Source: Vulcanimicrobiota bacterium (GTDB lineage Bacteria > Vulcanimicrobiota > Vulcanimicrobiia > Vulcanimicrobiales > Vulcanimicrobiaceae). Taken from it: 64,000 bases of DNA. Of the stretch, positions 1 to 64,000 are shown piece by piece. Where the stretch lies: the NCBI GenBank assembly GCA_027306785.1, contig DAHUZB010000022.1, forward strand, positions 62,001-126,000. The letters are read 5' to 3'. Below the pieces are notes generated by a model that saw nothing but the letters and a program-made list of their open reading frames with translations, did not search any database and had not been told where the DNA came from. The first letter of the stretch is position 1. Each line of letters begins with the position of its first letter. A program made the position numbers and the translations under genes.

Positions 1-806
1 TCGGCAACCGCGACGACGCGCGCTTCGAACGGAATGCTCGTTCCGATCAGACCGTCGGGGTACCCCGCGCCGTCGAAGCGTTCGTGATGCGCACGCACCA
101 CGAGCGAGCAGCGCTGCAGCGACGGAATCTGATTGAGAATCCGCGAGCCGGCGGCCGAATGATCGCGCATGATGTCCCATTCCGCCGGTGAGAGCGGGCC
201 GGGTTTCATCAGCACCTCATCGGGCGTCGAAATCTTTCCGATGTCGTGGAGCAGCGCGCAGAGAGCGATGAATTCGACCGTCTCCGGCTCGCAATCGAGC
301 GCCGTCGCTAGGCGGCGAGCCCATTCGGCCGTCGCCTTCGAGTGGCAGCAGGTCCCGTAATCGCGCTCCGCAAGCATTGCCAAAAGCGCATTGACGCTGT
401 CGGCCGACGGATGCGTGCGATCCGCATCCTCATCACCATCCGCGCCGAGCGCGGCGCGCTCGACCTCTTGCGTGAGTACATCGAGGAAAGCCAACAGTCG
501 ACGATGATCGACCTCAAAGGCCCCCGATGCGAGGGTGATAGCGTGCGCGGCGGCGCTCGTCATGTCAACGACGGATGCGCGACCAAGTCGCTCGGTTTCG
601 CGTTCGGCCCAGGCGACGAGCCCGACGGGTTTCGCGAGCGTCAGCGAGAGGCAGAGCCGGTCGAGCAAAACCTCGAGGGTCTTCTCGACATCCTGATCGT
701 GCGCCGTCGAGGCCAAAGAGAGCTGCTGCACCGCACCATGCGCGAGCGCCGGAATCTCCTGACCAAGTGCGGCCCCAAGGGCCGTCAGCGTACGAACAGC
801 AGACAT
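1..806 (-). CDS. HD-GYP domain protein (C-terminus cut off by window edge)
   Basis: The reverse strand reads open from an ATG at 806 to the window edge, giving about 268 residues. The C-terminal part carries HDIGK and then HHERFDGAGYP, the metal-binding and signature motifs of HD-GYP domains, which are known as cyclic-di-GMP phosphodiesterases. The first 160 or so residues (MSAVRTLTALG...) are helical-looking and I do not recognise a sensor domain there. No membrane segment is visible. A weak GAAGAG lies just before the ATG. It follows the MalT-like regulator on the same strand after about 200 bases, so it may be the last member of that cluster or have its own promoter. Family assignment is firm; activity and signal are inference. 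Confidence 0.88.
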   Translation of the reverse strand, partial: MSAVRTLTALGAALGQEIPALAHGAVQQLSLASTAHDQDVEKTLEVLLDRLCLSLTLAKPVGLVAWAERETERLGRASVVDMTSAAAHAITLASGAFEVDHRRLLAFLDVLTQEVERAALGADGDEDADRTHPSADSVNALLAMLAERDYGTCCHSKATAEWARRLATALDCEPETVEFIALCALLHDIGKISTPDEVLMKPGPLSPAEWDIMRDHSAAGSRILNQIPSLQRCSLVVRAHHERFDGAGYPDGLIGTSIPFEARVVAVA

Positions 807-817
807 GAGCTCTTCGC

Positions 818-895
818 CTAGCCGACCGACGGTCCCGGAAGATCGGCACAAATGACGCCAATCGCGACGGCAGCAAGAACAACAGCGGTGATCAT
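818..895 (-). CDS. possible 25-residue hydrophobic peptide
   Basis: An ATG at 895 opens a short frame, MITAVVLAAVAIG..., ending in TAG at 818, 11 bases before the HD-GYP start codon. It would be one short membrane-spanning peptide. The nearest Shine-Dalgarno-like GGAG lies 12 bases upstream, which is rather far. It may be a small membrane peptide translated just ahead of the HD-GYP gene, or chance. No homology can be judged at this length. Confidence 0.28.
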   Translation of the reverse strand: MITAVVLAAVAIGVICADLPGPSVG

Positions 896-1003
896 TGGTA
901 CAAAAGTCTCCAAAACGAAAGAGTTCTGGAAGTACTGTACCGCGAGGGTCAGGCCAAAGACCCTACTGAAATTTAAGTAGACCCGTTCCGAACGACCGGG
1001 ACT

Positions 1004-3649
1004 CTAACGTACTACTTCGACATATCCAAGTTTTTTCGCGGCAGCGATCGCCTCGGCTCGCCCGTGACACCCGAGCTTTTCTATGAGATTTTGAATATGA
1101 GTCTGCACGGTGTAGACGGAGCGTCCCATCTCGCCGGCGATCTCCTTCGGTGAGAGACCCGCTGCAAGGTCACGAATAATGCGAATCTCAGAAGGGGTTA
1201 GTGATACTACCTCTTGCGGCTCGCGGCGCTGTTCGATCGCCTCAATCGCAATCGCAAAATAGCGACCGTATCCTCCGAAACCGGCTTCCCGCACAACGTC
1301 AAGGTCACCGTTAATGTCACGTGGCTCATAAGATGAGCTTTTAACCGCTCGTAGCAGTTCCTCGGTAATCTTCGAAAGCGCCAAAACAGCCGGGTGGCGA
1401 GATATCTTGACCTTCTTCAGAACCCTTTGCGCCATGGTGAGGCGACCGGTTAAAGCTTCGGCCAGAACGAGCATCAAGCAGCCGACATCTACGAGTTCTA
1501 CATTCGGTGACTGAGCCGGTCGAGTCTGCGCGAGCATCTCGATAGTGCTTTCAACCACCATCGCACTCTGCTTCGCCATTCCGTCCAAGGCTAAACACAA
1601 CGCGTATGATGCTCGCACGATAAAGCGGTCTGCGTAATATGGCTGACGATCTAAGATCGCACCGAAAAGACGATGCGCATCAGCGAAGTGCCGAGACCAG
1701 GCGTGGCGATGAGCTTGACTTGACGCGATGAAGTTAGCTCGAAGCGGATCGTCCATGCGGAGATCGGCCAATTGCCTTTCAATCTGACTCGCTCGATCCG
1801 CGTTCCCTCGCCTCGTCTCGAGGCTGAGCATAATAATCAGGGCATTCTGCAGTTCAAGGTAGTCGCCGGCTCGTCCGGATGAAGCAGCGGCCTGCTGGGC
1901 GTACCATAACGCCAACGCCGCGTCCGCTTCCGAAAGAAAGACGCCTAAGGAGAGATTATTATACGCTTTAGCGGCGATTGCCCACAGTGAACAGCCGGAG
2001 CCCATTTCGGCAGCTGCCAGTAAGTGGTCACGCGAGACGGCATACTCCCCGCACGAGAAATATACGCTGCCGATTCGCAGGTGCAGCCTCGCTCGGACCT
2101 CCTCGTCGCTGATCTCCCCCAGCGTAAGTTCAACCTGCCTGATCTTAAGTTTTGCGTCTTCGATCGAACCAAGTCTTGCGAGACTAACGGCCATCAGAGC
2201 CAGCGCTTCAGCTCTTACGTTCGCCTCGACCGCATTGTCGTCAACCATCGCGTCAAGCACACCAGTCGGTTCTATTCCCAGATAAATCTCCGAGATCGCC
2301 AACTGCAAGACGAGGTCATCGCGAAGTGCGGACGGGCCCAACATTGCAGCAGCTCGCCGCAAAAGGAGCAATCCTTGACGAACGCGACCTCGAAAGACCT
2401 CGACAAGGCCCTTAACGCCAACGACTACGGCGCGTTCGTCGAAGGCTGCGCCGGAGCAGCGGAGAAGCGCGGCTTCGACGTCATCTAGGAAGCCTTTGGA
2501 AATCAGTGCGTAGCCGGACGCTTCAAGAACGCGAGTAACGTCATCCAGTGCCTTAGACTCGCTATACAGGCGCAACGCATCGACAGTTCGGCGAGTCTTC
2601 TCCAGGACCGATCCGAGTCGAAGCGCACGGTCTTTCAGGCGCTCATTCCCACGCAAACGGAGTTGATGAAGTAAGAACTCTCGAAACAAGTCGTGAAGTC
2701 GATAGAGTTCGTCGGTATCCGTGTCTTGAATAAACGCGACACGTTGGCGCAGACCCTCAACCATACGTTTGGCTCGATCGTAGCCTGCGGCGACGAGGAC
2801 CTCGGTGTCGATCTCAGGCAGGAGGGCGGCGGTTTCGAGGAAGTCTCGCTCCTCGTCGTTGAGGGCGTTGTAGACTTGCTCGGCGAGATAGCGATAGATC
2901 ATCTCGCGCGTCATCGTCGAGATGTTGCGCAGGTCCACCGAGCGCGTCGAGGAGCGCAACGCGAAGCTCATCGCGGTCGCCCAGCCATCGGTGAGATTCA
3001 AGAGTTCGTAGAGTTCCTCGTCGCGGACGCCCAGACGGAACGCGCGTGCCGCGTCGCGGGCTTCTTCGATCGAGAACTTCAAATCGTGCTCGTCGATGGC
3101 GAGATCGCTCTCGCCGTACGCGAGCCACGTGCCGATCGGCAGGCCGAGCGCCGTACGCGACGCGATCACCCACTGCACGCGCCCTTTGGTGCGTTCGATC
3201 AGCGATGCGAGGAAGCGCGTGACCTCACGATCCTCCTGCGCGACGTGCAGATCGTCGATCGCGATGATACCGCGATAGCCTTTGAGATGCGCGTGCATCC
3301 ACATGGCCAGGTCGGCGCCGGGTGAATCCGACGATGCGTTCTTCTCATAGGCACCGGCCAGGGTCGCGCGCGCGTCGGGCGCCACCTCGGAGAGCGCGTC
3401 GGCGAAACCGCGCAGGAAGCCGAGCAGACCGCCGTTGTCCGGTAGCACATCGTAACGCACGCACGGCTCGTCGAGCGTGTCGAGAAACTGGCGCACCGCG
3501 ACCGATTTGCCGTATCCCGCAGGCGCGATCACGAGCACGATGCGCTGCATCGCGGCCGATGCGAGGCGTTCGAGGACGCGACGACGCAAGACCGGGACGA
3601 AAACGCCGCCGGTCTCGATCGTGCCGTCAGGCCGAACGGGCCGAATCAT
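1004..3649 (-). CDS. MalT-like LuxR-family ATPase transcriptional regulator
   Basis: The protein has 881 residues. The N-terminus carries a Walker A motif, GYGKS at about 45-49, and a Walker B-like IIAIDDLH near 133. A long helical TPR-like middle follows, then a C-terminal LuxR helix-turn-helix (LTPSEIRIIRDLAAGLSPKEI..., about 815-875). This is the layout of the large STAND/MalT regulators, which bind a ligand and ATP, oligomerise and activate transcription. The ATG at 3649 is 6 bases past the stop of the ABM-like gene, so it is probably translated from the same message. Base composition changes inside the gene: the part encoding the TPR and HTH regions (about 1004-2350) is near 50% GC, while the ATPase part is 62-70%, suggesting a mosaic origin. 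The ligand and target genes are unknown. Confidence 0.92.
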   Translation of the reverse strand: MIRPVRPDGTIETGGVFVPVLRRRVLERLASAAMQRIVLVIAPAGYGKSVAVRQFLDTLDEPCVRYDVLPDNGGLLGFLRGFADALSEVAPDARATLAGAYEKNASSDSPGADLAMWMHAHLKGYRGIIAIDDLHVAQEDREVTRFLASLIERTKGRVQWVIASRTALGLPIGTWLAYGESDLAIDEHDLKFSIEEARDAARAFRLGVRDEELYELLNLTDGWATAMSFALRSSTRSVDLRNISTMTREMIYRYLAEQVYNALNDEERDFLETAALLPEIDTEVLVAAGYDRAKRMVEGLRQRVAFIQDTDTDELYRLHDLFREFLLHQLRLRGNERLKDRALRLGSVLEKTRRTVDALRLYSESKALDDVTRVLEASGYALISKGFLDDVEAALLRCSGAAFDERAVVVGVKGLVEVFRGRVRQGLLLLRRAAAMLGPSALRDDLVLQLAISEIYLGIEPTGVLDAMVDDNAVEANVRAEALALMAVSLARLGSIEDAKLKIRQVELTLGEISDEEVRARLHLRIGSVYFSCGEYAVSRDHLLAAAEMGSGCSLWAIAAKAYNNLSLGVFLSEADAALALWYAQQAAASSGRAGDYLELQNALIIMLSLETRRGNADRASQIERQLADLRMDDPLRANFIASSQAHRHAWSRHFADAHRLFGAILDRQPYYADRFIVRASYALCLALDGMAKQSAMVVESTIEMLAQTRPAQSPNVELVDVGCLMLVLAEALTGRLTMAQRVLKKVKISRHPAVLALSKITEELLRAVKSSSYEPRDINGDLDVVREAGFGGYGRYFAIAIEAIEQRREPQEVVSLTPSEIRIIRDLAAGLSPKEIAGEMGRSVYTVQTHIQNLIEKLGCHGRAEAIAAAKKLGYVEVVR

Positions 3650-3655
3650 TGCCCG

Positions 3656-3988
3656 TTACGCCATCCTCTCGGACGGCGCCCGGTACTCCTCATCCCCTTC
3701 ATAATACCCCAGCAGCAGCTCCTCGAGGTAGAGCATTCGCAGTTCGCGATCCAAGCGGGCGTACGCTTGCGCGTGCTCGGCACGGAATCCGTCCCAGTCC
3801 GCCTTCGAGTCCCAGACGTCCATCACGATATAGACGCCGGGCTCCTTGCGATCTCGGAAGAGCCGGGTGCGGCGATAGCCCCCGTGGCGTCCGAAGAGCT
3901 GCGCCCACGGGCCGGTCGGTCCGTACGCGTGCTCGAAGGCCCGGGCCTGAGCGGGGTGCACCGTGTAGCGGTAGAGGAGCTCGATCAT
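3656..3988 (-). CDS. ABM-superfamily-like small protein
   Basis: The protein has 110 residues starting MIELLYRYTVHPAQARAFEHAYG. The pattern of a short beta strand, then YIVMDVWDSKADWDGF and a helix, fits the ferredoxin-like fold of antibiotic-biosynthesis-monooxygenase (ABM) and related domains, usually small dimeric cytoplasmic proteins. The ATG overlaps the stop of the upstream beta-propeller gene by 4 bases (ATGA at 3985-3988), so translation is likely coupled. A downstream acidic tail (YYEGDEEYRAPSE) is not part of the core fold. No catalytic residue can be named, so an enzymatic function is not claimed. Confidence 0.75.
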   Translation of the reverse strand: MIELLYRYTVHPAQARAFEHAYGPTGPWAQLFGRHGGYRRTRLFRDRKEPGVYIVMDVWDSKADWDGFRAEHAQAYARLDRELRMLYLEELLLGYYEGDEEYRAPSERMA

Positions 3989-6900
3989 CGCTTCGTCGTC
4001 GTGGTACTCCGCAGCGAGGGGAGCCCGGCCGCGCGGAGCCGATCGTCGAGACCGGCCGTCTCGGCGAGCAGGCCCTGATAGGCGGCGAGCGCCCGCCCGG
4101 TCAGTTGATGCAGAACGGCGTTCTCGCGCACCTGTTCCGCCGTCGGCGGCGCGGTCGAATCGTAGAACGTGTCGATCTGCGTCTGCATGCGTTCGCGTAG
4201 CCGGTCTACGAGGAAATCGTCGTCCTGATCGTTCTGCGGATTCGACGAAAACTCGGCGATCACGGCACGCGCACGCTCGCGGAGTGCATCGAGTTTTTGC
4301 GCGAGGTCGGGCTGTTCGGCCTCGACGGCGCGTGCGCGCAGCGGGGCGTTGCGTTCGATGAGGCTTGCGATATCGAGCGCATCGTCGATGCGCGAGAAGT
4401 CCGCAAGCAGCCCGACGATCGCGTTGCGATGCGCGGCAAGCTGCACCATCGTGTAGTGCGTGCGGGGATCCTGACGCACGGCGACGGTCTGCGTGAGCGT
4501 GCGTCCGTCGAGTTTCAAGCGCACGGTGTACGTGCCGGGAAGCACCGGTGCGCCCGGATCGTAGGTTCCGCGATTCCACTTCGGCGCGAACGTCCACGGG
4601 TGCACGTCGTCACCGGTGAGATCCCACGCGGTGCGATTGTATCCGGCGAGATTCGGCAGATCGTCGATGTGCCGCACCACCATCCCGTGCTCGTCGAGAA
4701 TCTCGATGCTCGGCGCATGCTTCGCGGGAGCGCTCTGATAGTACGTGATCAACGCGCCGTAGGGCGGTCCGGCGCCGTCGATTCGCGTGCCCCAATAGGA
4801 GTGTTCGTTCCACGCATAGGCCGTGCGCGGCGCAAAGAGCATCACGCCCGCACGCTTCGCCGCCGGATATGCCTCGAGCGGGGTGATGTCGTCAAGCACG
4901 TACGCGCCGCGGCCGTGCGTCGCGACGAGCAGATCGTTGCGATCGGGCTGAATCTGCAGATCGCGCACCGAGACGGCGGGAATATCGTTGCCGATCGCGT
5001 GCCAGGTCGCACCGTCGTCCCACGATGCCATGAGCGAGCGCTCGAGGCCGAGGAAGAGCACGTGCGGCGCGCGCGGATCGGAGAGAATGCAGCGCGCTTC
5101 GTCGTCGCGCGGAAGGCCCGCGTCGATCGCCTTCCAATGCGCGCCGTAGTCGTGCGTCGCGAACACGTACGGCGAGCGATCGCCGGTCATATGCAGATCG
5201 TACACGGCGTACGCCGTGGCCGGATCGTTCGCGGCGGGCGAGATCGATGCGAAGCGCCCGAACGGTGCGATGCCGCTCGGCGTCACATCGCGCCAATGCG
5301 CGCCGCCGTCACGCGTGAGTTGCACGCGGCCGTCATCGGTGCCGATCCAAATTTCACCGCGCGCGGCGTGCGAGGGCGCGATGCTCAGAATCGTGTCGCT
5401 CGTCTCCGCTCCGGTTCCGTCGAGCGTGATGCCGCCGGTCACGACTTGATGGGCGCGGTCGTTGCGGGTGAGATCGGGAGAGATCGCGCGCCAGTGCACG
5501 CCGCGATCGTGCGTGACGAAGAGCACGTTGCCCGCCGTATACACGCGGTTCGGGTCGAACGGATCGAACGCGATCGGCGTCTCCCAATTGAAGCGATAGC
5601 GCATATCCTTCGGATTCACAACGTTCTGATCGCGCAAATACGGCCCGACTTCGAAGGTCTCGTCGGTCGCGAGATCGTGCACCGACACCTCGCCCGCGAA
5701 ATTCTGCCCGCCCGCGGCCTGCCAGATCAAATGCGGATTGCCGGGATCGGGCAGCGCCCACGTGCCGTCGCCGCCGCCGGTGGTGATCCACTGGCTCGCG
5801 CTGATCCCACGCGGATTCCGCGGATCGGAGGGGCCGCACCAGAGGCCGTTATCCTGCAGCGCAGCGCAGATGCGATACGGCAGTTCGCGCGAGTAGCCGA
5901 TGTGGTAGAGCTGCGAGATCGGCAGCACTTTGCGCCACGCGAACGTCGCGCCGCCGTCGAACGAAAACGCCACGCCGCCGTCGTCGCCCTCGATGATGCG
6001 CCGTCCGTCGCGGGAAATCCACATCTCGTGATGATCGCCGTGCGTGCCGCGTCCGGTGATCGTGAAATGCCGCCCCCCGTCGGTGCTGACGGTCATATGC
6101 ACGTTCTCCGCCCAGAGACGATTCGGGTTCGTCGGATCGACGAAGATCGTGGAGAAATAAAACGGTCGCTCGTCGATGAGCGGATCGTTCGTCGTCATCG
6201 TCCAACGAGCGCCGCCGTCGTCGGAGCGCCAGAGCAATCCGTGCTTCGACTGAATCAGGGCGTAGATGCGTTCGGGATTCGACGGGGAGATCGCGATGCC
6301 GATGCGCCCGGTCTCTCCGGCGGGCAACCCGTGCCCGGTGAGCTTCGTCCACGTCGCGCCGCCGTCGGTCGAACGGAAGAGGCCGTCCTCGGGGCCGCCG
6401 CTTTGAAGGCTCCAGCCGGTGCGCCGAAACTGCCACATCCCCGCGTAGAGCGTCTGCGGATCGGCCGGGTCGGCGGCCAGATCCGATGCGCCGCTCGACG
6501 GGCCGAGATAGAGCGTTTTCTTCCACGTCGCGCCGCCGTCGGTCGTCACGTACACGCCGCGATCCGTGCTGTCCGCGAAGGGATCGCCGAGCACCGCCAC
6601 GGCGACGTGCGCGGTATCGCGCGGGTCGACGACAATGCGGCTTACGAGCGAATTGCGTAGCGCGAGAACGTGATGCCACGTCTTGCCGCCGTCCTCGGTC
6701 TTGTAGATACCGTCGCCCTGCGTCACGTCATTGCGCGGATTCGATTCGCCCGTCCCCACCCAGACGGTCTGCGTTCGAACCGGATCGATCGCAATCGCGC
6801 CGATCGACTGCACGTCTTGGCCGTCGAAGACCGGCGCGAAGGTGTTGCCGCCGTCGGTCGATTTCCACACGCCGCCGTCGGCCGCACCGACGTAATAGAG

Positions 6901-7077
6901 CGACGGATCGCGATCCGATCCCGCCACCGCGCCCAGACGTCCGCCGGAGACGGCGGGTCCGATGCTGCGGAAACGTAACGCGGCAAAGGGATTCGGATGC
7001 GCGGCGCGCGCGGGGAACGGGTTAGCGAGTGCGAGCGCGGCGAGCAAAGCGACCGCGAGCGTGCGAAGATGGCGCAT
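3985..7077 (-). CDS. secreted BNR/sortilin-type beta-propeller protein
   Basis: The protein has 1030 residues with a Sec signal peptide (MRHLRTLAVALLAALALANPFPARA). Many Asp-box/BNR motifs of the type STDGGxTW or DDGGxxW repeat through residues 30-700, predicting one or two large beta-propellers like those of VPS10/sortilin and GH74-like proteins. The last 300 residues hold a beta-sandwich-like stretch (YTVRLKLDGRTLTQTVAV) and a helical end. It lies in a minus-strand run and overlaps the upstream amidase-like gene by 56 bases. A second protein of the same design is encoded at 29957-32920. No catalytic pair for glycoside hydrolysis can be assigned; a binding or proteolysis-related surface role is equally possible. 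Confidence 0.9.
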   Translation of the reverse strand: MRHLRTLAVALLAALALANPFPARAAHPNPFAALRFRSIGPAVSGGRLGAVAGSDRDPSLYYVGAADGGVWKSTDGGNTFAPVFDGQDVQSIGAIAIDPVRTQTVWVGTGESNPRNDVTQGDGIYKTEDGGKTWHHVLALRNSLVSRIVVDPRDTAHVAVAVLGDPFADSTDRGVYVTTDGGATWKKTLYLGPSSGASDLAADPADPQTLYAGMWQFRRTGWSLQSGGPEDGLFRSTDGGATWTKLTGHGLPAGETGRIGIAISPSNPERIYALIQSKHGLLWRSDDGGARWTMTTNDPLIDERPFYFSTIFVDPTNPNRLWAENVHMTVSTDGGRHFTITGRGTHGDHHEMWISRDGRRIIEGDDGGVAFSFDGGATFAWRKVLPISQLYHIGYSRELPYRICAALQDNGLWCGPSDPRNPRGISASQWITTGGGDGTWALPDPGNPHLIWQAAGGQNFAGEVSVHDLATDETFEVGPYLRDQNVVNPKDMRYRFNWETPIAFDPFDPNRVYTAGNVLFVTHDRGVHWRAISPDLTRNDRAHQVVTGGITLDGTGAETSDTILSIAPSHAARGEIWIGTDDGRVQLTRDGGAHWRDVTPSGIAPFGRFASISPAANDPATAYAVYDLHMTGDRSPYVFATHDYGAHWKAIDAGLPRDDEARCILSDPRAPHVLFLGLERSLMASWDDGATWHAIGNDIPAVSVRDLQIQPDRNDLLVATHGRGAYVLDDITPLEAYPAAKRAGVMLFAPRTAYAWNEHSYWGTRIDGAGPPYGALITYYQSAPAKHAPSIEILDEHGMVVRHIDDLPNLAGYNRTAWDLTGDDVHPWTFAPKWNRGTYDPGAPVLPGTYTVRLKLDGRTLTQTVAVRQDPRTHYTMVQLAAHRNAIVGLLADFSRIDDALDIASLIERNAPLRARAVEAEQPDLAQKLDALRERARAVIAEFSSNPQNDQDDDFLVDRLRERMQTQIDTFYDSTAPPTAEQVRENAVLHQLTGRALAAYQGLLAETAGLDDRLRAAGLPSLRSTTTTKR

Positions 7078-7675
7078 GCTTGTCGATCTTGGCCGGAAGC
7101 GGCACGTCCCCTTTGCCGATCAAGCGGCTCAGATAGAACGCGAGCAGATCGCCTTCGAAACGCAGATGCGATGCGAGCCATGCGTGCTGCGCCGGGCAGG
7201 TGAGTTCGCCGAACTCCAAGACGAGCGACGCGTCGCGCGCTCGAATCTGACGGTACGCGTAGTAGTCGCGCAGCCCGACGGTAAAATCGTCGGGCATGAA
7301 GCGAAACGGCGCGTACGCGCCGTAGAGCGCGCGCCAGGCATCGGCCGCCCCGCGATAGGCGGCGTCGTGGTAGCCGATCGACGCGCCGCTCGAACACGGA
7401 CGCGTCGATCCGTCGAAATGGATGAACACCGCCGCGTCGACGGCGAAGCGACCGTGAAAATCGGCCGGCTCGCGCACCACGCGCACGCCGTGCGCGCGCA
7501 GCACGCGCGTCGCTTCGTCGGCGACGAGCGGCGTCCAAGCGCGCTCGCCGGCGGCGCCCAGATTGCAGCGACGCCGCGGAAAGCGCGCGCACGAAGCCGG
7601 CCGCCCTTCGTGTCCGGCGGAGATCAGCACGTCGGCTCGAACGAGCGCCGCGGCGAGGGCGAGCGAGGCGATCAT
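7022..7675 (-). CDS. N-acetylmuramoyl-L-alanine amidase-like protein
   Basis: The protein has 217 residues, starting at the ATG (7675) that overlaps the stop of the upstream regulator by 4 bases. After a hydrophobic N-terminus it shows ISAGHEG, then AAVFIHFDGS and VLEFGELT. These match the order of zinc-binding His, second His and catalytic Glu in Amidase_3 enzymes, which cut the amide between peptide and MurNAc in cell wall. The N-terminus (MIASLALAAALVRAD) may be a short signal peptide. The last 30 residues are Arg-rich and overlap the start of the beta-propeller gene. Family call is by motif order only; it could also be a diverged zinc hydrolase with another substrate. Confidence 0.7.
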   Translation of the reverse strand: MIASLALAAALVRADVLISAGHEGRPASCARFPRRRCNLGAAGERAWTPLVADEATRVLRAHGVRVVREPADFHGRFAVDAAVFIHFDGSTRPCSSGASIGYHDAAYRGAADAWRALYGAYAPFRFMPDDFTVGLRDYYAYRQIRARDASLVLEFGELTCPAQHAWLASHLRFEGDLLAFYLSRLIGKGDVPLPAKIDKHAPSSHARGRFARRARTR

Positions 7676-10458
7676 GACGCGGCCAGTTTCGCGAGAGCGG
7701 GCGAGGGTTCGGCACCGAGCTCGCGTGCGAGCGCGTCGCGATACCGCAGAAAGGTCCGCCGCGCTTCGCCGCGATCTCCGAGCGCCCGGTGGGCGCGAAT
7801 CGCGATCTCGCAGGCCGCTTCGTCGCACGGATCGCTCGAGAGCGCTCCGCGCGCATACGCGAGCGCTTCGTCGCAGCGTCCGCTTTCGAGCGCATCGTTC
7901 GCGAGTCGCGTGAAGATATCGGACTGTGCGGTCGCAAGCGCGCGCCGCTGCGACGCGAACCATTCCCAGCGCCCGACGATTTCGGGATTCTCGCCCGCGA
8001 CGCCGCGCAGAATCTCCGCGAAGCGCGCTCGATCGCGATCGCCGAGCGGCGTACGCGTGCGCGCGCGCACCGCGGCCCGCTCGATCTCCCAGAGATCCAC
8101 GTACGCGTCGCGGTGCAGGCGATAGAGATCGCCGTCGCGTTCGATGAGGTCGCCGCGTCCGAGATGCCCGCGCAGACGATGGAGCAGCACGTTGAGTGCG
8201 TTGCGCGCGTCGACGTCGTCGACGTCGGGCCACAGGTGGGCCGCCAGCCGCGCACGCGCCGCGCCTTCGCGTCGCGCCGCGATCGCCGCAAGCAGTTCGA
8301 ATTCACGCGCGGAGACGCGTACGGCGGTTCCGGCGATGCGAACGCGTCCGCTCAGCACCTCGAGCGCGATCGGCGCCGGTCGCTGCGAACGCGAGCGATC
8401 GATCGCGGCAAGAAAGGCCCCGAGCATACCGAGCTGCGCCTCTCCCGCCCGCAGCGCGGCGATCGCCGCTTCGAGCGCGGGCGATTCGCAGCGCGACGCG
8501 ATTTCGGCGGCCGCCGCGAGCGCACGCTCCGCTTCGGCATCGTCGCAGATCGCCTCGGCTACGTGCGCGAGCGCCTGCATGAAGGGCACGCCGCTCGCCG
8601 CGGCATCGGCGACGGCGCGACGAGCGATCTCTCGGCGCTGCTCGTCGTCACGCACGTGCGTGAGCGAGAGCAGATCGCCCATCAGCGCAACGCGGGGCAG
8701 ATCGCGCGTCGAACGATACGAACGACCGCGGGCCGCGGCGACCAGTTCGGCGAACGCGCGCACGCCCGAACGCTCCACGATCTCCTCGAGGAGGTCGAGC
8801 AGGGCGTACATGCGTGACTCTTCGCCCGCGAACCATGCGCCGAACACCGCCTCGGCGAGCGGCAACGCCGCGTAATTCTCGAGACGCGAACGCTGCGCGC
8901 GTTCGAGCGCGAGGTCGAGAAAGCGACGCTCGAGCGCCCGCTCTCCGCGAACGCGCGCGATATCCGCACCGAGCGCGATATAGGCGCCGGAGGCCGGGAT
9001 GTCGTGCTCGTCCATATGTGCGAGCGAGACGTGCAGATCGCGTTCCGCGCTCGCAAGCGCCCCCGCGCGCGCGCGAACCGCGCCGCGCAAGGCGATCGTA
9101 CGCTCCCGTAGCGCCGCGTCACGCGCGCCGCTCGCTTCTACCTGCGTCGTAAACGCATCGATCGCAACCTCGGCATCGGCCGGACGCCCGCACGAGCTCA
9201 TCAAGCCGATACGAAGCACGGCGACGAGATAGCGCTCGCCGATGCTCGCATCGAGCGGCAGCGTGCGCCACACCAACTCGGCTTCGTCGAGCAATTCGCG
9301 TGCATCCTCGCGGTACATACGCAGCAGCATGCCGACCGCCCAGAGCCGCGGGTAGCGTTGCACGAGCGGTGCATCGAGCGCGTTGAGCACGCGCAGATAG
9401 CCGTGCGGCAACGCGCGATCGTAGAGAATATCGTGTCGCGCGAGCAGGCGCGCCGCTTCGAACGCATCGCCGGAAGCGAGCGCGAGCACCGCCGCGCGCA
9501 CCGTGTTGCCGGCTCCCTCGTACGCGCGCGCGAGTTCGGCGGCGATCGTTCGCCCTTGGCCCGGCGCGCGCGAGCGCGCGTACGCCGCCACGATCGGATG
9601 CACGTCCACGCTCCCGTCGGGCGAACAGGTGAGGAATGCCGAATCGGGCGCGGCGGCCGCGAGCGCCTCCGCTACCGGCGCATCGGGAAACGCGAGGTGC
9701 AGGTCGGCGAGGGTCGCCTCGGGCAGCGCGGCGCAGGTCGCAAGCCCCTGAACCACAAGCGCGTCGATCTGCGGCACGATCTCGACGGCGAGATACTCGC
9801 GCAGCTCCACGGCGAGCTCGGTGTCGAGCCTCGCCGCCGCCGCGGCGAGGCGCCCTTCGGCGGCAAGGCGCTTGGCCAGCAGCACGGCCGCGGGCCAGCC
9901 CCGCGTGAACGCGGTGACCTGCGCCGCGTGTTCGGCGCCACCGTCGGGTTTTAAGAGCGTCGCTACTTCATCCACGGTGAACGCGAGATCGGCGGGGCGC
10001 AAGGTGAGGATCTCGTGCGGCGCGGCGAAGCGCGAAAGCGTGAAGGGAAGTTCGCACCGCGAGACCAGCACGATCGTCACGGCGCTCGGCCGCGCGGCGA
10101 GAAAGCGCAGCAGCGTTTCTCGCGCGGCTTCGGTCAAGTGCTCGAGATGCTCGACCACGAGGAAGCCGGCGCCGGTCGCCGACCACGCCGCGAGGGCACG
10201 CTCCACGCGCTCGGCGGCGGTGCGGCTGCCGTCCTCGAGATCGCGCGCGAGCTCCGGCACGATCGCGCGCGCGATACGCAGATCGTCACGGGCCTGCGCG
10301 CAGTCGCAGGTCACGACACCCTGAGCGTCATCCAGCAGCTGCGCCACGAACGTCGACTTGCCGTAGCCGGCCGGCGCGCTCAGCGCGACGATCTTCGGCC
10401 GTACGCGCCGCACCCGCCCCAAGAGCGCCGAACGCAACAAGACCCCTGGTTCCTTCAC
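7672..10458 (-). CDS. SARP/BTAD-type ATPase transcriptional regulator
   Basis: The protein has 928 residues. Walker A GYGKS sits at 31-35 and a Walker B-like FLVVEHLEHL near 125. A long TPR-like helical region follows. The C-terminus holds a winged-helix module (VRVSAREFELLAAIAARREGAARA..., ALNVLLHRLRGHLG) and then a bacterial transcriptional activator domain ending in ALARELGAEPSPALAKL. This combines a STAND ATPase with SARP-type DNA binding. It heads the minus-strand cluster down to the HD-GYP gene. Just upstream of its start are three exact TGTAAT repeats at 11-base spacing, the geometry bound by SARP/OmpR winged helices, so autoregulation is likely. Signal and targets are unknown. Confidence 0.9.
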   Translation of the reverse strand: MKEPGVLLRSALLGRVRRVRPKIVALSAPAGYGKSTFVAQLLDDAQGVVTCDCAQARDDLRIARAIVPELARDLEDGSRTAAERVERALAAWSATGAGFLVVEHLEHLTEAARETLLRFLAARPSAVTIVLVSRCELPFTLSRFAAPHEILTLRPADLAFTVDEVATLLKPDGGAEHAAQVTAFTRGWPAAVLLAKRLAAEGRLAAAAARLDTELAVELREYLAVEIVPQIDALVVQGLATCAALPEATLADLHLAFPDAPVAEALAAAAPDSAFLTCSPDGSVDVHPIVAAYARSRAPGQGRTIAAELARAYEGAGNTVRAAVLALASGDAFEAARLLARHDILYDRALPHGYLRVLNALDAPLVQRYPRLWAVGMLLRMYREDARELLDEAELVWRTLPLDASIGERYLVAVLRIGLMSSCGRPADAEVAIDAFTTQVEASGARDAALRERTIALRGAVRARAGALASAERDLHVSLAHMDEHDIPASGAYIALGADIARVRGERALERRFLDLALERAQRSRLENYAALPLAEAVFGAWFAGEESRMYALLDLLEEIVERSGVRAFAELVAAARGRSYRSTRDLPRVALMGDLLSLTHVRDDEQRREIARRAVADAAASGVPFMQALAHVAEAICDDAEAERALAAAAEIASRCESPALEAAIAALRAGEAQLGMLGAFLAAIDRSRSQRPAPIALEVLSGRVRIAGTAVRVSAREFELLAAIAARREGAARARLAAHLWPDVDDVDARNALNVLLHRLRGHLGRGDLIERDGDLYRLHRDAYVDLWEIERAAVRARTRTPLGDRDRARFAEILRGVAGENPEIVGRWEWFASQRRALATAQSDIFTRLANDALESGRCDEALAYARGALSSDPCDEAACEIAIRAHRALGDRGEARRTFLRYRDALARELGAEPSPALAKLAAS

Positions 10459-10466
10459 CCGTCTAC

Positions 10467-10505
10467 TGTAATCGATTTGTAATCCTATTGTAATTAGGCC
10501 GTAAG
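10467..10505 (-). promoter_or_regulatory. 11-base-spaced direct repeats, probable SARP-type operator
   Basis: TGTAAT occurs at 10467, 10478 and 10489, exactly 11 bases apart, and a weaker CGTAAG lies at 10500, again 11 bases on. On the strand of the downstream regulator the unit reads ATTACA. Direct repeats spaced one helical turn apart are the known binding pattern of SARP and OmpR-type winged helices. The site lies 9-47 bases upstream of the SARP/BTAD gene and about 60 bases from the divergent LuxR-type gene, so it could control both. Confidence 0.72.
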
Positions 10506-10565
10506 TCCTAAGAAACCAGCCGCTCTTAACCTAAATGTTGCCAGCCGAGCCACGGAAAGGCAACC

Positions 10566-11042
10566 ATGAGCGTCCTCCCTCAGGCCATTACGCCTGCGGC
10601 AGTTCCCGGTGAGGGCAGCGATCCCACGTTTAACGATGCGGTCGCGCGCTTACTCTCGCTCGAATCGGGTCTCGCCCTCACCAGTGAGGCGATCCCCGAC
10701 GTCACCCTCCGCATCGACGACGCGTTCCTCGAACGTTTTCGCCACGTCACGGTCGGCGAGCTCATCGAGACCGTGAAGGCGATGCCGCTTCAGGACGATC
10801 CGCCCAAGCGCCATCTGCAGCCGGTTCCCGGCTCGTTGAGCGATCTGCGATCGCTGCTCTCCGACCGTGAGTTCCAGGTCGTGCGACTCGTCGCCGAGGG
10901 ACTCTCGAATAAAGAGATCAGCATTCGCCTGGCGCTCTCCGACAAGACGGTGAAGAACCACATCTCGCACATCTTGGCGAAGATGAACCTCTCAGCTCGC
11001 ACGCAAGTGGCGATCCACGCGCTGCGCGCCGGGATCGTCTAA
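10566..11042 (+). CDS. LuxR-type HTH regulator without receiver domain
   Basis: The protein has 158 residues. The C-terminal 65 residues form a clear LuxR/GerE helix-turn-helix (LSDREFQVVRLVAEGLSNKEI, then LALSDKTVKNHISHILAKM). The first 80 residues show no Asp-receiver or ATPase motif, so this is a stand-alone DNA-binding protein with a short unrecognised N-terminal part. The ATG at 10566 follows GGAAAGG. It is divergent from the SARP/BTAD gene and shares the 107-base intergenic region with its repeat operator. The last 51 bases overlap the convergent gene at 10992. Confidence 0.85.
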   Translation: MSVLPQAITPAAVPGEGSDPTFNDAVARLLSLESGLALTSEAIPDVTLRIDDAFLERFRHVTVGELIETVKAMPLQDDPPKRHLQPVPGSLSDLRSLLSDREFQVVRLVAEGLSNKEISIRLALSDKTVKNHISHILAKMNLSARTQVAIHALRAGIV

Positions 11043-11528
11043 CACCAGACGCACCGCCCCCGAAGCGAAATCGTAGACGAGAGCGCCCGCAAGCGGCGTT
11101 CTCGTCGCTCGGTGCGCCGCCTCGCGCACGCGTTGCAAGACCGCGAGGCGCGCCCCGTCGCTCGGCAGACGCCTGAGCACGAGACCGTAGCAACGTCCGT
11201 GCCGATTTCGCACGATCGCATCGAACGGCGCGGCATCGCGTCCGATCGCGACCAGATCGCGCCGCGGCAGGGCGGCGAGGCGCGACGCGATCCGACCGTC
11301 GATGAAGCCGCGGAGCTCGCGGACGATTCGATCGCGCTCGCCGAAGAGCAGCGCCGGGCGAATGCCGTTGGGCGCTTCGGCCTGCACGGCACGCTCGAAG
11401 CGCATCAGCGCGTCGTTGACCAAAAGGCGCGGGGTGACGCGGCCCCGGTCGATCGCTGCCAAAATAGCGGCACGCATGGCACGCTCGGCAAGGCGAGGAA
11501 GGCGGCGGACGGCGACCAGGGGATCCAT
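10992..11528 (-). CDS. conserved-looking unknown protein
   Basis: The protein would have 178 residues, starting MDPLVAVRRLPRLAERAMRA. The reverse-strand frame has a natural mixture of helices and strands (GRCYGLVLRRL, GALVYDFASGAVRLVL), while the overlapping forward frame is Arg- and Ala-rich and looks like a shadow. The alternation of an Asp and a Gly-Leu-Val strand faintly recalls PD-(D/E)XK nuclease-like folds, but I do not recognise the family and name no function. It overlaps the LuxR-type gene by 51 bases tail to tail. Confidence 0.55.
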   Translation of the reverse strand: MDPLVAVRRLPRLAERAMRAAILAAIDRGRVTPRLLVNDALMRFERAVQAEAPNGIRPALLFGERDRIVRELRGFIDGRIASRLAALPRRDLVAIGRDAAPFDAIVRNRHGRCYGLVLRRLPSDGARLAVLQRVREAAHRATRTPLAGALVYDFASGAVRLVLDDPGAQRVDRHLRAS

Positions 11529-11619
11529 GACGCCTCGATCCTACCGCTCCCTCATGCCAGCTTCCTGGCACGACGATCCTGGTAGCGGAGACCGGGGTGC
11601 CGCCCTGGAAGAGGCGCGC

Positions 11620-12504
11620 ATGCAGCATCGTCCCAATTGGGCTACCGCGATCGCTCTCACGATCGTTCATCTCGGCGCACTCCTGGCGCTCCTCCCCACC
11701 TTTTTCTCCTGGTCCGGCGTCGTCGCAGCCATCGTGGTGACCTACGTCACCGGCGGCCTCGGCATCACCCTCTGCTACCATCGCGCGCTCACGCACAAGG
11801 CGCTGCGGATGGTCAAACCGCTCGAATACGCAACGGCCATTTTCGGGACGCTTGCTTTTCAAGGTGACCCCATCGCCTGGGTCGCGACCCATCGCATCCA
11901 TCATGCGCACTCGGATCGGAAGCGCGATCCGCACAGCATTCGGCGCGGCCTCACGTGGGCGCACCTGACCTGGCTCGTGCGCACGAACGATAATCTGCCG
12001 ACCGTCGAACAGGAAGAACGCTACACGCCCGACCTGTGGAACAGCCGCTTCTATCAGGCGCTGCGCTATCTGCACGTGCCGTTGCAGCTCGCACTCGCGG
12101 TGCTGCTCTTCGTGCTCGGCGGCTGGTCGTGGGTGATTTGGGCGATCTTCGTTCGCCTCGTCTTCACGTATCACGTTACTTGGCTCGTCAACAGTGCCGC
12201 GCACTTCACGGGATACCGCACCTATCGCACGACCGATCGATCGGTGAACTCGTGGTGGGTCGCGCTGCTCTCCTGGGGTGAAGGCTGGCACAACAACCAC
12301 CACGCGTTTCCGTTTTCGGCGCGTCACGGTTTGAGCTGGTTCGAGTTCGACATCACCTGGTGGACGATCAAACTGATGCGCGCGCTGCGCCTGGTCGACA
12401 AAGTGCTCGTGCCTTCGCGCGAGATGCGCGACCGCTTGGCGAACGCTCAGCGCGACGTACAGCGCCGATTCTTCCGGCGCCGCACCGCGCTCGACATGTC
12501 GTAG
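11620..12504 (+). CDS. membrane fatty-acid (acyl-CoA) desaturase
   Basis: The protein has 294 residues. The three histidine boxes of integral-membrane desaturases are present: HRALTH at 54-59, HRIHH at 91-95 and HNNHH near 230. They bind the di-iron centre that introduces a double bond into a fatty acyl chain. Hydrophobic pairs flank the boxes. The ATG at 11620 is preceded by GGAAGAGG at a good distance; an upstream in-frame ATG at 11554 has none. Length and boxes resemble delta-9 acyl-CoA/acyl-lipid desaturases. A strong hairpin terminator follows. The role is probably membrane fluidity; regiospecificity cannot be read from sequence. Confidence 0.94.
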   Translation: MQHRPNWATAIALTIVHLGALLALLPTFFSWSGVVAAIVVTYVTGGLGITLCYHRALTHKALRMVKPLEYATAIFGTLAFQGDPIAWVATHRIHHAHSDRKRDPHSIRRGLTWAHLTWLVRTNDNLPTVEQEERYTPDLWNSRFYQALRYLHVPLQLALAVLLFVLGGWSWVIWAIFVRLVFTYHVTWLVNSAAHFTGYRTYRTTDRSVNSWWVALLSWGEGWHNNHHAFPFSARHGLSWFEFDITWWTIKLMRALRLVDKVLVPSREMRDRLANAQRDVQRRFFRRRTALDMS

Positions 12505-12531
12505 CGCTTTCCGGGGTCTCGTCATCAACAC

Positions 12532-12562
12532 GAAGGGCCCGGCGAATCTCGCCGGGCCCTTC
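12532..12562. terminator. bidirectional hairpin terminator between desaturase and rpoC
   Basis: Perfect 13-base-pair GC-rich stem (12532-12544 with 12550-12562) around a 5-base loop AATCT, lying between the ends of two convergent genes. It has no long T run, but the place and stem strength fit termination for both strands. Confidence 0.75.
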
Positions 12563-12581
12563 TGCATGCGTCGCGTACGCG

Positions 12582-15500
12582 TTACAGATCTTCGGGGTTG
12601 ATGCCCTTGATCCGATCGTACTGCGTCTTCTTCGGTGCGGCGTGCACGGCGAGCGTGTCGTCGTAATCGCCTTCGTACTGCACCGTGAGCGGTTCGCGAT
12701 TGCGTTCGTACGCACTCATCAGACGGCTCATCCCGTCGCCGCCGGCTCCGCCCATCACTTCGGCGAGAGCGGCTTCGTCGGCGGTCATACCGGCGTAGCC
12801 GTTGATCATCTCGAACTGCTGGCGCGGACGTCCGTCGTCGTCGATATCCTGACCTTCGGGCGTGATCCGGATGTTGCGATAGCGCGACATACCGGTACCG
12901 GCCGGGATCAGTTTTCCGATGATGACGTTTTCCTTGAGACCGAGCAGCGGATCGTACTTGCCCTTGATCGCGGCGTCGGTGAGGACGCGCGTGGTCTCTT
13001 GGAACGACGCGGCCGAGAGGAACGACTCGGTCGCAAGCGACGCCTTGGTCACGCCGAGCAGCACCGGGTTCGCCGTCGCCGGCTCCAGGTTATCCGCTTT
13101 CGCGCGATCGTTCGCTTCACCGAACGCCGAGGCTTCCACGACTTGTCCCGGAAGCAGCTGCGTGTCGCCGCCTTCGACGATCTTCACCTTGCGCATCATC
13201 GCGCGCACGATGACTTCGACGTGCTTGTCGTTGATGTCGACGCCCTGCGAACGATAGACCTTCTGCACTTCGCGAACCATGTAGCTCTGAAGCGCGGTCT
13301 CGCCCTTGAGACGCAGGATGTCGTGCGGGTTGAGCGGACCTTCGTTGAGCTGATCGCCCGGCACGACGGTCTTACCCTCGGCCACCGCGAGATGCGTGCC
13401 CTGCGGGATGTCGTACTCGTGCTCTTCGCCCGTTTCGTCGGTGATGACGATCGTGCGGCGGCTCTTGTCCTCGCCGAATTTGACCGTACCGCCGACTTCG
13501 GTGATGACCGCTTGACCCTTCGGTTTGCGCGCTTCGAAGATTTCCTCGACGCGCGGAAGACCGGTGATGATGTCCTCGGTCGCGACGCCGCCGGTGTGGA
13601 AGGTACGAAGCGTGAGCTGCGTGCCCGGTTCACCGATCGACTGCGCGGCGATGATGCCGACGGCCGCGCCGATATCCGCACGGTTGGCGGTCGCGAGATC
13701 GCGGCCGTAACAGAGCGAACAGACGCCGTACTTCGACTGACACGTGAGCACCGAGCGGATCTTCACCGTCTCGATTCCCGCGTCGACGATCGCCTTGGCC
13801 TTCTCTTCGTCGATTTCGTCGTTACGCGCGACGAGCAGCGTGTCGCCCGCCTTGATCTCTTCGACCGCGCGACGCCCGATGATACGGTCGCTGAGCGGTT
13901 CGATGATCTCTTTGCCGGCGCGAATATCGCTGACCGTGATACCGCTCGAGGTGCCGCAATCGTCCTCGCGGATGATCACGTCCTGCGCGACGTCGACGAG
14001 ACGACGCGTCAGGTAGCCCGAGTCGGCGGTACGCAGCGCGGTGTCGGCGAGACCCTTACGCGCTCCGTGCGTCGAGATGAAGTACTCGAGGACGGTCAGA
14101 CCTTCTTTGAGCGAGGCTTTGACCGGGATCTCGAGGATGCGGCCCGACGGATCGGACATGAGTCCGCGCATACCGCCCAGCTGCTTGACCTGCGCGATCG
14201 AACCGCGAGCACCCGAGGTCGCCATCATGAAGACCGGGTTGAGCGGATTCTGCGCCGCCTGCATCGCGCTCGTGACGGCGTCACCGGCCTTCGACCAGAT
14301 TTCGATGGTCTTGTTGTACCGTTCGTCGTCGGAGATGAAGCCCTGATCGAAGAGCTTATGCAGCTCGTCGACCTCGGCCTGAGCCCGATCCAGAATGTCG
14401 TGCTTCGCCTGCGGAACGACGATGTCGCCGATGGAGACGGTCGTACCCGAGAGCGTTGCGTAGTGGAAGCCGAGCTCCTTGATCGCGTCGAGGAAGCGCG
14501 CGGTCTCGGCGTTTCCGTACTTGCGATAGCAGTCGGTGATGAGTTTCTTGAGCGCACCCTTGTCGATGGTGCGATTCACGAACTCCTTGTTCCATTTCAG
14601 CGGGAACGCGAGGTTGAAGATCGTGCGACCGATGGTCGTCTTGATCATCTCGCCCTTCCAACGCACGTAGATCCACTCTTGCAGCGTGGCGTTACGCGTC
14701 TCGAACGCCATCACGGCTTCCTTGGGATCGTAGAACGACGGCAGCGCACCCGGCGCATCGTCGGCGGGCGCGTTCTTCTTCTTCGCGCGCGTGATGCTCT
14801 CGAAGTCCTCGATCACCGCGGCCTTCGCGGGGCCGGTATACTCGTCGCGCTGGAAGGTGAGGTAATAGAGGCCGAGCACCATGTCTTGCGTCGGAATCGA
14901 GACGGGGTTTCCGTACGCCGGCAAGAGGATGTTGTTCGAGCTGAGCATCAGGATGCGCGCTTCGGCTTGCGCACCGGCCGAGAGCGGCAAATGCACGGCC
15001 ATCTGATCGCCGTCGAAGTCCGCGTTATACGGCGTGCAGACGAGCGGATGCAGATGGATCGCCTTACCTTCGACCAGCACCGGTTCGAAGGCTTGGATGC
15101 CGAGGCGGTGGAGCGTCGGTGCGCGGTTGAGCAGCACCGGATGCTCGCGGATCACCTCTTCGAGCACGTCCCAGACTTCCGCACGCACGCGTTCGACCAT
15201 GCGCTTCGCGCTCTTGATGTTGTGCGCGAGACCGCGATCGACGAGCTTCTTCATCACGAACGGCTTGAAGAGCTCGAGCGCCATCTCTTTGGGGAGACCG
15301 CACTGGTGCAGCTTGAGGCGCGGACCGACCACGATGACCGAACGGCCCGAGTAGTCGACGCGTTTGCCGAGCAGGTTCTGACGGAAGCGGCCCTGTTTAC
15401 CCTTGAGGATATCCGAGAGCGACTTGAGCGGACGGTTGTTCGGGCCCGTGACCGGACGGCCGCGGCGGCCGTTGTCGATGAGCGCGTCAACCGCTTCCTG

Positions 15501-16370
15501 CAGCATGCGCTTCTCGTTCTTGATGATGATCTCGGGCGCGTTCAACTCGAGCAAGCGCTTGAGGCGATTGTTGCGGTTGATGACGCGGCGATAGAGATCG
15601 TTCAAGTCGGACGTGGCGAAACGTCCGCCGTCGAGCTGCACCATGGGGCGCAGTTCGGGCGCGATCACCGGCACGGCGGAGAGAATCATCCACTCGGGAC
15701 GGTTGCCGCTCGCGAGGAAGGCTTCGACGACTTCCAGACGCTTGATCGCCTTGAGGCGCTTCTGTCCGGTCGTGTCTTTGAACTCCTTACGGAGCTCTTC
15801 TTGCAGCTTGCGCAGGTTGAGGTCGCGCAGCAGTTCGCGGATCGCCTCCGCGCCCATGCCCGCCTTGAAGCGGTTGCCGTACTTGTCGCGCGCTTCGCGG
15901 TACTTCTGCTCGGAGAGCACTTCGCGCTTGCTCAAGTTGGTGTCGCCCGCGTCGATCACGACGTACGCGGCGAAATAGATCACCTTCTCGAGCTGGCGCG
16001 GCGACATGTCGAGCAGGATGCCGATGCGCGAGGGCACGCCCTTGAGATACCAAATATGCGAAACCGGCGTGGCCAGTTCGATGTGGCCCATGCGCTCGCG
16101 GCGCACCTTCGCGCGCGTGATCTCGACGCCGCAGCGGTCGCAGATCATGCCCTTGAAGCGAATGCGCTTGTACTTGCCGCAGTGGCATTCCCAGTCTTTG
16201 GTGGGGCCGAAGATCTTCTCGCAAAAGAGCCCATCGCGTTCGGGCTTCAGGGTGCGATAGTTGATCGTCTCGGGCTTCTTCACTTCGCCGAACGACCACG
16301 CACGGATCTGTTCGGGCGAGGCGAGTCCGATGCGCATGGCATCGAAGTTGTTGACGTCAATGAGGTTCAA
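12582..16370 (-). CDS. rpoC: DNA-directed RNA polymerase subunit beta'
   Basis: The protein has 1262 residues and is full length. It has the N-terminal zinc site (Cys 62, 64, 77, 80), the catalytic NADFDGDQM loop around residue 455, the trigger-loop and bridge-helix region ([20 protein letters not shown]) and the second zinc cluster ([13 protein letters not shown]). It forms the active centre of RNA polymerase with RpoB. In most bacteria rpoC directly follows rpoB; here about 6.4 kb of unrelated genes on both strands separates them. A promoter-like TTGAGG-18-TATACT lies 174-203 bases upstream, giving a leader of about 165 bases with hairpins and a REP-like fragment. The terminator downstream is shared with the desaturase. 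Confidence 0.99.
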
Positions 16371-16395
16371 ACGAGGTCTCCACGCTCGGGCGCGA

Positions 16396-16413
16396 ACCCG
16401 AGCCTGTCGAAGG
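16396..16413. repeat. partial REP-like element in rpoC leader
   Basis: The sequence ACCCGAGCCTGTCGAAGG resembles one half and core of the palindromic element read as CCTTCGAC..GCTC.GGGT, of which fuller copies lie inside mutS2 at 60410-60479. It lies in the rpoC untranslated leader. Confidence 0.45.
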
Positions 16414-16476
16414 CCGATCGTGCGTCGCTTACGCAGGGCTGCCGCTGCTCACGTGATCTCGTAAGGGGGCCCACCG

Positions 16477-16529
16477 TTGCTCCGCCGATTCGCCCCGCGA
16501 CCCCCCTCGTCAGGGGCGTCTCGGAGCAA
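16477..16529 (-). other. hairpin structure in rpoC leader
   Basis: TTGCTCCG (16477-16484) pairs with CGGAGCAA (16522-16529). Inside the loop CCCCT (16503-16507) pairs with AGGGG (16512-16516). In the rpoC transcript this would be a stem with an inner hairpin near the 5' end, about 110-160 bases before the start codon. It could stabilise the message, act in attenuation or bind a regulator; nothing shows which. Confidence 0.4.
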
Positions 16530-16543
16530 AGGCACAGACCGTT

Positions 16544-16573
16544 AGTATACCACCGGCGCCAAGGTCGCCTCAA
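16544..16573 (-). promoter_or_regulatory. predicted sigma-70-type promoter of rpoC
   Basis: On the minus strand TTGAGG (16573-16568) is followed after 18 bases by TATACT (16549-16544), close to the TTGACA/TATAAT consensus. It overlaps the end of the upstream dehydrogenase gene and is the best promoter match before rpoC. Transcription would start near 16537. Confidence 0.6.
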
Positions 16574-17475
16574 GACCCGGAGCGCCGACCGTGACGCTCC
16601 GGGAAGGTGAGTTCGGAGACGCCCGACTTGTCGAGCCCCCCGAGCCCCAGGCGCTTCATGAGCTCGAACTGCTCGTAGGTCGCGCGGGCGAGCGGCAGCT
16701 CGAGCTGCACGTCGCGCGCGAGGCCGAGGGCGATGCCCGAGTCCTTGGCCGCGTGCTCGGCCGAGAAGTAGACATCGTGCTCCCGCTGCTGCATATCGGC
16801 GCCGTCGGTTTCCAGCACCCGCGAGGCGGCGCCGGTCTGCGAGAAGACCTCGCGCAGCATGGTGAGATCGAGCCCGAGCGCGTGGCCGAGCCCGAGCCCC
16901 TCCGCGAGCCCCGCGGTGTTGATATTCATCACCATATTGACGAGGGCTTTGACCTGCGCGGCCCGTCCCGCCTCGCCCACGTAGCGCAGGGAGGCGCTCA
17001 TCTGCGCGAGCAGCGGCTCCACCCGATCGAAGATCTCGCGACGCCCGCCGACCATCAGGTAGAGCGTTCCGTTGCGCGCCTGCGGGATCGAGCTCGCCAT
17101 GCAGGCTTCGAGCGAGTGCGCGCCCGCCGCTTCGGCGGCGGCCTGGACCTCGACGTGGACGCTCGGCGTCACCGTGGCGGTGTTCACGAAGATCGTGCCG
17201 CGTGCGTCGGCGAGCAGACTGTCGCCGCTCGGCGCGAAGATACCGCGCATCGCCGCATCGTCGGTGACGACCGTGATCACCACATCGGCTCCGGCCGTCA
17301 CCTCGGCGAGGCGTTCGACCGCCCGCCCGCCGACCGCCGCGGCCGTCTCGCGCGCCGATTCCGGACGCACGTCGTAGAGCACGGTCACGGGGTAGCCCAC
17401 GTCGCGCAGGCGCAGCGCGATGTTCGCGCCCATCCGCCCGGTGCCGACGATGCCGATGCGTGGTTGATCGCTCAT
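16570..17475 (-). CDS. NAD(P)-dependent beta-hydroxyacid dehydrogenase
   Basis: The protein has 301 residues. The N-terminus has a Rossmann dinucleotide site, GIVGTGRMG, at 7-15. The family substrate loop appears as ACMASSIPQARNGTLYLMVGG, and the catalytic-Lys helix as VKALVNMVMNINTAGLAEGL. This matches the 3-hydroxyisobutyrate dehydrogenase/glyoxylate reductase family, cytoplasmic enzymes that oxidise or reduce short beta-hydroxyacids. The ATG at 17475 follows a strong AGGAGAGG. It lies alone on the minus strand between rpoC and a divergent TonB receptor, with no pathway partner nearby, so the substrate is open. Its stop overlaps the predicted rpoC promoter. Confidence 0.93.
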   Translation of the reverse strand: MSDQPRIGIVGTGRMGANIALRLRDVGYPVTVLYDVRPESARETAAAVGGRAVERLAEVTAGADVVITVVTDDAAMRGIFAPSGDSLLADARGTIFVNTATVTPSVHVEVQAAAEAAGAHSLEACMASSIPQARNGTLYLMVGGRREIFDRVEPLLAQMSASLRYVGEAGRAAQVKALVNMVMNINTAGLAEGLGLGHALGLDLTMLREVFSQTGAASRVLETDGADMQQREHDVYFSAEHAAKDSGIALGLARDVQLELPLARATYEQFELMKRLGLGGLDKSGVSELTFPERHGRRSGS

Positions 17476-17560
17476 GAAGTTCCTCTCCTAAAATAGATCC
17501 GCTGGATCCGGGACATATGGCCAGGTCCGCGCACCGCGACGCGGGGAAGATGCGAGCGAC

Positions 17561-19513
17561 GTGATCGCTCTCGCCGCCCTTTTCGCCGTCATGTCGACGT
17601 GCACGCCGTCGCCCTCCCCGACGCCGAGCGCCCCGCCGGTGATCGGCACCGTGCGGGTTGCGACCGGGTCGCGCGAAGCGCTGCATCGCCTGCCCGTCGC
17701 CGCCTCGGTGCTCGACGCCCGCGCGATCGCCCGCATACCGGCGCTCGCAAGCGACGACCTGCTGCGCGTTCTGCCCGGCTTCGACCGCACGCGCAGTAAC
17801 AGCGGTTTCACCAACTACGGGCAACTGCGCGTCTCATTTACCGGCGCCGGAACCGATCGCGGCCTGCTTCTCGTCGACGCGATTCCCGCGCAGGACGGAT
17901 TCGGCGGCCAGGTCGACTGGGCCGCCTATCCCGCCGCCGACATCACGCGCGCCGAGCTGTTGCGCGGCGCGGGCTCCGCGCTCTACGGCGCGGGCGCGGT
18001 CGGCGGCGTGCTCGCGCTCGATACCGCGGCGCCGCCCGCGACGCACGCCGCCCCGCATACGGCGCTGCAGATAAGCGCGGGCTCACACGGTGCGTTCACG
18101 GCGTACGCGCGCTCGTCGGCATCGCTCGGTTCGCGTCTCACCACGTCGCTCTCGCTCGAGCAAAACGCGCTCGCCTACGACGATCTCGCGCCGGGTTACC
18201 GGTCACCGATCGATCAACGCGCGTACTCGCGAAGCTCGATGGCCTCGCTGCGACTGCGTTACGCGCTCTCGTCGCACACGCTACTCGACTACGGCGCGCG
18301 CGCGGCGTGGGATATCCAAAACGAAGGCCGCCCCAACTATGATTTTCGCCGTCGCTTCACCCAACACGCGCTGACGCTGCATCGCGCGTGGCAGCGGGCC
18401 TCGCTCACCGCGCTCGCCTACGCGCAAGCCGAGTCGGTAACGAATCGAGCCGATCAATTTCCGCAGTCGCCGGGCGCGCTGCGTTACACGCAAGCGGTTC
18501 CCTCGCACGATAACGGCCTCGGCGTCGCCTGGAGCGTCGACGCGCCGGAGTCCACCTTTCAACTGCGCGCCGACGCGCGTTTCACCGGCGGAAGCAGCAC
18601 GCAGCTCGGCCCGAGCAATCTCCTCTCCGCCGCGGGCAGCGGCACGCAAGCGGTCGCGGGGCTCGCCGTCGCGCAGACGTGGCGCCTGCCGCGTGCCGAG
18701 ATCGATCTCGGAGCGCGCGGCGATCTCGTCGGGTTCGCCGACGGCAGCATCACGAGGAACGGCACGAGCACGACGCTGCCGCATTCGATCGAACGCGCGA
18801 TCTCGCCGCGTCTCGCGCTGCGTTACGACCTCTCCAAACGCCTCGCATTGCGTATCTCCGACGGAGCGGGCTTTCGGCCGCCGTATCTCAACGAGCTCGT
18901 ACGCGGCTATCAGATCGGATCGATCGTGTACGAGCCGAATCCCGACCTCGTTCCGGAGCGCAGTTCGTCGCTCTCGGCGGGGCTGGACTATACGGGCGGC
19001 GATACGGCGATCGCGCTCGATGCCATTCATACCTTCGTGAACGATGCGATCTCGTTCTCCACGATCGATCCCACGCATCAACGGCGAAGCAACATCGCGC
19101 ACACGCAGACCGACGGGGAGACGCTCGCAATCTCGCGCCGCGTCGGCGATGCGCGCATCACCGCGAGCGCGACCGCGCAGTATGCGCGGGTAACGTGCTG
19201 CGCCGCGGCACTCGTCGGCAAACGTCTGCCCTACGTGCCGCTCGTCTCCGCGAGCGTGGGCTACGATGCGTCGATCGGCGCGCTCGGTGCGGGCGTCACG
19301 CTCTCGTATCTCGGAGAAACCTACGCCGACGATCTCAACACGCAGCCGCTGGGTACCGCGCTCGTCGCGGGTCTGCATCTGAGCGCGCCGCTGCGACCGC
19401 ACGGTCCGAAACTGCTGCTCACCGTCACCAACCTCACCGGCGCTCGCTACCTCTCGAGCATCGATCGCTACGGGCCTCCCGCGGTGATCTCGCTCGGTCT
19501 CCTCCTCCCCTGA
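17561..19513 (+). CDS. TonB-dependent outer-membrane receptor
   Basis: The protein has up to 650 residues from a GTG at 17561; an in-frame ATG at 17591 is an alternative. A plug-domain pattern is clear (LLRVLPGF, GLLLVDAIPAQD, ADITRAELLRGAGSALYGAGAVGGVLALDT), followed by a beta-barrel of alternating strands with a TonB-receptor segment GAGFRPPYLNELVRGY. It would import a metal chelate, vitamin or similar ligand. The N-terminal hydrophobic stretch is short and the C-terminus ends LGLLLP rather than in an aromatic residue, both slightly unusual. The size is small, as in BtuB-like receptors. I see no riboswitch in the 85-base leader. Confidence 0.9.
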   Translation: MIALAALFAVMSTCTPSPSPTPSAPPVIGTVRVATGSREALHRLPVAASVLDARAIARIPALASDDLLRVLPGFDRTRSNSGFTNYGQLRVSFTGAGTDRGLLLVDAIPAQDGFGGQVDWAAYPAADITRAELLRGAGSALYGAGAVGGVLALDTAAPPATHAAPHTALQISAGSHGAFTAYARSSASLGSRLTTSLSLEQNALAYDDLAPGYRSPIDQRAYSRSSMASLRLRYALSSHTLLDYGARAAWDIQNEGRPNYDFRRRFTQHALTLHRAWQRASLTALAYAQAESVTNRADQFPQSPGALRYTQAVPSHDNGLGVAWSVDAPESTFQLRADARFTGGSSTQLGPSNLLSAAGSGTQAVAGLAVAQTWRLPRAEIDLGARGDLVGFADGSITRNGTSTTLPHSIERAISPRLALRYDLSKRLALRISDGAGFRPPYLNELVRGYQIGSIVYEPNPDLVPERSSSLSAGLDYTGGDTAIALDAIHTFVNDAISFSTIDPTHQRRSNIAHTQTDGETLAISRRVGDARITASATAQYARVTCCAAALVGKRLPYVPLVSASVGYDASIGALGAGVTLSYLGETYADDLNTQPLGTALVAGLHLSAPLRPHGPKLLLTVTNLTGARYLSSIDRYGPPAVISLGLLLP

Positions 19514-19555
19514 CGAGCGATACGTTCGTTCGACCGTTTGGTCGGTGAAACGTTC

Positions 19556-19579
19556 GGGAACAAGAGTTTCGTTGTTCCC
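19556..19579 (+). other. 8-bp hairpin before the small exported protein genes
   Basis: GGGAACAA pairs perfectly with TTGTTCCC across an 8-base loop. It lies 43 bases after the receptor stop and 35 bases before the next start. There is no T run, so it may be a weak terminator or a leader structure. Confidence 0.4.
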
Positions 19580-19613
19580 GATGTTGCACTACCAGAGGAG
19601 GAACGGTAACGAC

Positions 19614-20075
19614 ATGACCATCAAGCACGCACTCGCGGCACTCGCGATCACCGGAACGCTGGCGTTTGCGTTCCCGGCCGCACCGGCTCGCGCGAACGGC
19701 GCCGCGAGCACGCGCAATTTGATTCTGCTCGGCGCGGCGGCAACGTACCTCATCATTCAGCACAACCGTAAGGTGCATGAGAAGTACGCCGAAGACGCGC
19801 AGCGTCAAGCCGCGCTGGAGCAAGAAAACAACAACGCCTGGGCGGCGTACCATCAAGAGCAGCGAGCCTACAACGAGGAAGTCGCGGTCAACCAATCGCT
19901 CAAGAAAGAGGTCGCCTACCAGCATAACGTCGTCCAGCAGCAGCGGCGCCAACTCGCCGCGATGAACCTCCATCGCAACTTCATCGCGCAGGGCGCGGCG
20001 GTGGCCGCCGCGGGGCCGCACGGCTCGCAGGGACGACAAGTCGCGATGGCGTCGTTCGGTTGGGGCCAGCTCTGA
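19614..20075 (+). CDS. exported coiled-coil protein of unknown function
   Basis: The protein has 153 residues from the ATG at 19614, which follows GAGGAGGAA. The start gives a classic signal peptide, MTIKHALAALAITGTLAFAF ending in ARA. A short hydrophobic stretch (LILLGAAATYLIIQ) follows, then about 65 Gln/Glu/Lys-rich residues that look like a coiled coil, and a Gly/Ala-rich tail. An upstream in-frame start at 19545 would bury the signal peptide. I do not recognise the family. Its stop overlaps the next start (TGATG). Confidence 0.78.
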   Translation: MTIKHALAALAITGTLAFAFPAAPARANGAASTRNLILLGAAATYLIIQHNRKVHEKYAEDAQRQAALEQENNNAWAAYHQEQRAYNEEVAVNQSLKKEVAYQHNVVQQQRRQLAAMNLHRNFIAQGAAVAAAGPHGSQGRQVAMASFGWGQL

Positions 20076-20455
20076 TGGCCGACCGGCGTCTGCTCGCCCT
20101 CGCGCTCGCCGCGCTGATCCCGGCCGCGTGCTCCGGCACGCAGGCCGGGGGCGGCAGCGCGCAAACGGCGGCCGATAGCGTCACCAAGTCGATCTATGCC
20201 GACGACGTTCACGGCGTGACGTCGAATTTCGACCAGCAGCTCAAGGCGCAGGTCTCGCGCGCCGAGGTCGGAGCGCTCTCCGATAAGATGCACGCACTCG
20301 GGAGTTACAAGGGCCTAACCTTTGTAAGCGGCGATCCCACCAAAAGCGAGTTCACGTACCGAGCGGATTTCGACAAAGGCTCGATGAGCGTGGTCATCCG
20401 CATGGACGCAAACGGTCAACTCGCGGCGTATCGCATCTTTACGCCGAATACGTAG
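20075..20455 (+). CDS. small lipoprotein, DUF3887-like
   Basis: The protein has 126 residues, starting in the TGATG overlap with the gene before. A lipoprotein signal with PAAC lipobox ends at Cys 17 or so. The mature part has a helical first half and then the strand pattern YKGLTFVSGD, FTYRADFDKGSMSVVIRMDANGQLAAYRI, which resembles DUF3887/NTF2-like domains. It is probably membrane-anchored in the periplasm. No function is known to me; translation is likely coupled to the coiled-coil protein. Confidence 0.75.
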   Translation: MADRRLLALALAALIPAACSGTQAGGGSAQTAADSVTKSIYADDVHGVTSNFDQQLKAQVSRAEVGALSDKMHALGSYKGLTFVSGDPTKSEFTYRADFDKGSMSVVIRMDANGQLAAYRIFTPNT

Positions 20456-20462
20456 GGGCTCG

Positions 20463-22655
20463 CTAGTACGAGCCCGTGCGCTCGACCGAAAGAAACGTGC
20501 GCGCGAAGAGATCGGCGGGCAGCGGGTGCCCCAAGGCGTAGCCTTGCGCGTAATCGCAGCCGGTCTCTTGCATCACCTGCAACTGCATCAGGTTCTCCAC
20601 GCCTTCGGCGACGACCGCCATCCCGAGTTCCGCACCGAGGCGCACGACCGTCGCCGCGACCGCGCGCGCCTTGGTATCGACCTCGCTGCGATTGACGAAC
20701 GAACGGTCGATCTTGAGCACGTGCGCCGGAACGTCGCGCACGCGGCCGAGCGAGGATCCGCCGGTTCCGAAATCGTCGATCGCGCTCTGTACCCCGAGCT
20801 CGCGCAGGCGCGTCGCCAACTGCGCGACGTCGCGTTCGTCGCTCGCCACCACTCGTTCGTTGATCTCCACGACCAGCGCTTCGGGCGGCACCGCGGTGCG
20901 TTCGAGCAACGAGGCGATCCGGTCGGCGCAGTCGCGCGCGAGAATCTGCCGCGCGAAGAGATTCACCCAGATGCGAAACTCCGGGACGATCGTGCGCCAT
21001 TCGCCCGCCTGGAGCAGGCTGCGCTCCATCGTCTCCCAGCCGACCACCTCACCGAGCGAGAGGCGTTCGAGCAGGTCGATGAACTCGGCCGGCGCGACGA
21101 TCCCACGTTCGGGATGGACCCAGCGCAGCAGCGCTTCGGCGCCGAGCACCATCCAGCGTCGGCTCAGGTGATCGTAGCGAAAGATCGGCTGGAAGAACGG
21201 AACGAGCTCCCCGCGTTCGACCGCGCGATGCAGTTCGGTCACGAGCGAAGCGACGTTCGTGCTCTGCAGATCGGGTGAATAGACGACCGAGCGCGTCGGG
21301 GTTACCTTCGCGCGATCGAGCGCGGCGTCGGCTTTGCGCAGCATCTCATCGCCCGATCCGGCACGCACCATACGAACGGCGCCCATCGAGACCGAGATGA
21401 ACACGTTCGATCCGGCCGGGTCGAACGGCACTTCGAAAAAGCTGCGCAGTTCGCCCATCAGCGCGTGCGGACTGCGATCGTCGACGACGGCGACCGCGAA
21501 CTCATCGGCGCTCACGCGCGCGATCATGTACGACGACGGAAAGGTCGCGCGCATGCGGATCGCCACTTCCTGCAGCAACCGGTCGGCGCCGGCACGCCCG
21601 ATGCCCTGGTTGAGCAGACGCATATCGTCGACGTCGAGGATCACGAGCACGACCGGGGCGTCGCGATGACCCTCGATCCATTCGATCAGCCGATCGCGGT
21701 TCGGGAGGCCGGTGAGTTCATCCACATAGGCGCGCCGCGAAAGCTTCGCGAGGAGACTCCATCGCTCGCTCGTGAGTCCCGCGAGCAGCAGCGCCATCAG
21801 CGACGACGAGATCAGGAAGCCCTCCGCCTCCACGAGCATATCGGGCGGTAATCGCAACACGGCGGCGATCAGGGTCGCGCTCAGAAACGCGGTCAGCGAG
21901 CCGAGCGCCGCGCCGCGAAAGCCCGCGCGAATGGCGAGCCACGACATCGCGACGAACGAGAGATCGAGGATCGGCTCGTGCGTAAAACTCGCGAGCAGCG
22001 TGCCGCCGATCGTGCATGACGCGGTCGCGGCGAGCGAGATCGCGAGCTCCGCGCGTGAGGGCTCCGCATGCTCGGATGACGCATCGTAGCTGCGCCAGGC
22101 GATCAGCGCGATCGCCACGGGCACGAGCGCGACGATCGCGGTCACGTCACCGAGGAAAAAATTCGAGAAGGCTACGAGCGCGCCGTGCGGCGCGACGCGC
22201 CCGGCGAGCACGAGCACCGAGGTTGCCGCGAGGCCGAACACCGCAGGTGCGACGATCCCGACGATACCGCAGAACCAGCCTACGTCGCGAAGGGTACGCA
22301 GCGGGAGCGCCGCGCGCGCGACGTCACGCACGTACACCACGGCACCGGCAAAGATCAACCCCAAGAGCACCTGAACGGTGAGGGCGGTCAGCAGCGTCGG
22401 CGGCGAGGTCTGCCCGAGCAGCACCATGTCGATCAGCGAGGCGGCCGGAATGAGGGGCCACCACTGCCAGCCGAGCAGCACGAGCAACAGCACGTCGACC
22501 GCGAGCACGGGGTAGAGCGGCTGCGCGCCGTGATAGGGCAGCAGCAGCGCGGTCAGACGCGAGACCGCGTTCCAAAGCACGAGAAAGCCGACGGCGGCGA
22601 TCGCCGTTTGGCGCGTGCCCGCGATGCGCGGAAGCTCCCACCTCACGGGGCGCAC
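20463..22655 (-). CDS. membrane GGDEF-EAL protein with degenerate GGDEF
   Basis: The protein has 730 residues, from a GTG at 22655. Roughly residues 15-300 form eight or more membrane segments of MASE1-like type. A GGDEF domain follows, but its signature reads SADEF, so cyclic-di-GMP synthesis is unlikely. The EAL domain keeps EALLRW, the Asn of WVNLFARQ, VEINERV, DDFGTGGSSLG, LKIDRSF and VVAEGVEN, so phosphodiesterase activity looks intact. It is probably a membrane sensor that degrades cyclic-di-GMP, the GGDEF part acting as a regulatory module. It is read opposite to its left-hand neighbours and lies between rpoB and rpoC. Confidence 0.95.
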   Translation of the reverse strand: MRPVRWELPRIAGTRQTAIAAVGFLVLWNAVSRLTALLLPYHGAQPLYPVLAVDVLLLVLLGWQWWPLIPAASLIDMVLLGQTSPPTLLTALTVQVLLGLIFAGAVVYVRDVARAALPLRTLRDVGWFCGIVGIVAPAVFGLAATSVLVLAGRVAPHGALVAFSNFFLGDVTAIVALVPVAIALIAWRSYDASSEHAEPSRAELAISLAATASCTIGGTLLASFTHEPILDLSFVAMSWLAIRAGFRGAALGSLTAFLSATLIAAVLRLPPDMLVEAEGFLISSSLMALLLAGLTSERWSLLAKLSRRAYVDELTGLPNRDRLIEWIEGHRDAPVVLVILDVDDMRLLNQGIGRAGADRLLQEVAIRMRATFPSSYMIARVSADEFAVAVVDDRSPHALMGELRSFFEVPFDPAGSNVFISVSMGAVRMVRAGSGDEMLRKADAALDRAKVTPTRSVVYSPDLQSTNVASLVTELHRAVERGELVPFFQPIFRYDHLSRRWMVLGAEALLRWVHPERGIVAPAEFIDLLERLSLGEVVGWETMERSLLQAGEWRTIVPEFRIWVNLFARQILARDCADRIASLLERTAVPPEALVVEINERVVASDERDVAQLATRLRELGVQSAIDDFGTGGSSLGRVRDVPAHVLKIDRSFVNRSEVDTKARAVAATVVRLGAELGMAVVAEGVENLMQLQVMQETGCDYAQGYALGHPLPADLFARTFLSVERTGSY

Positions 22656-22696
22656 TTCACACGCGACGTTGCATCATTCCTGTCGCGCAAAATGAA

Positions 22697-22725
22697 CGAG
22701 GGTTCGGCATGGTGCCGAACCCTCG
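22697..22725 (-). terminator. rho-independent terminator of rpoB
   Basis: Perfect 13-base-pair stem (22697-22709 with 22713-22725) with a 3-base loop, 22 bases after the rpoB stop. On the minus strand it is followed by TTCATTTTG. This would end rpoB transcription before the GGDEF-EAL gene and well before rpoC. Confidence 0.85.
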
Positions 22726-22746
22726 CGTCGAGCCGAAGTCCGCGGA

Positions 22747-26628
<3,882 letters not shown>

Positions 26629-26774
26629 TCTTCTCTCTTTGTGACCTTGTTCGGTGAAGCGCGCTTCCCCGAATACGTCGGGCACGCAAAAGAGGCCGAG
26701 AGCGACCGGCGGACCGGACGGCACTCGCCCTTCTTTATATAGTGCGGCTTAGACGCCTCGGGGCATAGATTACG

Positions 26775-26803
26775 AGTTTACACGCCGGTGCTCGGCGCGT
26801 CAA
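26775..26803 (-). promoter_or_regulatory. predicted sigma-70-type promoter of rpoB
   Basis: TTGACG (26803-26798) and TAAACT (26780-26775) on the minus strand are separated by 17 bases, a near-consensus pair. It lies between the stop of the small membrane protein gene (26810) and rpoB, giving a leader of roughly 140 bases. A second AT-rich stretch at 26736-26741 (TATATA) has no good -35. Confidence 0.7.
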
Positions 26804-26809
26804 GAAGGA

Positions 26810-27007
26810 TTAGTCGGCCAGGCCGCGTTCGGCGAAGAGGGGCAGCGCCATCTTTCCGTCGCCCGCCGGGCGGAAGCGACGACGAGCGTGCTCGACCCAC
26901 GCCCCGACGAGCAAGGCCAGCACCCCGCCCGGAAGCAGCATCGAAACCAGAAACGCCGCCGACTGCACGGCGTAGGGGTGCGCGTGATGACTGCCGAGAC
27001 CGCCCAT
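26810..27007 (-). CDS. small single-span membrane protein
   Basis: The protein has 65 residues: a His-rich N-terminus (MGGLGSHHAHPYA), one hydrophobic segment (FLVSMLLPGGVLALLVGAWV) and a basic cytoplasmic tail. The ATG at 27007 lies 10 bases from the divergent SNF2 gene start. I do not recognise the family. It ends just before the rpoB promoter. Its length and single span make it plausible but not certain. Confidence 0.55.
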   Translation of the reverse strand: MGGLGSHHAHPYAVQSAAFLVSMLLPGGVLALLVGAWVEHARRRFRPAGDGKMALPLFAERGLAD

Positions 27008-27017
27008 AACGTGCTAA

Positions 27018-29951
27018 GTGTACCACGCAGACGCAAGACGAAACGCGCATCCGCGAGGGGCGGCGCCGCGCGCAGCGAAGCCACACCGCTTGCAACCCAC
27101 GACTTCTTCCCCCGGACCCCGCCGTCGCGACGCCGCCGACGGCGCCGTCGACAGCTGGATCGAGAGCGTCGTCGCACAGACGACGCGCTCCGAGTCGACG
27201 CTCCTACGCGACCACCTGCGCTACGCGATCGATCTCGCGGAGCAGTTTTACGTCCCCCGCTTCTCGCTCGCGGCCTATCTGGTGAGCATCGGCAAGGACG
27301 GCGTGAGCTCGGCCCGCCGGTACGACCTGCCCAACATCGCGACGGCGAGCGCCAAGCACGTGACCCCGATCGACCGCGTGATCGGCCGCCTGGTAAACGC
27401 AAGCGGCCTGATCGGCGGGCTCTCGGGCCCCGCGCCGGTAGTGGTGGGCACCCTGCTGCTCGCGATGATTCGCACCGGACGCCTGCATTGGGGCGACGTG
27501 AATGCCCCGGCGCTCCGCTACGAACCGCTCGACGGCGCTCGCCTCTGCTGGAGCCGTGACGACGACGGCCGCCAGCGCCTGCACGTCGAGGGCAGGCCGG
27601 GCAGCCTGCTGCTGCCGACGATCCCCCTCTGGTACGCCGACCCCGATCTCGGGATCGCGGGCCCGGTCGAAACGCGCGTCGCGCCCGATCTCGGCGCGCT
27701 GCTCGCAAGCGCTCCCTCACTCACCGCCGATCAGGCCCGCCGCGTCTATGCGGCGCTGCGGCGCGTGCTCCACGACGACGAGCTCGGGCTGCCCGACGTC
27801 GGGGAGGACGCCACGCTCCTGGAAGCGGCGCCGATGCCCGTGCTGCGGGTAAGCGCATCGCACGGCGCCGCGACCTTGGATCTGCGCTTCGCCTACGGCG
27901 ACCGGCTGATCTCACCGCGCGACGAGCACGAGTCGCGCGACGTGGCCTTCGAGATGCAGGCAGCCGCCCGTATCGCCGATCTCGCGAACGCGCCGCTCGC
28001 CGACGAACGCTCGTGGCTGCGCTTCATCGCCCATACCGCGCCCCGTCTGCGCCGCGACGGCTGGACGGTGGAGATCGACGAGCAATTTCCCTACGACGTC
28101 GTCGAGGCGCAGGACGTCTGGCGCGGCGAGATCGTCGAAGGCGCGGAGCGCTGGTTCGACGTGGACCTCGGCGTCGAAGTCGGCGGCGAGCGCGTCGCCC
28201 TACTGCCGCTCATCATGGCCGCGCTCTCCGAGAACGGCATCGGCGGCGACGACGATCTGAGCCAGCTCGCCGCGCGCAGCGAGCCGCTCTACGCGCGGCT
28301 GCCGAACGGTTCGTACGTCGCGCTCCCGGCGGCCCGCGTGGCCCGCGTGCTCGCGATGCTCGCCGAACTTTTCGGCGAGAACGCGCCGATCGACGGCGAC
28401 GGCCGACTGCGCGTCTCGCGCACCCACGCGGCGGCGCTCGCCGAACTCGAGCGCGGCCTGCGCATCGAGTGGCGCGGCACCGAGCATCTGCGCGCGCTCA
28501 TCGACGCGCTCACCGTCCTCGACGGCGCGGCGCTCGAGGTGCCGGCAACGTTCGAGGCGACGCTGCGCCCGTATCAACGCGAGGGCGTGGCCTGGTTGCA
28601 GGCGCTCGGCGCGCACGGATTCGGCGGCATCCTCGCAGACGACATGGGTTTGGGAAAGACCGTGCAGTTTCTCGCCCATGCCGCCATCGAGCGCGCGGCG
28701 GGTCGCCTGCACGCCCCGATCCTCATCGTCGCACCGACCAGCGTGGCGCCGAATTGGCGCGCGGAGATCGCACGCTTCGTGCCGTCGCTGCGCGTGCTCT
28801 CGCTCACAGGGGCCGATCGCGCGACGCGCTTCGATGCGGTACGCGATGCCGACGTGGTGCTCACGACCTACGCGCTGCTGCCGCGCGACGCCGAGTTCTA
28901 CGCGCAGCAACAGTGGTCGATCGCGGTGCTCGACGAAGCGCAGGCGATCAAGAATCCGCGCGTCAAGGCGGCGACCGTGGCGCGGCGCCTGCGCGCGACG
29001 CAACGCATCGCGATGACCGGTACGCCGATCGAGAATCATCTCGATGAACTCTGGTCGATCTTCGCCTTCGCGCAACCGGAGGTCTTGGGCGACCGCGCGA
29101 CGTTCCGACGCGCGTTTCGCACGCCGATCGAAAAGCGCGGTGACGCGCTACGGCAGAGTGCGCTCGCCGCGCGGCTGCGTCCGTTTCTGCTGCGCCGGAC
29201 CAAGGAACGCGTGGCGCAGGAACTGCCGGATAAAACCGAGATCGTGCAGCGCATCGAGCTTTCGGGCGAGCAGCGCGATCTCTACGAAACGATTCGGCTC
29301 GCGATGCACGAACGCGTGCGCGCGGAGGTCGAACGCCGCGGCCTCGCGCGTAGCCGCATCGTCGTGCTCGACGCCCTGCTCAAATTGCGGCAGGTCTGCT
29401 GCGATCCGCGGCTGCTCCACCTGCCCGCGGCCGAGGGCATCACCGCTTCGAACAAACTCGAAGCGTTGCTCGAAATGCTCGAGAGCCTGATCGCCGACGG
29501 TCGGCGCGTGCTGCTCTTCTCGCAATTCACCTCGATGCTCGACCTGATCAACCCCGAACTCGCCGCGCGCGGCGTGCCGTTCGTGGAACTGCGCGGCGAG
29601 ACGCGCGATCGCGAGACGCCCGTGCGCCGCTTCCAAGCGCGCGAGGTCCCGCTCTTCCTCATCAGCCTCAAAGCGGGCGGAACCGGCTTGAATCTGACCG
29701 CGGCGGACACGGTGATCCACTACGATCCGTGGTGGAATCCGGCCGTCGAACGGCAAGCCACGGACCGCGCGCACCGCATCGGTCAAGAGCAGCACGTGTT
29801 CGTGTACAAGCTCATTGCCGAAGGCACCGTCGAAGAGCGTATCCTCGAACTCCAGGCGCGCAAGGGCGCGCTCGCACAGGGTCTCTTCGACGAAACCGCG
29901 AGCGCGCCGCTGCGCCTCGACCTTCACGACATCGAAGCGCTCTTCGCCTGA
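27018..29951 (+). CDS. SNF2-family DNA helicase/ATPase
   Basis: The protein has up to 977 residues from a GTG at 27018; the true start is unclear, as no ATG is near (TTG at 27090 is another choice). The C-terminal half has all Swi2/Snf2 motifs: DDMGLGKT (Walker A), DEAQAIKNP (motif II), MTGTPIENHLDELWSIF (III), SQFTSMLDLI (IV), SLKAGGTGLNLTAADTVI (V) and DRAHRIGQ (VI). The first 500 residues hold acidic stretches and no zinc-binding SWIM motif that I can see. Such proteins translocate on double-stranded DNA to remodel protein-DNA complexes, including stalled RNA polymerase (RapA/HepA-like). It is divergent from the small membrane protein and near rpoB. Confidence 0.93.
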   Translation: MYHADARRNAHPRGAAPRAAKPHRLQPTTSSPGPRRRDAADGAVDSWIESVVAQTTRSESTLLRDHLRYAIDLAEQFYVPRFSLAAYLVSIGKDGVSSARRYDLPNIATASAKHVTPIDRVIGRLVNASGLIGGLSGPAPVVVGTLLLAMIRTGRLHWGDVNAPALRYEPLDGARLCWSRDDDGRQRLHVEGRPGSLLLPTIPLWYADPDLGIAGPVETRVAPDLGALLASAPSLTADQARRVYAALRRVLHDDELGLPDVGEDATLLEAAPMPVLRVSASHGAATLDLRFAYGDRLISPRDEHESRDVAFEMQAAARIADLANAPLADERSWLRFIAHTAPRLRRDGWTVEIDEQFPYDVVEAQDVWRGEIVEGAERWFDVDLGVEVGGERVALLPLIMAALSENGIGGDDDLSQLAARSEPLYARLPNGSYVALPAARVARVLAMLAELFGENAPIDGDGRLRVSRTHAAALAELERGLRIEWRGTEHLRALIDALTVLDGAALEVPATFEATLRPYQREGVAWLQALGAHGFGGILADDMGLGKTVQFLAHAAIERAAGRLHAPILIVAPTSVAPNWRAEIARFVPSLRVLSLTGADRATRFDAVRDADVVLTTYALLPRDAEFYAQQQWSIAVLDEAQAIKNPRVKAATVARRLRATQRIAMTGTPIENHLDELWSIFAFAQPEVLGDRATFRRAFRTPIEKRGDALRQSALAARLRPFLLRRTKERVAQELPDKTEIVQRIELSGEQRDLYETIRLAMHERVRAEVERRGLARSRIVVLDALLKLRQVCCDPRLLHLPAAEGITASNKLEALLEMLESLIADGRRVLLFSQFTSMLDLINPELAARGVPFVELRGETRDRETPVRRFQAREVPLFLISLKAGGTGLNLTAADTVIHYDPWWNPAVERQATDRAHRIGQEQHVFVYKLIAEGTVEERILELQARKGALAQGLFDETASAPLRLDLHDIEALFA

Positions 29952-29956
29952 TCTCC

Positions 29957-32920
29957 CTAACGCGCCGACGGGCTTGCGAAGGCATCGACCTTCGCAAGCA
30001 GTCCGTGCATCTCGCGTTCGAGTTCGTCGAGCACCGCGTGCTCCGATGCGGTCGGGGCCGCGTCGGCCGACGCGACATCCGATCCGAGGAAGCTGATCTG
30101 ACCGTAGAGCGCTTCGGGATAGCGTAACGCATCTTCGGCCTGCGTCACCTCGGGGTTGTACAGTTCGTGCAGCAGTCGATCGGCCTGCGCGGCCTTCGCG
30201 GGGTCGTGCGCCTTCACGTGCTGCACGCGTTCGATCGCCTGCGTCATCGCTTGCAGATCGCCGCGGATGCGCAGCAACATCGCGAGCTGCGCGCGTAGCG
30301 CTTGCGGCGATGCGTGCGAACGCGGGTCGGGGAGCACGCGGAGCGTGCCCTGCGCGCTGCTCTTTGCGGCGGTGACCCGCACCGTATAGCTGCCCGGAAG
30401 CGCGAGCGGTCCGTTGAAGCCGCCGCGCGCCCACGGCACGAAGCCCTTCACCGGATCGATCGCATCGTAACGGAGATTCCACCATACGCGATTGACGCCG
30501 GCGGTCGGATGCGCGACCGCGATCGTGCGAATCACCTGCGTTCCGCGCAGGATACGCACGGTCACCTTCTCGTTTTTCGCGGGAGGATGCGCGAGCGAGA
30601 AGTTCACGTCCGCACCGTACGACGGGTTCGCTCCGGTGATTCCGGCGAACGACTCACGATACCCGATCCGGAATCGATACGCGTCGCGCAGCGTGAAGAT
30701 GTGCAGCGGCTGCGCAGCGATTGCGGGCGTCCATTCCTGCAGCGGATGAAGATCGTCGAGAATACGGATGCCGCGTCCGTGCGTTGCGACGACGAGATCG
30801 TCGAAGCGCGGCTGCACGACGAAGTCGTAGACCGGCACGACCGGCAGCCCGTTCGTGAAGCGCGTCCAGTGCGCGCCCTCGTCGTAGGAATAAAAGAGCC
30901 CCGTCTCGGTTCCGGTGTAGAGCATTCCGCGACGCACCGGATCGGGACGAATCATGCGTGTATAGCTCGTCTGCGGCAGCCCGGCCGAGATCGAGCTCCA
31001 ATGCGCGCCCGCGTCGTGCGTCACGAACAGGTACGGACGACGATCGCCCCACTTGTGGGCGTCGGCGGCAACGTAGGCCGTGCGCGCATCGAAGGGTGAC
31101 GGGGCGACGTAATCGACGCGTAGCCAACGATCGTGCGGCGCGACGCGCATCGCGGCGGGCGTCACGTTGTGCCAAGCGCGGCCGCCGTCGTTCGTGAGCC
31201 ATACCCGGCCGTCGTCGGTTCCGGCCCAGATCATGCCGTCGCGCACCGGAGACGGTCCGATCGAGAAGACGACGTTGTAGTATTCGACGCTCGTGTTATC
31301 CGGCGTAATCGGCGTACCCGAGATGCCTTCGCGCGCCGTCTCGTGCCGCGTGAGATCGGGACTGATCGCATGCCACGTCGTGCCGCCGTCGTCGGTTTGG
31401 AAGATGCGGTTGCCGCCCATATAGAGCCGGTGCGGATGCTGCGGCGAGATCGCGAGCGGCGAGGTCCACTGAAAGCGATAGCGCAGCGGCGCGGCGGGCC
31501 ACCCCATCGCGTCGCGCGGCCAGACGCCGATCTCGCGCGCCTGGCCCGTGCGCCGATCGTACTGCGTGATCGAGCCCTGATAGCCGTCGCCGTAGATCAG
31601 ATTCGAATCGGCGCGATCGAAGAGAATCCAGCCGCTCTCGCCGCCGCCCGCCGGAAAGAACGAGTCGGGCAAGATGCCGTTTCCGAGCAGACTATTGCTC
31701 GGCCCGCACGCGCTGCCGCTATCCTGATCTTCGGAGCAGATCGTGTACGGCACGCGATCGTCGACGTCGAGATGGTAGATCTGCGAGGTGACGATCGGAG
31801 CGCTCGCCCAGGTACGTCCGCCGTCGACGCTCATCTGCGAGCCGCCGTCGTCGCCCGCGATCATGCGATTCGGATCGCGCGGATCGATCCAGAGTTGATG
31901 GTAATCGCCGCCGCGCGTCTCGTGCATGGGTTTTGCGGTCTTGCCGCCGTCGGCGCTCTTCCAGAGCTGCACCGACATGAAGTAGACGCGGTCGGCGTCG
32001 TGCGGATCGACGCTGAGCGAGGTGAAGTAGAACGGACGTTGATCGATGCCGTGCGAGCTGTTCGCGAGCGTCCAATGCGTACCGCCGTCGTCGCTGCGCC
32101 AGAGGGTGCCCTGCGACGACTCGATCAGCGCGTAGACGCGCTTGGGATCGCTCGGCGCGAACGCGACCGCGATGCGACCCATCGTGCTCGTCGGCAAGCC
32201 GTTTCCGCGCAGACGCGTCCAGCGGTCGCCGCCGTCGTTCGAGACGTAGATGCCGTCGTCGGGACCGCCGCTCGTCAAGTGATAGGGCGAGCGCCATCCG
32301 GTCCACATCCCGGCGATCAGGTGCTGCGGGTTCGAGGGATCGATCGCGATGCTCGATGCGCCGGTGCGATCGTCGGCGGCGAGCACGCGCTTCCAGGTCG
32401 CGCCGCCGTCGGTCGTGCGATAGATGCCGCGCGCGTCGCTCGCGCGATAGACGTCACCGAGCGCAGCGACGTAGGCACGCTTGGCATCGTGCGGATCGAC
32501 GGCGATGGCGGCGATACTGCCGGTCGCATCGAGACCCACGTGCGTCCACGTCTTGCCCGCGTCGGTCGAGCGCCACACGCCTTCGCCGAACGCGACGTCG
32601 TTACGCAGGTTCGCTTCGCCGGTGCCCGCGTACACCGTCGCCGGGTCCGACGGCGCCACGGCGACCGCGCCGATCGAACTCACGGATCGATCGTTGAAGA
32701 TCGAACGCCACGAGACGCCACCGTCGGTACTCTTGAAGAGTCCGCCCAAGCCGCCCGCGTAGTAGGTGGTCGGATCGCCCGCAACGCCGGAGACGGTATC
32801 GATTCGTCCGGAGAGCGGCCCGATGCTGCGAAATTTCAGTGCCGCGAACGCGGCATGATCGGATGCGGGCGCTGCTGCAAGGAGCAACGCCGCGAGCAGA
32901 ACGACGACGGTGGTACGCAT
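29957..32920 (-). CDS. secreted BNR/sortilin-type beta-propeller protein (second copy)
   Basis: The protein has 987 residues with a signal peptide (MRTTVVVLLAALLLAAAPA). Repeated Asp-box motifs (STDGGVSW, SNDGGDRW, SDDGGTHW, TDDGGTTW) span about residues 50-700. The same block order as the protein at 3985-7077 is kept, including AALKFRSIGP near the start and YTVR..L.DPR in the C-terminal beta-sandwich. It closes a minus-strand run with an alpha/beta hydrolase 42 bases upstream and an oxidoreductase and YncE-like protein before that. It is probably a periplasmic or surface binding protein; enzymatic activity is not shown by any residue I can point to. Confidence 0.9.
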   Translation of the reverse strand: MRTTVVVLLAALLLAAAPASDHAAFAALKFRSIGPLSGRIDTVSGVAGDPTTYYAGGLGGLFKSTDGGVSWRSIFNDRSVSSIGAVAVAPSDPATVYAGTGEANLRNDVAFGEGVWRSTDAGKTWTHVGLDATGSIAAIAVDPHDAKRAYVAALGDVYRASDARGIYRTTDGGATWKRVLAADDRTGASSIAIDPSNPQHLIAGMWTGWRSPYHLTSGGPDDGIYVSNDGGDRWTRLRGNGLPTSTMGRIAVAFAPSDPKRVYALIESSQGTLWRSDDGGTHWTLANSSHGIDQRPFYFTSLSVDPHDADRVYFMSVQLWKSADGGKTAKPMHETRGGDYHQLWIDPRDPNRMIAGDDGGSQMSVDGGRTWASAPIVTSQIYHLDVDDRVPYTICSEDQDSGSACGPSNSLLGNGILPDSFFPAGGGESGWILFDRADSNLIYGDGYQGSITQYDRRTGQAREIGVWPRDAMGWPAAPLRYRFQWTSPLAISPQHPHRLYMGGNRIFQTDDGGTTWHAISPDLTRHETAREGISGTPITPDNTSVEYYNVVFSIGPSPVRDGMIWAGTDDGRVWLTNDGGRAWHNVTPAAMRVAPHDRWLRVDYVAPSPFDARTAYVAADAHKWGDRRPYLFVTHDAGAHWSSISAGLPQTSYTRMIRPDPVRRGMLYTGTETGLFYSYDEGAHWTRFTNGLPVVPVYDFVVQPRFDDLVVATHGRGIRILDDLHPLQEWTPAIAAQPLHIFTLRDAYRFRIGYRESFAGITGANPSYGADVNFSLAHPPAKNEKVTVRILRGTQVIRTIAVAHPTAGVNRVWWNLRYDAIDPVKGFVPWARGGFNGPLALPGSYTVRVTAAKSSAQGTLRVLPDPRSHASPQALRAQLAMLLRIRGDLQAMTQAIERVQHVKAHDPAKAAQADRLLHELYNPEVTQAEDALRYPEALYGQISFLGSDVASADAAPTASEHAVLDELEREMHGLLAKVDAFASPSAR

Positions 32921-32962
32921 ACCACCACGTTCGTTCCGATTGCAAAATCTCCCCGAGTCGCG

Positions 32963-33856
32963 CTAGGGCGCGTTCGCCGCCTCCGCAAGCTCGCGCAGCA
33001 TCACGTCGCGATGGTTGGTGAGGATCGAGATGTGCCCTTCACCCGGCGCGAAGGCAAGCCGCGCGCCCGGCACGTGCGCCGCGAGCCAGCGTCCGTGCGC
33101 GTGCGGCACCATGCGATCGGCGTCGCCTTGCCAAACGGTGACCGGCACCGCGATTGCGGCGGGATCGAATCCCCATGCCTGCACGTGCGCGAGATCGTCG
33201 TCGATCCATCCGTCGAAGCCCGGTGCGAGCGCGCGGCGCATCGTGTGCGCGATCGACTCCGCTTCACCCGCGGCGAGCGCGGCGCGATCGATCTCGGAGA
33301 CGAGTTCACCGAACGCCGCGATCACCTCGTCGGTCGTGACGCGGCGAAACGCATCCCCGTTGTGCTCCATCCACGCGCGCAGCGACGGCTCGCCGCGCAG
33401 CGCCGCACCGAACTCCTCGTGATTCTCCGGTCCCATCCCGTCGAGAAAATCGAGACCCTCGACGCCGTACGGACCGACGCCCGCAAAGGTCGCGGCGGCG
33501 CGGCAGCGCGGCGCCAGCAATGCGGCGCAGGCGAGCGCGTGCGGACCGCCGCCGGATGCGCCCGCGGTGACGAACGTATCGATTCCGCGCGCATCGAGTA
33601 CCTCGCGCACATCGTCTGCGACATCGGCGATGCGCCGGCCGGGACGACGCGACGAACCGCCGTATCCCGCACGGGAGATCGCGATCAAACGGAATCCCGC
33701 GCGCGCGCACGCATCGCTCCATGAGGTCCACATCGATGCATCGCCCGGCGTGCCATGGTGCAGCACGAGCGCGATCGATGACATCTCGCCCGCATCGACG
33801 AGGTCGAGCGCGCGGCCGTCGGCGAGCGCGATACGTTCGAATTCCGGTGCGCTCAT
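32963..33856 (-). CDS. alpha/beta hydrolase
   Basis: The protein has 297 residues, starting in a TGATG overlap with the oxidoreductase gene. It has the oxyanion region LHHGTPGDASMW, the nucleophile elbow GASGGG (Ser), an acid in VWQGDADRMVP and the catalytic His in GEGHISI. The fold is the standard alpha/beta hydrolase of esterases, epoxide hydrolases and related enzymes. No signal peptide is present. The substrate cannot be read. Coupled translation with the quinone-oxidoreductase-like gene suggests a shared small-molecule pathway. Confidence 0.92.
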   Translation of the reverse strand: MSAPEFERIALADGRALDLVDAGEMSSIALVLHHGTPGDASMWTSWSDACARAGFRLIAISRAGYGGSSRRPGRRIADVADDVREVLDARGIDTFVTAGASGGGPHALACAALLAPRCRAAATFAGVGPYGVEGLDFLDGMGPENHEEFGAALRGEPSLRAWMEHNGDAFRRVTTDEVIAAFGELVSEIDRAALAAGEAESIAHTMRRALAPGFDGWIDDDLAHVQAWGFDPAAIAVPVTVWQGDADRMVPHAHGRWLAAHVPGARLAFAPGEGHISILTNHRDVMLRELAEAANAP

Positions 33857-34830
33857 CAGATGCGCAAGAGCACCTTGCCGCCGCGGCCGGGACGCTCCGC
33901 GGCGCGCAGCGCCTCGTGCGCCTGCGCGAGTTCGTAGACGGCGGCCACCGGCAGCGGAAGTTCGCCCTTCGTCGCGAGATCGAAGACGCGGCGCATTGCG
34001 GCGGCGCCTTCTTCGCGCGGCGCACGCTGCATCCACGCGCTCATCCAGAACCCGCGCACGATCGTCTCGGCGGAGATCATCAGACTCGGGTCGAGCTTCA
34101 TCGCGGCGCCCGAGAGACCGCCGAACACGATCAACTCGCCGTGCTGCGCGAGCACGCGCTGCATCTCGAGCGACTGCGGACCCGCGATCGAATCGACCAG
34201 GCGCGCGACCCCCTTGCCGTCGGTGAGCGCGCGCACGTCGTTCTGCCAGCCGTCGCGATCGGTGACCACCACGTGCTTGGCGCCGTAGGAGCGCAGTTCG
34301 TCGGCGGCTTCCTCGCGGCGCACCAGGTTGATGACGTTCACGCCGTGCGCCTGCGCGATGCGCATGAGGATGCGTCCGACCGCCCCGTTCGCCGCGTTCT
34401 GCGCGATCCACATTCCGGGCTCGGTACGCAGATCGTCGAAGAGGACGAGCGCAGAGAGCGGCATCGCAAGCAGCTGCGATGCGACATCGTCGTCGATCGC
34501 ATCGGGCATCGGCACGGCCGCCTGCGCGGCGATCGTCACGTACTCGGCCCATGCACCGCGCCCCATCGCGGCGACGCGCATGCCCGGTTTGAGTCCGGTT
34601 ACGCCGCTCCCGAGCGCGTCGATCGCGCCCACGAGCTCGCTCCCGGCGACAGCCGGAAGCGTCGGCTTGTAGCCGTAGACGCCGCGAATGGTCGCGAGGT
34701 CATGATTGTGAATCGGCGAGCGCAGCAGGCGCAAACGCACCTCGCCGGGACCGGGTTCGGGAACGGGCTGCTCGGTCGGTACGATGACATCGACGGGCTC
34801 GCCGAAGCGCGCATGGGTGAGAGCGATCAT
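33856..34830 (-). CDS. MDR-family zinc-independent oxidoreductase (quinone oxidoreductase/enoyl reductase type)
   Basis: The protein has 324 residues from the ATG at 34830. It has the GroES-like fold (VPEPGPGEVRLRLLRSPIHNHDLATIRGVYG, AGSELVGAIDALGSGV, GMRVAAMG) and a Rossmann site written ANGAVGRILMRIAQAHG. Structural-zinc cysteines are absent, as in quinone oxidoreductases and trans-2-enoyl reductases. It uses NADPH to reduce a double bond or quinone. It follows the YncE-like gene by 40 bases and overlaps the hydrolase gene by 1 base. Confidence 0.92.
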   Translation of the reverse strand: MIALTHARFGEPVDVIVPTEQPVPEPGPGEVRLRLLRSPIHNHDLATIRGVYGYKPTLPAVAGSELVGAIDALGSGVTGLKPGMRVAAMGRGAWAEYVTIAAQAAVPMPDAIDDDVASQLLAMPLSALVLFDDLRTEPGMWIAQNAANGAVGRILMRIAQAHGVNVINLVRREEAADELRSYGAKHVVVTDRDGWQNDVRALTDGKGVARLVDSIAGPQSLEMQRVLAQHGELIVFGGLSGAAMKLDPSLMISAETIVRGFWMSAWMQRAPREEGAAAMRRVFDLATKGELPLPVAAVYELAQAHEALRAAERPGRGGKVLLRI

Positions 34831-34870
34831 GCGAACCGCATTCTCGCCCGCACCCGCGCGCGCCTCGCCG

Positions 34871-35782
34871 CTACGGCTTGAGCGCGAAACGCTGCTCGTA
34901 GGAGTCCGAGCCGCTCCCCGGCCAGACCGCCCACAGATCGCCGGTCTTCGGATCGATCGCGACCGTGTGCACGTCGTGGGTCGTGTGCAGCGTCGCGAGC
35001 AGCGTGGGTGCGCCATGCGGATTCACACGCAGCACGCTGATCGTGCCGCCGCCGGCACACGCGAGCTCGTGGTTGCGCCGATCCAGATTGCACTGATCGA
35101 CGCCCGCGGGATAGCGCGCCGAACCCAGAAACCGCCCGCTCGGCGTGTACTCCGCGATCACGCCGTTCTTGCCGCCGACCACGAGCACGTGATAACGCGC
35201 GTCGTACTGCAGCGGATGGTTCTTGCGCAGCATCGGCGTCTTCACCACCTTCGTCACGCGCAGCGTGGACGGATTCACCTCCACGAACTCCTCGAGATCG
35301 GGGATGTTTTGGTAGAGCACGTGCGTTACCGGATCGACGGCGAGATACTCTTCGTCGTGTCCCGGCAGGTTGACGGTTCCGATCTGTTTCATCGTACGGC
35401 CGTCGAGCACGTAGATCACCGTGCCGCTATCTTCGTCGGCGTACACGTGATGGGTGGCGGGATCGTAGGCGAGCGCATCGACCGGGCCCGGGACGTGCGT
35501 GGTCGCGAGCACCTTCATCGAGACCGGATCGACTTTGCTCACCGCGTGCGCGGCGCCGTCGCCGGTATAGATGTCGCCGGTCGCGGGATCGACGGCGGAG
35601 CCGTGCATCGGGCCGACGACGATCTGGCCGAGCACGCGGCCGCTATCGGCATCGGCCACGAGCAGGCGATCGGCGTGCGTGTGCGCGGCGTAGATGCGAC
35701 GACGCGCCGCATCGACGGTCACGTAATCGTATCCGCCCGCATATCGCACGGCGATCGGGGCGGAGACGGGAGCGATGATCAT
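34871..35782 (-). CDS. YncE-like beta-propeller protein
   Basis: The protein has 303 residues from the ATG at 35782, which AAGGAAG precedes; an upstream ATG at 35809 adds 9 residues. It contains repeating propeller blades (YDYVTVDAARRRIYAAHTHADRLLVAD, GSAVDPATGDIYTGDGAAHAV, DALAYDPATHHVYADEDSG) typical of YVTN/YncE proteins. No signal peptide is visible, which is unusual for the family. It sits just after a TonB receptor gene on the same strand, a pairing seen for periplasmic partners of receptors, but with no signal here that link is only inference. Confidence 0.85.
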   Translation of the reverse strand: MIIAPVSAPIAVRYAGGYDYVTVDAARRRIYAAHTHADRLLVADADSGRVLGQIVVGPMHGSAVDPATGDIYTGDGAAHAVSKVDPVSMKVLATTHVPGPVDALAYDPATHHVYADEDSGTVIYVLDGRTMKQIGTVNLPGHDEEYLAVDPVTHVLYQNIPDLEEFVEVNPSTLRVTKVVKTPMLRKNHPLQYDARYHVLVVGGKNGVIAEYTPSGRFLGSARYPAGVDQCNLDRRNHELACAGGGTISVLRVNPHGAPTLLATLHTTHDVHTVAIDPKTGDLWAVWPGSGSDSYEQRFALKP

Positions 35783-35881
35783 AGTGGTACGTACTTCCTT
35801 TCGAGGCATAAAGATAGACGGCGTTCATGACGCGGTCATGACCGCCGTCTCGATCGAGCGCAGAGACGCGCTCGCGGATCG

Positions 35882-38587
35882 TTAGAGTTTGATCGTCGTG
35901 GTGAACATCAGCTGGCGATACGGAAGGCCGAACTCCTCCGTCGCCTGCGGCGTTCCGTACTGATTGGTCGGAGCGATCACGCCCTCACCCACGAGTCCCC
36001 ACAGCGATGCGGCGCTGTTGAAGATGTTGTTGAAGCCGAGATTGAACGTGATCGGGCCTTCCGTCTTTTGGAAGTTTGCGTTCGCGAACCAGTACGCCGG
36101 CCGATTGAACGAGTTGTTGCCGCCGACGTAGTGCGCGTCGAGATTCACCTCGACTTGTCCCGGACGGTTCTCGTACTTGAGGCCGAGCGAGGCCGTATGC
36201 GTCGGCACACCGTAGAATTGCGCACCGTTGATCAGCGAGCTGTTGTTCGCGAGGATGTCGGTCGAGAGGCCCGAGTAGTAGGCAACCTGCGACGTGTAGC
36301 CGCCTTGCAGCGTGAACTGACGATTCAGCGGATACTTGAGGCTCGCGTTCAAACCGCGATAATTGGCCTGGCCCGCGTTGAACGAGCTGCCGACGCCGAG
36401 ATTTGCGGCGGAGTACACGTTGCCCTTACCGCACGTGAGATTCAAGTTGTTGATGTACGGCGCGAGGAAAGCCGCCGACGGCTGCTGCGCGGCGGGAACG
36501 ATCGAGAGCGGAAAGACGCCGCCGACGATCGGATTGGTCTCGATCGAATCGTACGCGTCGACTTCGACCGTCGCGTTGTTTGCGAATCGGTGCGCCACCG
36601 CCGCCTCGAAGTCGTTATCGCGTTCCGGTTCCAAGTTGGGGCTCTGACCGTTGCCGATCTGAGCGAGCTGGCCGTTGCAGTAATTGAACGCGTTGAAGCT
36701 TCCCGAGAAGGGGGTGAACTGGAATCCGCCGGTCAGCAACGTCGGATCGGGTTCGCTCGTCGAGCGGCCGCCGGTGAGGCGAACGACATCGTTGTTGGTC
36801 GGACGATAGACGACCGAGAGGCGGGGATCGAAGTTCGTCGTGCGCGTGTTCTGCGAGCGATCGAAGCCGAAATTTCCGAAGAGCGAGAGACGATCGGTCG
36901 GCGTGTAGGTATCGCTCACGAAGTAGGTCGTGTTTCCGAGCGTCAGCCCGACCGGGAACACGCCGATCGTACCCTGATTGTAGCGGTGGAGCTGGTGCTG
37001 GAACGAGACGCCGAACGCGAAGTCGTTCTTGAGGCCGGCAAACTCGTCGCGGATCAGGCCGCCGTGCGTCAGATACACGTTATTGTATGCGGGCGACGGA
37101 GGAAGGCCTTTGACATTGAGGGTGTTGTAGTTGTCGATGAACCCGTCGAGCACCAGCGTGCCCGCGCCGATACGGCGCGAGAGGCGCACGTCGTAGTCCT
37201 GGTTCGAACCGGAATGGAAACGGCCCACGCCGCCGCCCGCCGGACCGTAGAACGATGAGGCATACTGCTGCGGCGTCAGACACTCGTAACCGGCCTGACT
37301 GTCGTTGAGTACGGCCACCGTCGTCGACGAGCAGTTCGTCGTGATCTTGGTACCGTTATTGATCGTGAACGTCCCGTTGTTGTTCACCGGCGCGTTCGCG
37401 AGCTGGAACTCGTACGGCAGATAATCGGTATCACCGTTGCCGCCGGACTCGGCGTAGTACGAGGCGTTGAAGGCGGTCAGTTCGATCGACGTCTTGGAGT
37501 CGATGTGATACTGCAGTTTGCCGTTGAAGTTGCGCGTGGTATACGCACCGGAGAGCAGGTAGCTGCACGCGGCGACGTCGGCGGCACGCAAGGTCGGCAC
37601 GCCCGAACTCGTATCGGCGTTACCGGGTCCGCAACCGTCGGCGCCCGTGCCGAGCAGGCCCGTCTGCACCGTGTGCGACGGACCGATTTGGCCGTCGGTG
37701 CCCTGGACACCGTATGCGGCGGCGTAGCCCAGGCGGCCGGCGGTGCCGGTGATCGTGAGACCGCTGAGCAACTTGCCGAAATTGCCGATGCCTTGCGTGT
37801 ACGAGACGTGATCCTGCGGGGTCGGGTTGAGCGTCTCGAAATTCACCGCGCCCGCGATCGTCGGAACGCCGTAGAGGCCGGTCGCGCCCGAGCCGTAGAT
37901 GACGCCGATGTTGCTCAATCCGTAGAACTGCGCCATCTGGTAGTCGTAGCCGCCGCCCTGCGCGCCGATCGGGCCGATCGGATGGCCGTCGAGCAGCGTC
38001 GCGGTCTCGGTCGGATCGAAGCCGCGAATGCTCAGCGACTCGTCATCGCCTATCGACGAACTCGTGCTCGTGGTCACGAAGGGCAGCGAGCCGAGGGCGT
38101 CGCCCGCGCGGAAGTAATTCTGATTTTGCAGGAGTTGCGGCGAGATCGAATTGTTGATCGTCGCCGAGGTCTGCAGCGCGGCACGCGAGTTGACGGTGGT
38201 CGTGTAGATCTCCTTGAGATTGCCCGTCTGCGGCGCGAGTGCCGTCTGCATTTCGAGGCGCGGGAGCCCGCTCTCGATCACGATGCCCTGCACGAGCGTG
38301 GGCTGATAGCCGTTCGCGTCGATGAAGACCGAATAGCTGCCCGGTGCGACGTTGCCGAACGTGAACGACCCGTCTGCTGCGGTCGTCGTCGACGCGATGG
38401 CGGCGTCGTTCCGGCGCAGATCCACCTTCGCACCCGTGACCGGGAGGCCTGCGCTCGTTTCGAGGATGCGGCCGACGATCGTCGTCGACCCGGCCGGCGT
38501 CTGTGCGAGCGCCGGCTGAAGTGCGGCCATGCATACGAATAGCACGGCCGCACAGATACGTAAAAACATCGGCGTACGAAACTCCAT
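35882..38587 (-). CDS. TonB-dependent receptor with carboxypeptidase-regulatory-like domain
   Basis: The protein has 901 residues from the ATG at 38587; an upstream ATG at 38617 is possible. A signal peptide ends ALQPALAQ. Residues about 30-110 form a carboxypeptidase-regulatory-like beta-sandwich (TIVGRILETSAGLPVTGAKV, DGSFTFGNVAPGSYSV). A plug follows (LSIRGFDPTETATLLDGHPIG, SNIGVIYGSGATGLYGVPTIAGAVNF) and then a large Asn- and Tyr-rich barrel ending FTTTIKL. It is an outer-membrane transporter. It heads a minus-strand run and is divergent from a two-component system that may control it. The ligand is unknown. Confidence 0.93.
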   Translation of the reverse strand: MEFRTPMFLRICAAVLFVCMAALQPALAQTPAGSTTIVGRILETSAGLPVTGAKVDLRRNDAAIASTTTAADGSFTFGNVAPGSYSVFIDANGYQPTLVQGIVIESGLPRLEMQTALAPQTGNLKEIYTTTVNSRAALQTSATINNSISPQLLQNQNYFRAGDALGSLPFVTTSTSSSIGDDESLSIRGFDPTETATLLDGHPIGPIGAQGGGYDYQMAQFYGLSNIGVIYGSGATGLYGVPTIAGAVNFETLNPTPQDHVSYTQGIGNFGKLLSGLTITGTAGRLGYAAAYGVQGTDGQIGPSHTVQTGLLGTGADGCGPGNADTSSGVPTLRAADVAACSYLLSGAYTTRNFNGKLQYHIDSKTSIELTAFNASYYAESGGNGDTDYLPYEFQLANAPVNNNGTFTINNGTKITTNCSSTTVAVLNDSQAGYECLTPQQYASSFYGPAGGGVGRFHSGSNQDYDVRLSRRIGAGTLVLDGFIDNYNTLNVKGLPPSPAYNNVYLTHGGLIRDEFAGLKNDFAFGVSFQHQLHRYNQGTIGVFPVGLTLGNTTYFVSDTYTPTDRLSLFGNFGFDRSQNTRTTNFDPRLSVVYRPTNNDVVRLTGGRSTSEPDPTLLTGGFQFTPFSGSFNAFNYCNGQLAQIGNGQSPNLEPERDNDFEAAVAHRFANNATVEVDAYDSIETNPIVGGVFPLSIVPAAQQPSAAFLAPYINNLNLTCGKGNVYSAANLGVGSSFNAGQANYRGLNASLKYPLNRQFTLQGGYTSQVAYYSGLSTDILANNSSLINGAQFYGVPTHTASLGLKYENRPGQVEVNLDAHYVGGNNSFNRPAYWFANANFQKTEGPITFNLGFNNIFNSAASLWGLVGEGVIAPTNQYGTPQATEEFGLPYRQLMFTTTIKL

Positions 38588-38756
38588 AGAGGCGTTTGGA
38601 CGTGGGAATACCATCACATCACTAACGGCCGAGCGTTATCGCGCGCTTATGCCTATTTTAAGAAATACTATCTTTCCCGAGTTCATGAAAACGTCATGCG
38701 CGAACGCTAGAATAATGCATCTCGCGACACACCGAATCGCCGGATATTATCTCGAG

Positions 38757-38770
38757 ATTAAAGCGTTAAT
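38757..38770. promoter_or_regulatory. inverted repeat before the two-component system
   Basis: ATTAA-AGCG-TTAAT forms a short palindrome 45 bases before the response-regulator start, in the 200-base intergenic region shared with the divergent TonB receptor. An OmpR-type regulator could bind here; only the symmetry supports this. The rest of this region shows no clear promoter. Confidence 0.3.
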
Positions 38771-38814
38771 TCGATGCAAGGGACGCCGCGGCGAACGGTC
38801 AACCTACCCCGAAC

Positions 38815-39489
38815 ATGCGCGTGCTCATCGTCGAAGACGACGTATCGCTGCGTCGACTCATCGTGCGCGGTCTTCAAGAAGACGGCCACATCGCGGACGC
38901 CTTGCCGGACGGCCGCGAATGCGCGGAATTCCTCAATGCCGCGCGCTACGATGCGCTGGTGCTGGATCTCAATCTTCCCGATCGCGACGGGCTCGACGTG
39001 CTGCGCGACCTGCGCGCCCGCGAGTTGCCGACGCCGGTGCTGATCCTCACCGCGCGCACCGATGCTCGGGATCTCGTCGCCGGGCTCGACGCCGGAGCCG
39101 ACGACTACTTGCGCAAGCCTTTCGCACTCGAAGAGTTTCATGCGCGGCTGCGATCCCTCGCGCGACGCGCGCCCGTATGGAGCGGCGATGTCCTGCGCTG
39201 CGCCGACCTCGCCTTCGACCGCCGCACGCGCGAAGCGCGGCGAGGCGATCGTTCGCTCGACCTCACCTCCAAAGAGACCGCTCTGCTCGAAGTGCTGCTG
39301 CGTAACGTCGGGCGCACGGTCACGCGCGACGCGCTCTTCGACGCGGTCTGGGATCGCTCGGCCGAACCCGGTTCGAACGTGCTCGATGTCTACGCGCGGC
39401 GCCTGCGCGTGAAGTTGAGCGCGCCCGGCGAGACCGCGCTGCTGCACACGATCCGCGGTATCGGCTACCGCCTGAGCGCCGAGCCGTGA
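38815..39489 (+). CDS. OmpR-family response regulator
   Basis: The protein has 224 residues. The receiver domain has the acidic pocket VEDD, phospho-acceptor Asp in LDLNLPDRDG (about residue 51), the Thr of LTARTD and the Lys of LRKPF. The C-terminal winged helix (LTSKETALLEVLLRN, NVLDVYARRLRVKL, IRGIGYRL) is of the OmpR/PhoB type. It is co-translated with the kinase gene (GTGA overlap) and divergent from the TonB receptor. It probably controls cell-envelope genes, the receptor being the nearest candidate. Confidence 0.97.
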   Translation: MRVLIVEDDVSLRRLIVRGLQEDGHIADALPDGRECAEFLNAARYDALVLDLNLPDRDGLDVLRDLRARELPTPVLILTARTDARDLVAGLDAGADDYLRKPFALEEFHARLRSLARRAPVWSGDVLRCADLAFDRRTREARRGDRSLDLTSKETALLEVLLRNVGRTVTRDALFDAVWDRSAEPGSNVLDVYARRLRVKLSAPGETALLHTIRGIGYRLSAEP

Positions 39490-40787
39490 GCCTGCGCCGT
39501 CGCCTGATCGTCATGATCGTGCTGCTGGTCGTCGCCGCAAGCGCGATCTTCAGCGCGGCGTCGCTTGCGCTCTTGGATCGGGTGCTGCGCGCGCAGCTCG
39601 ACGCACGGCTGGCGACGGTCGCGCGCGCGGCGGCGGACATCGTCGATGAGGATAACGGCCGCCCCGTCATCGATCGCTACGATGCAAAGTTGATCGCCTC
39701 GGTGCACGACGCGAGCGAACATATATCGATCGAGGACGTGAACGGACGGCGCATCTACGGCGAGCCGATTCCCTCGCGAGCGGCATTGCGCGCCTATCAG
39801 TTCGTGCGTATCACGGTGCGGCACCGCGGGCATGTCCTCGGCACGCTCGCCGCCTGGCAGGACCGCGGCTGGCTCGCCGAAGTGGACCGCACGGCGCTCG
39901 CCATCTTCTGCTTCGTGGCGATTGCGCTCGCGCTCGGCGCGGCATTCTTCGCGCGGCGCTACGCGCGATCGATCCTCGAGCCGCTGCAACGCGTCGCCAC
40001 CCTGGCCGAAGAGATCGAAGGGCGCGATCTCTCGCGCCGCCTGCGCGCGCACGGACGCGACGAATTGGCGCGTCTCTGCAATTCGTTCGATCGCATGCTC
40101 GAACGTTTGGAGCAGCGCTTCGAGCACGAGCGCCGCTTTACGGCCGATGCCTCACACGAGCTGCGGACACCGCTCGCGGTGGTGCGCGCCGAGGTCGACC
40201 TCGCGCTGCGACGCCCGCGCGGCGGCGACGAGTATCGCGCCGCGCTCGCGTCGATCGGACACGAAGCCGCGCGCCTGGAGGCGCTCGTCGACGCACTGCT
40301 CGATTCCGCGCGCGAGCGTGCGATCGGCGCGCACGACACCGTCGACATCGCCGATATCGTGTGCAGCGCCGCCGAGCGCGTGCGGCCCGCCTCGCGGGCG
40401 TTGCGCGTCCATCTTCCGCCCGCCCGCGCCTACGTTCGCGCCAACCGGATCGCGCTCGAGCGAGCGGCAAGCGCGGTCCTGCATAATGCGATCGTCCACG
40501 GTGGCGGCGCGCTCGACGTGCGCGTGGATCTGGCCGAGCACGACGTGCGCATCGACGTGCGCGATCGCGGGCCGGGCTTCAGCCCCGATGCGCTGCAGCA
40601 TGCAACCGAGCGGTTCTGGCGCGGCGAGCGCGGCCGCTCCCGCAGCGGCAGCGGGCTCGGCCTTGCGATCGCACGCGCCTTCATCGAGGCACACGGAGGC
40701 CGCGTGCAGCTGGCGAACGCGGAGGGAGGCGGCGCGTCGGTCGTGCTCCTGCTCCCGCGCGTTCCCGCGGAGGACGCAGTCGACTAG
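39486..40787 (+). CDS. membrane sensor histidine kinase
   Basis: The protein has 433 residues, from a GTG overlapping the regulator's stop. Two membrane segments (about 7-30 and 140-160) enclose a 110-residue periplasmic sensor. A HAMP domain, the phospho-accepting His in FTADASHELRTPL, an N-box-like VLHNAIVHGGG, a G1 motif DRGPGFSPDA and G2 SGSGLGLAIARAF follow. Layout is that of EnvZ/CusS-like kinases. It phosphorylates the upstream OmpR-type partner. The signal is unknown. Its stop overlaps the end of the convergent acidic-protein gene by 4 bases. Confidence 0.97.
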   Translation: MSLRRRLIVMIVLLVVAASAIFSAASLALLDRVLRAQLDARLATVARAAADIVDEDNGRPVIDRYDAKLIASVHDASEHISIEDVNGRRIYGEPIPSRAALRAYQFVRITVRHRGHVLGTLAAWQDRGWLAEVDRTALAIFCFVAIALALGAAFFARRYARSILEPLQRVATLAEEIEGRDLSRRLRAHGRDELARLCNSFDRMLERLEQRFEHERRFTADASHELRTPLAVVRAEVDLALRRPRGGDEYRAALASIGHEAARLEALVDALLDSARERAIGAHDTVDIADIVCSAAERVRPASRALRVHLPPARAYVRANRIALERAASAVLHNAIVHGGGALDVRVDLAEHDVRIDVRDRGPGFSPDALQHATERFWRGERGRSRSGSGLGLAIARAFIEAHGGRVQLANAEGGGASVVLLLPRVPAEDAVD

Positions 40788-41032
40788 TCGCGCGCGTCCT
40801 CGTCTTCTTCGTCGTCCTCCTCGTCGTCGTAGGCATCCTCGTCGTCTTCCGCGTCGCCCGCCGTCGCGGCGACGACCGCGGCGTGAATCTCGCGATAGAG
40901 CGCGCCGACCTCGCGACCGAGCGTCTCGCCGCCGCGCTCGGCGCTCCCGCTCGGCAGCCACGCTTCGATCGCGGCGAGTGCCAGGTTCATGGCGATCACG
41001 TCGGTCGCCGGTGCATCCACTTCATAGTCCAT
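40784..41032 (-). CDS. small acidic-tailed protein of unknown function
   Basis: The protein has 82 residues. The first 60 (MDYEVDAPATDVIAMNLALAAIEAWLP...) look like a short folded helical part with Asn-Leu-Ala-rich helix. The last 22 are almost all Asp and Glu. I do not recognise the family. No good ribosome-binding site is seen. It ends tail to tail with the kinase. Its acidic tail recalls the tail of RpoB in this window. Confidence 0.6.
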   Translation of the reverse strand: MDYEVDAPATDVIAMNLALAAIEAWLPSGSAERGGETLGREVGALYREIHAAVVAATAGDAEDDEDAYDDEEDDEEDEDARD

Positions 41033-41113
41033 GAAGGCAGCGTAAACGATGCGGCGTTAAATGCGCGTTAAGGGGAGATTCGCACCGCGAAGAGGCATGA
41101 ATCACGCAACCGC

Positions 41114-41123
41114 AGTATATACT
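41114..41123. promoter_or_regulatory. 10-base palindrome before the exporter
   Basis: AGTATATACT is a perfect palindrome that includes a -10-like TATACT (41118-41123), 20 bases before the exporter start. It could be promoter plus operator for a repressor; no -35 stands out. Confidence 0.3.
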
Positions 41124-41143
41124 TAGCCGGTTAACTACACGAG

Positions 41144-42640
41144 ATGCGCAACCCGTTTCAACATCGCGAAGACGCCCCTGTCGCCCTGATCACGATCACG
41201 GTGATGCTCGGGCTCATCATGGCGATCATCGACACGACGATCGTCAACGTGGCCCTCAACACCATCGGCGGCAACCTCGGCGCGTCGGTCGACGAAGTCT
41301 CCTGGGTCGCGACCGGCTACATTCTCGCCAACGTGTGCGTGATGCCGCTCAACGGGTGGCTTACCGCCTTCCTCGGGCGCAAGCGTTTTTACGCCGCCTC
41401 GCTTGCGATCTTCACGATCGCGTCCTTCCTGTGCGGCACCGCGACGAGCATCTCGCAACTGGTCATCTACCGCGTGATCCAAGGCATCGGCGGCGGCGCG
41501 CTGCAGCCGACCGCGCAGGCGATCCTCTTCGAAACCTATCCGCCGGAACGACGCGGCAACGCCATGGCCATCTTCGGACTCGGCGCGATGGTCGGTCCCG
41601 CGGTCGGCCCGACGCTCGGCGGCTACATCGTCGATAACGCGAGCTGGCCGCTGATCTTCTTCATCAACATCCCGATCGGGATCGTCGCGTTCCTGATGGC
41701 GCTCACGTTCATCCCCAATCCGAAGTTCATCGAGCGCCCGAAGGCCGGGATCGATTGGACCGGACTCGGGCTGCTCACCGCGGGGCTCGCGTCGCTGCAG
41801 TACGTGCTCGAGCGAGGCGAACACGACGACTGGTTCAGTTCGCAAACGATCCTGCTTCTCAGCGTCGTCGCCGCGGTCACGCTCGTCGTCTTCGTCGTCA
41901 AGATGATCCGCGACCGACACCCGCTCGTGCAACTGCGCGTCTTCCGATTGCCGTCGTTTACGATCGGCAACATCATCGGGATCATCACCGGGTTCGGCCT
42001 GTTCGGAACCGCACTGATCTTGCCGCTCTTCTTTCAGACGATTCTGAACCTCACCGCGTTCGACACCGGCTTGGCCCTGCTGCCCGGTGCGCTCTCGACC
42101 GCGCTCAGCATGGCGATCGTCGGGCGCATTCACAACCGCGTCGATCCGCGCGCCTCGATCGCGTTCGGGATGTTCATCTTCGCCTATTCGTGCTGGATGC
42201 TCGGCAATCTGAATACGAACGCGGGCTATTGGGACGTCTTCTGGCCGCGTCTGATCCAAGGCTTCGGTCTCGGCTTCATCTTCGTGCCGCTGAGTACCGT
42301 CTCGCTCGGCGACGTGCCGGTCGCCGAACTCGCGGGCGCGACCGGCGTGTACACGCTCGTGCGTCAATTGGGCGGCAGCTTCGGCATCGCGATCCTCACG
42401 ACGCTGCTCGTCCACCAAAGCGCGGTCGCTTGGAACGTCCTCGCCTCCGGCGTGACGCAGACGCACGGTTATTCGATTCCGGTGCTCACGCAGATGGTCG
42501 CGCAGCAATCCACGATGATCGCGTACGACTACCTATTCCGTCTCACGGCGATCATCTTCGTGGTTGCCACGCCGCTCGTCTTCTTCATCCGCGTCAAGCC
42601 GCACGTCGCGGGCGCCGCCCTGGCCGTCGCCGCCGAGTAA
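41144..42640 (+). CDS. DHA2/EmrB-QacA-type MFS multidrug exporter
   Basis: The protein has 498 residues with 14 predicted membrane segments. It has the family opening MAIIDTTIVNVALNTIG, motif A as NGWLTAFLGRKRFY, motif C as GPAVGPTLGGYIVDNASWPLIFFINIPIG and a late PGALSTALSMAIVGRI. These are proton-driven exporters of drugs or hydrophobic compounds. No EmrA-like partner is adjacent. The gene is alone on this strand with a palindromic promoter region, and ends 2 bases from the end of the convergent glycosyltransferase gene. Confidence 0.95.
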   Translation: MRNPFQHREDAPVALITITVMLGLIMAIIDTTIVNVALNTIGGNLGASVDEVSWVATGYILANVCVMPLNGWLTAFLGRKRFYAASLAIFTIASFLCGTATSISQLVIYRVIQGIGGGALQPTAQAILFETYPPERRGNAMAIFGLGAMVGPAVGPTLGGYIVDNASWPLIFFINIPIGIVAFLMALTFIPNPKFIERPKAGIDWTGLGLLTAGLASLQYVLERGEHDDWFSSQTILLLSVVAAVTLVVFVVKMIRDRHPLVQLRVFRLPSFTIGNIIGIITGFGLFGTALILPLFFQTILNLTAFDTGLALLPGALSTALSMAIVGRIHNRVDPRASIAFGMFIFAYSCWMLGNLNTNAGYWDVFWPRLIQGFGLGFIFVPLSTVSLGDVPVAELAGATGVYTLVRQLGGSFGIAILTTLLVHQSAVAWNVLASGVTQTHGYSIPVLTQMVAQQSTMIAYDYLFRLTAIIFVVATPLVFFIRVKPHVAGAALAVAAE

Positions 42641-42642
42641 CC

Positions 42643-43524
42643 TTACGGCGCGACGAGGCGCCGCGCCGTGGGATCGAGCACGCGCAGACGCCAGCGCTGC
42701 GCGAAGTTCAGCGAGCGAACCGCATTGCGCATCCGCACCGCCGGCGATTGCGCGCGCGCGGCCGCATCGGCGAGCGCATGAAGTTCGTGCAATGCGGGGC
42801 GCAGCCGCGCGATCGTCGCTCGCGCCGCGGGCGGATGCTCGCCGCGAAACGGCAAGAGGTCGTCGAACTCGCGCGCGTAGTAGCGCGCGGGATCGATCGC
42901 ATCCAAGCTCTCGCCCGCAAGCCCTTTGCCCGGCGCGCCGAGATCCGCGTACTGCAACTCTTTCTCGGCTCGCCGTCGCACGTCGAGCGTATGTCCGTAG
43001 TGCGCGTACACGTAGGGCACCACCAACCGGCGCGGCGCGAGCCCGGTCAGATGCTCGTGCACCGCGCCCTCCCAGCGCAGTTCGTCGCTCACGCGAAAGA
43101 ATGCCATCCGCCGTTCGATCGAGATGTACCAGTCGAACGAGGCGAAGAAATGCCAGGTGTAGCCGTCGACGGTGCCGACCTCGTCGGGGAGGAGGTGCAG
43201 GCGCCGCGCGATCCGTGCGGCGGTCGGTCCGTGCACTTCGTCGGCGTCGACGAAGGCCGCCCACGCGCCCGCGTCGTGCTCGCGGTGCAGCCGCAGCACA
43301 CGATTGCGCGCATCGGCGAAGCTCGTGAACGGTGCGCGATCCATCACGAGCCGCCCTTCGCGCGCGAACGAACTCTCGGCGAAAACGCGCGCATGCGGTG
43401 AGGGATCGGGCGCGTTGTCGTTCACGATCAGCGTCTGCACGACGCCCTCGAGCGAGTGCAGCAACGCCTCGAGGAACGGCTCCTCGCGCGGACCGACGAT
43501 CAGATGCGCGGCGACCCGCGTCAT
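42643..43524 (-). CDS. family 2-like glycosyltransferase
   Basis: The protein has 293 residues. The N-terminus begins VAAHLIVGPREEPFLEALLHSL, and a DXD-like AAFVDADEVHGP sits near residue 94. These fit GT2 enzymes that act on glycans (WaaE/KdtX-like). The second half is rich in Trp, Tyr, His and Arg (WHFFASFDWYISIERRMAFF). It overlaps the upstream GT9 gene by 4 bases, so the two probably act on the same surface sugar chain. Donor and acceptor are unknown. Confidence 0.87.
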   Translation of the reverse strand: MTRVAAHLIVGPREEPFLEALLHSLEGVVQTLIVNDNAPDPSPHARVFAESSFAREGRLVMDRAPFTSFADARNRVLRLHREHDAGAWAAFVDADEVHGPTAARIARRLHLLPDEVGTVDGYTWHFFASFDWYISIERRMAFFRVSDELRWEGAVHEHLTGLAPRRLVVPYVYAHYGHTLDVRRRAEKELQYADLGAPGKGLAGESLDAIDPARYYAREFDDLLPFRGEHPPAARATIARLRPALHELHALADAAARAQSPAVRMRNAVRSLNFAQRWRLRVLDPTARRLVAP

Positions 43525-44684
43525 GCGCGCACCGCCGCCCCGAGCCCGGCGAGCGCATCGAGTGCGTCGTCCGCACCCGGCGCGCGATCGCGAAACGGCG
43601 CGACGTCGTACCGAAACGCGGGATGTTCCGCGAGCGTCCGCGCGCCGATGCGTCGATCCAGGCCGCGCCGATAGACGTTCGGGCCGACGAGATGTCGAGC
43701 ATGCGCGCACGGCTCGTCGAAAAAGCCCGGCCAGTGCGCGAGCCAGATGCCGACGATCGGCCGCTCGCCGATCGCGAGGGCAAGGTGCAGCGGCCCGGAC
43801 GCGACGCCGACGTACGCGTGCGCGGCGCGTATCACGCTTTGCAGCACGTGGGCGAAGGGCAGATCGAGGTCGCCGAAAAGATCGGTCGTGGTCGGCGCGA
43901 GCCCGGGCGCTCGGCCGATCTCGGCGGAGGTGCGCTCGTCGACGGTGAGCACGACGGCGCGCTCGTCGCGCTCGCGCAGGCGGTGCGCGAACGCGAGAAC
44001 ATCGGCCTCCGGCCACACCTTATCGGGCTGCGTGTGGCCGCCCGCTGAAAGTACGTAGAGTCGTTGGCCCGAACCGACGTGCGTGCGCAGGCGCGCCTCG
44101 ACGAGCGCACGCGCTTGCGCGGGGGCATGGAGCGCGAGCGCCGAGCGCAGCGGCCGTTCGAGCGCGCCGTCGCGCAGACGTGAGGGGTCGACGAGCTTGC
44201 CGATGAGATGACGCGCCTTCGTGTGATACGGAAACGGGTGCGAGCCGAGCGGCTCCGGATAATCGGTGTAGAGCAGTGCATCGATGCGCTCGCGAGCGAT
44301 CGTCTCGCGTAACGGCTCGGGCACGAAGAAGCGCTCCGGGCGATTGCGAATGCGCTTGAACGCGATGCCGAAATGTCGGGGCGCACCGAGTTCGCGTCCG
44401 TCGCCGGGGCGGCGAACGCCCGAGAAGAGCGGGGTGATGCCCGTCGCACCATCGTACAGATGGGTGAAATCGTCACCGAAACGCGCGATGTAATACCGAT
44501 TCGACGGCTCGAGCAGCGGCAGCACGTACGAGAAGTGGACGAAGTCGCCGAAGCCGTGGGGCCAGTAGATCAAGACGCGACGGTCGCGTAGCGCGGCGAA
44601 GGCGCCGGCGCGCTCGTCGTAGACCGGAAGTTCGACGTTCGCGTTCGCGACGTCGGCCGCGCGGCGCGCCAAGAGATTCAGCAT
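43521..44684 (-). CDS. GT9 (heptosyltransferase-like) glycosyltransferase
   Basis: The protein has 387 residues from the ATG at 44684; an upstream ATG at 44738 is possible. It has an N-terminal GFGDFVHFSYVLPLL, the VLSAGGHTQPDKVWP nucleotide-sugar region and the late HAYVGVASGPLHLALAIGERPIVGIW typical of LPS heptosyltransferases and other GT9 enzymes. It is cytoplasmic and adds a sugar to a lipid or glycan. The downstream GT2 gene is translationally coupled. The real sugar cannot be told. Confidence 0.9.
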   Translation of the reverse strand: MLNLLARRAADVANANVELPVYDERAGAFAALRDRRVLIYWPHGFGDFVHFSYVLPLLEPSNRYYIARFGDDFTHLYDGATGITPLFSGVRRPGDGRELGAPRHFGIAFKRIRNRPERFFVPEPLRETIARERIDALLYTDYPEPLGSHPFPYHTKARHLIGKLVDPSRLRDGALERPLRSALALHAPAQARALVEARLRTHVGSGQRLYVLSAGGHTQPDKVWPEADVLAFAHRLRERDERAVVLTVDERTSAEIGRAPGLAPTTTDLFGDLDLPFAHVLQSVIRAAHAYVGVASGPLHLALAIGERPIVGIWLAHWPGFFDEPCAHARHLVGPNVYRRGLDRRIGARTLAEHPAFRYDVAPFRDRAPGADDALDALAGLGAAVRA

Positions 44685-44729
44685 TCGACCGGCACGTCTT
44701 TCGTCGGTTCGCGTCGTAATAACTCCCCC

Positions 44730-45221
44730 ATGACACATGCACGCGACGGCGCGCGCATCCACCTCGCGACGGGACTTGCCGTGCGCGACGGATGCGTGCT
44801 GCTCGTCGCATCGACCTATCCCTCGCATCCGCACCCGCTCTGGAATCTGCCCGGGGGTCGTCAACGCGACGGAGAGCTGCTCCGCGAGACGGTCGCACGC
44901 GAGCTGCGCGAAGAGACCGGTCTCGAGCCCGCCGTCGGCGACGTCGCCTACGTGAGCGAAAGCTACGACGGCGCCACCCACGTGCTGAACGTTACCTTCC
45001 TGATCGACGTCGCGGGCGCGATCCGTCTGCCGGACGAGGACGATCACGTGGTCGAGGCGCGCTGGGTGCCGCGCGCCGAGCTTGCGACGCTGCTCGCGGT
45101 GCGGGTGGTACGGGAGCCGCTCCTCGCCTATCTGGAGCGCGGCGCCCGCTATGCGGGCTATCCCGAGGCGGGCATCTCGATCGTCTGGCCCGACGAGTCG
45201 ACGCCGCGTTCGCGCACGTAG
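44730..45221 (+). CDS. Nudix hydrolase
   Basis: The protein has 163 residues. It carries a full Nudix box, GGRQRDGELLRETVARELREETGLE, matching GX5EX7REUXEEXGU, near residues 42-65. Such enzymes hydrolyse nucleoside diphosphates linked to another group. It is divergent from the GT9 gene and its last 64 bases overlap the convergent GNAT gene. The substrate is not predictable. Confidence 0.93.
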   Translation: MTHARDGARIHLATGLAVRDGCVLLVASTYPSHPHPLWNLPGGRQRDGELLRETVARELREETGLEPAVGDVAYVSESYDGATHVLNVTFLIDVAGAIRLPDEDDHVVEARWVPRAELATLLAVRVVREPLLAYLERGARYAGYPEAGISIVWPDESTPRSRT

Positions 45222-45727
45222 CCGACCACGTCGACCGGGCGTCCGCGCACGGTTGCGCCGTGCGGCAGCACGCCGTCGGCGCGAAACCCCGCCGCTTCGA
45301 GCACCCGGCGCGAGGCGAGGTTCTCGGGAACGCAATAGGCACGTAACCGCCGCAGCGCGAGCTTGGCAAACGCCTCCTCGACGACGGCCAGCACCGCTTC
45401 GGTTGCGATGCCGCGCCCGCGGTACTCGCGCAGCACGCTGTAGCCGATCTCGCCCGCCGAACTCGCGCGTTCGGCCACCCGTAACGACGCCCAGCCGACC
45501 GGAGCGTGCACGCCTTCGAGGTAGAGCAGCCATTCGAAGCGCCCCGAGATGCCGGATTGCAGCTCGCTCGGCCGCGCCGCGACCATGCGCCGAAACTGCG
45601 CGACGTCGACATCGGGCAGATCCTGATATTCGCGCAGATCCGGTTCCTGGAGTACGCGCCAAAGGAGGTCGGCATTCTCCGCCGTCGCCGGTTCCAACCG
45701 CAGACGCTCGGTACGAATCGTGCGCAT
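45158..45727 (-). CDS. GNAT N-acetyltransferase (RimJ/RimL type)
   Basis: The protein has 189 residues. It opens with MRTIRTERLRLEP, the RimJ/RimL start, and has the acetyl-CoA loop YRGRGIATEAV (Q/RxxGxG/A) and the C-terminal NLASRRVLEAAGF. It acetylates an amine, possibly a protein N-terminus. It overlaps the end of the Nudix gene by 64 bases. Confidence 0.92.
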   Translation of the reverse strand: MRTIRTERLRLEPATAENADLLWRVLQEPDLREYQDLPDVDVAQFRRMVAARPSELQSGISGRFEWLLYLEGVHAPVGWASLRVAERASSAGEIGYSVLREYRGRGIATEAVLAVVEEAFAKLALRRLRAYCVPENLASRRVLEAAGFRADGVLPHGATVRGRPVDVVGYVRERGVDSSGQTIEMPASG

Positions 45728-45784
45728 CTAGACTAGCGCTCCCGACGGCAGCGCGTGATCGACGCGGCACAGGAGGGTACCGTG

Positions 45785-46114
45785 ATGGACTTTGCAGCGG
45801 CGTACTTCGGTGCGCGATCCGCGCCGGTGGATTTCGAGGGAACGGTGACGAGCGAACCTCGCTACGTCGTCGGCACGCACTCCCGCTACACGCACGAGCA
45901 CTTCGGGGTGCAGACGTCGTGCGGGCCCGCCGAGGTGGTGGACAACGTCTCGATCGCGCCGCGCGTGCCGGTGCATCGCGGCGATCGGATCGAGGTACGC
46001 GGGGTGATGGTCCACGATCCCGGCAAGCTGCCCATCGTGCATTGGACGCACCACGATCCGATCGGCACCCACGCCGACGGCTTCATTCGCTGCCATGGAA
46101 AGACGTACGCGTAG
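45785..46114 (+). CDS. DUF3465-like small protein
   Basis: The protein has 109 residues from an ATG at 45785 with AGGAGGG at ideal distance. It has an OB-like strand pattern and the stretch PIVHWTHHDPIGTHADGFI and CHGKTY, which I recognise from DUF3465 proteins. No signal peptide is present in this copy. The function of the family is not established. Its end overlaps the polysaccharide deacetylase gene by 32 bases, tail to tail. Confidence 0.82.
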   Translation: MDFAAAYFGARSAPVDFEGTVTSEPRYVVGTHSRYTHEHFGVQTSCGPAEVVDNVSIAPRVPVHRGDRIEVRGVMVHDPGKLPIVHWTHHDPIGTHADGFIRCHGKTYA

Positions 46115-46880
46115 GCGTGCCTTCGAGAGCGAGTAACTGCGGAACCGTCACGAAGCGATAGCCTTCGCGTTTGAGCGCATCGATTATCAGACGCGTCGCT
46201 TCGATGTCGTTGCGGCGATCGCATATGTGCGGCGATAGGTGATGCTCGCCGCAGAGGATGCCGCGGTTTCCGTCGTGGAGCACGATGATCGATCCGTCGT
46301 GCACCTTCGAAACGATGCGCTCCTCGATCACGCGCGCGGGCGGATACTCCCAATCCCGCGCGAGCGGGACCGACCACATCACCGGCGTGTAGCCGAGCTT
46401 GCGCACCTGATTCAAGACCAGCCAATCGCGCGCGCCGAACGGCGGGCGCATGAGGTGCGTGTGTTCGCCCGTCGCGGCGTAGATCGCGGCGTCGGTGCGA
46501 TCGAGGCTGGCCCGCACCTGCGCCGCGTCGAGCACGATCAAATGCGCGTGGTTCCAGGTATGATTCCCGATCGCGTCGCCGTCGAGAGCCTCGCGACGCA
46601 CCACGCTCGGATACGCCTGCACGGCGCGTCCGACCACGAAGAAGGTCGCGTGCACGTGCTCTCGTTCGAGCACGTCGAGAATACGCGTGGTATACGGCGG
46701 ATTCGGACCGTCATCGAAGGTGAGCGCCACGATGCGGCGATCGTCCGGCCCGCTCACGAGCGTCTTGCCGAAGAGTTGATTCGCGGGGCTCTCCGCGGTC
46801 TCGTACGCCCAGAAGGCGACGAGCGCGACGAGCAGCAGCGCGATCGCTCCGGTGAGGCCGGAGCGCAACGAAACACGCAC
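46083..46880 (-). CDS. membrane-anchored polysaccharide deacetylase
   Basis: The protein has 265 residues from a GTG at 46880, 3 bases after the upstream stop. It has an N-terminal anchor (GAIALLLVALVAFWAY). The NodB motifs are complete: TFDDGPN (motif 1), HTWNH (2), RPPFG (3), DW (4) and IIVLHDG (5). It removes acetyl groups from N-acetyl sugars of peptidoglycan, chitin or exopolysaccharide, with a metal bound by Asp-His-His. It is probably periplasmic. It sits with an unknown membrane-anchored protein. Confidence 0.94.
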   Translation of the reverse strand: MRVSLRSGLTGAIALLLVALVAFWAYETAESPANQLFGKTLVSGPDDRRIVALTFDDGPNPPYTTRILDVLEREHVHATFFVVGRAVQAYPSVVRREALDGDAIGNHTWNHAHLIVLDAAQVRASLDRTDAAIYAATGEHTHLMRPPFGARDWLVLNQVRKLGYTPVMWSVPLARDWEYPPARVIEERIVSKVHDGSIIVLHDGNRGILCGEHHLSPHICDRRNDIEATRLIIDALKREGYRFVTVPQLLALEGTPTRTSFHGSE

Positions 46881-46883
46881 GGA

Positions 46884-47534
46884 TCAGAGCTTCGGCGCGT
46901 GCAGTTCCGCGCGCGCCGCCGCGATCCGCCGTCGAAACGCCGGCGGCCCGAAGGTGAGAAAATCGTTGACGACCGTCTGATAGTGCGGGTCGGCCAGCTG
47001 CGTGCTCTTCATCTTCAGCAGATCGCTCGGCGACTGCTTGGAGAGATCGATCGTGAACTGATGCCCGGCGACCGTCGCCCAGTAATGCGGATCGGTGAAG
47101 GTGATCGTGCGATCGCCCTGCTTGTAATCGACTTGCTGCTTCACGTAGACGGTGTAATGAATCGCCGTATTCCCGCGCGGCGGTTTGTCCATCAGCTTCC
47201 ACACGCCGTCTTCTTGGAGTTGGCCGAAGAAAAAGCTGACGTCGTACGTGCGGTGATCGGGCGCCGTGATCGTGATCTGCTTGCCCGCATACGATCGGAT
47301 GCGGTAATCGTAGGTCGTCACGCCCTCGACGTCTTGCATCCGGTACTCTTCTTCGTAGACCGGCGGGTGGTCGTAACGGATCGTCAGCCGAGCATAGATG
47401 GCGCTCGGCGCCTTGCCGACCTTTTCGACCGCTTGGATGCGGCCGACCTCGCTCTTCCAGTACATGAAGTACCCGAAGACGGCCATCACGAGCGAGAAGA
47501 GCGCAATCAGCAGAGCGACCGGAGAGCGACGCAT
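46884..47534 (-). CDS. membrane-anchored protein of unknown function
   Basis: The protein has 216 residues with one N-terminal membrane anchor (LLIALFSLVMAVFGYFMYW). The outer part is a beta-rich domain (RLTIRYDHPPVYEEEYRMQ, YDYRIRSYAGKQITI, DYKQGDRTITFTDPHYWATVAG) followed by a short Arg-rich helix. I do not recognise the family. It directly precedes the polysaccharide deacetylase and is probably co-expressed with it at the cell envelope. Confidence 0.8.
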   Translation of the reverse strand: MRRSPVALLIALFSLVMAVFGYFMYWKSEVGRIQAVEKVGKAPSAIYARLTIRYDHPPVYEEEYRMQDVEGVTTYDYRIRSYAGKQITITAPDHRTYDVSFFFGQLQEDGVWKLMDKPPRGNTAIHYTVYVKQQVDYKQGDRTITFTDPHYWATVAGHQFTIDLSKQSPSDLLKMKSTQLADPHYQTVVNDFLTFGPPAFRRRIAAARAELHAPKL

Positions 47535-47546
47535 GTCGGGCCTCCC

Positions 47547-48026
47547 TTACGGAGCGGCCGAGGCGGCTTCCTGGTCGAGCACCTCGTTGACGAGCCGATC
47601 GGCCAGGGCGTTCTGCTTGCGCCGAACGTGCGCGATATCGACGTGCTCGAAGCGGCGCAGCAGCGCCTGAGCCCGCCGGTGCAGCGGCTGCAGATCGGCG
47701 TGCTTGACGCGGTACTCGCCGCGCATCTGCTTCACGACGAGCTCCGAATCCATACGCACCGCCAAGCGCATGATCCCGCGCTCCGCCGCCCGTTCGAGTC
47801 CGATGCAGAGCGCCGTCCATTCGGCAACGTTATTCGTCGCGATACCGAGATAGCGCCCGACCTCGTCGAGAATCCGCCCGTTCGGATCGACCAAGACCGC
47901 TCCGCTCGCGGCGGGTCCGGGATTTCCGCGCGAACCACCGTCCGCGAAGAGCGTTGCTTCCATCGGGAGCGCGTCGAACAAGGTCCCCATCGCGGCATGG
48001 TTCGGCGGGCGGATCGGCAATACCAT
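47547..48026 (-). CDS. ribonuclease H-like protein (RNase HI type)
   Basis: The protein has about 159 residues; the start at 48026 is tentative and 47990 is an alternative. It has the RNase HI sequence ADGGSRGNPGP, the Glu of NNVAEWTAL, the Asp of VRMDSELVVKQM and the last Asp of RKQNALADRLVNEVLD. These metal-binding acids cut RNA in RNA-DNA hybrids. It is shorter than Escherichia coli RnhA and resembles the actinobacterial/Bacillus YpdQ-like type. It is divergent from the MerR gene. Confidence 0.9.
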   Translation of the reverse strand: MVLPIRPPNHAAMGTLFDALPMEATLFADGGSRGNPGPAASGAVLVDPNGRILDEVGRYLGIATNNVAEWTALCIGLERAAERGIMRLAVRMDSELVVKQMRGEYRVKHADLQPLHRRAQALLRRFEHVDIAHVRRKQNALADRLVNEVLDQEAASAAP

Positions 48027-48037
48027 CCCTTCCGGAC

Positions 48038-48068
48038 TTGACCTTGACGTTACGTCATAGCGTATCGT
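48038..48068 (+). promoter_or_regulatory. MerR-type promoter with 19-base spacer
   Basis: TTGACC (48038-48043) and a TATCGT -10 (48063-48068) are 19 bases apart, the long spacer typical of MerR-regulated promoters. Between them lies TGACGTTACGTCA (48045-48057), a perfect palindrome suited to a MerR dimer. The regulator gene starts directly after, so autoregulation is expected. Confidence 0.75.
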
Positions 48069-48075
48069 GCGGAGC

Positions 48076-48852
48076 ATGCGAACGGTGATGGAGTCGAACG
48101 ACCGCGGCCTCTGCCGCGCTAAGGAATTCGCGGTCAAAGCGGGGGTAACGGTGCGCACGCTGCACTTTTACGACCGCATCGGGCTGCTCGTTCCGAGCGC
48201 GCGCGAGGAAAACGGCTATCGCCTCTACGGTGATGCCGATCTCGAACGGCTGGAGCAGATCCTCGCCCTGCGATTCGTCGGCTTCGAACTGGAACGCATC
48301 AAACGCCTACTCGAAGGACCTCCGCGCCCGCTCGGCGTCGCGCTGCGCCTCCAGCGCGCGATCATCCAACAGGAGCATCGGCGTCTCGAACTCGCCCTCG
48401 CGGCGATCGACGAAGCCGAGCGCGCGCTCGCCGACGCGAACGACGACGAACGGCGCCGGGTTCTTCGTGACGTCATCAAGGTATTCAAGATGGAACACGA
48501 TTGGAACTGGACCCTCAACTACTACTCGCCGAGCGCGCGGGAACGCCTCGCCGAGATTCGACGGACCACGCCGAAGGAAACGATCGAGGCGGGGCAGCGT
48601 GCCTGGACCGAATTGATCGCGGAGGTCGAAGCCGCCGCGGACGGCGGGCTCGATCCCGTGTCGCCCGACGCTCTGGCGTTAGCAGCGCGTTGGCGCGAAC
48701 TCGTGCGCGCCTTCACGCGCGACGATAGCGAGGTCGCCGATGGGCTCAACAGGCTCCGGAGCGATCGGACGCATTGGCCCGCGGACTTCAAGCGTCCGTG
48801 GAGCGACGCCGCCGATCGATTTATCTGCGCGGCGATGCGCGGGCTCTCCTAG
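48076..48852 (+). CDS. MerR-family regulator with TipAS-like domain
   Basis: The protein has about 258 residues; the ATG at 48076 is near the predicted transcript start, and 48088 is an alternative. The N-terminal MerR helix-turn-helix is clear (AKEFAVKAGVTVRTLHFYDRIGLLVPS, YRLYGDADLERLEQILALRFVGF). After a long coiled coil, the C-terminus (NYYSPSARERLAEIRR, AGQRAWTELIAEVEAAADGGLDP) resembles the TipAS antibiotic-binding domain. It likely senses a small molecule and twists its own promoter. It is divergent from RNase H. Confidence 0.92.
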   Translation: MRTVMESNDRGLCRAKEFAVKAGVTVRTLHFYDRIGLLVPSAREENGYRLYGDADLERLEQILALRFVGFELERIKRLLEGPPRPLGVALRLQRAIIQQEHRRLELALAAIDEAERALADANDDERRRVLRDVIKVFKMEHDWNWTLNYYSPSARERLAEIRRTTPKETIEAGQRAWTELIAEVEAAADGGLDPVSPDALALAARWRELVRAFTRDDSEVADGLNRLRSDRTHWPADFKRPWSDAADRFICAAMRGLS

Positions 48853-48861
48853 GAGCCCGTG

Positions 48862-50451
48862 CTACTCGCGCCGCACGACCGCGAGGCCGAGTTCCGGGAA
48901 TGCCTTTGCGTGCGCGAAATCATAATGATCGCGCTTCATTCGATCGACCAGCAGCGCATCGATCCGTGCCTGTTGATGCGGAAGAAAGCTCACGAAGCCG
49001 CCGTAGGTGTGGCGTCCCGATGCATCGACCGCGTCGCTGACGATCGCGTAGTTCGCCGTGTCGAGGCCGACGGGAAAGAGGTGGACGTCCCGATCGTTGT
49101 AGACGTACGTCATACCGCCCTCGACCGTCGTAACGCTGCTGCCCGGCGGAATCGCGCGCGAGATCCCGCCGCCGACGGCCGCGATCGTGCGTCCGCTCGG
49201 GCTGAACGCGAGTTGAACCGCCTGTTGATAGGCCGGGAGCATGCTCGAATTCGGCGTTAGCCCGGAAAAGCGAATCGGCGCGAACGAGAACGGATCGATG
49301 CAGCTCAGAAAGATCACGCCCACGGCGAGCGCACCCGCCGCGGCGAACGGCACGCGCACGCGACGCTCGAACGCCGCGAGCCCCATGACGGCCGCCCAAA
49401 CGAGGATCGGGAAAAAGTACGACGAGTAATGCGTAACCCAGCCGATCTTCTCGGCACCGCCCAAGTTGCCGATGATGTTCGGCAGCATCGCGACGAACGC
49501 GATCGCGAGCGCACGCCACTCGAAGGCAGCGAGCGCGAGCAGCGGTAGGCTGAGGACGAGCAGCAGCAGCGTCATCACCGCGAAGTTCGGGAAGACGAAG
49601 AACGACTGAATGATGCCGCCGAGCGAATCGGGGATGTAGCCTTGATTGTAGGGATTGTGGATCACGAACTTCAGAAGGATCAGGCCGTATACCAGCATCG
49701 CAAGCGACGCGCCCAGTTTGAAACGGCGATCGTCGACGCTCCGCCACCAGAGCAGCACGTAGAGCAGCACGGAGATCCCGGCCACGATCGGCGCGCGCTC
49801 GGTGATCGACGACGCGAGCACGGCGACGACGATGAAGAGCCAGCGCGGCGTCTTGACGCGAGCCGCGAGCGCCATCAGGGCGAAGCCTAAAAATACGAAG
49901 AGCCGATCGGGATAGACCTGGCCCCACAGTAGACCGCACCACCATGCCGGGTACGATGCGACGAGCAAGACCGCGATCGCCGAGGACAAGGGCGTAACGC
50001 CCTGCGAGCGCGCGAGTACGTAGACGCCGACGAGCAGCGCGACGAATGCAAGCACGAAGGAGGTCAGCAGCGTCCCCGGGATCGAGAAGATCGCACAGAA
50101 CGGGGCGAGCGCGTAAAAAATATAGTACGCGTGCCACGTGAACATATTCACGCTGTCGGGGACCGGCGGCGCGAGCGCGCTGTGAGCGAGCGTCGCGGCG
50201 GTCATCACCGGATAGTGCACGCTTTGCGTGTACGACTGCACTTCCGCACCGATCTGACTCATCGGGATTCCCGTCTTGAGCAGATTGTGCATCATCTGGA
50301 AAAAGAGCGCGGTGTCACCCTCGAACGCCTGGATGCGCGTGAGCTTCACGACCGCCGTCACGAGGACGAGGACGAGGGCGGCGCCGAGCACGATCCCCCA
50401 TTCGAGGCGCGTCATGCGCCGATCCGCGCCGGGCTGTTCGATCGCGGTCAC
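48862..50451 (-). CDS. DUF2079-like multi-span membrane protein
   Basis: The protein has 529 residues from a GTG at 50451 with a strong GGAAGGAG before it. About 11-12 membrane segments alternate with loops. The first outer loop (GDTALFFQMMHNLLKTGIPMSQ) carries an acidic residue, as in GT-C type enzymes, and the C-terminus is a soluble domain after the last span. It resembles DUF2079 predicted membrane glycosyltransferases. It ends the cassette with split transketolase and the epimerase-glycosyltransferase fusion, so a role in surface-glycan assembly is likely but not shown. Confidence 0.8.
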   Translation of the reverse strand: MTAIEQPGADRRMTRLEWGIVLGAALVLVLVTAVVKLTRIQAFEGDTALFFQMMHNLLKTGIPMSQIGAEVQSYTQSVHYPVMTAATLAHSALAPPVPDSVNMFTWHAYYIFYALAPFCAIFSIPGTLLTSFVLAFVALLVGVYVLARSQGVTPLSSAIAVLLVASYPAWWCGLLWGQVYPDRLFVFLGFALMALAARVKTPRWLFIVVAVLASSITERAPIVAGISVLLYVLLWWRSVDDRRFKLGASLAMLVYGLILLKFVIHNPYNQGYIPDSLGGIIQSFFVFPNFAVMTLLLLVLSLPLLALAAFEWRALAIAFVAMLPNIIGNLGGAEKIGWVTHYSSYFFPILVWAAVMGLAAFERRVRVPFAAAGALAVGVIFLSCIDPFSFAPIRFSGLTPNSSMLPAYQQAVQLAFSPSGRTIAAVGGGISRAIPPGSSVTTVEGGMTYVYNDRDVHLFPVGLDTANYAIVSDAVDASGRHTYGGFVSFLPHQQARIDALLVDRMKRDHYDFAHAKAFPELGLAVVRRE

Positions 50452-50542
50452 GTAGCTGCTCCTTCCCGGCGCCCCGCGGCGCCGATACATTCGATACGGA
50501 TGATGTTGCCGACGCCCGAGGCGCGGATGAGACGAAAGCGCA

Positions 50543-52510
50543 TCACGAACGCACGCGCCCGTCGGGGAGAAGTTCGGCCACCTCACCGTTGCGCACGAGT
50601 GCCGATCGGATCAATCGGGGACGCCCCTTGACCTCCATCATGATCTTCGCGACGTACTCACCCACGAGTCCGATCGCGAAGAGATTGAACGATCCGAAGA
50701 ACAGGATCGCGATGAGCACCGTGGTGATGCCCTTCGGGGCGATCGTCGGCACGAGCAGCCGCAGCGCCGCCTCGACGACCGCGATGAGCAGGGAGAATCC
50801 CATCGAGAGAATGCCGAGCGTCGTGAGCATCGTGAGCGGCGTGTTGCTGAACGAAAAGATGCCGCGCTTGGCCCATTCGATGTTCTTGGCCAGGTTGTTG
50901 GTGGAGCGTCCGAACATGCGTTCCGGTCGCACGTACGAAACGCCGGTCTGTCGGAATCCGATGTACGCGCGCAACCCGCGCACGAAGAGATCGCGCTCGC
51001 CGCAGGCGAGCAGCCATCCGACGACGCGTCGATCGAGCAGCGAGAAATCGCCCGCGTCAAGCGGCATCGGCACGTAGCTGAAGGCCGAGAAGACGCGGTA
51101 GAACAGTTTGTAGAGCAATTCCCAGCCGGGTGCCATCTCGCGTTTGACGCGTCGTCCGTACACAACGTCGAAGCCGTCGTTCCACTTTTCGTAGAATTGC
51201 TCGATCAATTCGGGCGGATCTTGCAGATCGCCGTCGAGCAGCACGACGCCGTCTTTGGTAGCGAGTTCCATGCCGCTGCGAAACGCCATCTGCGAGCCGA
51301 AATTGCGCGAATGCGAGATGCCGATCACGTTCGGATCGCGGGCGCTGATCTCTCGAATCACCGATGCACCGTCGTCGGGGCTGCAATCGTCGACGAAGAT
51401 GATTTCGTGCTCCACGTTGAGCTTGGTGAAGACGGCCTTGAGGCGCTCGTACATCACGGGAATGGCCTGCGCATCCTTGTAGCAGGCGACGATCGCGCTC
51501 ACGCTGCGCGCCTTACGGCGCATCGATTTGTTCGCCGTGACGGCGAACTGCGTCTCGTCGAGATCGCGAATCCACGCAAAGGTAGCGCGCAGCCCGTCGA
51601 CGAGCGCGGTGGTTGACCGCCAGCCGAGTTCGCCCTCGGCTTTGGCGGGCTCCGCATACCATTCGGCGAGATCCCACGCGCGATTGTTCATCGCGCCGAA
51701 GACGGGTTCGCCCGGCACCGCGAAGGTCGTTTTCACGAGGGTGGCCAGCTCGCCGATCGTCGTGCGTTCGCCGGTGCCGATGTTATAGCTCTCGCCATAG
51801 AGCCCCGGATGCATTTTGGCAGCCGCCAGCACGAACGCGCGGCAGACATCGTCGACGTAGACGAAGTCGCGCGAGATGCGTGCGTCGACGAACTTCGGGA
51901 AGTCGCCTTTCGAGGCGGCGCGGAGCACCTGCGGAATCAGGCGCGAGGTATCCTCGAGCGGCCCGTAGACCGCATAGAGGCGCAGGTTGACGCACGGAAA
52001 GCCGTGATGTTTGCCGAGAAAGCGCAGGTGCGACGCGGCCGCGATCTTGGAGACCGAGTAGAAGCTGTTGGGTTCGAGGGCGCCCTCTTCGCTCGGAGCC
52101 GAGCAGTTGGTACCGTACTCCGATGAACTTCCCGCGTGGACGTATGCCGCGAAACGCCCTTCGCGCAGCAGGCCGGTCAGCGTGGTGAGCGCCGTGAAAT
52201 TCGTGCGGTAGATGCGTTCGGGATCGCTTTCGAACGCGTACCCGCCGTAGGCCACGCAATCGAAGACCGTCTGCGGCCCGATCGTCTGCACCAAATTTTT
52301 CACCGCGGCCGGATCGGTCAGATCGACGGTGAGCACGAACTCGTCCTTCACGTCGGCGAGGCGCCAGCTCTTGGCACGCTGCTCGACGGCGAAAACGTCG
52401 CTGCGATGCGCGGCCAACATGCGGAACAGATTCGCGCCGACGAAGCCGGAGCCGCCGGTCACGAGGATCGGCCCGCGCAGCGCGCGGATAAACTCGGCGA
52501 TATCGCTCAC
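50543..52510 (-). CDS. fused NAD-dependent epimerase/dehydratase and family 2 glycosyltransferase
   Basis: A single 655-residue frame starts at a GTG in a GTGA overlap with the transketolase gene. Residues 1-325 are an extended-SDR sugar-nucleotide enzyme: TGGSGFVG at 18-25, SSSEYG near 130 and the catalytic Tyr151/Lys155 in YSVSK. After a short linker (about 320-336), residues 337-655 are a DPM1/GtrB-like GT2 enzyme: SAIVACYKD, VDDCSPDD, LDGDLQDPP and QMAFRSGMEL, then two membrane segments near 560-630. The first half would make an NDP-sugar and the second transfer it, probably to a lipid carrier. I do not know this fusion as a common architecture. Confidence 0.93.
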   Translation of the reverse strand: MSDIAEFIRALRGPILVTGGSGFVGANLFRMLAAHRSDVFAVEQRAKSWRLADVKDEFVLTVDLTDPAAVKNLVQTIGPQTVFDCVAYGGYAFESDPERIYRTNFTALTTLTGLLREGRFAAYVHAGSSSEYGTNCSAPSEEGALEPNSFYSVSKIAAASHLRFLGKHHGFPCVNLRLYAVYGPLEDTSRLIPQVLRAASKGDFPKFVDARISRDFVYVDDVCRAFVLAAAKMHPGLYGESYNIGTGERTTIGELATLVKTTFAVPGEPVFGAMNNRAWDLAEWYAEPAKAEGELGWRSTTALVDGLRATFAWIRDLDETQFAVTANKSMRRKARSVSAIVACYKDAQAIPVMYERLKAVFTKLNVEHEIIFVDDCSPDDGASVIREISARDPNVIGISHSRNFGSQMAFRSGMELATKDGVVLLDGDLQDPPELIEQFYEKWNDGFDVVYGRRVKREMAPGWELLYKLFYRVFSAFSYVPMPLDAGDFSLLDRRVVGWLLACGERDLFVRGLRAYIGFRQTGVSYVRPERMFGRSTNNLAKNIEWAKRGIFSFSNTPLTMLTTLGILSMGFSLLIAVVEAALRLLVPTIAPKGITTVLIAILFFGSFNLFAIGLVGEYVAKIMMEVKGRPRLIRSALVRNGEVAELLPDGRVRS

Positions 52511-53409
52511 GCGCCGACGCTCCGAAGAATCGAGGCCGCATCGAGCCCGCATTGCGCGCGCAGATAGCGCTGCGAGCCGTACCGATCGAAACGATGCGCG
52601 GCGGCGTTGAACGACTGAAAGCGGCGCGCGTGTACGCCGCGCTCGGCGAACGCGAGCGCGAGCAGCGATGCCGCCGAACCCTGCCGCACGTGCTCTTCGA
52701 CGACGGCGATGCCGTGCGAGGTCGCGCGTTCGAGCAACTCCGCGGGGAGCGCGTTCGGATCGAGCGGCAGCTCCGCGAGCGCCCACAGTTGCGGACGCGT
52801 TTCTTGCGCGAGCGCGTGGAGCGGCGCGATCAGCGAGCCCGCAATCGGACCGACGGCGACGACGGCCGGGCCGCCGCCCTCGAGCAGGCGACGCCACGGC
52901 GCGTAGGCGGGAATCGCCCATCCGCCGGGCGCTTCACCGCGGCCGAGGCGGAGGTACGATGCACGGTCGCTCGCGAGCATGCGTTCGACCACGGCCGCAA
53001 CGTCTTCGTCGAACGCGGGCACGAAGACGTCGAGATGGTCGAGTGTGAGCAGCACGCCGTAATCCTCGATCGCATGATGCGTGGGCCCTTGCACGCCGTA
53101 ACCGAATCCGCCGCCGTTTCCGACCAGGCGCACCGGTAGCCGATGAAACGTGACATCGTTGCGAATCTGCTCGAAGGGACGCGCATAGCAAAACGGCGCG
53201 ATGCTGTAGATCCACGGGCGCAGCCCCTGCGCCGCGAGCGCCGCGGCCACGCCGACCATGTTCTGCTCGGCGACGCCCGCGTTGATGAAGCGGTCGCCGA
53301 GCGCGTCGCGCAGCGGCTCGAGCGCCATGAACCCGAGGTCGCCCGTGAGGAAGACCATGCGCGGATCTTCGGCGCGCGCGGTGAGGACGTCGCAGAATGC
53401 CGCTCTCAT
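52507..53409 (-). CDS. transketolase-like C-terminal subunit
   Basis: The protein has 300 residues, starting in an ATGA overlap with the other subunit. It has the pyrimidine-binding and C-terminal domains: FINAGVAEQNMVGVAAALAAQGL with the catalytic Glu, RLVGNGGGFGYGVQGPTHHAIEDYGVL, and a final Rossmann-like part. Together with the next gene it makes an alpha2-beta2 transketolase, as seen for split enzymes in special sugar pathways. It lies upstream of the epimerase-glycosyltransferase fusion. Confidence 0.93.
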   Translation of the reverse strand: MRAAFCDVLTARAEDPRMVFLTGDLGFMALEPLRDALGDRFINAGVAEQNMVGVAAALAAQGLRPWIYSIAPFCYARPFEQIRNDVTFHRLPVRLVGNGGGFGYGVQGPTHHAIEDYGVLLTLDHLDVFVPAFDEDVAAVVERMLASDRASYLRLGRGEAPGGWAIPAYAPWRRLLEGGGPAVVAVGPIAGSLIAPLHALAQETRPQLWALAELPLDPNALPAELLERATSHGIAVVEEHVRQGSAASLLALAFAERGVHARRFQSFNAAAHRFDRYGSQRYLRAQCGLDAASILRSVGA

Positions 53410-54188
53410 GCCTCCACCTCGCGCAGCGCCGCTTCGTAGCGCTCGCGATCGAGCGGCAGATAGTGCCACTCCATGCGATTCTCCATGAAGCTCACGCCGC
53501 GGCCCTTCACGGTCTCGAGCACGATGCAACGCACGCGTTCGGCGGGAGCCGCCAGCGCGTCGGCGATCGCGCGCGGATCGTGACCGTCGACCACCTTCAG
53601 CTCGAGATCGAAGCCGGCCAGCCGCTCCCAGAGCGGCGCCATCGACGCGACCTCGGCCGTGCCGCCGAAGCCCTGCAAGCGGTTGTGATCGACGAGAATC
53701 GTCAAATTGGCGAGGCGGTGATGGCAGGCGAAGATCAGCGCCTCCCAAGTGGAGCCCTCTTGCCACTCACCGTCGGAGGTGAGGCAGTAGGTGCGGTGGG
53801 GGAGGCCGCGCAGCCGAAAGCCGAGCGCGCTGCCCGCCGCGAGCGAGAGTCCGTGCCCGAGACTTCCGGTCGCGAATGCGATCTCATCGAGCAGCCCGGT
53901 GGGCGGATGGCCCGCCAACCGCGTCTCCTCACCGTGAAAAGTCCGTAGTTCCTCGTCGTCGAGGCGGCCCAGGCTCCAAAGCGCGACATACAGCGCGCCG
54001 ACGGCGTGCCCTTTCGAGAGCACGAAGCAGTCCTCGGGCGAGATGACGCCGTGATAGAGCGTCATCAGCGCGTCGAGCGCGGAAAGGTTGCCGCCGATGT
54101 GCCCGACACCGCTCTCGAAGTGCATTCGCAATAGGCGTTTCCGCGCATCGACCAAACGGTCGCGCGACGGAACGTCGATCTTCGCCAT
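53406..54188 (-). CDS. transketolase-like N-terminal subunit
   Basis: The protein has 260 residues from the ATG at 54188; a GTG at 54200 is possible. It has GHIGGNLSALDALMTLYHGV, KGHAVGALYVALWSLG, TGSLGHGLSLAAGSALGFRL and the thiamine-diphosphate motif SDGEWQEGSTWEALIFACHHRLANLTILVDHNR. It binds thiamine diphosphate with the next subunit and moves two-carbon units between sugars. First gene of the cassette. The substrate may be a special sugar rather than central metabolism. Confidence 0.94.
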   Translation of the reverse strand: MAKIDVPSRDRLVDARKRLLRMHFESGVGHIGGNLSALDALMTLYHGVISPEDCFVLSKGHAVGALYVALWSLGRLDDEELRTFHGEETRLAGHPPTGLLDEIAFATGSLGHGLSLAAGSALGFRLRGLPHRTYCLTSDGEWQEGSTWEALIFACHHRLANLTILVDHNRLQGFGGTAEVASMAPLWERLAGFDLELKVVDGHDPRAIADALAAPAERVRCIVLETVKGRGVSFMENRMEWHYLPLDRERYEAALREVEA

Positions 54189-54274
54189 CTGGTCGCACAC
54201 GTTACACCGCCCGGCGAGCCGCCCCTTTTCGCGTCGTGCGTGAACCGCTTGCCCGTTCGGGTAGAATGGCGGCT

Positions 54275-54586
54275 ATGAAGAGCGCTCTTTCACGCGTCCT
54301 CGCGACGCTTGCCCTCGCCGCGGTGCTGCTGCCGCACGCCGCCCTCGCCGCGAACCGCTTCTACGGCATCGTGCGGCACGTCTCCACCACCAATATCAAG
54401 GTCGAGAACCCGCGCACGCACGAGATCCTCTCGTTCGAGATGTGGCCCAAGTTCGACCGCATCTTCTCGCGCGACGGAAAGACGACGTATCAGATGCGCG
54501 ACATTCATCCCGGCCGCCGCGTCGAGATTCTCTACGATCAGAAAGCATTCGGCCTGCGCCACGCCGACGAGATCGTGCTCTACTGA
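54275..54586 (+). CDS. small exported protein of unknown function
   Basis: The protein has 103 residues from the ATG at 54275, which gives a signal peptide, MKSALSRVLATLALAAVLLP ending in ALAA. The mature part is a single small beta-barrel-like domain (FYGIVRHVSTTNIKVENP, LSFEMWPKFDRIF, RRVEILYDQKAFG). I do not know the family. A hairpin terminator follows. Confidence 0.72.
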   Translation: MKSALSRVLATLALAAVLLPHAALAANRFYGIVRHVSTTNIKVENPRTHEILSFEMWPKFDRIFSRDGKTTYQMRDIHPGRRVEILYDQKAFGLRHADEIVLY

Positions 54587-54626
54587 CGCGCGGTTACGGC
54601 GACGGTGAACGAAGGCGGATACAAAA

Positions 54627-54654
54627 AGCACGGGGCTCGTAAGAACCCCGTGCT
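54627..54654. terminator. bidirectional hairpin terminator
   Basis: AGCACGGGG (54627-54635) pairs with CCCCGTGCT (54646-54654), followed by CTTTTC on the plus strand and preceded by AAAAA. It can end the small exported protein's message and, on the minus strand, transcription beyond tRNA-Pro. Confidence 0.82.
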
Positions 54655-54661
54655 CTTTTCA

Positions 54662-54740
54662 TGGTCGGGCTGACTGGATTCGAACCAGCGACCTCTTGAC
54701 CCCCAGTCAAGCGCGCTAACCAAGCTGCGCTACAGCCCGA
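54662..54740 (-). tRNA. tRNA-Pro (anticodon GGG)
   Basis: On the minus strand the acceptor TCGGGCT pairs with AGCCCGA, followed by encoded CCA. The D-arm AGCGC/GCGC, the anticodon stem CTTGA/TCAAG around loop CTGGGGG (anticodon GGG, reading CCC) and the T-arm GCTGG-TTCGAAT-CCAGT are all present. It is a complete tRNA. Confidence 0.95.
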
Positions 54741-54833
54741 GATGGAACGGCGGCCGAGGCGTTCCGTGACCCGGGACGATTGACGAATCCGGCCCTGTTT
54801 TCCTTGTTACGCGAACCGCAACTTTTGTCGGGC

Positions 54834-55889
54834 TCAGTGCGGCGCGGTCTGCACGCTTATCCCGGTCGTCGTGACGCCGATGTTCAGCGTCGCATGCTGC
54901 CCGTAGGCATCGGTAAACGTGGCCGTGCAGGAGCCTGCCGCGCTGGCCGTGACCGTGTAGGTCTCCGTGGGACCGAGAGCGCTCGGGGTCGTCACCGTCG
55001 CCACACCCGCGCAGGTGTCGCTCTCGGTGAACGTGCCGGTGTAGGCGGTCTCGCTCAGCGTGGCGGTCAGCGCGTTGCTTGCGCCGGTTCCCAAGAGCGC
55101 GAGCGTGCTCGGCGAGATCCCGAGGGCGTTCGGCGTGGGTGCGAAGATCGCGGTCGCGGGGGGAATACCCGTCGCGCTCGCGGTGAGCGTCGCGGTGATG
55201 AGGTCGCCGCCGTTGTAGTTCAACGAGACGGCGGTGCCGGGCGCGGTGACCGACGTTGCGGAGAGCGAGGTGTAGGTGCTGTCCGAATCCGCGAGCGAGA
55301 TGGCGAGCGGATTGCCGTTCGCATCCACGTATCCGCCCGGAGCGACGATGGTCTTGCCCGCCGCATCGAGTGCGCTCACCGTAACCGCAGGCGTGCCGGC
55401 CGTGCCGACCGAGGCCCCGCCGACCGCGAGCGCGAGCGAGGCGACGACGCCGTCGGTCGTGATCGTAAAGGTGTTCGCGACGCCCGCCACCACGGTCTTG
55501 ACGACCGTGCCCGTCGCGAGCAGACTCCCCGACGCGTTGACGCCGGAGTAGAGCTTGACGACGAACGTGTCGCTGCCGATCGCCGCGCCGATGGTCACCG
55601 AGCAGCTCGTCGTGCAGTTGGCGCTCACCGGCGCGCTCGCCGTTCCGCCGCTCGGAATATACGCGACCGAGACCGACTGGGTCGCGGGCGACACGTATGC
55701 GGGCCGACGCGTGCTCGTCGAGCGCGGAATCGTGAACGAGAACGTGACCGGAACCGATTGCGGCGCGGAGCCGGCGGCCGGCAGCGCAGAGACCGACGAC
55801 GAGGCTCCGCCTCCGCCGCATCCGGCGAGCAACGATGCGCTCGCGAGCGCGGCAAGCAACGACGAAATCGAACGCGGAATGCGGCTCAT
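54834..55889 (-). CDS. lipoprotein with Ig-like modules
   Basis: The protein has 351 residues from the ATG at 55889 with GAGGAAG before it. The lipobox is LLAGC. The mature part is a Gly/Ser/Thr/Ala-rich series of beta-sandwich modules. The last 80 residues (YTGTFTESDTCAGVATV, SCTATFTDAYGQHATLNI) match the end of the neighbour at 55902, with two Cys that could form a disulfide. It is probably a surface lipoprotein. Function unknown. Confidence 0.85.
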   Translation of the reverse strand: MSRIPRSISSLLAALASASLLAGCGGGGASSSVSALPAAGSAPQSVPVTFSFTIPRSTSTRRPAYVSPATQSVSVAYIPSGGTASAPVSANCTTSCSVTIGAAIGSDTFVVKLYSGVNASGSLLATGTVVKTVVAGVANTFTITTDGVVASLALAVGGASVGTAGTPAVTVSALDAAGKTIVAPGGYVDANGNPLAISLADSDSTYTSLSATSVTAPGTAVSLNYNGGDLITATLTASATGIPPATAIFAPTPNALGISPSTLALLGTGASNALTATLSETAYTGTFTESDTCAGVATVTTPSALGPTETYTVTASAAGSCTATFTDAYGQHATLNIGVTTTGISVQTAPH

Positions 55890-55901
55890 GCTCTTCCTCA
55901 C

Positions 55902-56663
55902 CTAGTGTTGCTGCACGATGACGCCCACCGTGGTTACGGTGATCGCCAGCGTCGCGTGTTGCGCGAATGTGTCGCCGAAGGTAGCCGAGCACGTGCCGAC
56001 CGCCGATCCGGTCACGGTAAAGCTCGCCGATGGTCCCGCGGGGTTGGACGATGCGATCGTCGCGATGCCGCCGCAGGTGTCGCTCTCGGTGAAGGTGCCC
56101 GTATAGCCGCCCTCGCTGACCGTCACGCTCTGCGCGGTTGCAGCGCCGAGGCCGACGATCGAGACGCCGGTCGGCGAGACGGTCAACACCCCGGGAACGG
56201 GAGTCGGGCTCGCCGTCGGCGCGGCCGTCGGGGTCGGCGATGGCGATGCCGCGGCGACGATGACGCCGAACGACGCGCTTGCGCCGTTTTGGTCATGAAT
56301 GGTGATCGTCGCGCTTCCGACGCCGTCGCTCGCGACCGTGAACGTTGCGGATCCCGGCGCAAGCTGCGCGCGTTTCGAGGCCGCCGCCGCAACCGTGCTC
56401 GGGCTGATCGTCGCTACGGCCGCGTTCGAGGACGCGGCACTGAAGGCGCCCGCATAGCCCGCTTCGCTCACGGTGATCGTGGCTTGCTGACCGAGCGCGG
56501 AGAAATCGAGCGTTCCACCGCCCGACGGCAGCGCGATCGCGATCGATCCCGGCTGCGTGATATTCGGTGTGTACCCCGGCGTGCAGCCCGCCGCGAGCGC
56601 CGCGATCGACACCGTACCGACCATCGCGATGCGCAGGCGTGAGCGCGACAAGAAACCGATCAT
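55902..56663 (-). CDS. lipoprotein sharing the C-terminal module with its neighbour
   Basis: The protein has 253 residues from the ATG at 56663 with GAGG before it. The lipobox is ALAAGC. It has one Ig-like module (ATITVSEAGYAGAFSAASSN), a Thr/Pro/Ala-rich linker (SPSPTPTAAPTASPTPVPG) and a C-terminal module (YTGTFTESDTCGGIATI, TCSATFGDTFAQHATLAI). The latter closely matches the next gene's end. They probably arose by duplication and are co-transcribed, 12 bases apart. Confidence 0.86.
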   Translation of the reverse strand: MIGFLSRSRLRIAMVGTVSIAALAAGCTPGYTPNITQPGSIAIALPSGGGTLDFSALGQQATITVSEAGYAGAFSAASSNAAVATISPSTVAAAASKRAQLAPGSATFTVASDGVGSATITIHDQNGASASFGVIVAAASPSPTPTAAPTASPTPVPGVLTVSPTGVSIVGLGAATAQSVTVSEGGYTGTFTESDTCGGIATIASSNPAGPSASFTVTGSAVGTCSATFGDTFAQHATLAITVTTVGVIVQQH

Positions 56664-56776
56664 CTAAGCCTCGAAATCGGAACAGAGTGACTTCGTACGA
56701 GCTTTGTGCGAGCGGCATCGTTCTCCTGGGCAATGCGTTAGGTACAACGGCACATTCACCGATACGAATCCGAACA

Positions 56777-56811
56777 CGAAAAGAGACCACCATGACGGTG
56801 GTCTCTTTTCG
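56777..56811 (-). terminator. terminator after the HU gene
   Basis: Perfect 15-base-pair stem (56777-56791 with 56797-56811), 5-base loop, with TCTCTTTTCG at the end of the minus-strand arm. It lies 33 bases after the HU stop and separates it from the lipoprotein genes. Confidence 0.88.
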
Positions 56812-56843
56812 TGCCGTGCATCCGGCGCACCGCGCCGGCGAGG

Positions 56844-57188
56844 CTAGCGGCGCTTCGCGCTCTTCTTCGCCGCGGTTTTCTTGGCGGGCGACTTTTTCGC
56901 GCCGCCCGAACGGGCGCCGCCGACAGCTTCCTTCAGCGCCTTACCGGCGACGAACGCCGGAACTTTACGCGCGGCGATTTTGATCTTCTCGCCGGTTTTG
57001 GGGTTGCGGCCTTCGCGCGCCTTGCGATGACGCACGACAAAGCTGCCGAACGGCGTCAACGCGACGCGGTCGCCTTTCTGCAGCGCGGTCTTGATCTCGT
57101 CGAGGATCAGATCGACGATCTCACCTGCCTGGCGCTTCGACAGTTCGGCTTCGCCGGCGACGGATTCAATCAGATCGGCTTTCGTCAA
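56844..57188 (-). CDS. HU-family DNA-binding protein with basic tail
   Basis: The protein has 114 residues. The HU core runs from MTKADLIESVAGEAELSKRQAGEIVDLI to FGSFVVRHRKAREGRNPKTGEKIKIAARKVPAF. After it comes a tail of about 28 residues rich in Lys and Ala (GGAKKSPAKKTAAKKSAKRR), like those of mycobacterial HupB. It bends and compacts DNA. The start codon is TTG at 57188, with AGGAG 9 bases upstream; no ATG or GTG fits. aroQ lies upstream on the same strand. Confidence 0.96.
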   Translation of the reverse strand: MTKADLIESVAGEAELSKRQAGEIVDLILDEIKTALQKGDRVALTPFGSFVVRHRKAREGRNPKTGEKIKIAARKVPAFVAGKALKEAVGGARSGGAKKSPAKKTAAKKSAKRR

Positions 57189-57229
57189 GCTCGGAATCTC
57201 CTATGAGCGGCAACGGGGGAACAGCAATC

Positions 57230-57282
57230 GGGATATACGGGGGCATTTCGGTGGGCTGGCCGCCTGGGGAGGGGATATACGG
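57230..57282. repeat. two direct GGGATATACGG repeats before HU
   Basis: GGGATATACGG occurs at 57230-57240 and 57272-57282, 42 bases apart, or four helical turns. They lie in the 135-base gap between aroQ and the HU gene and could bind a regulator. Only position and identity support this. No clear -35/-10 pair was found here. Confidence 0.4.
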
Positions 57283-57323
57283 AGAGCACCCGCGCCCTCC
57301 TCCCCCGCAAACGGGAAAAACCC

Positions 57324-57758
57324 TTATTTTTCGGGGATTTGCGCGACGGCACGCAGCGCGAGCACGTACGAGCGCGCGCCGAAGCCGCTCACGCTTCCCA
57401 CGCACGCCGCGGCGGTGACGCTCGTGCGGCGATGCGCTTCGCGCGCGGCGATATTGGAGAGATGCGCTTCGGCAACGGGAATGTTCACCGACGCGATCGC
57501 GTCGGCGATCGCGTACGAGTAGTGCGAATACGCGCCCGGATTGATCACGATCGCGTCGAACCGCGTGCGTGCATCGTGAATCGCATCGACGATCTCACCC
57601 TCGCCGTTATGCTGCACGCACTCGACCTCGACACCGAGATCGCGTGCGTTGGTGGCGATGAAGTCGTCGAGTTCGGCGAGCGTTTGTCGCCCGTAGATCT
57701 CGGGCTGCCGTTCGCCGAGCAGGTTCAGATTCGGCCCGTGGATGACGAGTACGCGCAT
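57324..57758 (-). CDS. aroQ: type II 3-dehydroquinate dehydratase
   Basis: The protein has 144 residues. It has the full family pattern: HGPNLNLLGERQPEIYG with the catalytic Tyr, QHNGEGEIVDAIH, NPGAYSHYSYAIADAI and AEAHLSNI. It dehydrates 3-dehydroquinate in the shikimate pathway as a dodecamer. No other aro gene is adjacent. It is divergent from hslO with only 32 bases between the starts, so their promoters must overlap each other or the genes. Confidence 0.97.
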   Translation of the reverse strand: MRVLVIHGPNLNLLGERQPEIYGRQTLAELDDFIATNARDLGVEVECVQHNGEGEIVDAIHDARTRFDAIVINPGAYSHYSYAIADAIASVNIPVAEAHLSNIAAREAHRRTSVTAAACVGSVSGFGARSYVLALRAVAQIPEK

Positions 57759-57790
57759 GAATCGCCTCTTCTGAAGCGGAAGCTCAAGTC

Positions 57791-58693
57791 ATGCCGGATC
57801 TTCTCATCAGCGCCGCCGCACCCGATGCGGGCATCGTCGTCGTCGCCGCCATTACGACCGAACTCGTGACCGAGATTCGCGCGCGGCACGATCTCTCGCC
57901 GCTCGCGACCGCGGCGGTAGGACGCCTGACCACCGGCACCGCACTCTTCGCCTCCGCGCTCAAGGGCCGCGAGCGCATCACGCTGCAGATCGGCGGCGAA
58001 GGCCCCATCGGCTCGGCCACCGCCGACGCATGGCTGCTCGAGCCCGAAGTGATCGGCGCGCGCGGCTACGCCAAGCATCCGCACGCGGATCTGCCGCTGA
58101 ACGCGCGCGCCAAATTCGACGTCGCGGGCGCGTTCGGCAGCGGCTCGCTGCAAGTGACGAAATCCTACGAAGTGGGTCAACCGTACGTGGGCGTGGTGCC
58201 GCTCTACTCGGGCGAAGTGGCCGAGGATCTGGCCGCCTACTTGAGTTCGTCGGAGCAAATTCCGAGCGTGGTCGCGCTCGGCGTGCTCGCCAATCCCGAC
58301 GGCGTCCGCGCCGCGGGCGGCGTGCTCGCGCAAGTGCTGCCGGGCGCCGATGAAAAGGCCGTGGCGATGCTCGAAGCACGCGCGCTCGCGATGCCGCCGG
58401 TGACCGCACTGATCAACGAGGGAGCCGACGCGCACGCGCTGCTGCACGCGCTCGCCGACGGGCTCGAGTTGCGCTCGCACCGCACGATGGATCTCCGCTT
58501 CGCGTGCACGTGCCGCCGAGAAAAAGTCGAGGCCGCCCTGCTCGGGATGGGAGCCGACGAACTGCGTCGTCTGGCTGCCGAACGGCCCGAGACCGAGGCG
58601 ACCTGCGAATTCTGTAAGAAGCTCTACGTGTTTACCACGGACGAGGTGCTCGCTCTCGCCGACGAGAGCGGCTCCACGCTCGAAGAGCGCTAG
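57791..58693 (+). CDS. hslO: Hsp33 redox-regulated chaperone
   Basis: The protein has 300 residues. The N-terminal chaperone domain (TAAVGRLTTGTALFASALKGRERITLQIGGEGPIG) and the C-terminal zinc site (FACTCRREKV and ATCEFCKKLY, i.e. CxC and CxxC) are complete. Oxidation of the cysteines releases zinc and switches it into a holdase. It ends 4 bases into the convergent zinc-ribbon gene. Confidence 0.97.
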   Translation: MPDLLISAAAPDAGIVVVAAITTELVTEIRARHDLSPLATAAVGRLTTGTALFASALKGRERITLQIGGEGPIGSATADAWLLEPEVIGARGYAKHPHADLPLNARAKFDVAGAFGSGSLQVTKSYEVGQPYVGVVPLYSGEVAEDLAAYLSSSEQIPSVVALGVLANPDGVRAAGGVLAQVLPGADEKAVAMLEARALAMPPVTALINEGADAHALLHALADGLELRSHRTMDLRFACTCRREKVEAALLGMGADELRRLAAERPETEATCEFCKKLYVFTTDEVLALADESGSTLEER

Positions 58694-58935
58694 ATATCGA
58701 CCGGAAAGAGACGCTTGAGCTCCGGCGGCATGCGATACGGCTCGAGACGCTGCCAGAACGCCTCGCGGATGCCCGCGCCGTCGTTGTAGTACCACCAGCC
58801 GCACTCGCAGCGAATCGGGCGCTGACCGGCCTGCGGATGCGGATATTCGCGCTTGCAGCGCTTGCAGACGAAGGTCTCGCCGTCGAGTTTCGGCGCAGAC
58901 GACGTGTAGGTGACGGGGGGCAGCAGCGGCATCAC
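58690..58935 (-). CDS. small zinc-ribbon-like protein
   Basis: The protein has 81 residues. CKRC and CECG motifs about 17 residues apart resemble a zinc ribbon. The rest is Pro-rich with an aromatic C-terminal helix (FWQRLEPYRMPPELKRLF). The ATG lies 1 base after the tyrS stop, so it is probably co-translated. I do not know the family. Confidence 0.7.
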   Translation of the reverse strand: MMPLLPPVTYTSSAPKLDGETFVCKRCKREYPHPQAGQRPIRCECGWWYYNDGAGIREAFWQRLEPYRMPPELKRLFPVDI

Positions 58936-58936
58936 G

Positions 58937-60139
58937 TTACCTCGGCAGGACGCGGACGAATTTGCGCGATCCCACGGAGAGCACGGCCGGCTCGGTGGCC
59001 GTCCACGCAGCCCGCGGATCGTTCACGACTATACCATCGACTTTGACCCCATTCCCCGAGATAAGTCGCTCCGCGGCCCGCTTGCTCTCCGCGAAGCGAG
59101 CGAGCACGAGCACATCGGTGACGCGCGTGGCATCACCGAGCGCGATCTCGGGCACGTCCTCGGTCGGAATCTCCTTGCGCTGCACCGTGCGCTCGAAGTA
59201 GTCGCGCGCGGCGCCGGCGTCGGCCGCGCCGTGGTAGCGCGCGACGATGGCCTCGGCCAGACGTTTCTTCTCCTCGATCGGGTTCGCGCCGCCCGACGCC
59301 AGGCGCGCGGCGAGCGCATCGGCCTCGGCCTGCGAGTGAAACGCGGCGAGGCGCGCGTAGGTGGGCATTAGTTCGTCGCTCATCGACATCAATTTGCCGA
59401 ACTGCGTCGCGGCGGGCTCGGCGATGCCGACGTAATTACCGATCGACTTGCTCATCTTCTTCACGCCGTCGAGTCCGACGAGCAGCGGAACCGTCGCGGC
59501 GATCTGCGGCAATTGCCCGTGTTCGCGCTGAAAATGCCGCCCGAGCAGCAGATTGAAGAGCTGATCGGTCCCGCCCAACTCGACGTCGGCCTCGACCGCG
59601 ATCGAATCGTACGCCTGCGCGACGGGATAGAGAAATTCGTGCAGCGAGATCGGGGTGCCCGAGCCGTAGCGGTTGTGGAAATCGTTGCGCTCGAGCATCT
59701 GCGCGACCGTGACGTGCGACGTGAGCCGCACCAGGTGAGAAAAGTTCATCGCGCCGAGCCATTCGGAGTTGTAGCGAATCCGCACGCGCTCGAGATCGAG
59801 CACCTTGCCCGCCTGTTCGCGGTAGGTCGTCATGTTCGCGTCGATCTGCTCGGTCGTAAGCGGCGGACGCATCGCGTTGCGTCCGCTCGGATCGCCGATC
59901 GACGCGGTAAAATCACCGATGATCAACGTGACGTTGTGGCCCGCTTCGGCAAAGCGCTGCAGCTTGTGCAGTACGACCATGAAGCCGAGATGCAGATCGG
60001 GGCTGGTCGGATCGATGCCGAGTTTGATGTTGAGCGGGCGGCCGAGTTTCAGCCGCGCGCGGAAATCCTCGACGGTTTCAACGGTATCGAAGCCGTCGAG
60101 CAAATACTCGACGTCGGAAAAATGCGGGGCCTGAGTCAT
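58937..60139 (-). CDS. tyrS: tyrosyl-tRNA synthetase
   Basis: The protein has 400 residues. It has the class I motif as HLGF in PTSPDLHLGFMVVLHKLQ, KMSKS in LDGVKKMSKSIGNYVG, the tyrosine site (YPVAQAYDSIAVEADVELGGTDQLFNLLLGR) and a C-terminal S4-type RNA-binding domain. It charges tRNA-Tyr. Sequence features suggest the TyrZ-like branch. The ATG overlaps the mutS2 stop by 4 bases. Confidence 0.97.
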   Translation of the reverse strand: MTQAPHFSDVEYLLDGFDTVETVEDFRARLKLGRPLNIKLGIDPTSPDLHLGFMVVLHKLQRFAEAGHNVTLIIGDFTASIGDPSGRNAMRPPLTTEQIDANMTTYREQAGKVLDLERVRIRYNSEWLGAMNFSHLVRLTSHVTVAQMLERNDFHNRYGSGTPISLHEFLYPVAQAYDSIAVEADVELGGTDQLFNLLLGRHFQREHGQLPQIAATVPLLVGLDGVKKMSKSIGNYVGIAEPAATQFGKLMSMSDELMPTYARLAAFHSQAEADALAARLASGGANPIEEKKRLAEAIVARYHGAADAGAARDYFERTVQRKEIPTEDVPEIALGDATRVTDVLVLARFAESKRAAERLISGNGVKVDGIVVNDPRAAWTATEPAVLSVGSRKFVRVLPR

Positions 60140-62505
60140 CGCAGTTCAATTATCGTCACGCCGCCGGAGCCCTCGTCCTCGTTGCCGTAGCGCACGCTTT
60201 TCACACCGGGATGCGAGCGAAGGAACTCCTGCAACCCGCGACCGAGCATCCCGGTGCCCTTGCCGTGAATCAGTCGCAGCGGCGAATTCCCCGCGAGCAT
60301 CGCTTCGTCGACCCAGCGATCCACCACCGGCTCGGCCTCCACGTACCGCTTGCCGCGGACATCGAGCTCCGCCATCGTCCGCGCCGCCGCAGCGACCTTC
60401 GCACTCGTCTCACCCGGAGCTCGTCGGAACGCTCTCGTGTCACCCTGAGCTCTCGTGTCACCCTGAGCTCGTCGAAGGGCGCTCTTCCGCTCGAGATCGG
60501 CCTTCTTCACGACGGTCTTCATCGGGCCGATCGCCACGAGTACCGTATCGCCGTAATCTTCGATCACGCTCGCATCTTGGCGCAGCGAGCGTACGCGCAC
60601 CGCATCGTTCGGCGCGAAGGTGCCGTCGTGCGCGGCTTCCTGCGCGGCATCCTTGATCCCGAGCGCCCTGCGCATCTCCTCGGCGGTCTTTGCGAGCAAC
60701 GCGCTCTGCGCGGGCGTGACGCGCGGGCGCGCGGCCTGCGCGGCTTCGGCGCGGCGCTGTAGTTCGGTCGTGAAGGCGCGCAGGCTCTGCGTCAGCTGCT
60801 CCTCGGCGCGATCGGCGAAGCCGCCGCGCTCGGCGTCGAACGCGGCCCGCTCGCGTGCGAGCGTCTCGCGCTCCTGCGCGGCGGCACGGCGCTCCGCGGC
60901 GAGCCCGTCGCGTTCGCTCTGCAACTCGCTCGCGCGTTGCGAGAGCTCGGCCAGCGCCGATTCGTAATCGCGCTCGCGCGAATCGAGCAGCGACTGCGCG
61001 CGTTCCACGATACCGGGCGCGATCCCGAGCGCGGTCGCGAGCGGAAAGGCGAGCGATTGTCCGGGCGCGCCGAGATCCAGGTGGTAGGTCGGACGAAAGG
61101 TCTGCGGATCGAAGCGCACGCTCGCGTTCGCCACCCCCGGCGTGCCGCTCGCGAAGAGCTTGAGCTCCGTCGCGTGGGTGGTGACGACGCCGTGCGCGCC
61201 GACCGCGAGCAGCCGTTCCAGCATCGCGATCGCGAGCGCCGCGCCCGCGCCGGGCTCCGTGCCGCCGCCGATCTCGTCGACGAGCACGAGCGTGCGCGCG
61301 TCGGCGCGCGCGAGCATCTCGCGCATCCGCTGTAGATGTGCCGAAAAGGTCGAGGCATTGCCGACGATCGATTGCTCGTCGCCGACGTCGGCGATGACGT
61401 AGGTGAAATGCCCGATGCGCGTGCCGTATGCGGCCGGAACCTGCATGCCCGCATAGGTCATCGCGATGAAGAGCCCGACCATCTTCAGCGCGACCGTCTT
61501 ACCGCCCATGTTCGGGCCGCTGATCACGAGCAGCTGCGTCGGGCCGTCGAGCGGGATCGTCTGCGGCACGACGCCGCCCGCGATGAGCGGATGGCGCCCG
61601 CGCTCGATATGCGCGACGGCATCGTCGCTGAGTTCGGGCGCGATCGCGTCCATCGTGCGCGCAACGTTCGCCTTGGCCACGAGCAGGTCGATCTCGGCGA
61701 GCATCTCCACGTTGCGTTCGATCGCGTCGGCCTGCGCGCCGACCGAGCGTGAGAGCGCTTCGAGCACGCGCAGCACCTCGCGCTCTTCTTCCAAGCGCAG
61801 CGTGCGCAGGCGATTGTTCGCCTCGAGCGCGGCGAGCGGTTCGATGAAGAGCGTCTGACCCGACGAACTCGTGTCGTGCACGATGCCGGGAAACTCACCG
61901 GAGAATTCAGCCTTGATCGGCACCACGAAGCGCCCTTCGCGGATCGTCACCACGTTGTCCTGAATCGCGCGCGCGTATTTATCGCCGCGCACGATCGACG
62001 CGACGCGGTCACGCGCGTCGCTCTGCGCGTGCTGAAGACTTCTGCGGATGCGACCGAGCGCGGGTGAGGCACGGTCGAGTACCACGCCGCGTTCGTCGAT
62101 CGCATCGGTCAGCGAGCGGTGCAGATCGCGCAGCGGCGTATAGCCCGAGAGCAGCGGGGCGAGCACGGGATCGTGCTCTTCGCGCAGGGCGTTATGCGCC
62201 GCGGCGGCAGCCGAGATCGCCTCGCCGACGCTGCGCAGATCGCTCGGCGCGAGCGTGCGACCGACGGCGGCGCCCTGCGTGAGCTCCGCCGTCTCCACGG
62301 CCGGAAGCACGTGCAGATCGTGCGCGACCACGCGCTCGCGGATCGCGGCCGTGCGCGCTTGTTCGACGCGCACGAGCGCAAAATCGGTCGCGGGCGCGAG
62401 TTCGGCGGCGCGCGCACGGCCGCGATGGGTGCGCGTTGCCGCGACGACGCGCGCGCGAACGGTCGCGAAATCGAGCGCTTCGAGCGTGCGCTCGTCGGCG
62501 AGCAT
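60136..62505 (-). CDS. mutS2: MutS2 endonuclease/ATPase with repeat-derived linker insert
   Basis: The protein has 789 residues from the ATG at 62505 with TAGGAG upstream. It has the core domain, the ATPase (SGPNMGGKTVALKMVGL, LVDEIGGGTEPGAGAAL, VVTTHATELKLFA), a long coiled coil and the C-terminal Smr nuclease domain (LDVRGKRYVEAEPVVDRWV, IHGKGTGMLGRGL). MutS2 proteins restrict recombination and resolve collided ribosomes. Between the KOW-like part and the Smr domain sits a stretch encoded by REP-like DNA (RRAQGDTRAQGDTRA). It starts 11 bases after gatB and overlaps tyrS. Confidence 0.97.
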   Translation of the reverse strand: MLADERTLEALDFATVRARVVAATRTHRGRARAAELAPATDFALVRVEQARTAAIRERVVAHDLHVLPAVETAELTQGAAVGRTLAPSDLRSVGEAISAAAAAHNALREEHDPVLAPLLSGYTPLRDLHRSLTDAIDERGVVLDRASPALGRIRRSLQHAQSDARDRVASIVRGDKYARAIQDNVVTIREGRFVVPIKAEFSGEFPGIVHDTSSSGQTLFIEPLAALEANNRLRTLRLEEEREVLRVLEALSRSVGAQADAIERNVEMLAEIDLLVAKANVARTMDAIAPELSDDAVAHIERGRHPLIAGGVVPQTIPLDGPTQLLVISGPNMGGKTVALKMVGLFIAMTYAGMQVPAAYGTRIGHFTYVIADVGDEQSIVGNASTFSAHLQRMREMLARADARTLVLVDEIGGGTEPGAGAALAIAMLERLLAVGAHGVVTTHATELKLFASGTPGVANASVRFDPQTFRPTYHLDLGAPGQSLAFPLATALGIAPGIVERAQSLLDSRERDYESALAELSQRASELQSERDGLAAERRAAAQERETLARERAAFDAERGGFADRAEEQLTQSLRAFTTELQRRAEAAQAARPRVTPAQSALLAKTAEEMRRALGIKDAAQEAAHDGTFAPNDAVRVRSLRQDASVIEDYGDTVLVAIGPMKTVVKKADLERKSALRRAQGDTRAQGDTRAFRRAPGETSAKVAAAARTMAELDVRGKRYVEAEPVVDRWVDEAMLAGNSPLRLIHGKGTGMLGRGLQEFLRSHPGVKSVRYGNEDEGSGGVTIIELR
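60410..60479. repeat. cluster of REP-like repeats inside mutS2
   Basis: TCACCC(T/G)GAGCTC occurs at 60410, 60440 and 60458; the last continues as GTCGAAGGG, giving the imperfect palindrome CCCT...AGGG. The array is read in frame on the minus strand, encoding RRAQGDTRA-type repeats in the MutS2 linker. A related fragment lies in the rpoC leader at 16396. Confidence 0.7.
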
Positions 62506-62516
62506 CGGCGCGGCTC

Positions 62517-63977
62517 CTAGCCCTCGAGCTTGCGTTTCATCACGCCGTTCACGAGCGCGGGATCGGCTTTGCCTTTGCTCGCCTTCATCACCTGACCGAC
62601 GAGGAAGCCCATCACGTTGGTCTTGCCCGCGCGGTAATCGGCCACGCTCTTTTCGTTGGCGGCGAGCACGTCGTCGACGAAGCGCTCGATTGCCGCCGGA
62701 TCGCTCGTCTGCGCGAGCCCTTCCTTCTCCACGATCGCTTTGGGCGAGCCATCGCCACGCCACATGCGCTCGATGAGCTCCTTGGCGATCTTGGAGTTGA
62801 TCGTCTTGCCTTCGACGAGCGCGATCAATTCGGCCAAGTGTTCGGGCGTGACGGGCGACGCGTGCACCGGGGTCTCGTGCTCGTTTGCGAGGCGCGAGAG
62901 ATCGCCGAGCACGAAGTTCGTCGCCTGCTTGGGATTATTACTCGCCGCGACCACCGCATCGAAGTACTGCGCGAGCGGAAGGTTGTCGATCAGCTGCGTC
63001 GCCTGCTTCACGTCGAGGCCGAGTTGCGAGGTGTAGCGCTCGAAACGCGCGTGCGGCAGTTCGGGAAGCGATGCCCGTACCTTCTCGACGATCTCGCGCG
63101 CGATCTCCATCGGCACGAGATCGGGATCGGGGAAGTAGCGATAGTCGTGCGCCTGTTCTTTGCTGCGCATCGAGTGGGTGACGCCGCGCACTTCGTCCCA
63201 GCCGCGCGTCTCCTGCACCACGCGTTCGCCCTTTTCGACGAGCGCGATCTGACGCTCGATTTCGCTCGTGATCGCGCGGTGCACGGAGCGGAACGAGTTC
63301 ATGTTCTTGATCTCGGTCTTGGTGCCGTACTCGGTGGCGCCGAGCGGACGGATCGAGACGTTGGCGTCGCAGCGCAGCGAGCCTTCTTCCATCTTGACGT
63401 CGCTCACGCCCAGCTGCTGCAGCGTGCGGCGCAGCGCTTCGAGATAGGCCACCGCTTCGTCCGCGCTGCGGATGTCGGGCTCGGAGACGCACTCCATGAG
63501 CGGGACGCCCGCGCGGTTGAAATCGACGAGCGAGTAGGTGCTGCCCGCGATGCGTCCGTCACCGGAGCCCGCATGCGTGGATTTGCCGGTATCTTCTTCC
63601 AGATGGATGCGCGTGAGACGACACGCTTTCATCGTGCCGTCCTCGAGCCAGTACCGTACCGTACCGCCCTGCGTAAGCGGCATATCGTACTGCGAAATCT
63701 GATAATCCTTGGGCATGTCGGGATAGAAGTAATTCTTGCGATCGAACTTCGAGAACGCCGGAATCTCCGCGCCGAACGCGAGTCCCGCCGCGATCATATG
63801 CTCGATCGCGGCCGAATTGGGCACCGGCAGCGCGCCGGGCAGCGCGAGACAGACGGGACACACCTTCGTGTTCGGCTCCCCGCCGAACTCGTTGGCGCAG
63901 CCGCAGAACATCTTGCTCGCCGTCCTGAGCTCGACATGGCACTCGATGCCGATAACCGCTTCCCAGTTCGTCGACAT
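62517..63977 (-). CDS. gatB: aspartyl/glutamyl-tRNA amidotransferase subunit B
   Basis: The protein has 486 residues and is complete. It opens MSTNWEAVIGIECHVELRT and has CGCANEFGGEPNTKVCPVC (zinc site), the amide channel region (FDRKNYFYPDMPKDYQISQYD) and a C-terminal YqeY/helical tail domain (NVMGFLVGQVMKASKGKADP). With GatA and GatC it converts Glu-tRNA-Gln and/or Asp-tRNA-Asn to the amide form. Upstream, 2 bases away, is the stop of another gene. Confidence 0.98.
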   Translation of the reverse strand: MSTNWEAVIGIECHVELRTASKMFCGCANEFGGEPNTKVCPVCLALPGALPVPNSAAIEHMIAAGLAFGAEIPAFSKFDRKNYFYPDMPKDYQISQYDMPLTQGGTVRYWLEDGTMKACRLTRIHLEEDTGKSTHAGSGDGRIAGSTYSLVDFNRAGVPLMECVSEPDIRSADEAVAYLEALRRTLQQLGVSDVKMEEGSLRCDANVSIRPLGATEYGTKTEIKNMNSFRSVHRAITSEIERQIALVEKGERVVQETRGWDEVRGVTHSMRSKEQAHDYRYFPDPDLVPMEIAREIVEKVRASLPELPHARFERYTSQLGLDVKQATQLIDNLPLAQYFDAVVAASNNPKQATNFVLGDLSRLANEHETPVHASPVTPEHLAELIALVEGKTINSKIAKELIERMWRGDGSPKAIVEKEGLAQTSDPAAIERFVDDVLAANEKSVADYRAGKTNVMGFLVGQVMKASKGKADPALVNGVMKRKLEG

Positions 63978-63979
63978 CG

Positions 63980-64000
63980 CTACGCACCCACCGTGGCGAT
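63980..64000 (-). CDS. C-terminal end of the gene upstream of gatB (probably gatA)
   Basis: The last six codons and TAG of a minus-strand gene are visible (IATVGA), ending 2 bases before gatB. The position directly upstream of gatB and the tight spacing make gatA likely. The residues themselves are too few to prove it. Confidence 0.4.
   Translation of the reverse strand: MATVGA

Follow-up and report, generated by a model that had tools for sequence, protein, structure and literature searches.

Lipid-linked sugar pathways usually consist of separate enzymes. ArnA is a bifunctional fusion that contains an NDP-sugar SDR and acts shortly before the polyprenyl-phosphate transferase ArnC, but its fusion partner is a formyltransferase and not a lipid-linking transferase. 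GtrB of Synechocystis (sll0501, PDB 5EKE/5EKP), a transferase of the same type as ArnC, has no SDR domain; its D157N mutation abolished activity (PMC4728340). In Streptococcus mutans a GT2 enzyme, PgfS, and an SDR epimerase, PgfE, are encoded together in the pgfS-pgfE operon (PMC5856776). The two are separate proteins, and no transketolase has been described in the pgf operon.

Split-gene transketolases have been proposed for the branched sugars of miharamycin and amipurimycin, where they are accompanied by an oxidoreductase and would act on a keto sugar (PMC12247030). According to this 2025 review, such transketolases are proposed to put a hydroxyacetyl unit on keto sugars and none has been tested in vitro; the 13 candidates given there are all from Streptomycetes and are tied to secondary metabolites. 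The same text covers the yersiniose pathway, in which the ThDP enzyme YerE attaches a branch of two carbons to a CDP-keto sugar of the O-antigen. YerE belongs to the decarboxylase superfamily, not to the transketolases, and that text describes no fusion of it to a glycosyltransferase.

The locus described here lies in a window of 64,000 nucleotides (the whole stretch of DNA that was analysed) from a Vulcanimicrobiota bacterium. It encodes an SDR and a GT2 transferase in a single chain, next to a split transketolase. A limited open-access literature search, which is a weak test of absence, found no title or abstract describing a fused epimerase/polyprenyl transferase, and no paper connecting a split transketolase with a polysaccharide. 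The features of the operon are as follows.

54200 to 53406, minus strand: tktN, N-terminal (ThDP-binding) subunit of a split transketolase (Pfam Transketolase_N; PDB 6yak, E 5.6e-47)
53409 to 52507, minus strand: tktC, C-terminal (pyrimidine-domain) subunit of the split transketolase (Pfam Transket_pyr; PDB 6yaj)
52510 to 50543, minus strand: SDR-GT2 fusion gene, 655 aa, GTG start (open frame; fused chain read in 11 loci)
52510 to 51545, minus strand: extended-SDR nucleotide-sugar domain, residues 1 to about 320-322 (Pfam Epimerase, PDB relatives, motifs)
51508 to 50591, minus strand: GtrB/DPM1-type polyprenyl-phosphate GT2 domain, residues 335-640 (match to PDB GtrB 5ekp; catalytic residues)
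50839 to 50651, minus strand: two predicted membrane spans, about residues 558-592 and 594-620 (Kyte-Doolittle)
50448 to 48862, minus strand: polytopic membrane protein, 528 aa, candidate GT-C glycosyltransferase with a GTG start preceded by GGAG (8 hydrophobic segments)

The fusion gene and its two domains

The frame runs from its GTG start at 52510 to 50543 and is open through 655 codons. The fusion is real and conserved, and is neither a chance event nor a frameshift, because it is uninterrupted in 11 independent loci, the window and the complete plasmid NZ_AP014705.1 among them (633-655 aa compared, no stops). The two halves are joined by a linker of about 15 residues, which is short and poorly conserved among the 11 loci. 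A Met near the domain junction is present in two of these loci only (the window and L052), and no internal ATG that could start the GT2 half is conserved across them. It is therefore unlikely that the GT2 half is also made on its own from such a start, which counts against one objection that the first-pass annotation had raised to its own reading, namely that the halves are made separately. That annotation had described a complete SDR and a complete GT2 with two membrane spans in one frame, and this description agrees with the open frame, with the two Pfam domains and with two C-terminal hydrophobic segments (spans were called where Kyte-Doolittle windows exceeded 1.6). An AlphaFold2 model of the fusion, calculated from four sequences, has a mean pLDDT of 48.6, too low for judging domain contacts.

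The SDR half matches Pfam Epimerase (PF01370) at residues 15-245 with an E-value of 1.3e-45 (156 bits; cutoff 20.9). It contains the Rossmann motif TGGSGFVG, of the GxxGxxG type, and retains the Ser-Tyr-Lys site in the motif alignment (Ser128/129, Tyr151 and Lys155, the last two forming Y151-x-x-x-K155). The profile and both motifs place it among the extended-SDR nucleotide-sugar enzymes. Its nearest PDB relatives are UDP-glucose 4-epimerases, although its score of 82.8 bits is below the 262-bit cutoff of the GalE equivalog TIGR01179. The first-pass label of 'epimerase/dehydratase' is wider than the sequence warrants. Residues 128-133 are SSSEYG, compared to STDEVYG in RmlB, and the replacement of T-D-E by S-S-S, with Tyr151 and Lys155 kept, identifies the SDR half, as judged from sequence, as an epimerase or a ketoreductase. 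An NDP-glucose 4,6-dehydratase was considered and rejected because of the same replacement and a score of 97 bits against the 365-bit cutoff of TIGR01181.

Two unfused SDRs in other loci (L047:7992-8954 and L048:5863-6990) lack the catalytic Lys of the Tyr-x-x-x-K motif, having YAASL and YGAEL in its place, so that their reaction may be unusual. Both adjoin a polyprenyl-phosphate GT2 and rfbF/rfbG/RfbH-type genes.

The GT2 half matches Pfam Glycos_transf_2 (PF00535) at residues 338-495 with an E-value of 2.1e-22 (80.3 bits; cutoff 23.3). In the PDB profile search it matched GtrB sll0501 (5ekp, E 2.6e-54), and the alignment with GtrB runs from end to end. The DXD motif, D426/D428, is conserved among the fusion loci. 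Asp488, in GDF, aligns with Asp157 of GtrB and is invariant in all 11. Together with the LQDPPE motif and the two C-terminal spans, also shared with GtrB, these residues characterize the GT2 half as a predicted polyprenyl-phosphate glycosyltransferase of the GtrB/DPM1/ArnC type. Its best NCBIfam match is PgfS (NF047588), but the 205 bits do not reach the equivalog cutoff of 500; the ArnC equivalog NF007986 gave 138 bits against a cutoff of 529. Judged by their residues, both active sites of the fusion are intact.

Distribution and origin of the fusion

The first-pass annotation had recommended a search for the same domain order, and this search was productive. Among the 149 genomes of the phylum that were searched, seven encode the fusion (G000, G001, G008, G012, G033, G106 and G121), and all seven belong to one family. 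The fusions of G001, G008, G012 and G033 are 62-73% identical to the window chain. Those of three MAGs, two from Verrucomicrobia and one from Acidobacteria (L037-L039), are 65, 64 and 55% identical, and the one that Methylobacterium aquaticum carries on the complete plasmid NZ_AP014705.1 is 61% identical. The overall range is 54-73%, and at least four phyla share the conserved fusion.

In a tree of 40 GT2 domains the 11 fused ones form a clade of their own with support 100/98, and the stand-alone GT2s that these genomes also encode fall outside it. In a tree of 24 SDRs the fused SDRs are monophyletic as well (96/92). Their sister group comprises the unfused SDRs L083 and L084 (joint group support 100/99), which are encoded directly upstream of tktN-tktC without this GT2. 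A long-branch warning applies to a few stand-alone rows of the trees. The monophyly of both halves is consistent with a single fusion event followed by spread. Given the shape of the trees and the patchy distribution, the history that fits best is that a GT2 was joined once to a transketolase-linked SDR and that the fusion then spread horizontally. A foreign base composition of the window copy was ruled out, as its GC and GC3 are those of the neighbouring genes.

The split transketolase pair and a possible pathway

The transketolase pair beside the fusion, which is absent from the first-pass annotation, is the more telling part of the operon. In the window tktN and tktC lie upstream of the fusion, and the three genes are coupled by 4-base overlaps, ATGA between tktN and tktC and GTGA between tktC and the fusion start. 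A split transketolase pair adjoins the fusion in every one of the 11 loci, in the order tktN-tktC-fusion in ten of them. In G121 the pair is more distant (46% and 38% identical), divergent, and located near the fusion beyond two methyltransferase genes. Several fusion genomes, G000 included, encode a second transketolase elsewhere (35-37% identical), and the operon pair is therefore an additional copy.

TktN carries a ThDP site (TSDGE...DxN, with Ser in place of the first Gly of GDG) and TktC carries the catalytic Glu in AEQN, as befits the two subunits of a split transketolase. At the place where the remaining transketolases encoded in these genomes read GAHAGVSVGPDG, TktC reads NGGGxxYGVxG. 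We take the His and Asp of the former, with the alignment to the split transketolase 6yaj, to be the sugar-phosphate-binding site of classical transketolase; all ten fusion-linked TktC proteins compared have Gly and Gln/Met instead. Split transketolases without this His/Asp pair were also observed at L065, L073, L074, L078, L086, L088 and L089, several of them in sugar loci; L086 and L088 are surrounded by genes of the nucleotide-sugar type, which encode SDRs and, as judged by eye, HldE- and GmhA-like proteins. The change thus marks a wider group and is not specific to ketone acceptors.

These genes can be arranged into one pathway. A keto sugar bound to a nucleotide would receive a two-carbon ketol unit from the transketolase pair, or the pair would make an unusual sugar unit in some other way. 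The NDP-sugar would then be reduced or epimerised by the SDR half, and at the inner membrane face the GT2 half would pass the sugar from its nucleotide carrier to undecaprenyl phosphate. The downstream GT-C-type membrane protein would attach the sugar from this lipid carrier to a surface glycan. The fusion would keep a rare NDP-sugar close to the membrane enzyme that uses it. It appears somewhat probable that the fusion is a two-domain enzyme joining consecutive steps of one pathway, with the transketolase/SDR/GT2/GT-C scheme taken as a whole. The substrate, the branching and the channelling are what we infer; channelling of the NDP-sugar between the halves is plausible. Branching by the transketolase, suggested by analogy with the split transketolases of the review (PMC12247030), is the weakest step, as the window operon encodes no source of a keto sugar. 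The likeness to the miharamycin and amipurimycin systems, as far as these are described there, consists of a split transketolase and an oxidoreductase for a keto sugar, whereas in the fusion loci the partner is a lipid-linking transferase and the phyla are different. With YerE, as presented in the same text, the likeness would be ThDP-dependent branching of a sugar; here the ThDP genes are followed at once by an SDR gene.

An ordinary UDP-sugar 4-epimerase might instead feed the GT2 half, as PgfE and PgfS are paired in their operon (PMC5856776), while the transketolase supplies sugar phosphates to another branch. We regard this as possible but rather unlikely. The PDB relatives of the SDR half, its intact Ser-Tyr-Lys site and the PgfS match of the GT2 half all speak for such an epimerase, but the GalE score falls below its cutoff, the sister SDRs also adjoin a transketolase pair, without this GT2, and the strict transketolase linkage would be left without a reason. 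Less probable still is that the fusion serves mainly as a membrane tether for a soluble enzyme or as a stabiliser of expression, the halves working on different sugars without channelling. The short, variable linker and the AlphaFold2 model, which gave no domain interface, would suit a tether; the single origin, the adjacency of unfused pairs in sugar loci and the fact that all 11 loci have kept both active sites argue against it. An assembly or sequencing artefact that joined two genes, which the first-pass annotation had named as a possible refutation, has a negligible probability: nothing was found in its favour, and it would have to recur in eleven independent loci of four phyla, one of them on a complete plasmid.

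The conserved, single-origin fusion inside a portable sugar module recurs across distant phyla together with a dedicated enzyme pair for carbon-carbon bond formation, which points to a compact route to an unusual sugar of the cell surface. The fusion places an NDP-sugar step and a membrane-loading step in one chain that has been kept through cross-phylum transfer. A more specific proposal is offered tentatively and is doubtful: a portable pathway in which a two-carbon ketol branch is put onto an NDP-keto sugar, and the fused reductase-transferase finishes and lipid-links the product for the envelope glycans of several phyla. If true, transketolase-made branched sugars would occur in envelope glycans, outside the secondary metabolites of Streptomyces. 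Should the transketolase act on a keto sugar, the locus would offer cloneable enzymes, one set of which a named Methylobacterium strain carries on a plasmid of complete sequence. These enzymes bear on a reaction that the 2025 review lists as proposed and never shown in vitro (PMC12247030).

Neighbouring genes and precursor supply

In Roseibium and Sinorhizobium, unfused distant relatives of the SDR and the GT2 are encoded by adjacent genes, accompanied by rfbF/rfbG/RfbH-type genes. Their proximity in sugar loci makes it plausible that both belong to one pathway and that the GT2 takes its donor sugar from the SDR.

The operon of the window lacks a nucleotidyltransferase, a dehydratase or any other keto-sugar source of its own. 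In G121 and G106, genes for CDP- or dTDP-glucose 4,6-dehydratases are present in the vicinity of the fusion. A dTDP-glucose dehydratase is encoded in all seven family genomes with the fusion; it may serve rhamnose synthesis only, because RmlD is also present in each. CDP-glucose 4,6-dehydratase was rejected as a universal precursor enzyme, as G000, G033 and G106 have no close match to it (best 30-32% identity).

The gene downstream of the fusion is not constant between loci. Four loci encode a polytopic protein of 526-528 aa near the fusion: the window, where its gene comes directly after the fusion, and three other genomes. The window copy matched no Pfam or GT-C clan profile and nothing in a PDB profile search, and one homologue matches DUF2079 (E 2.9e-7); the protein is a weak candidate for a GT-C glycosyltransferase. 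Two loci have a YfhO-type membrane protein near the fusion, and in several a SAM methyltransferase adjoins it. In G106 a 657-aa protein without a Pfam match is encoded two genes downstream of the fusion (L051:5176-7149). Besides the fusion itself, G121 has a transketolase pair followed by a second GT2, 29% similar to the fused one (L050:12520-15363). In the window, the downstream end of the operon adjoins the gene of a MerR regulator (48067-48852, opposite strand) that contains a TipAS domain for antibiotic recognition, and a glycosyltransferase family 9 (heptosyltransferase-like) gene lies nearby at 43551-44600.
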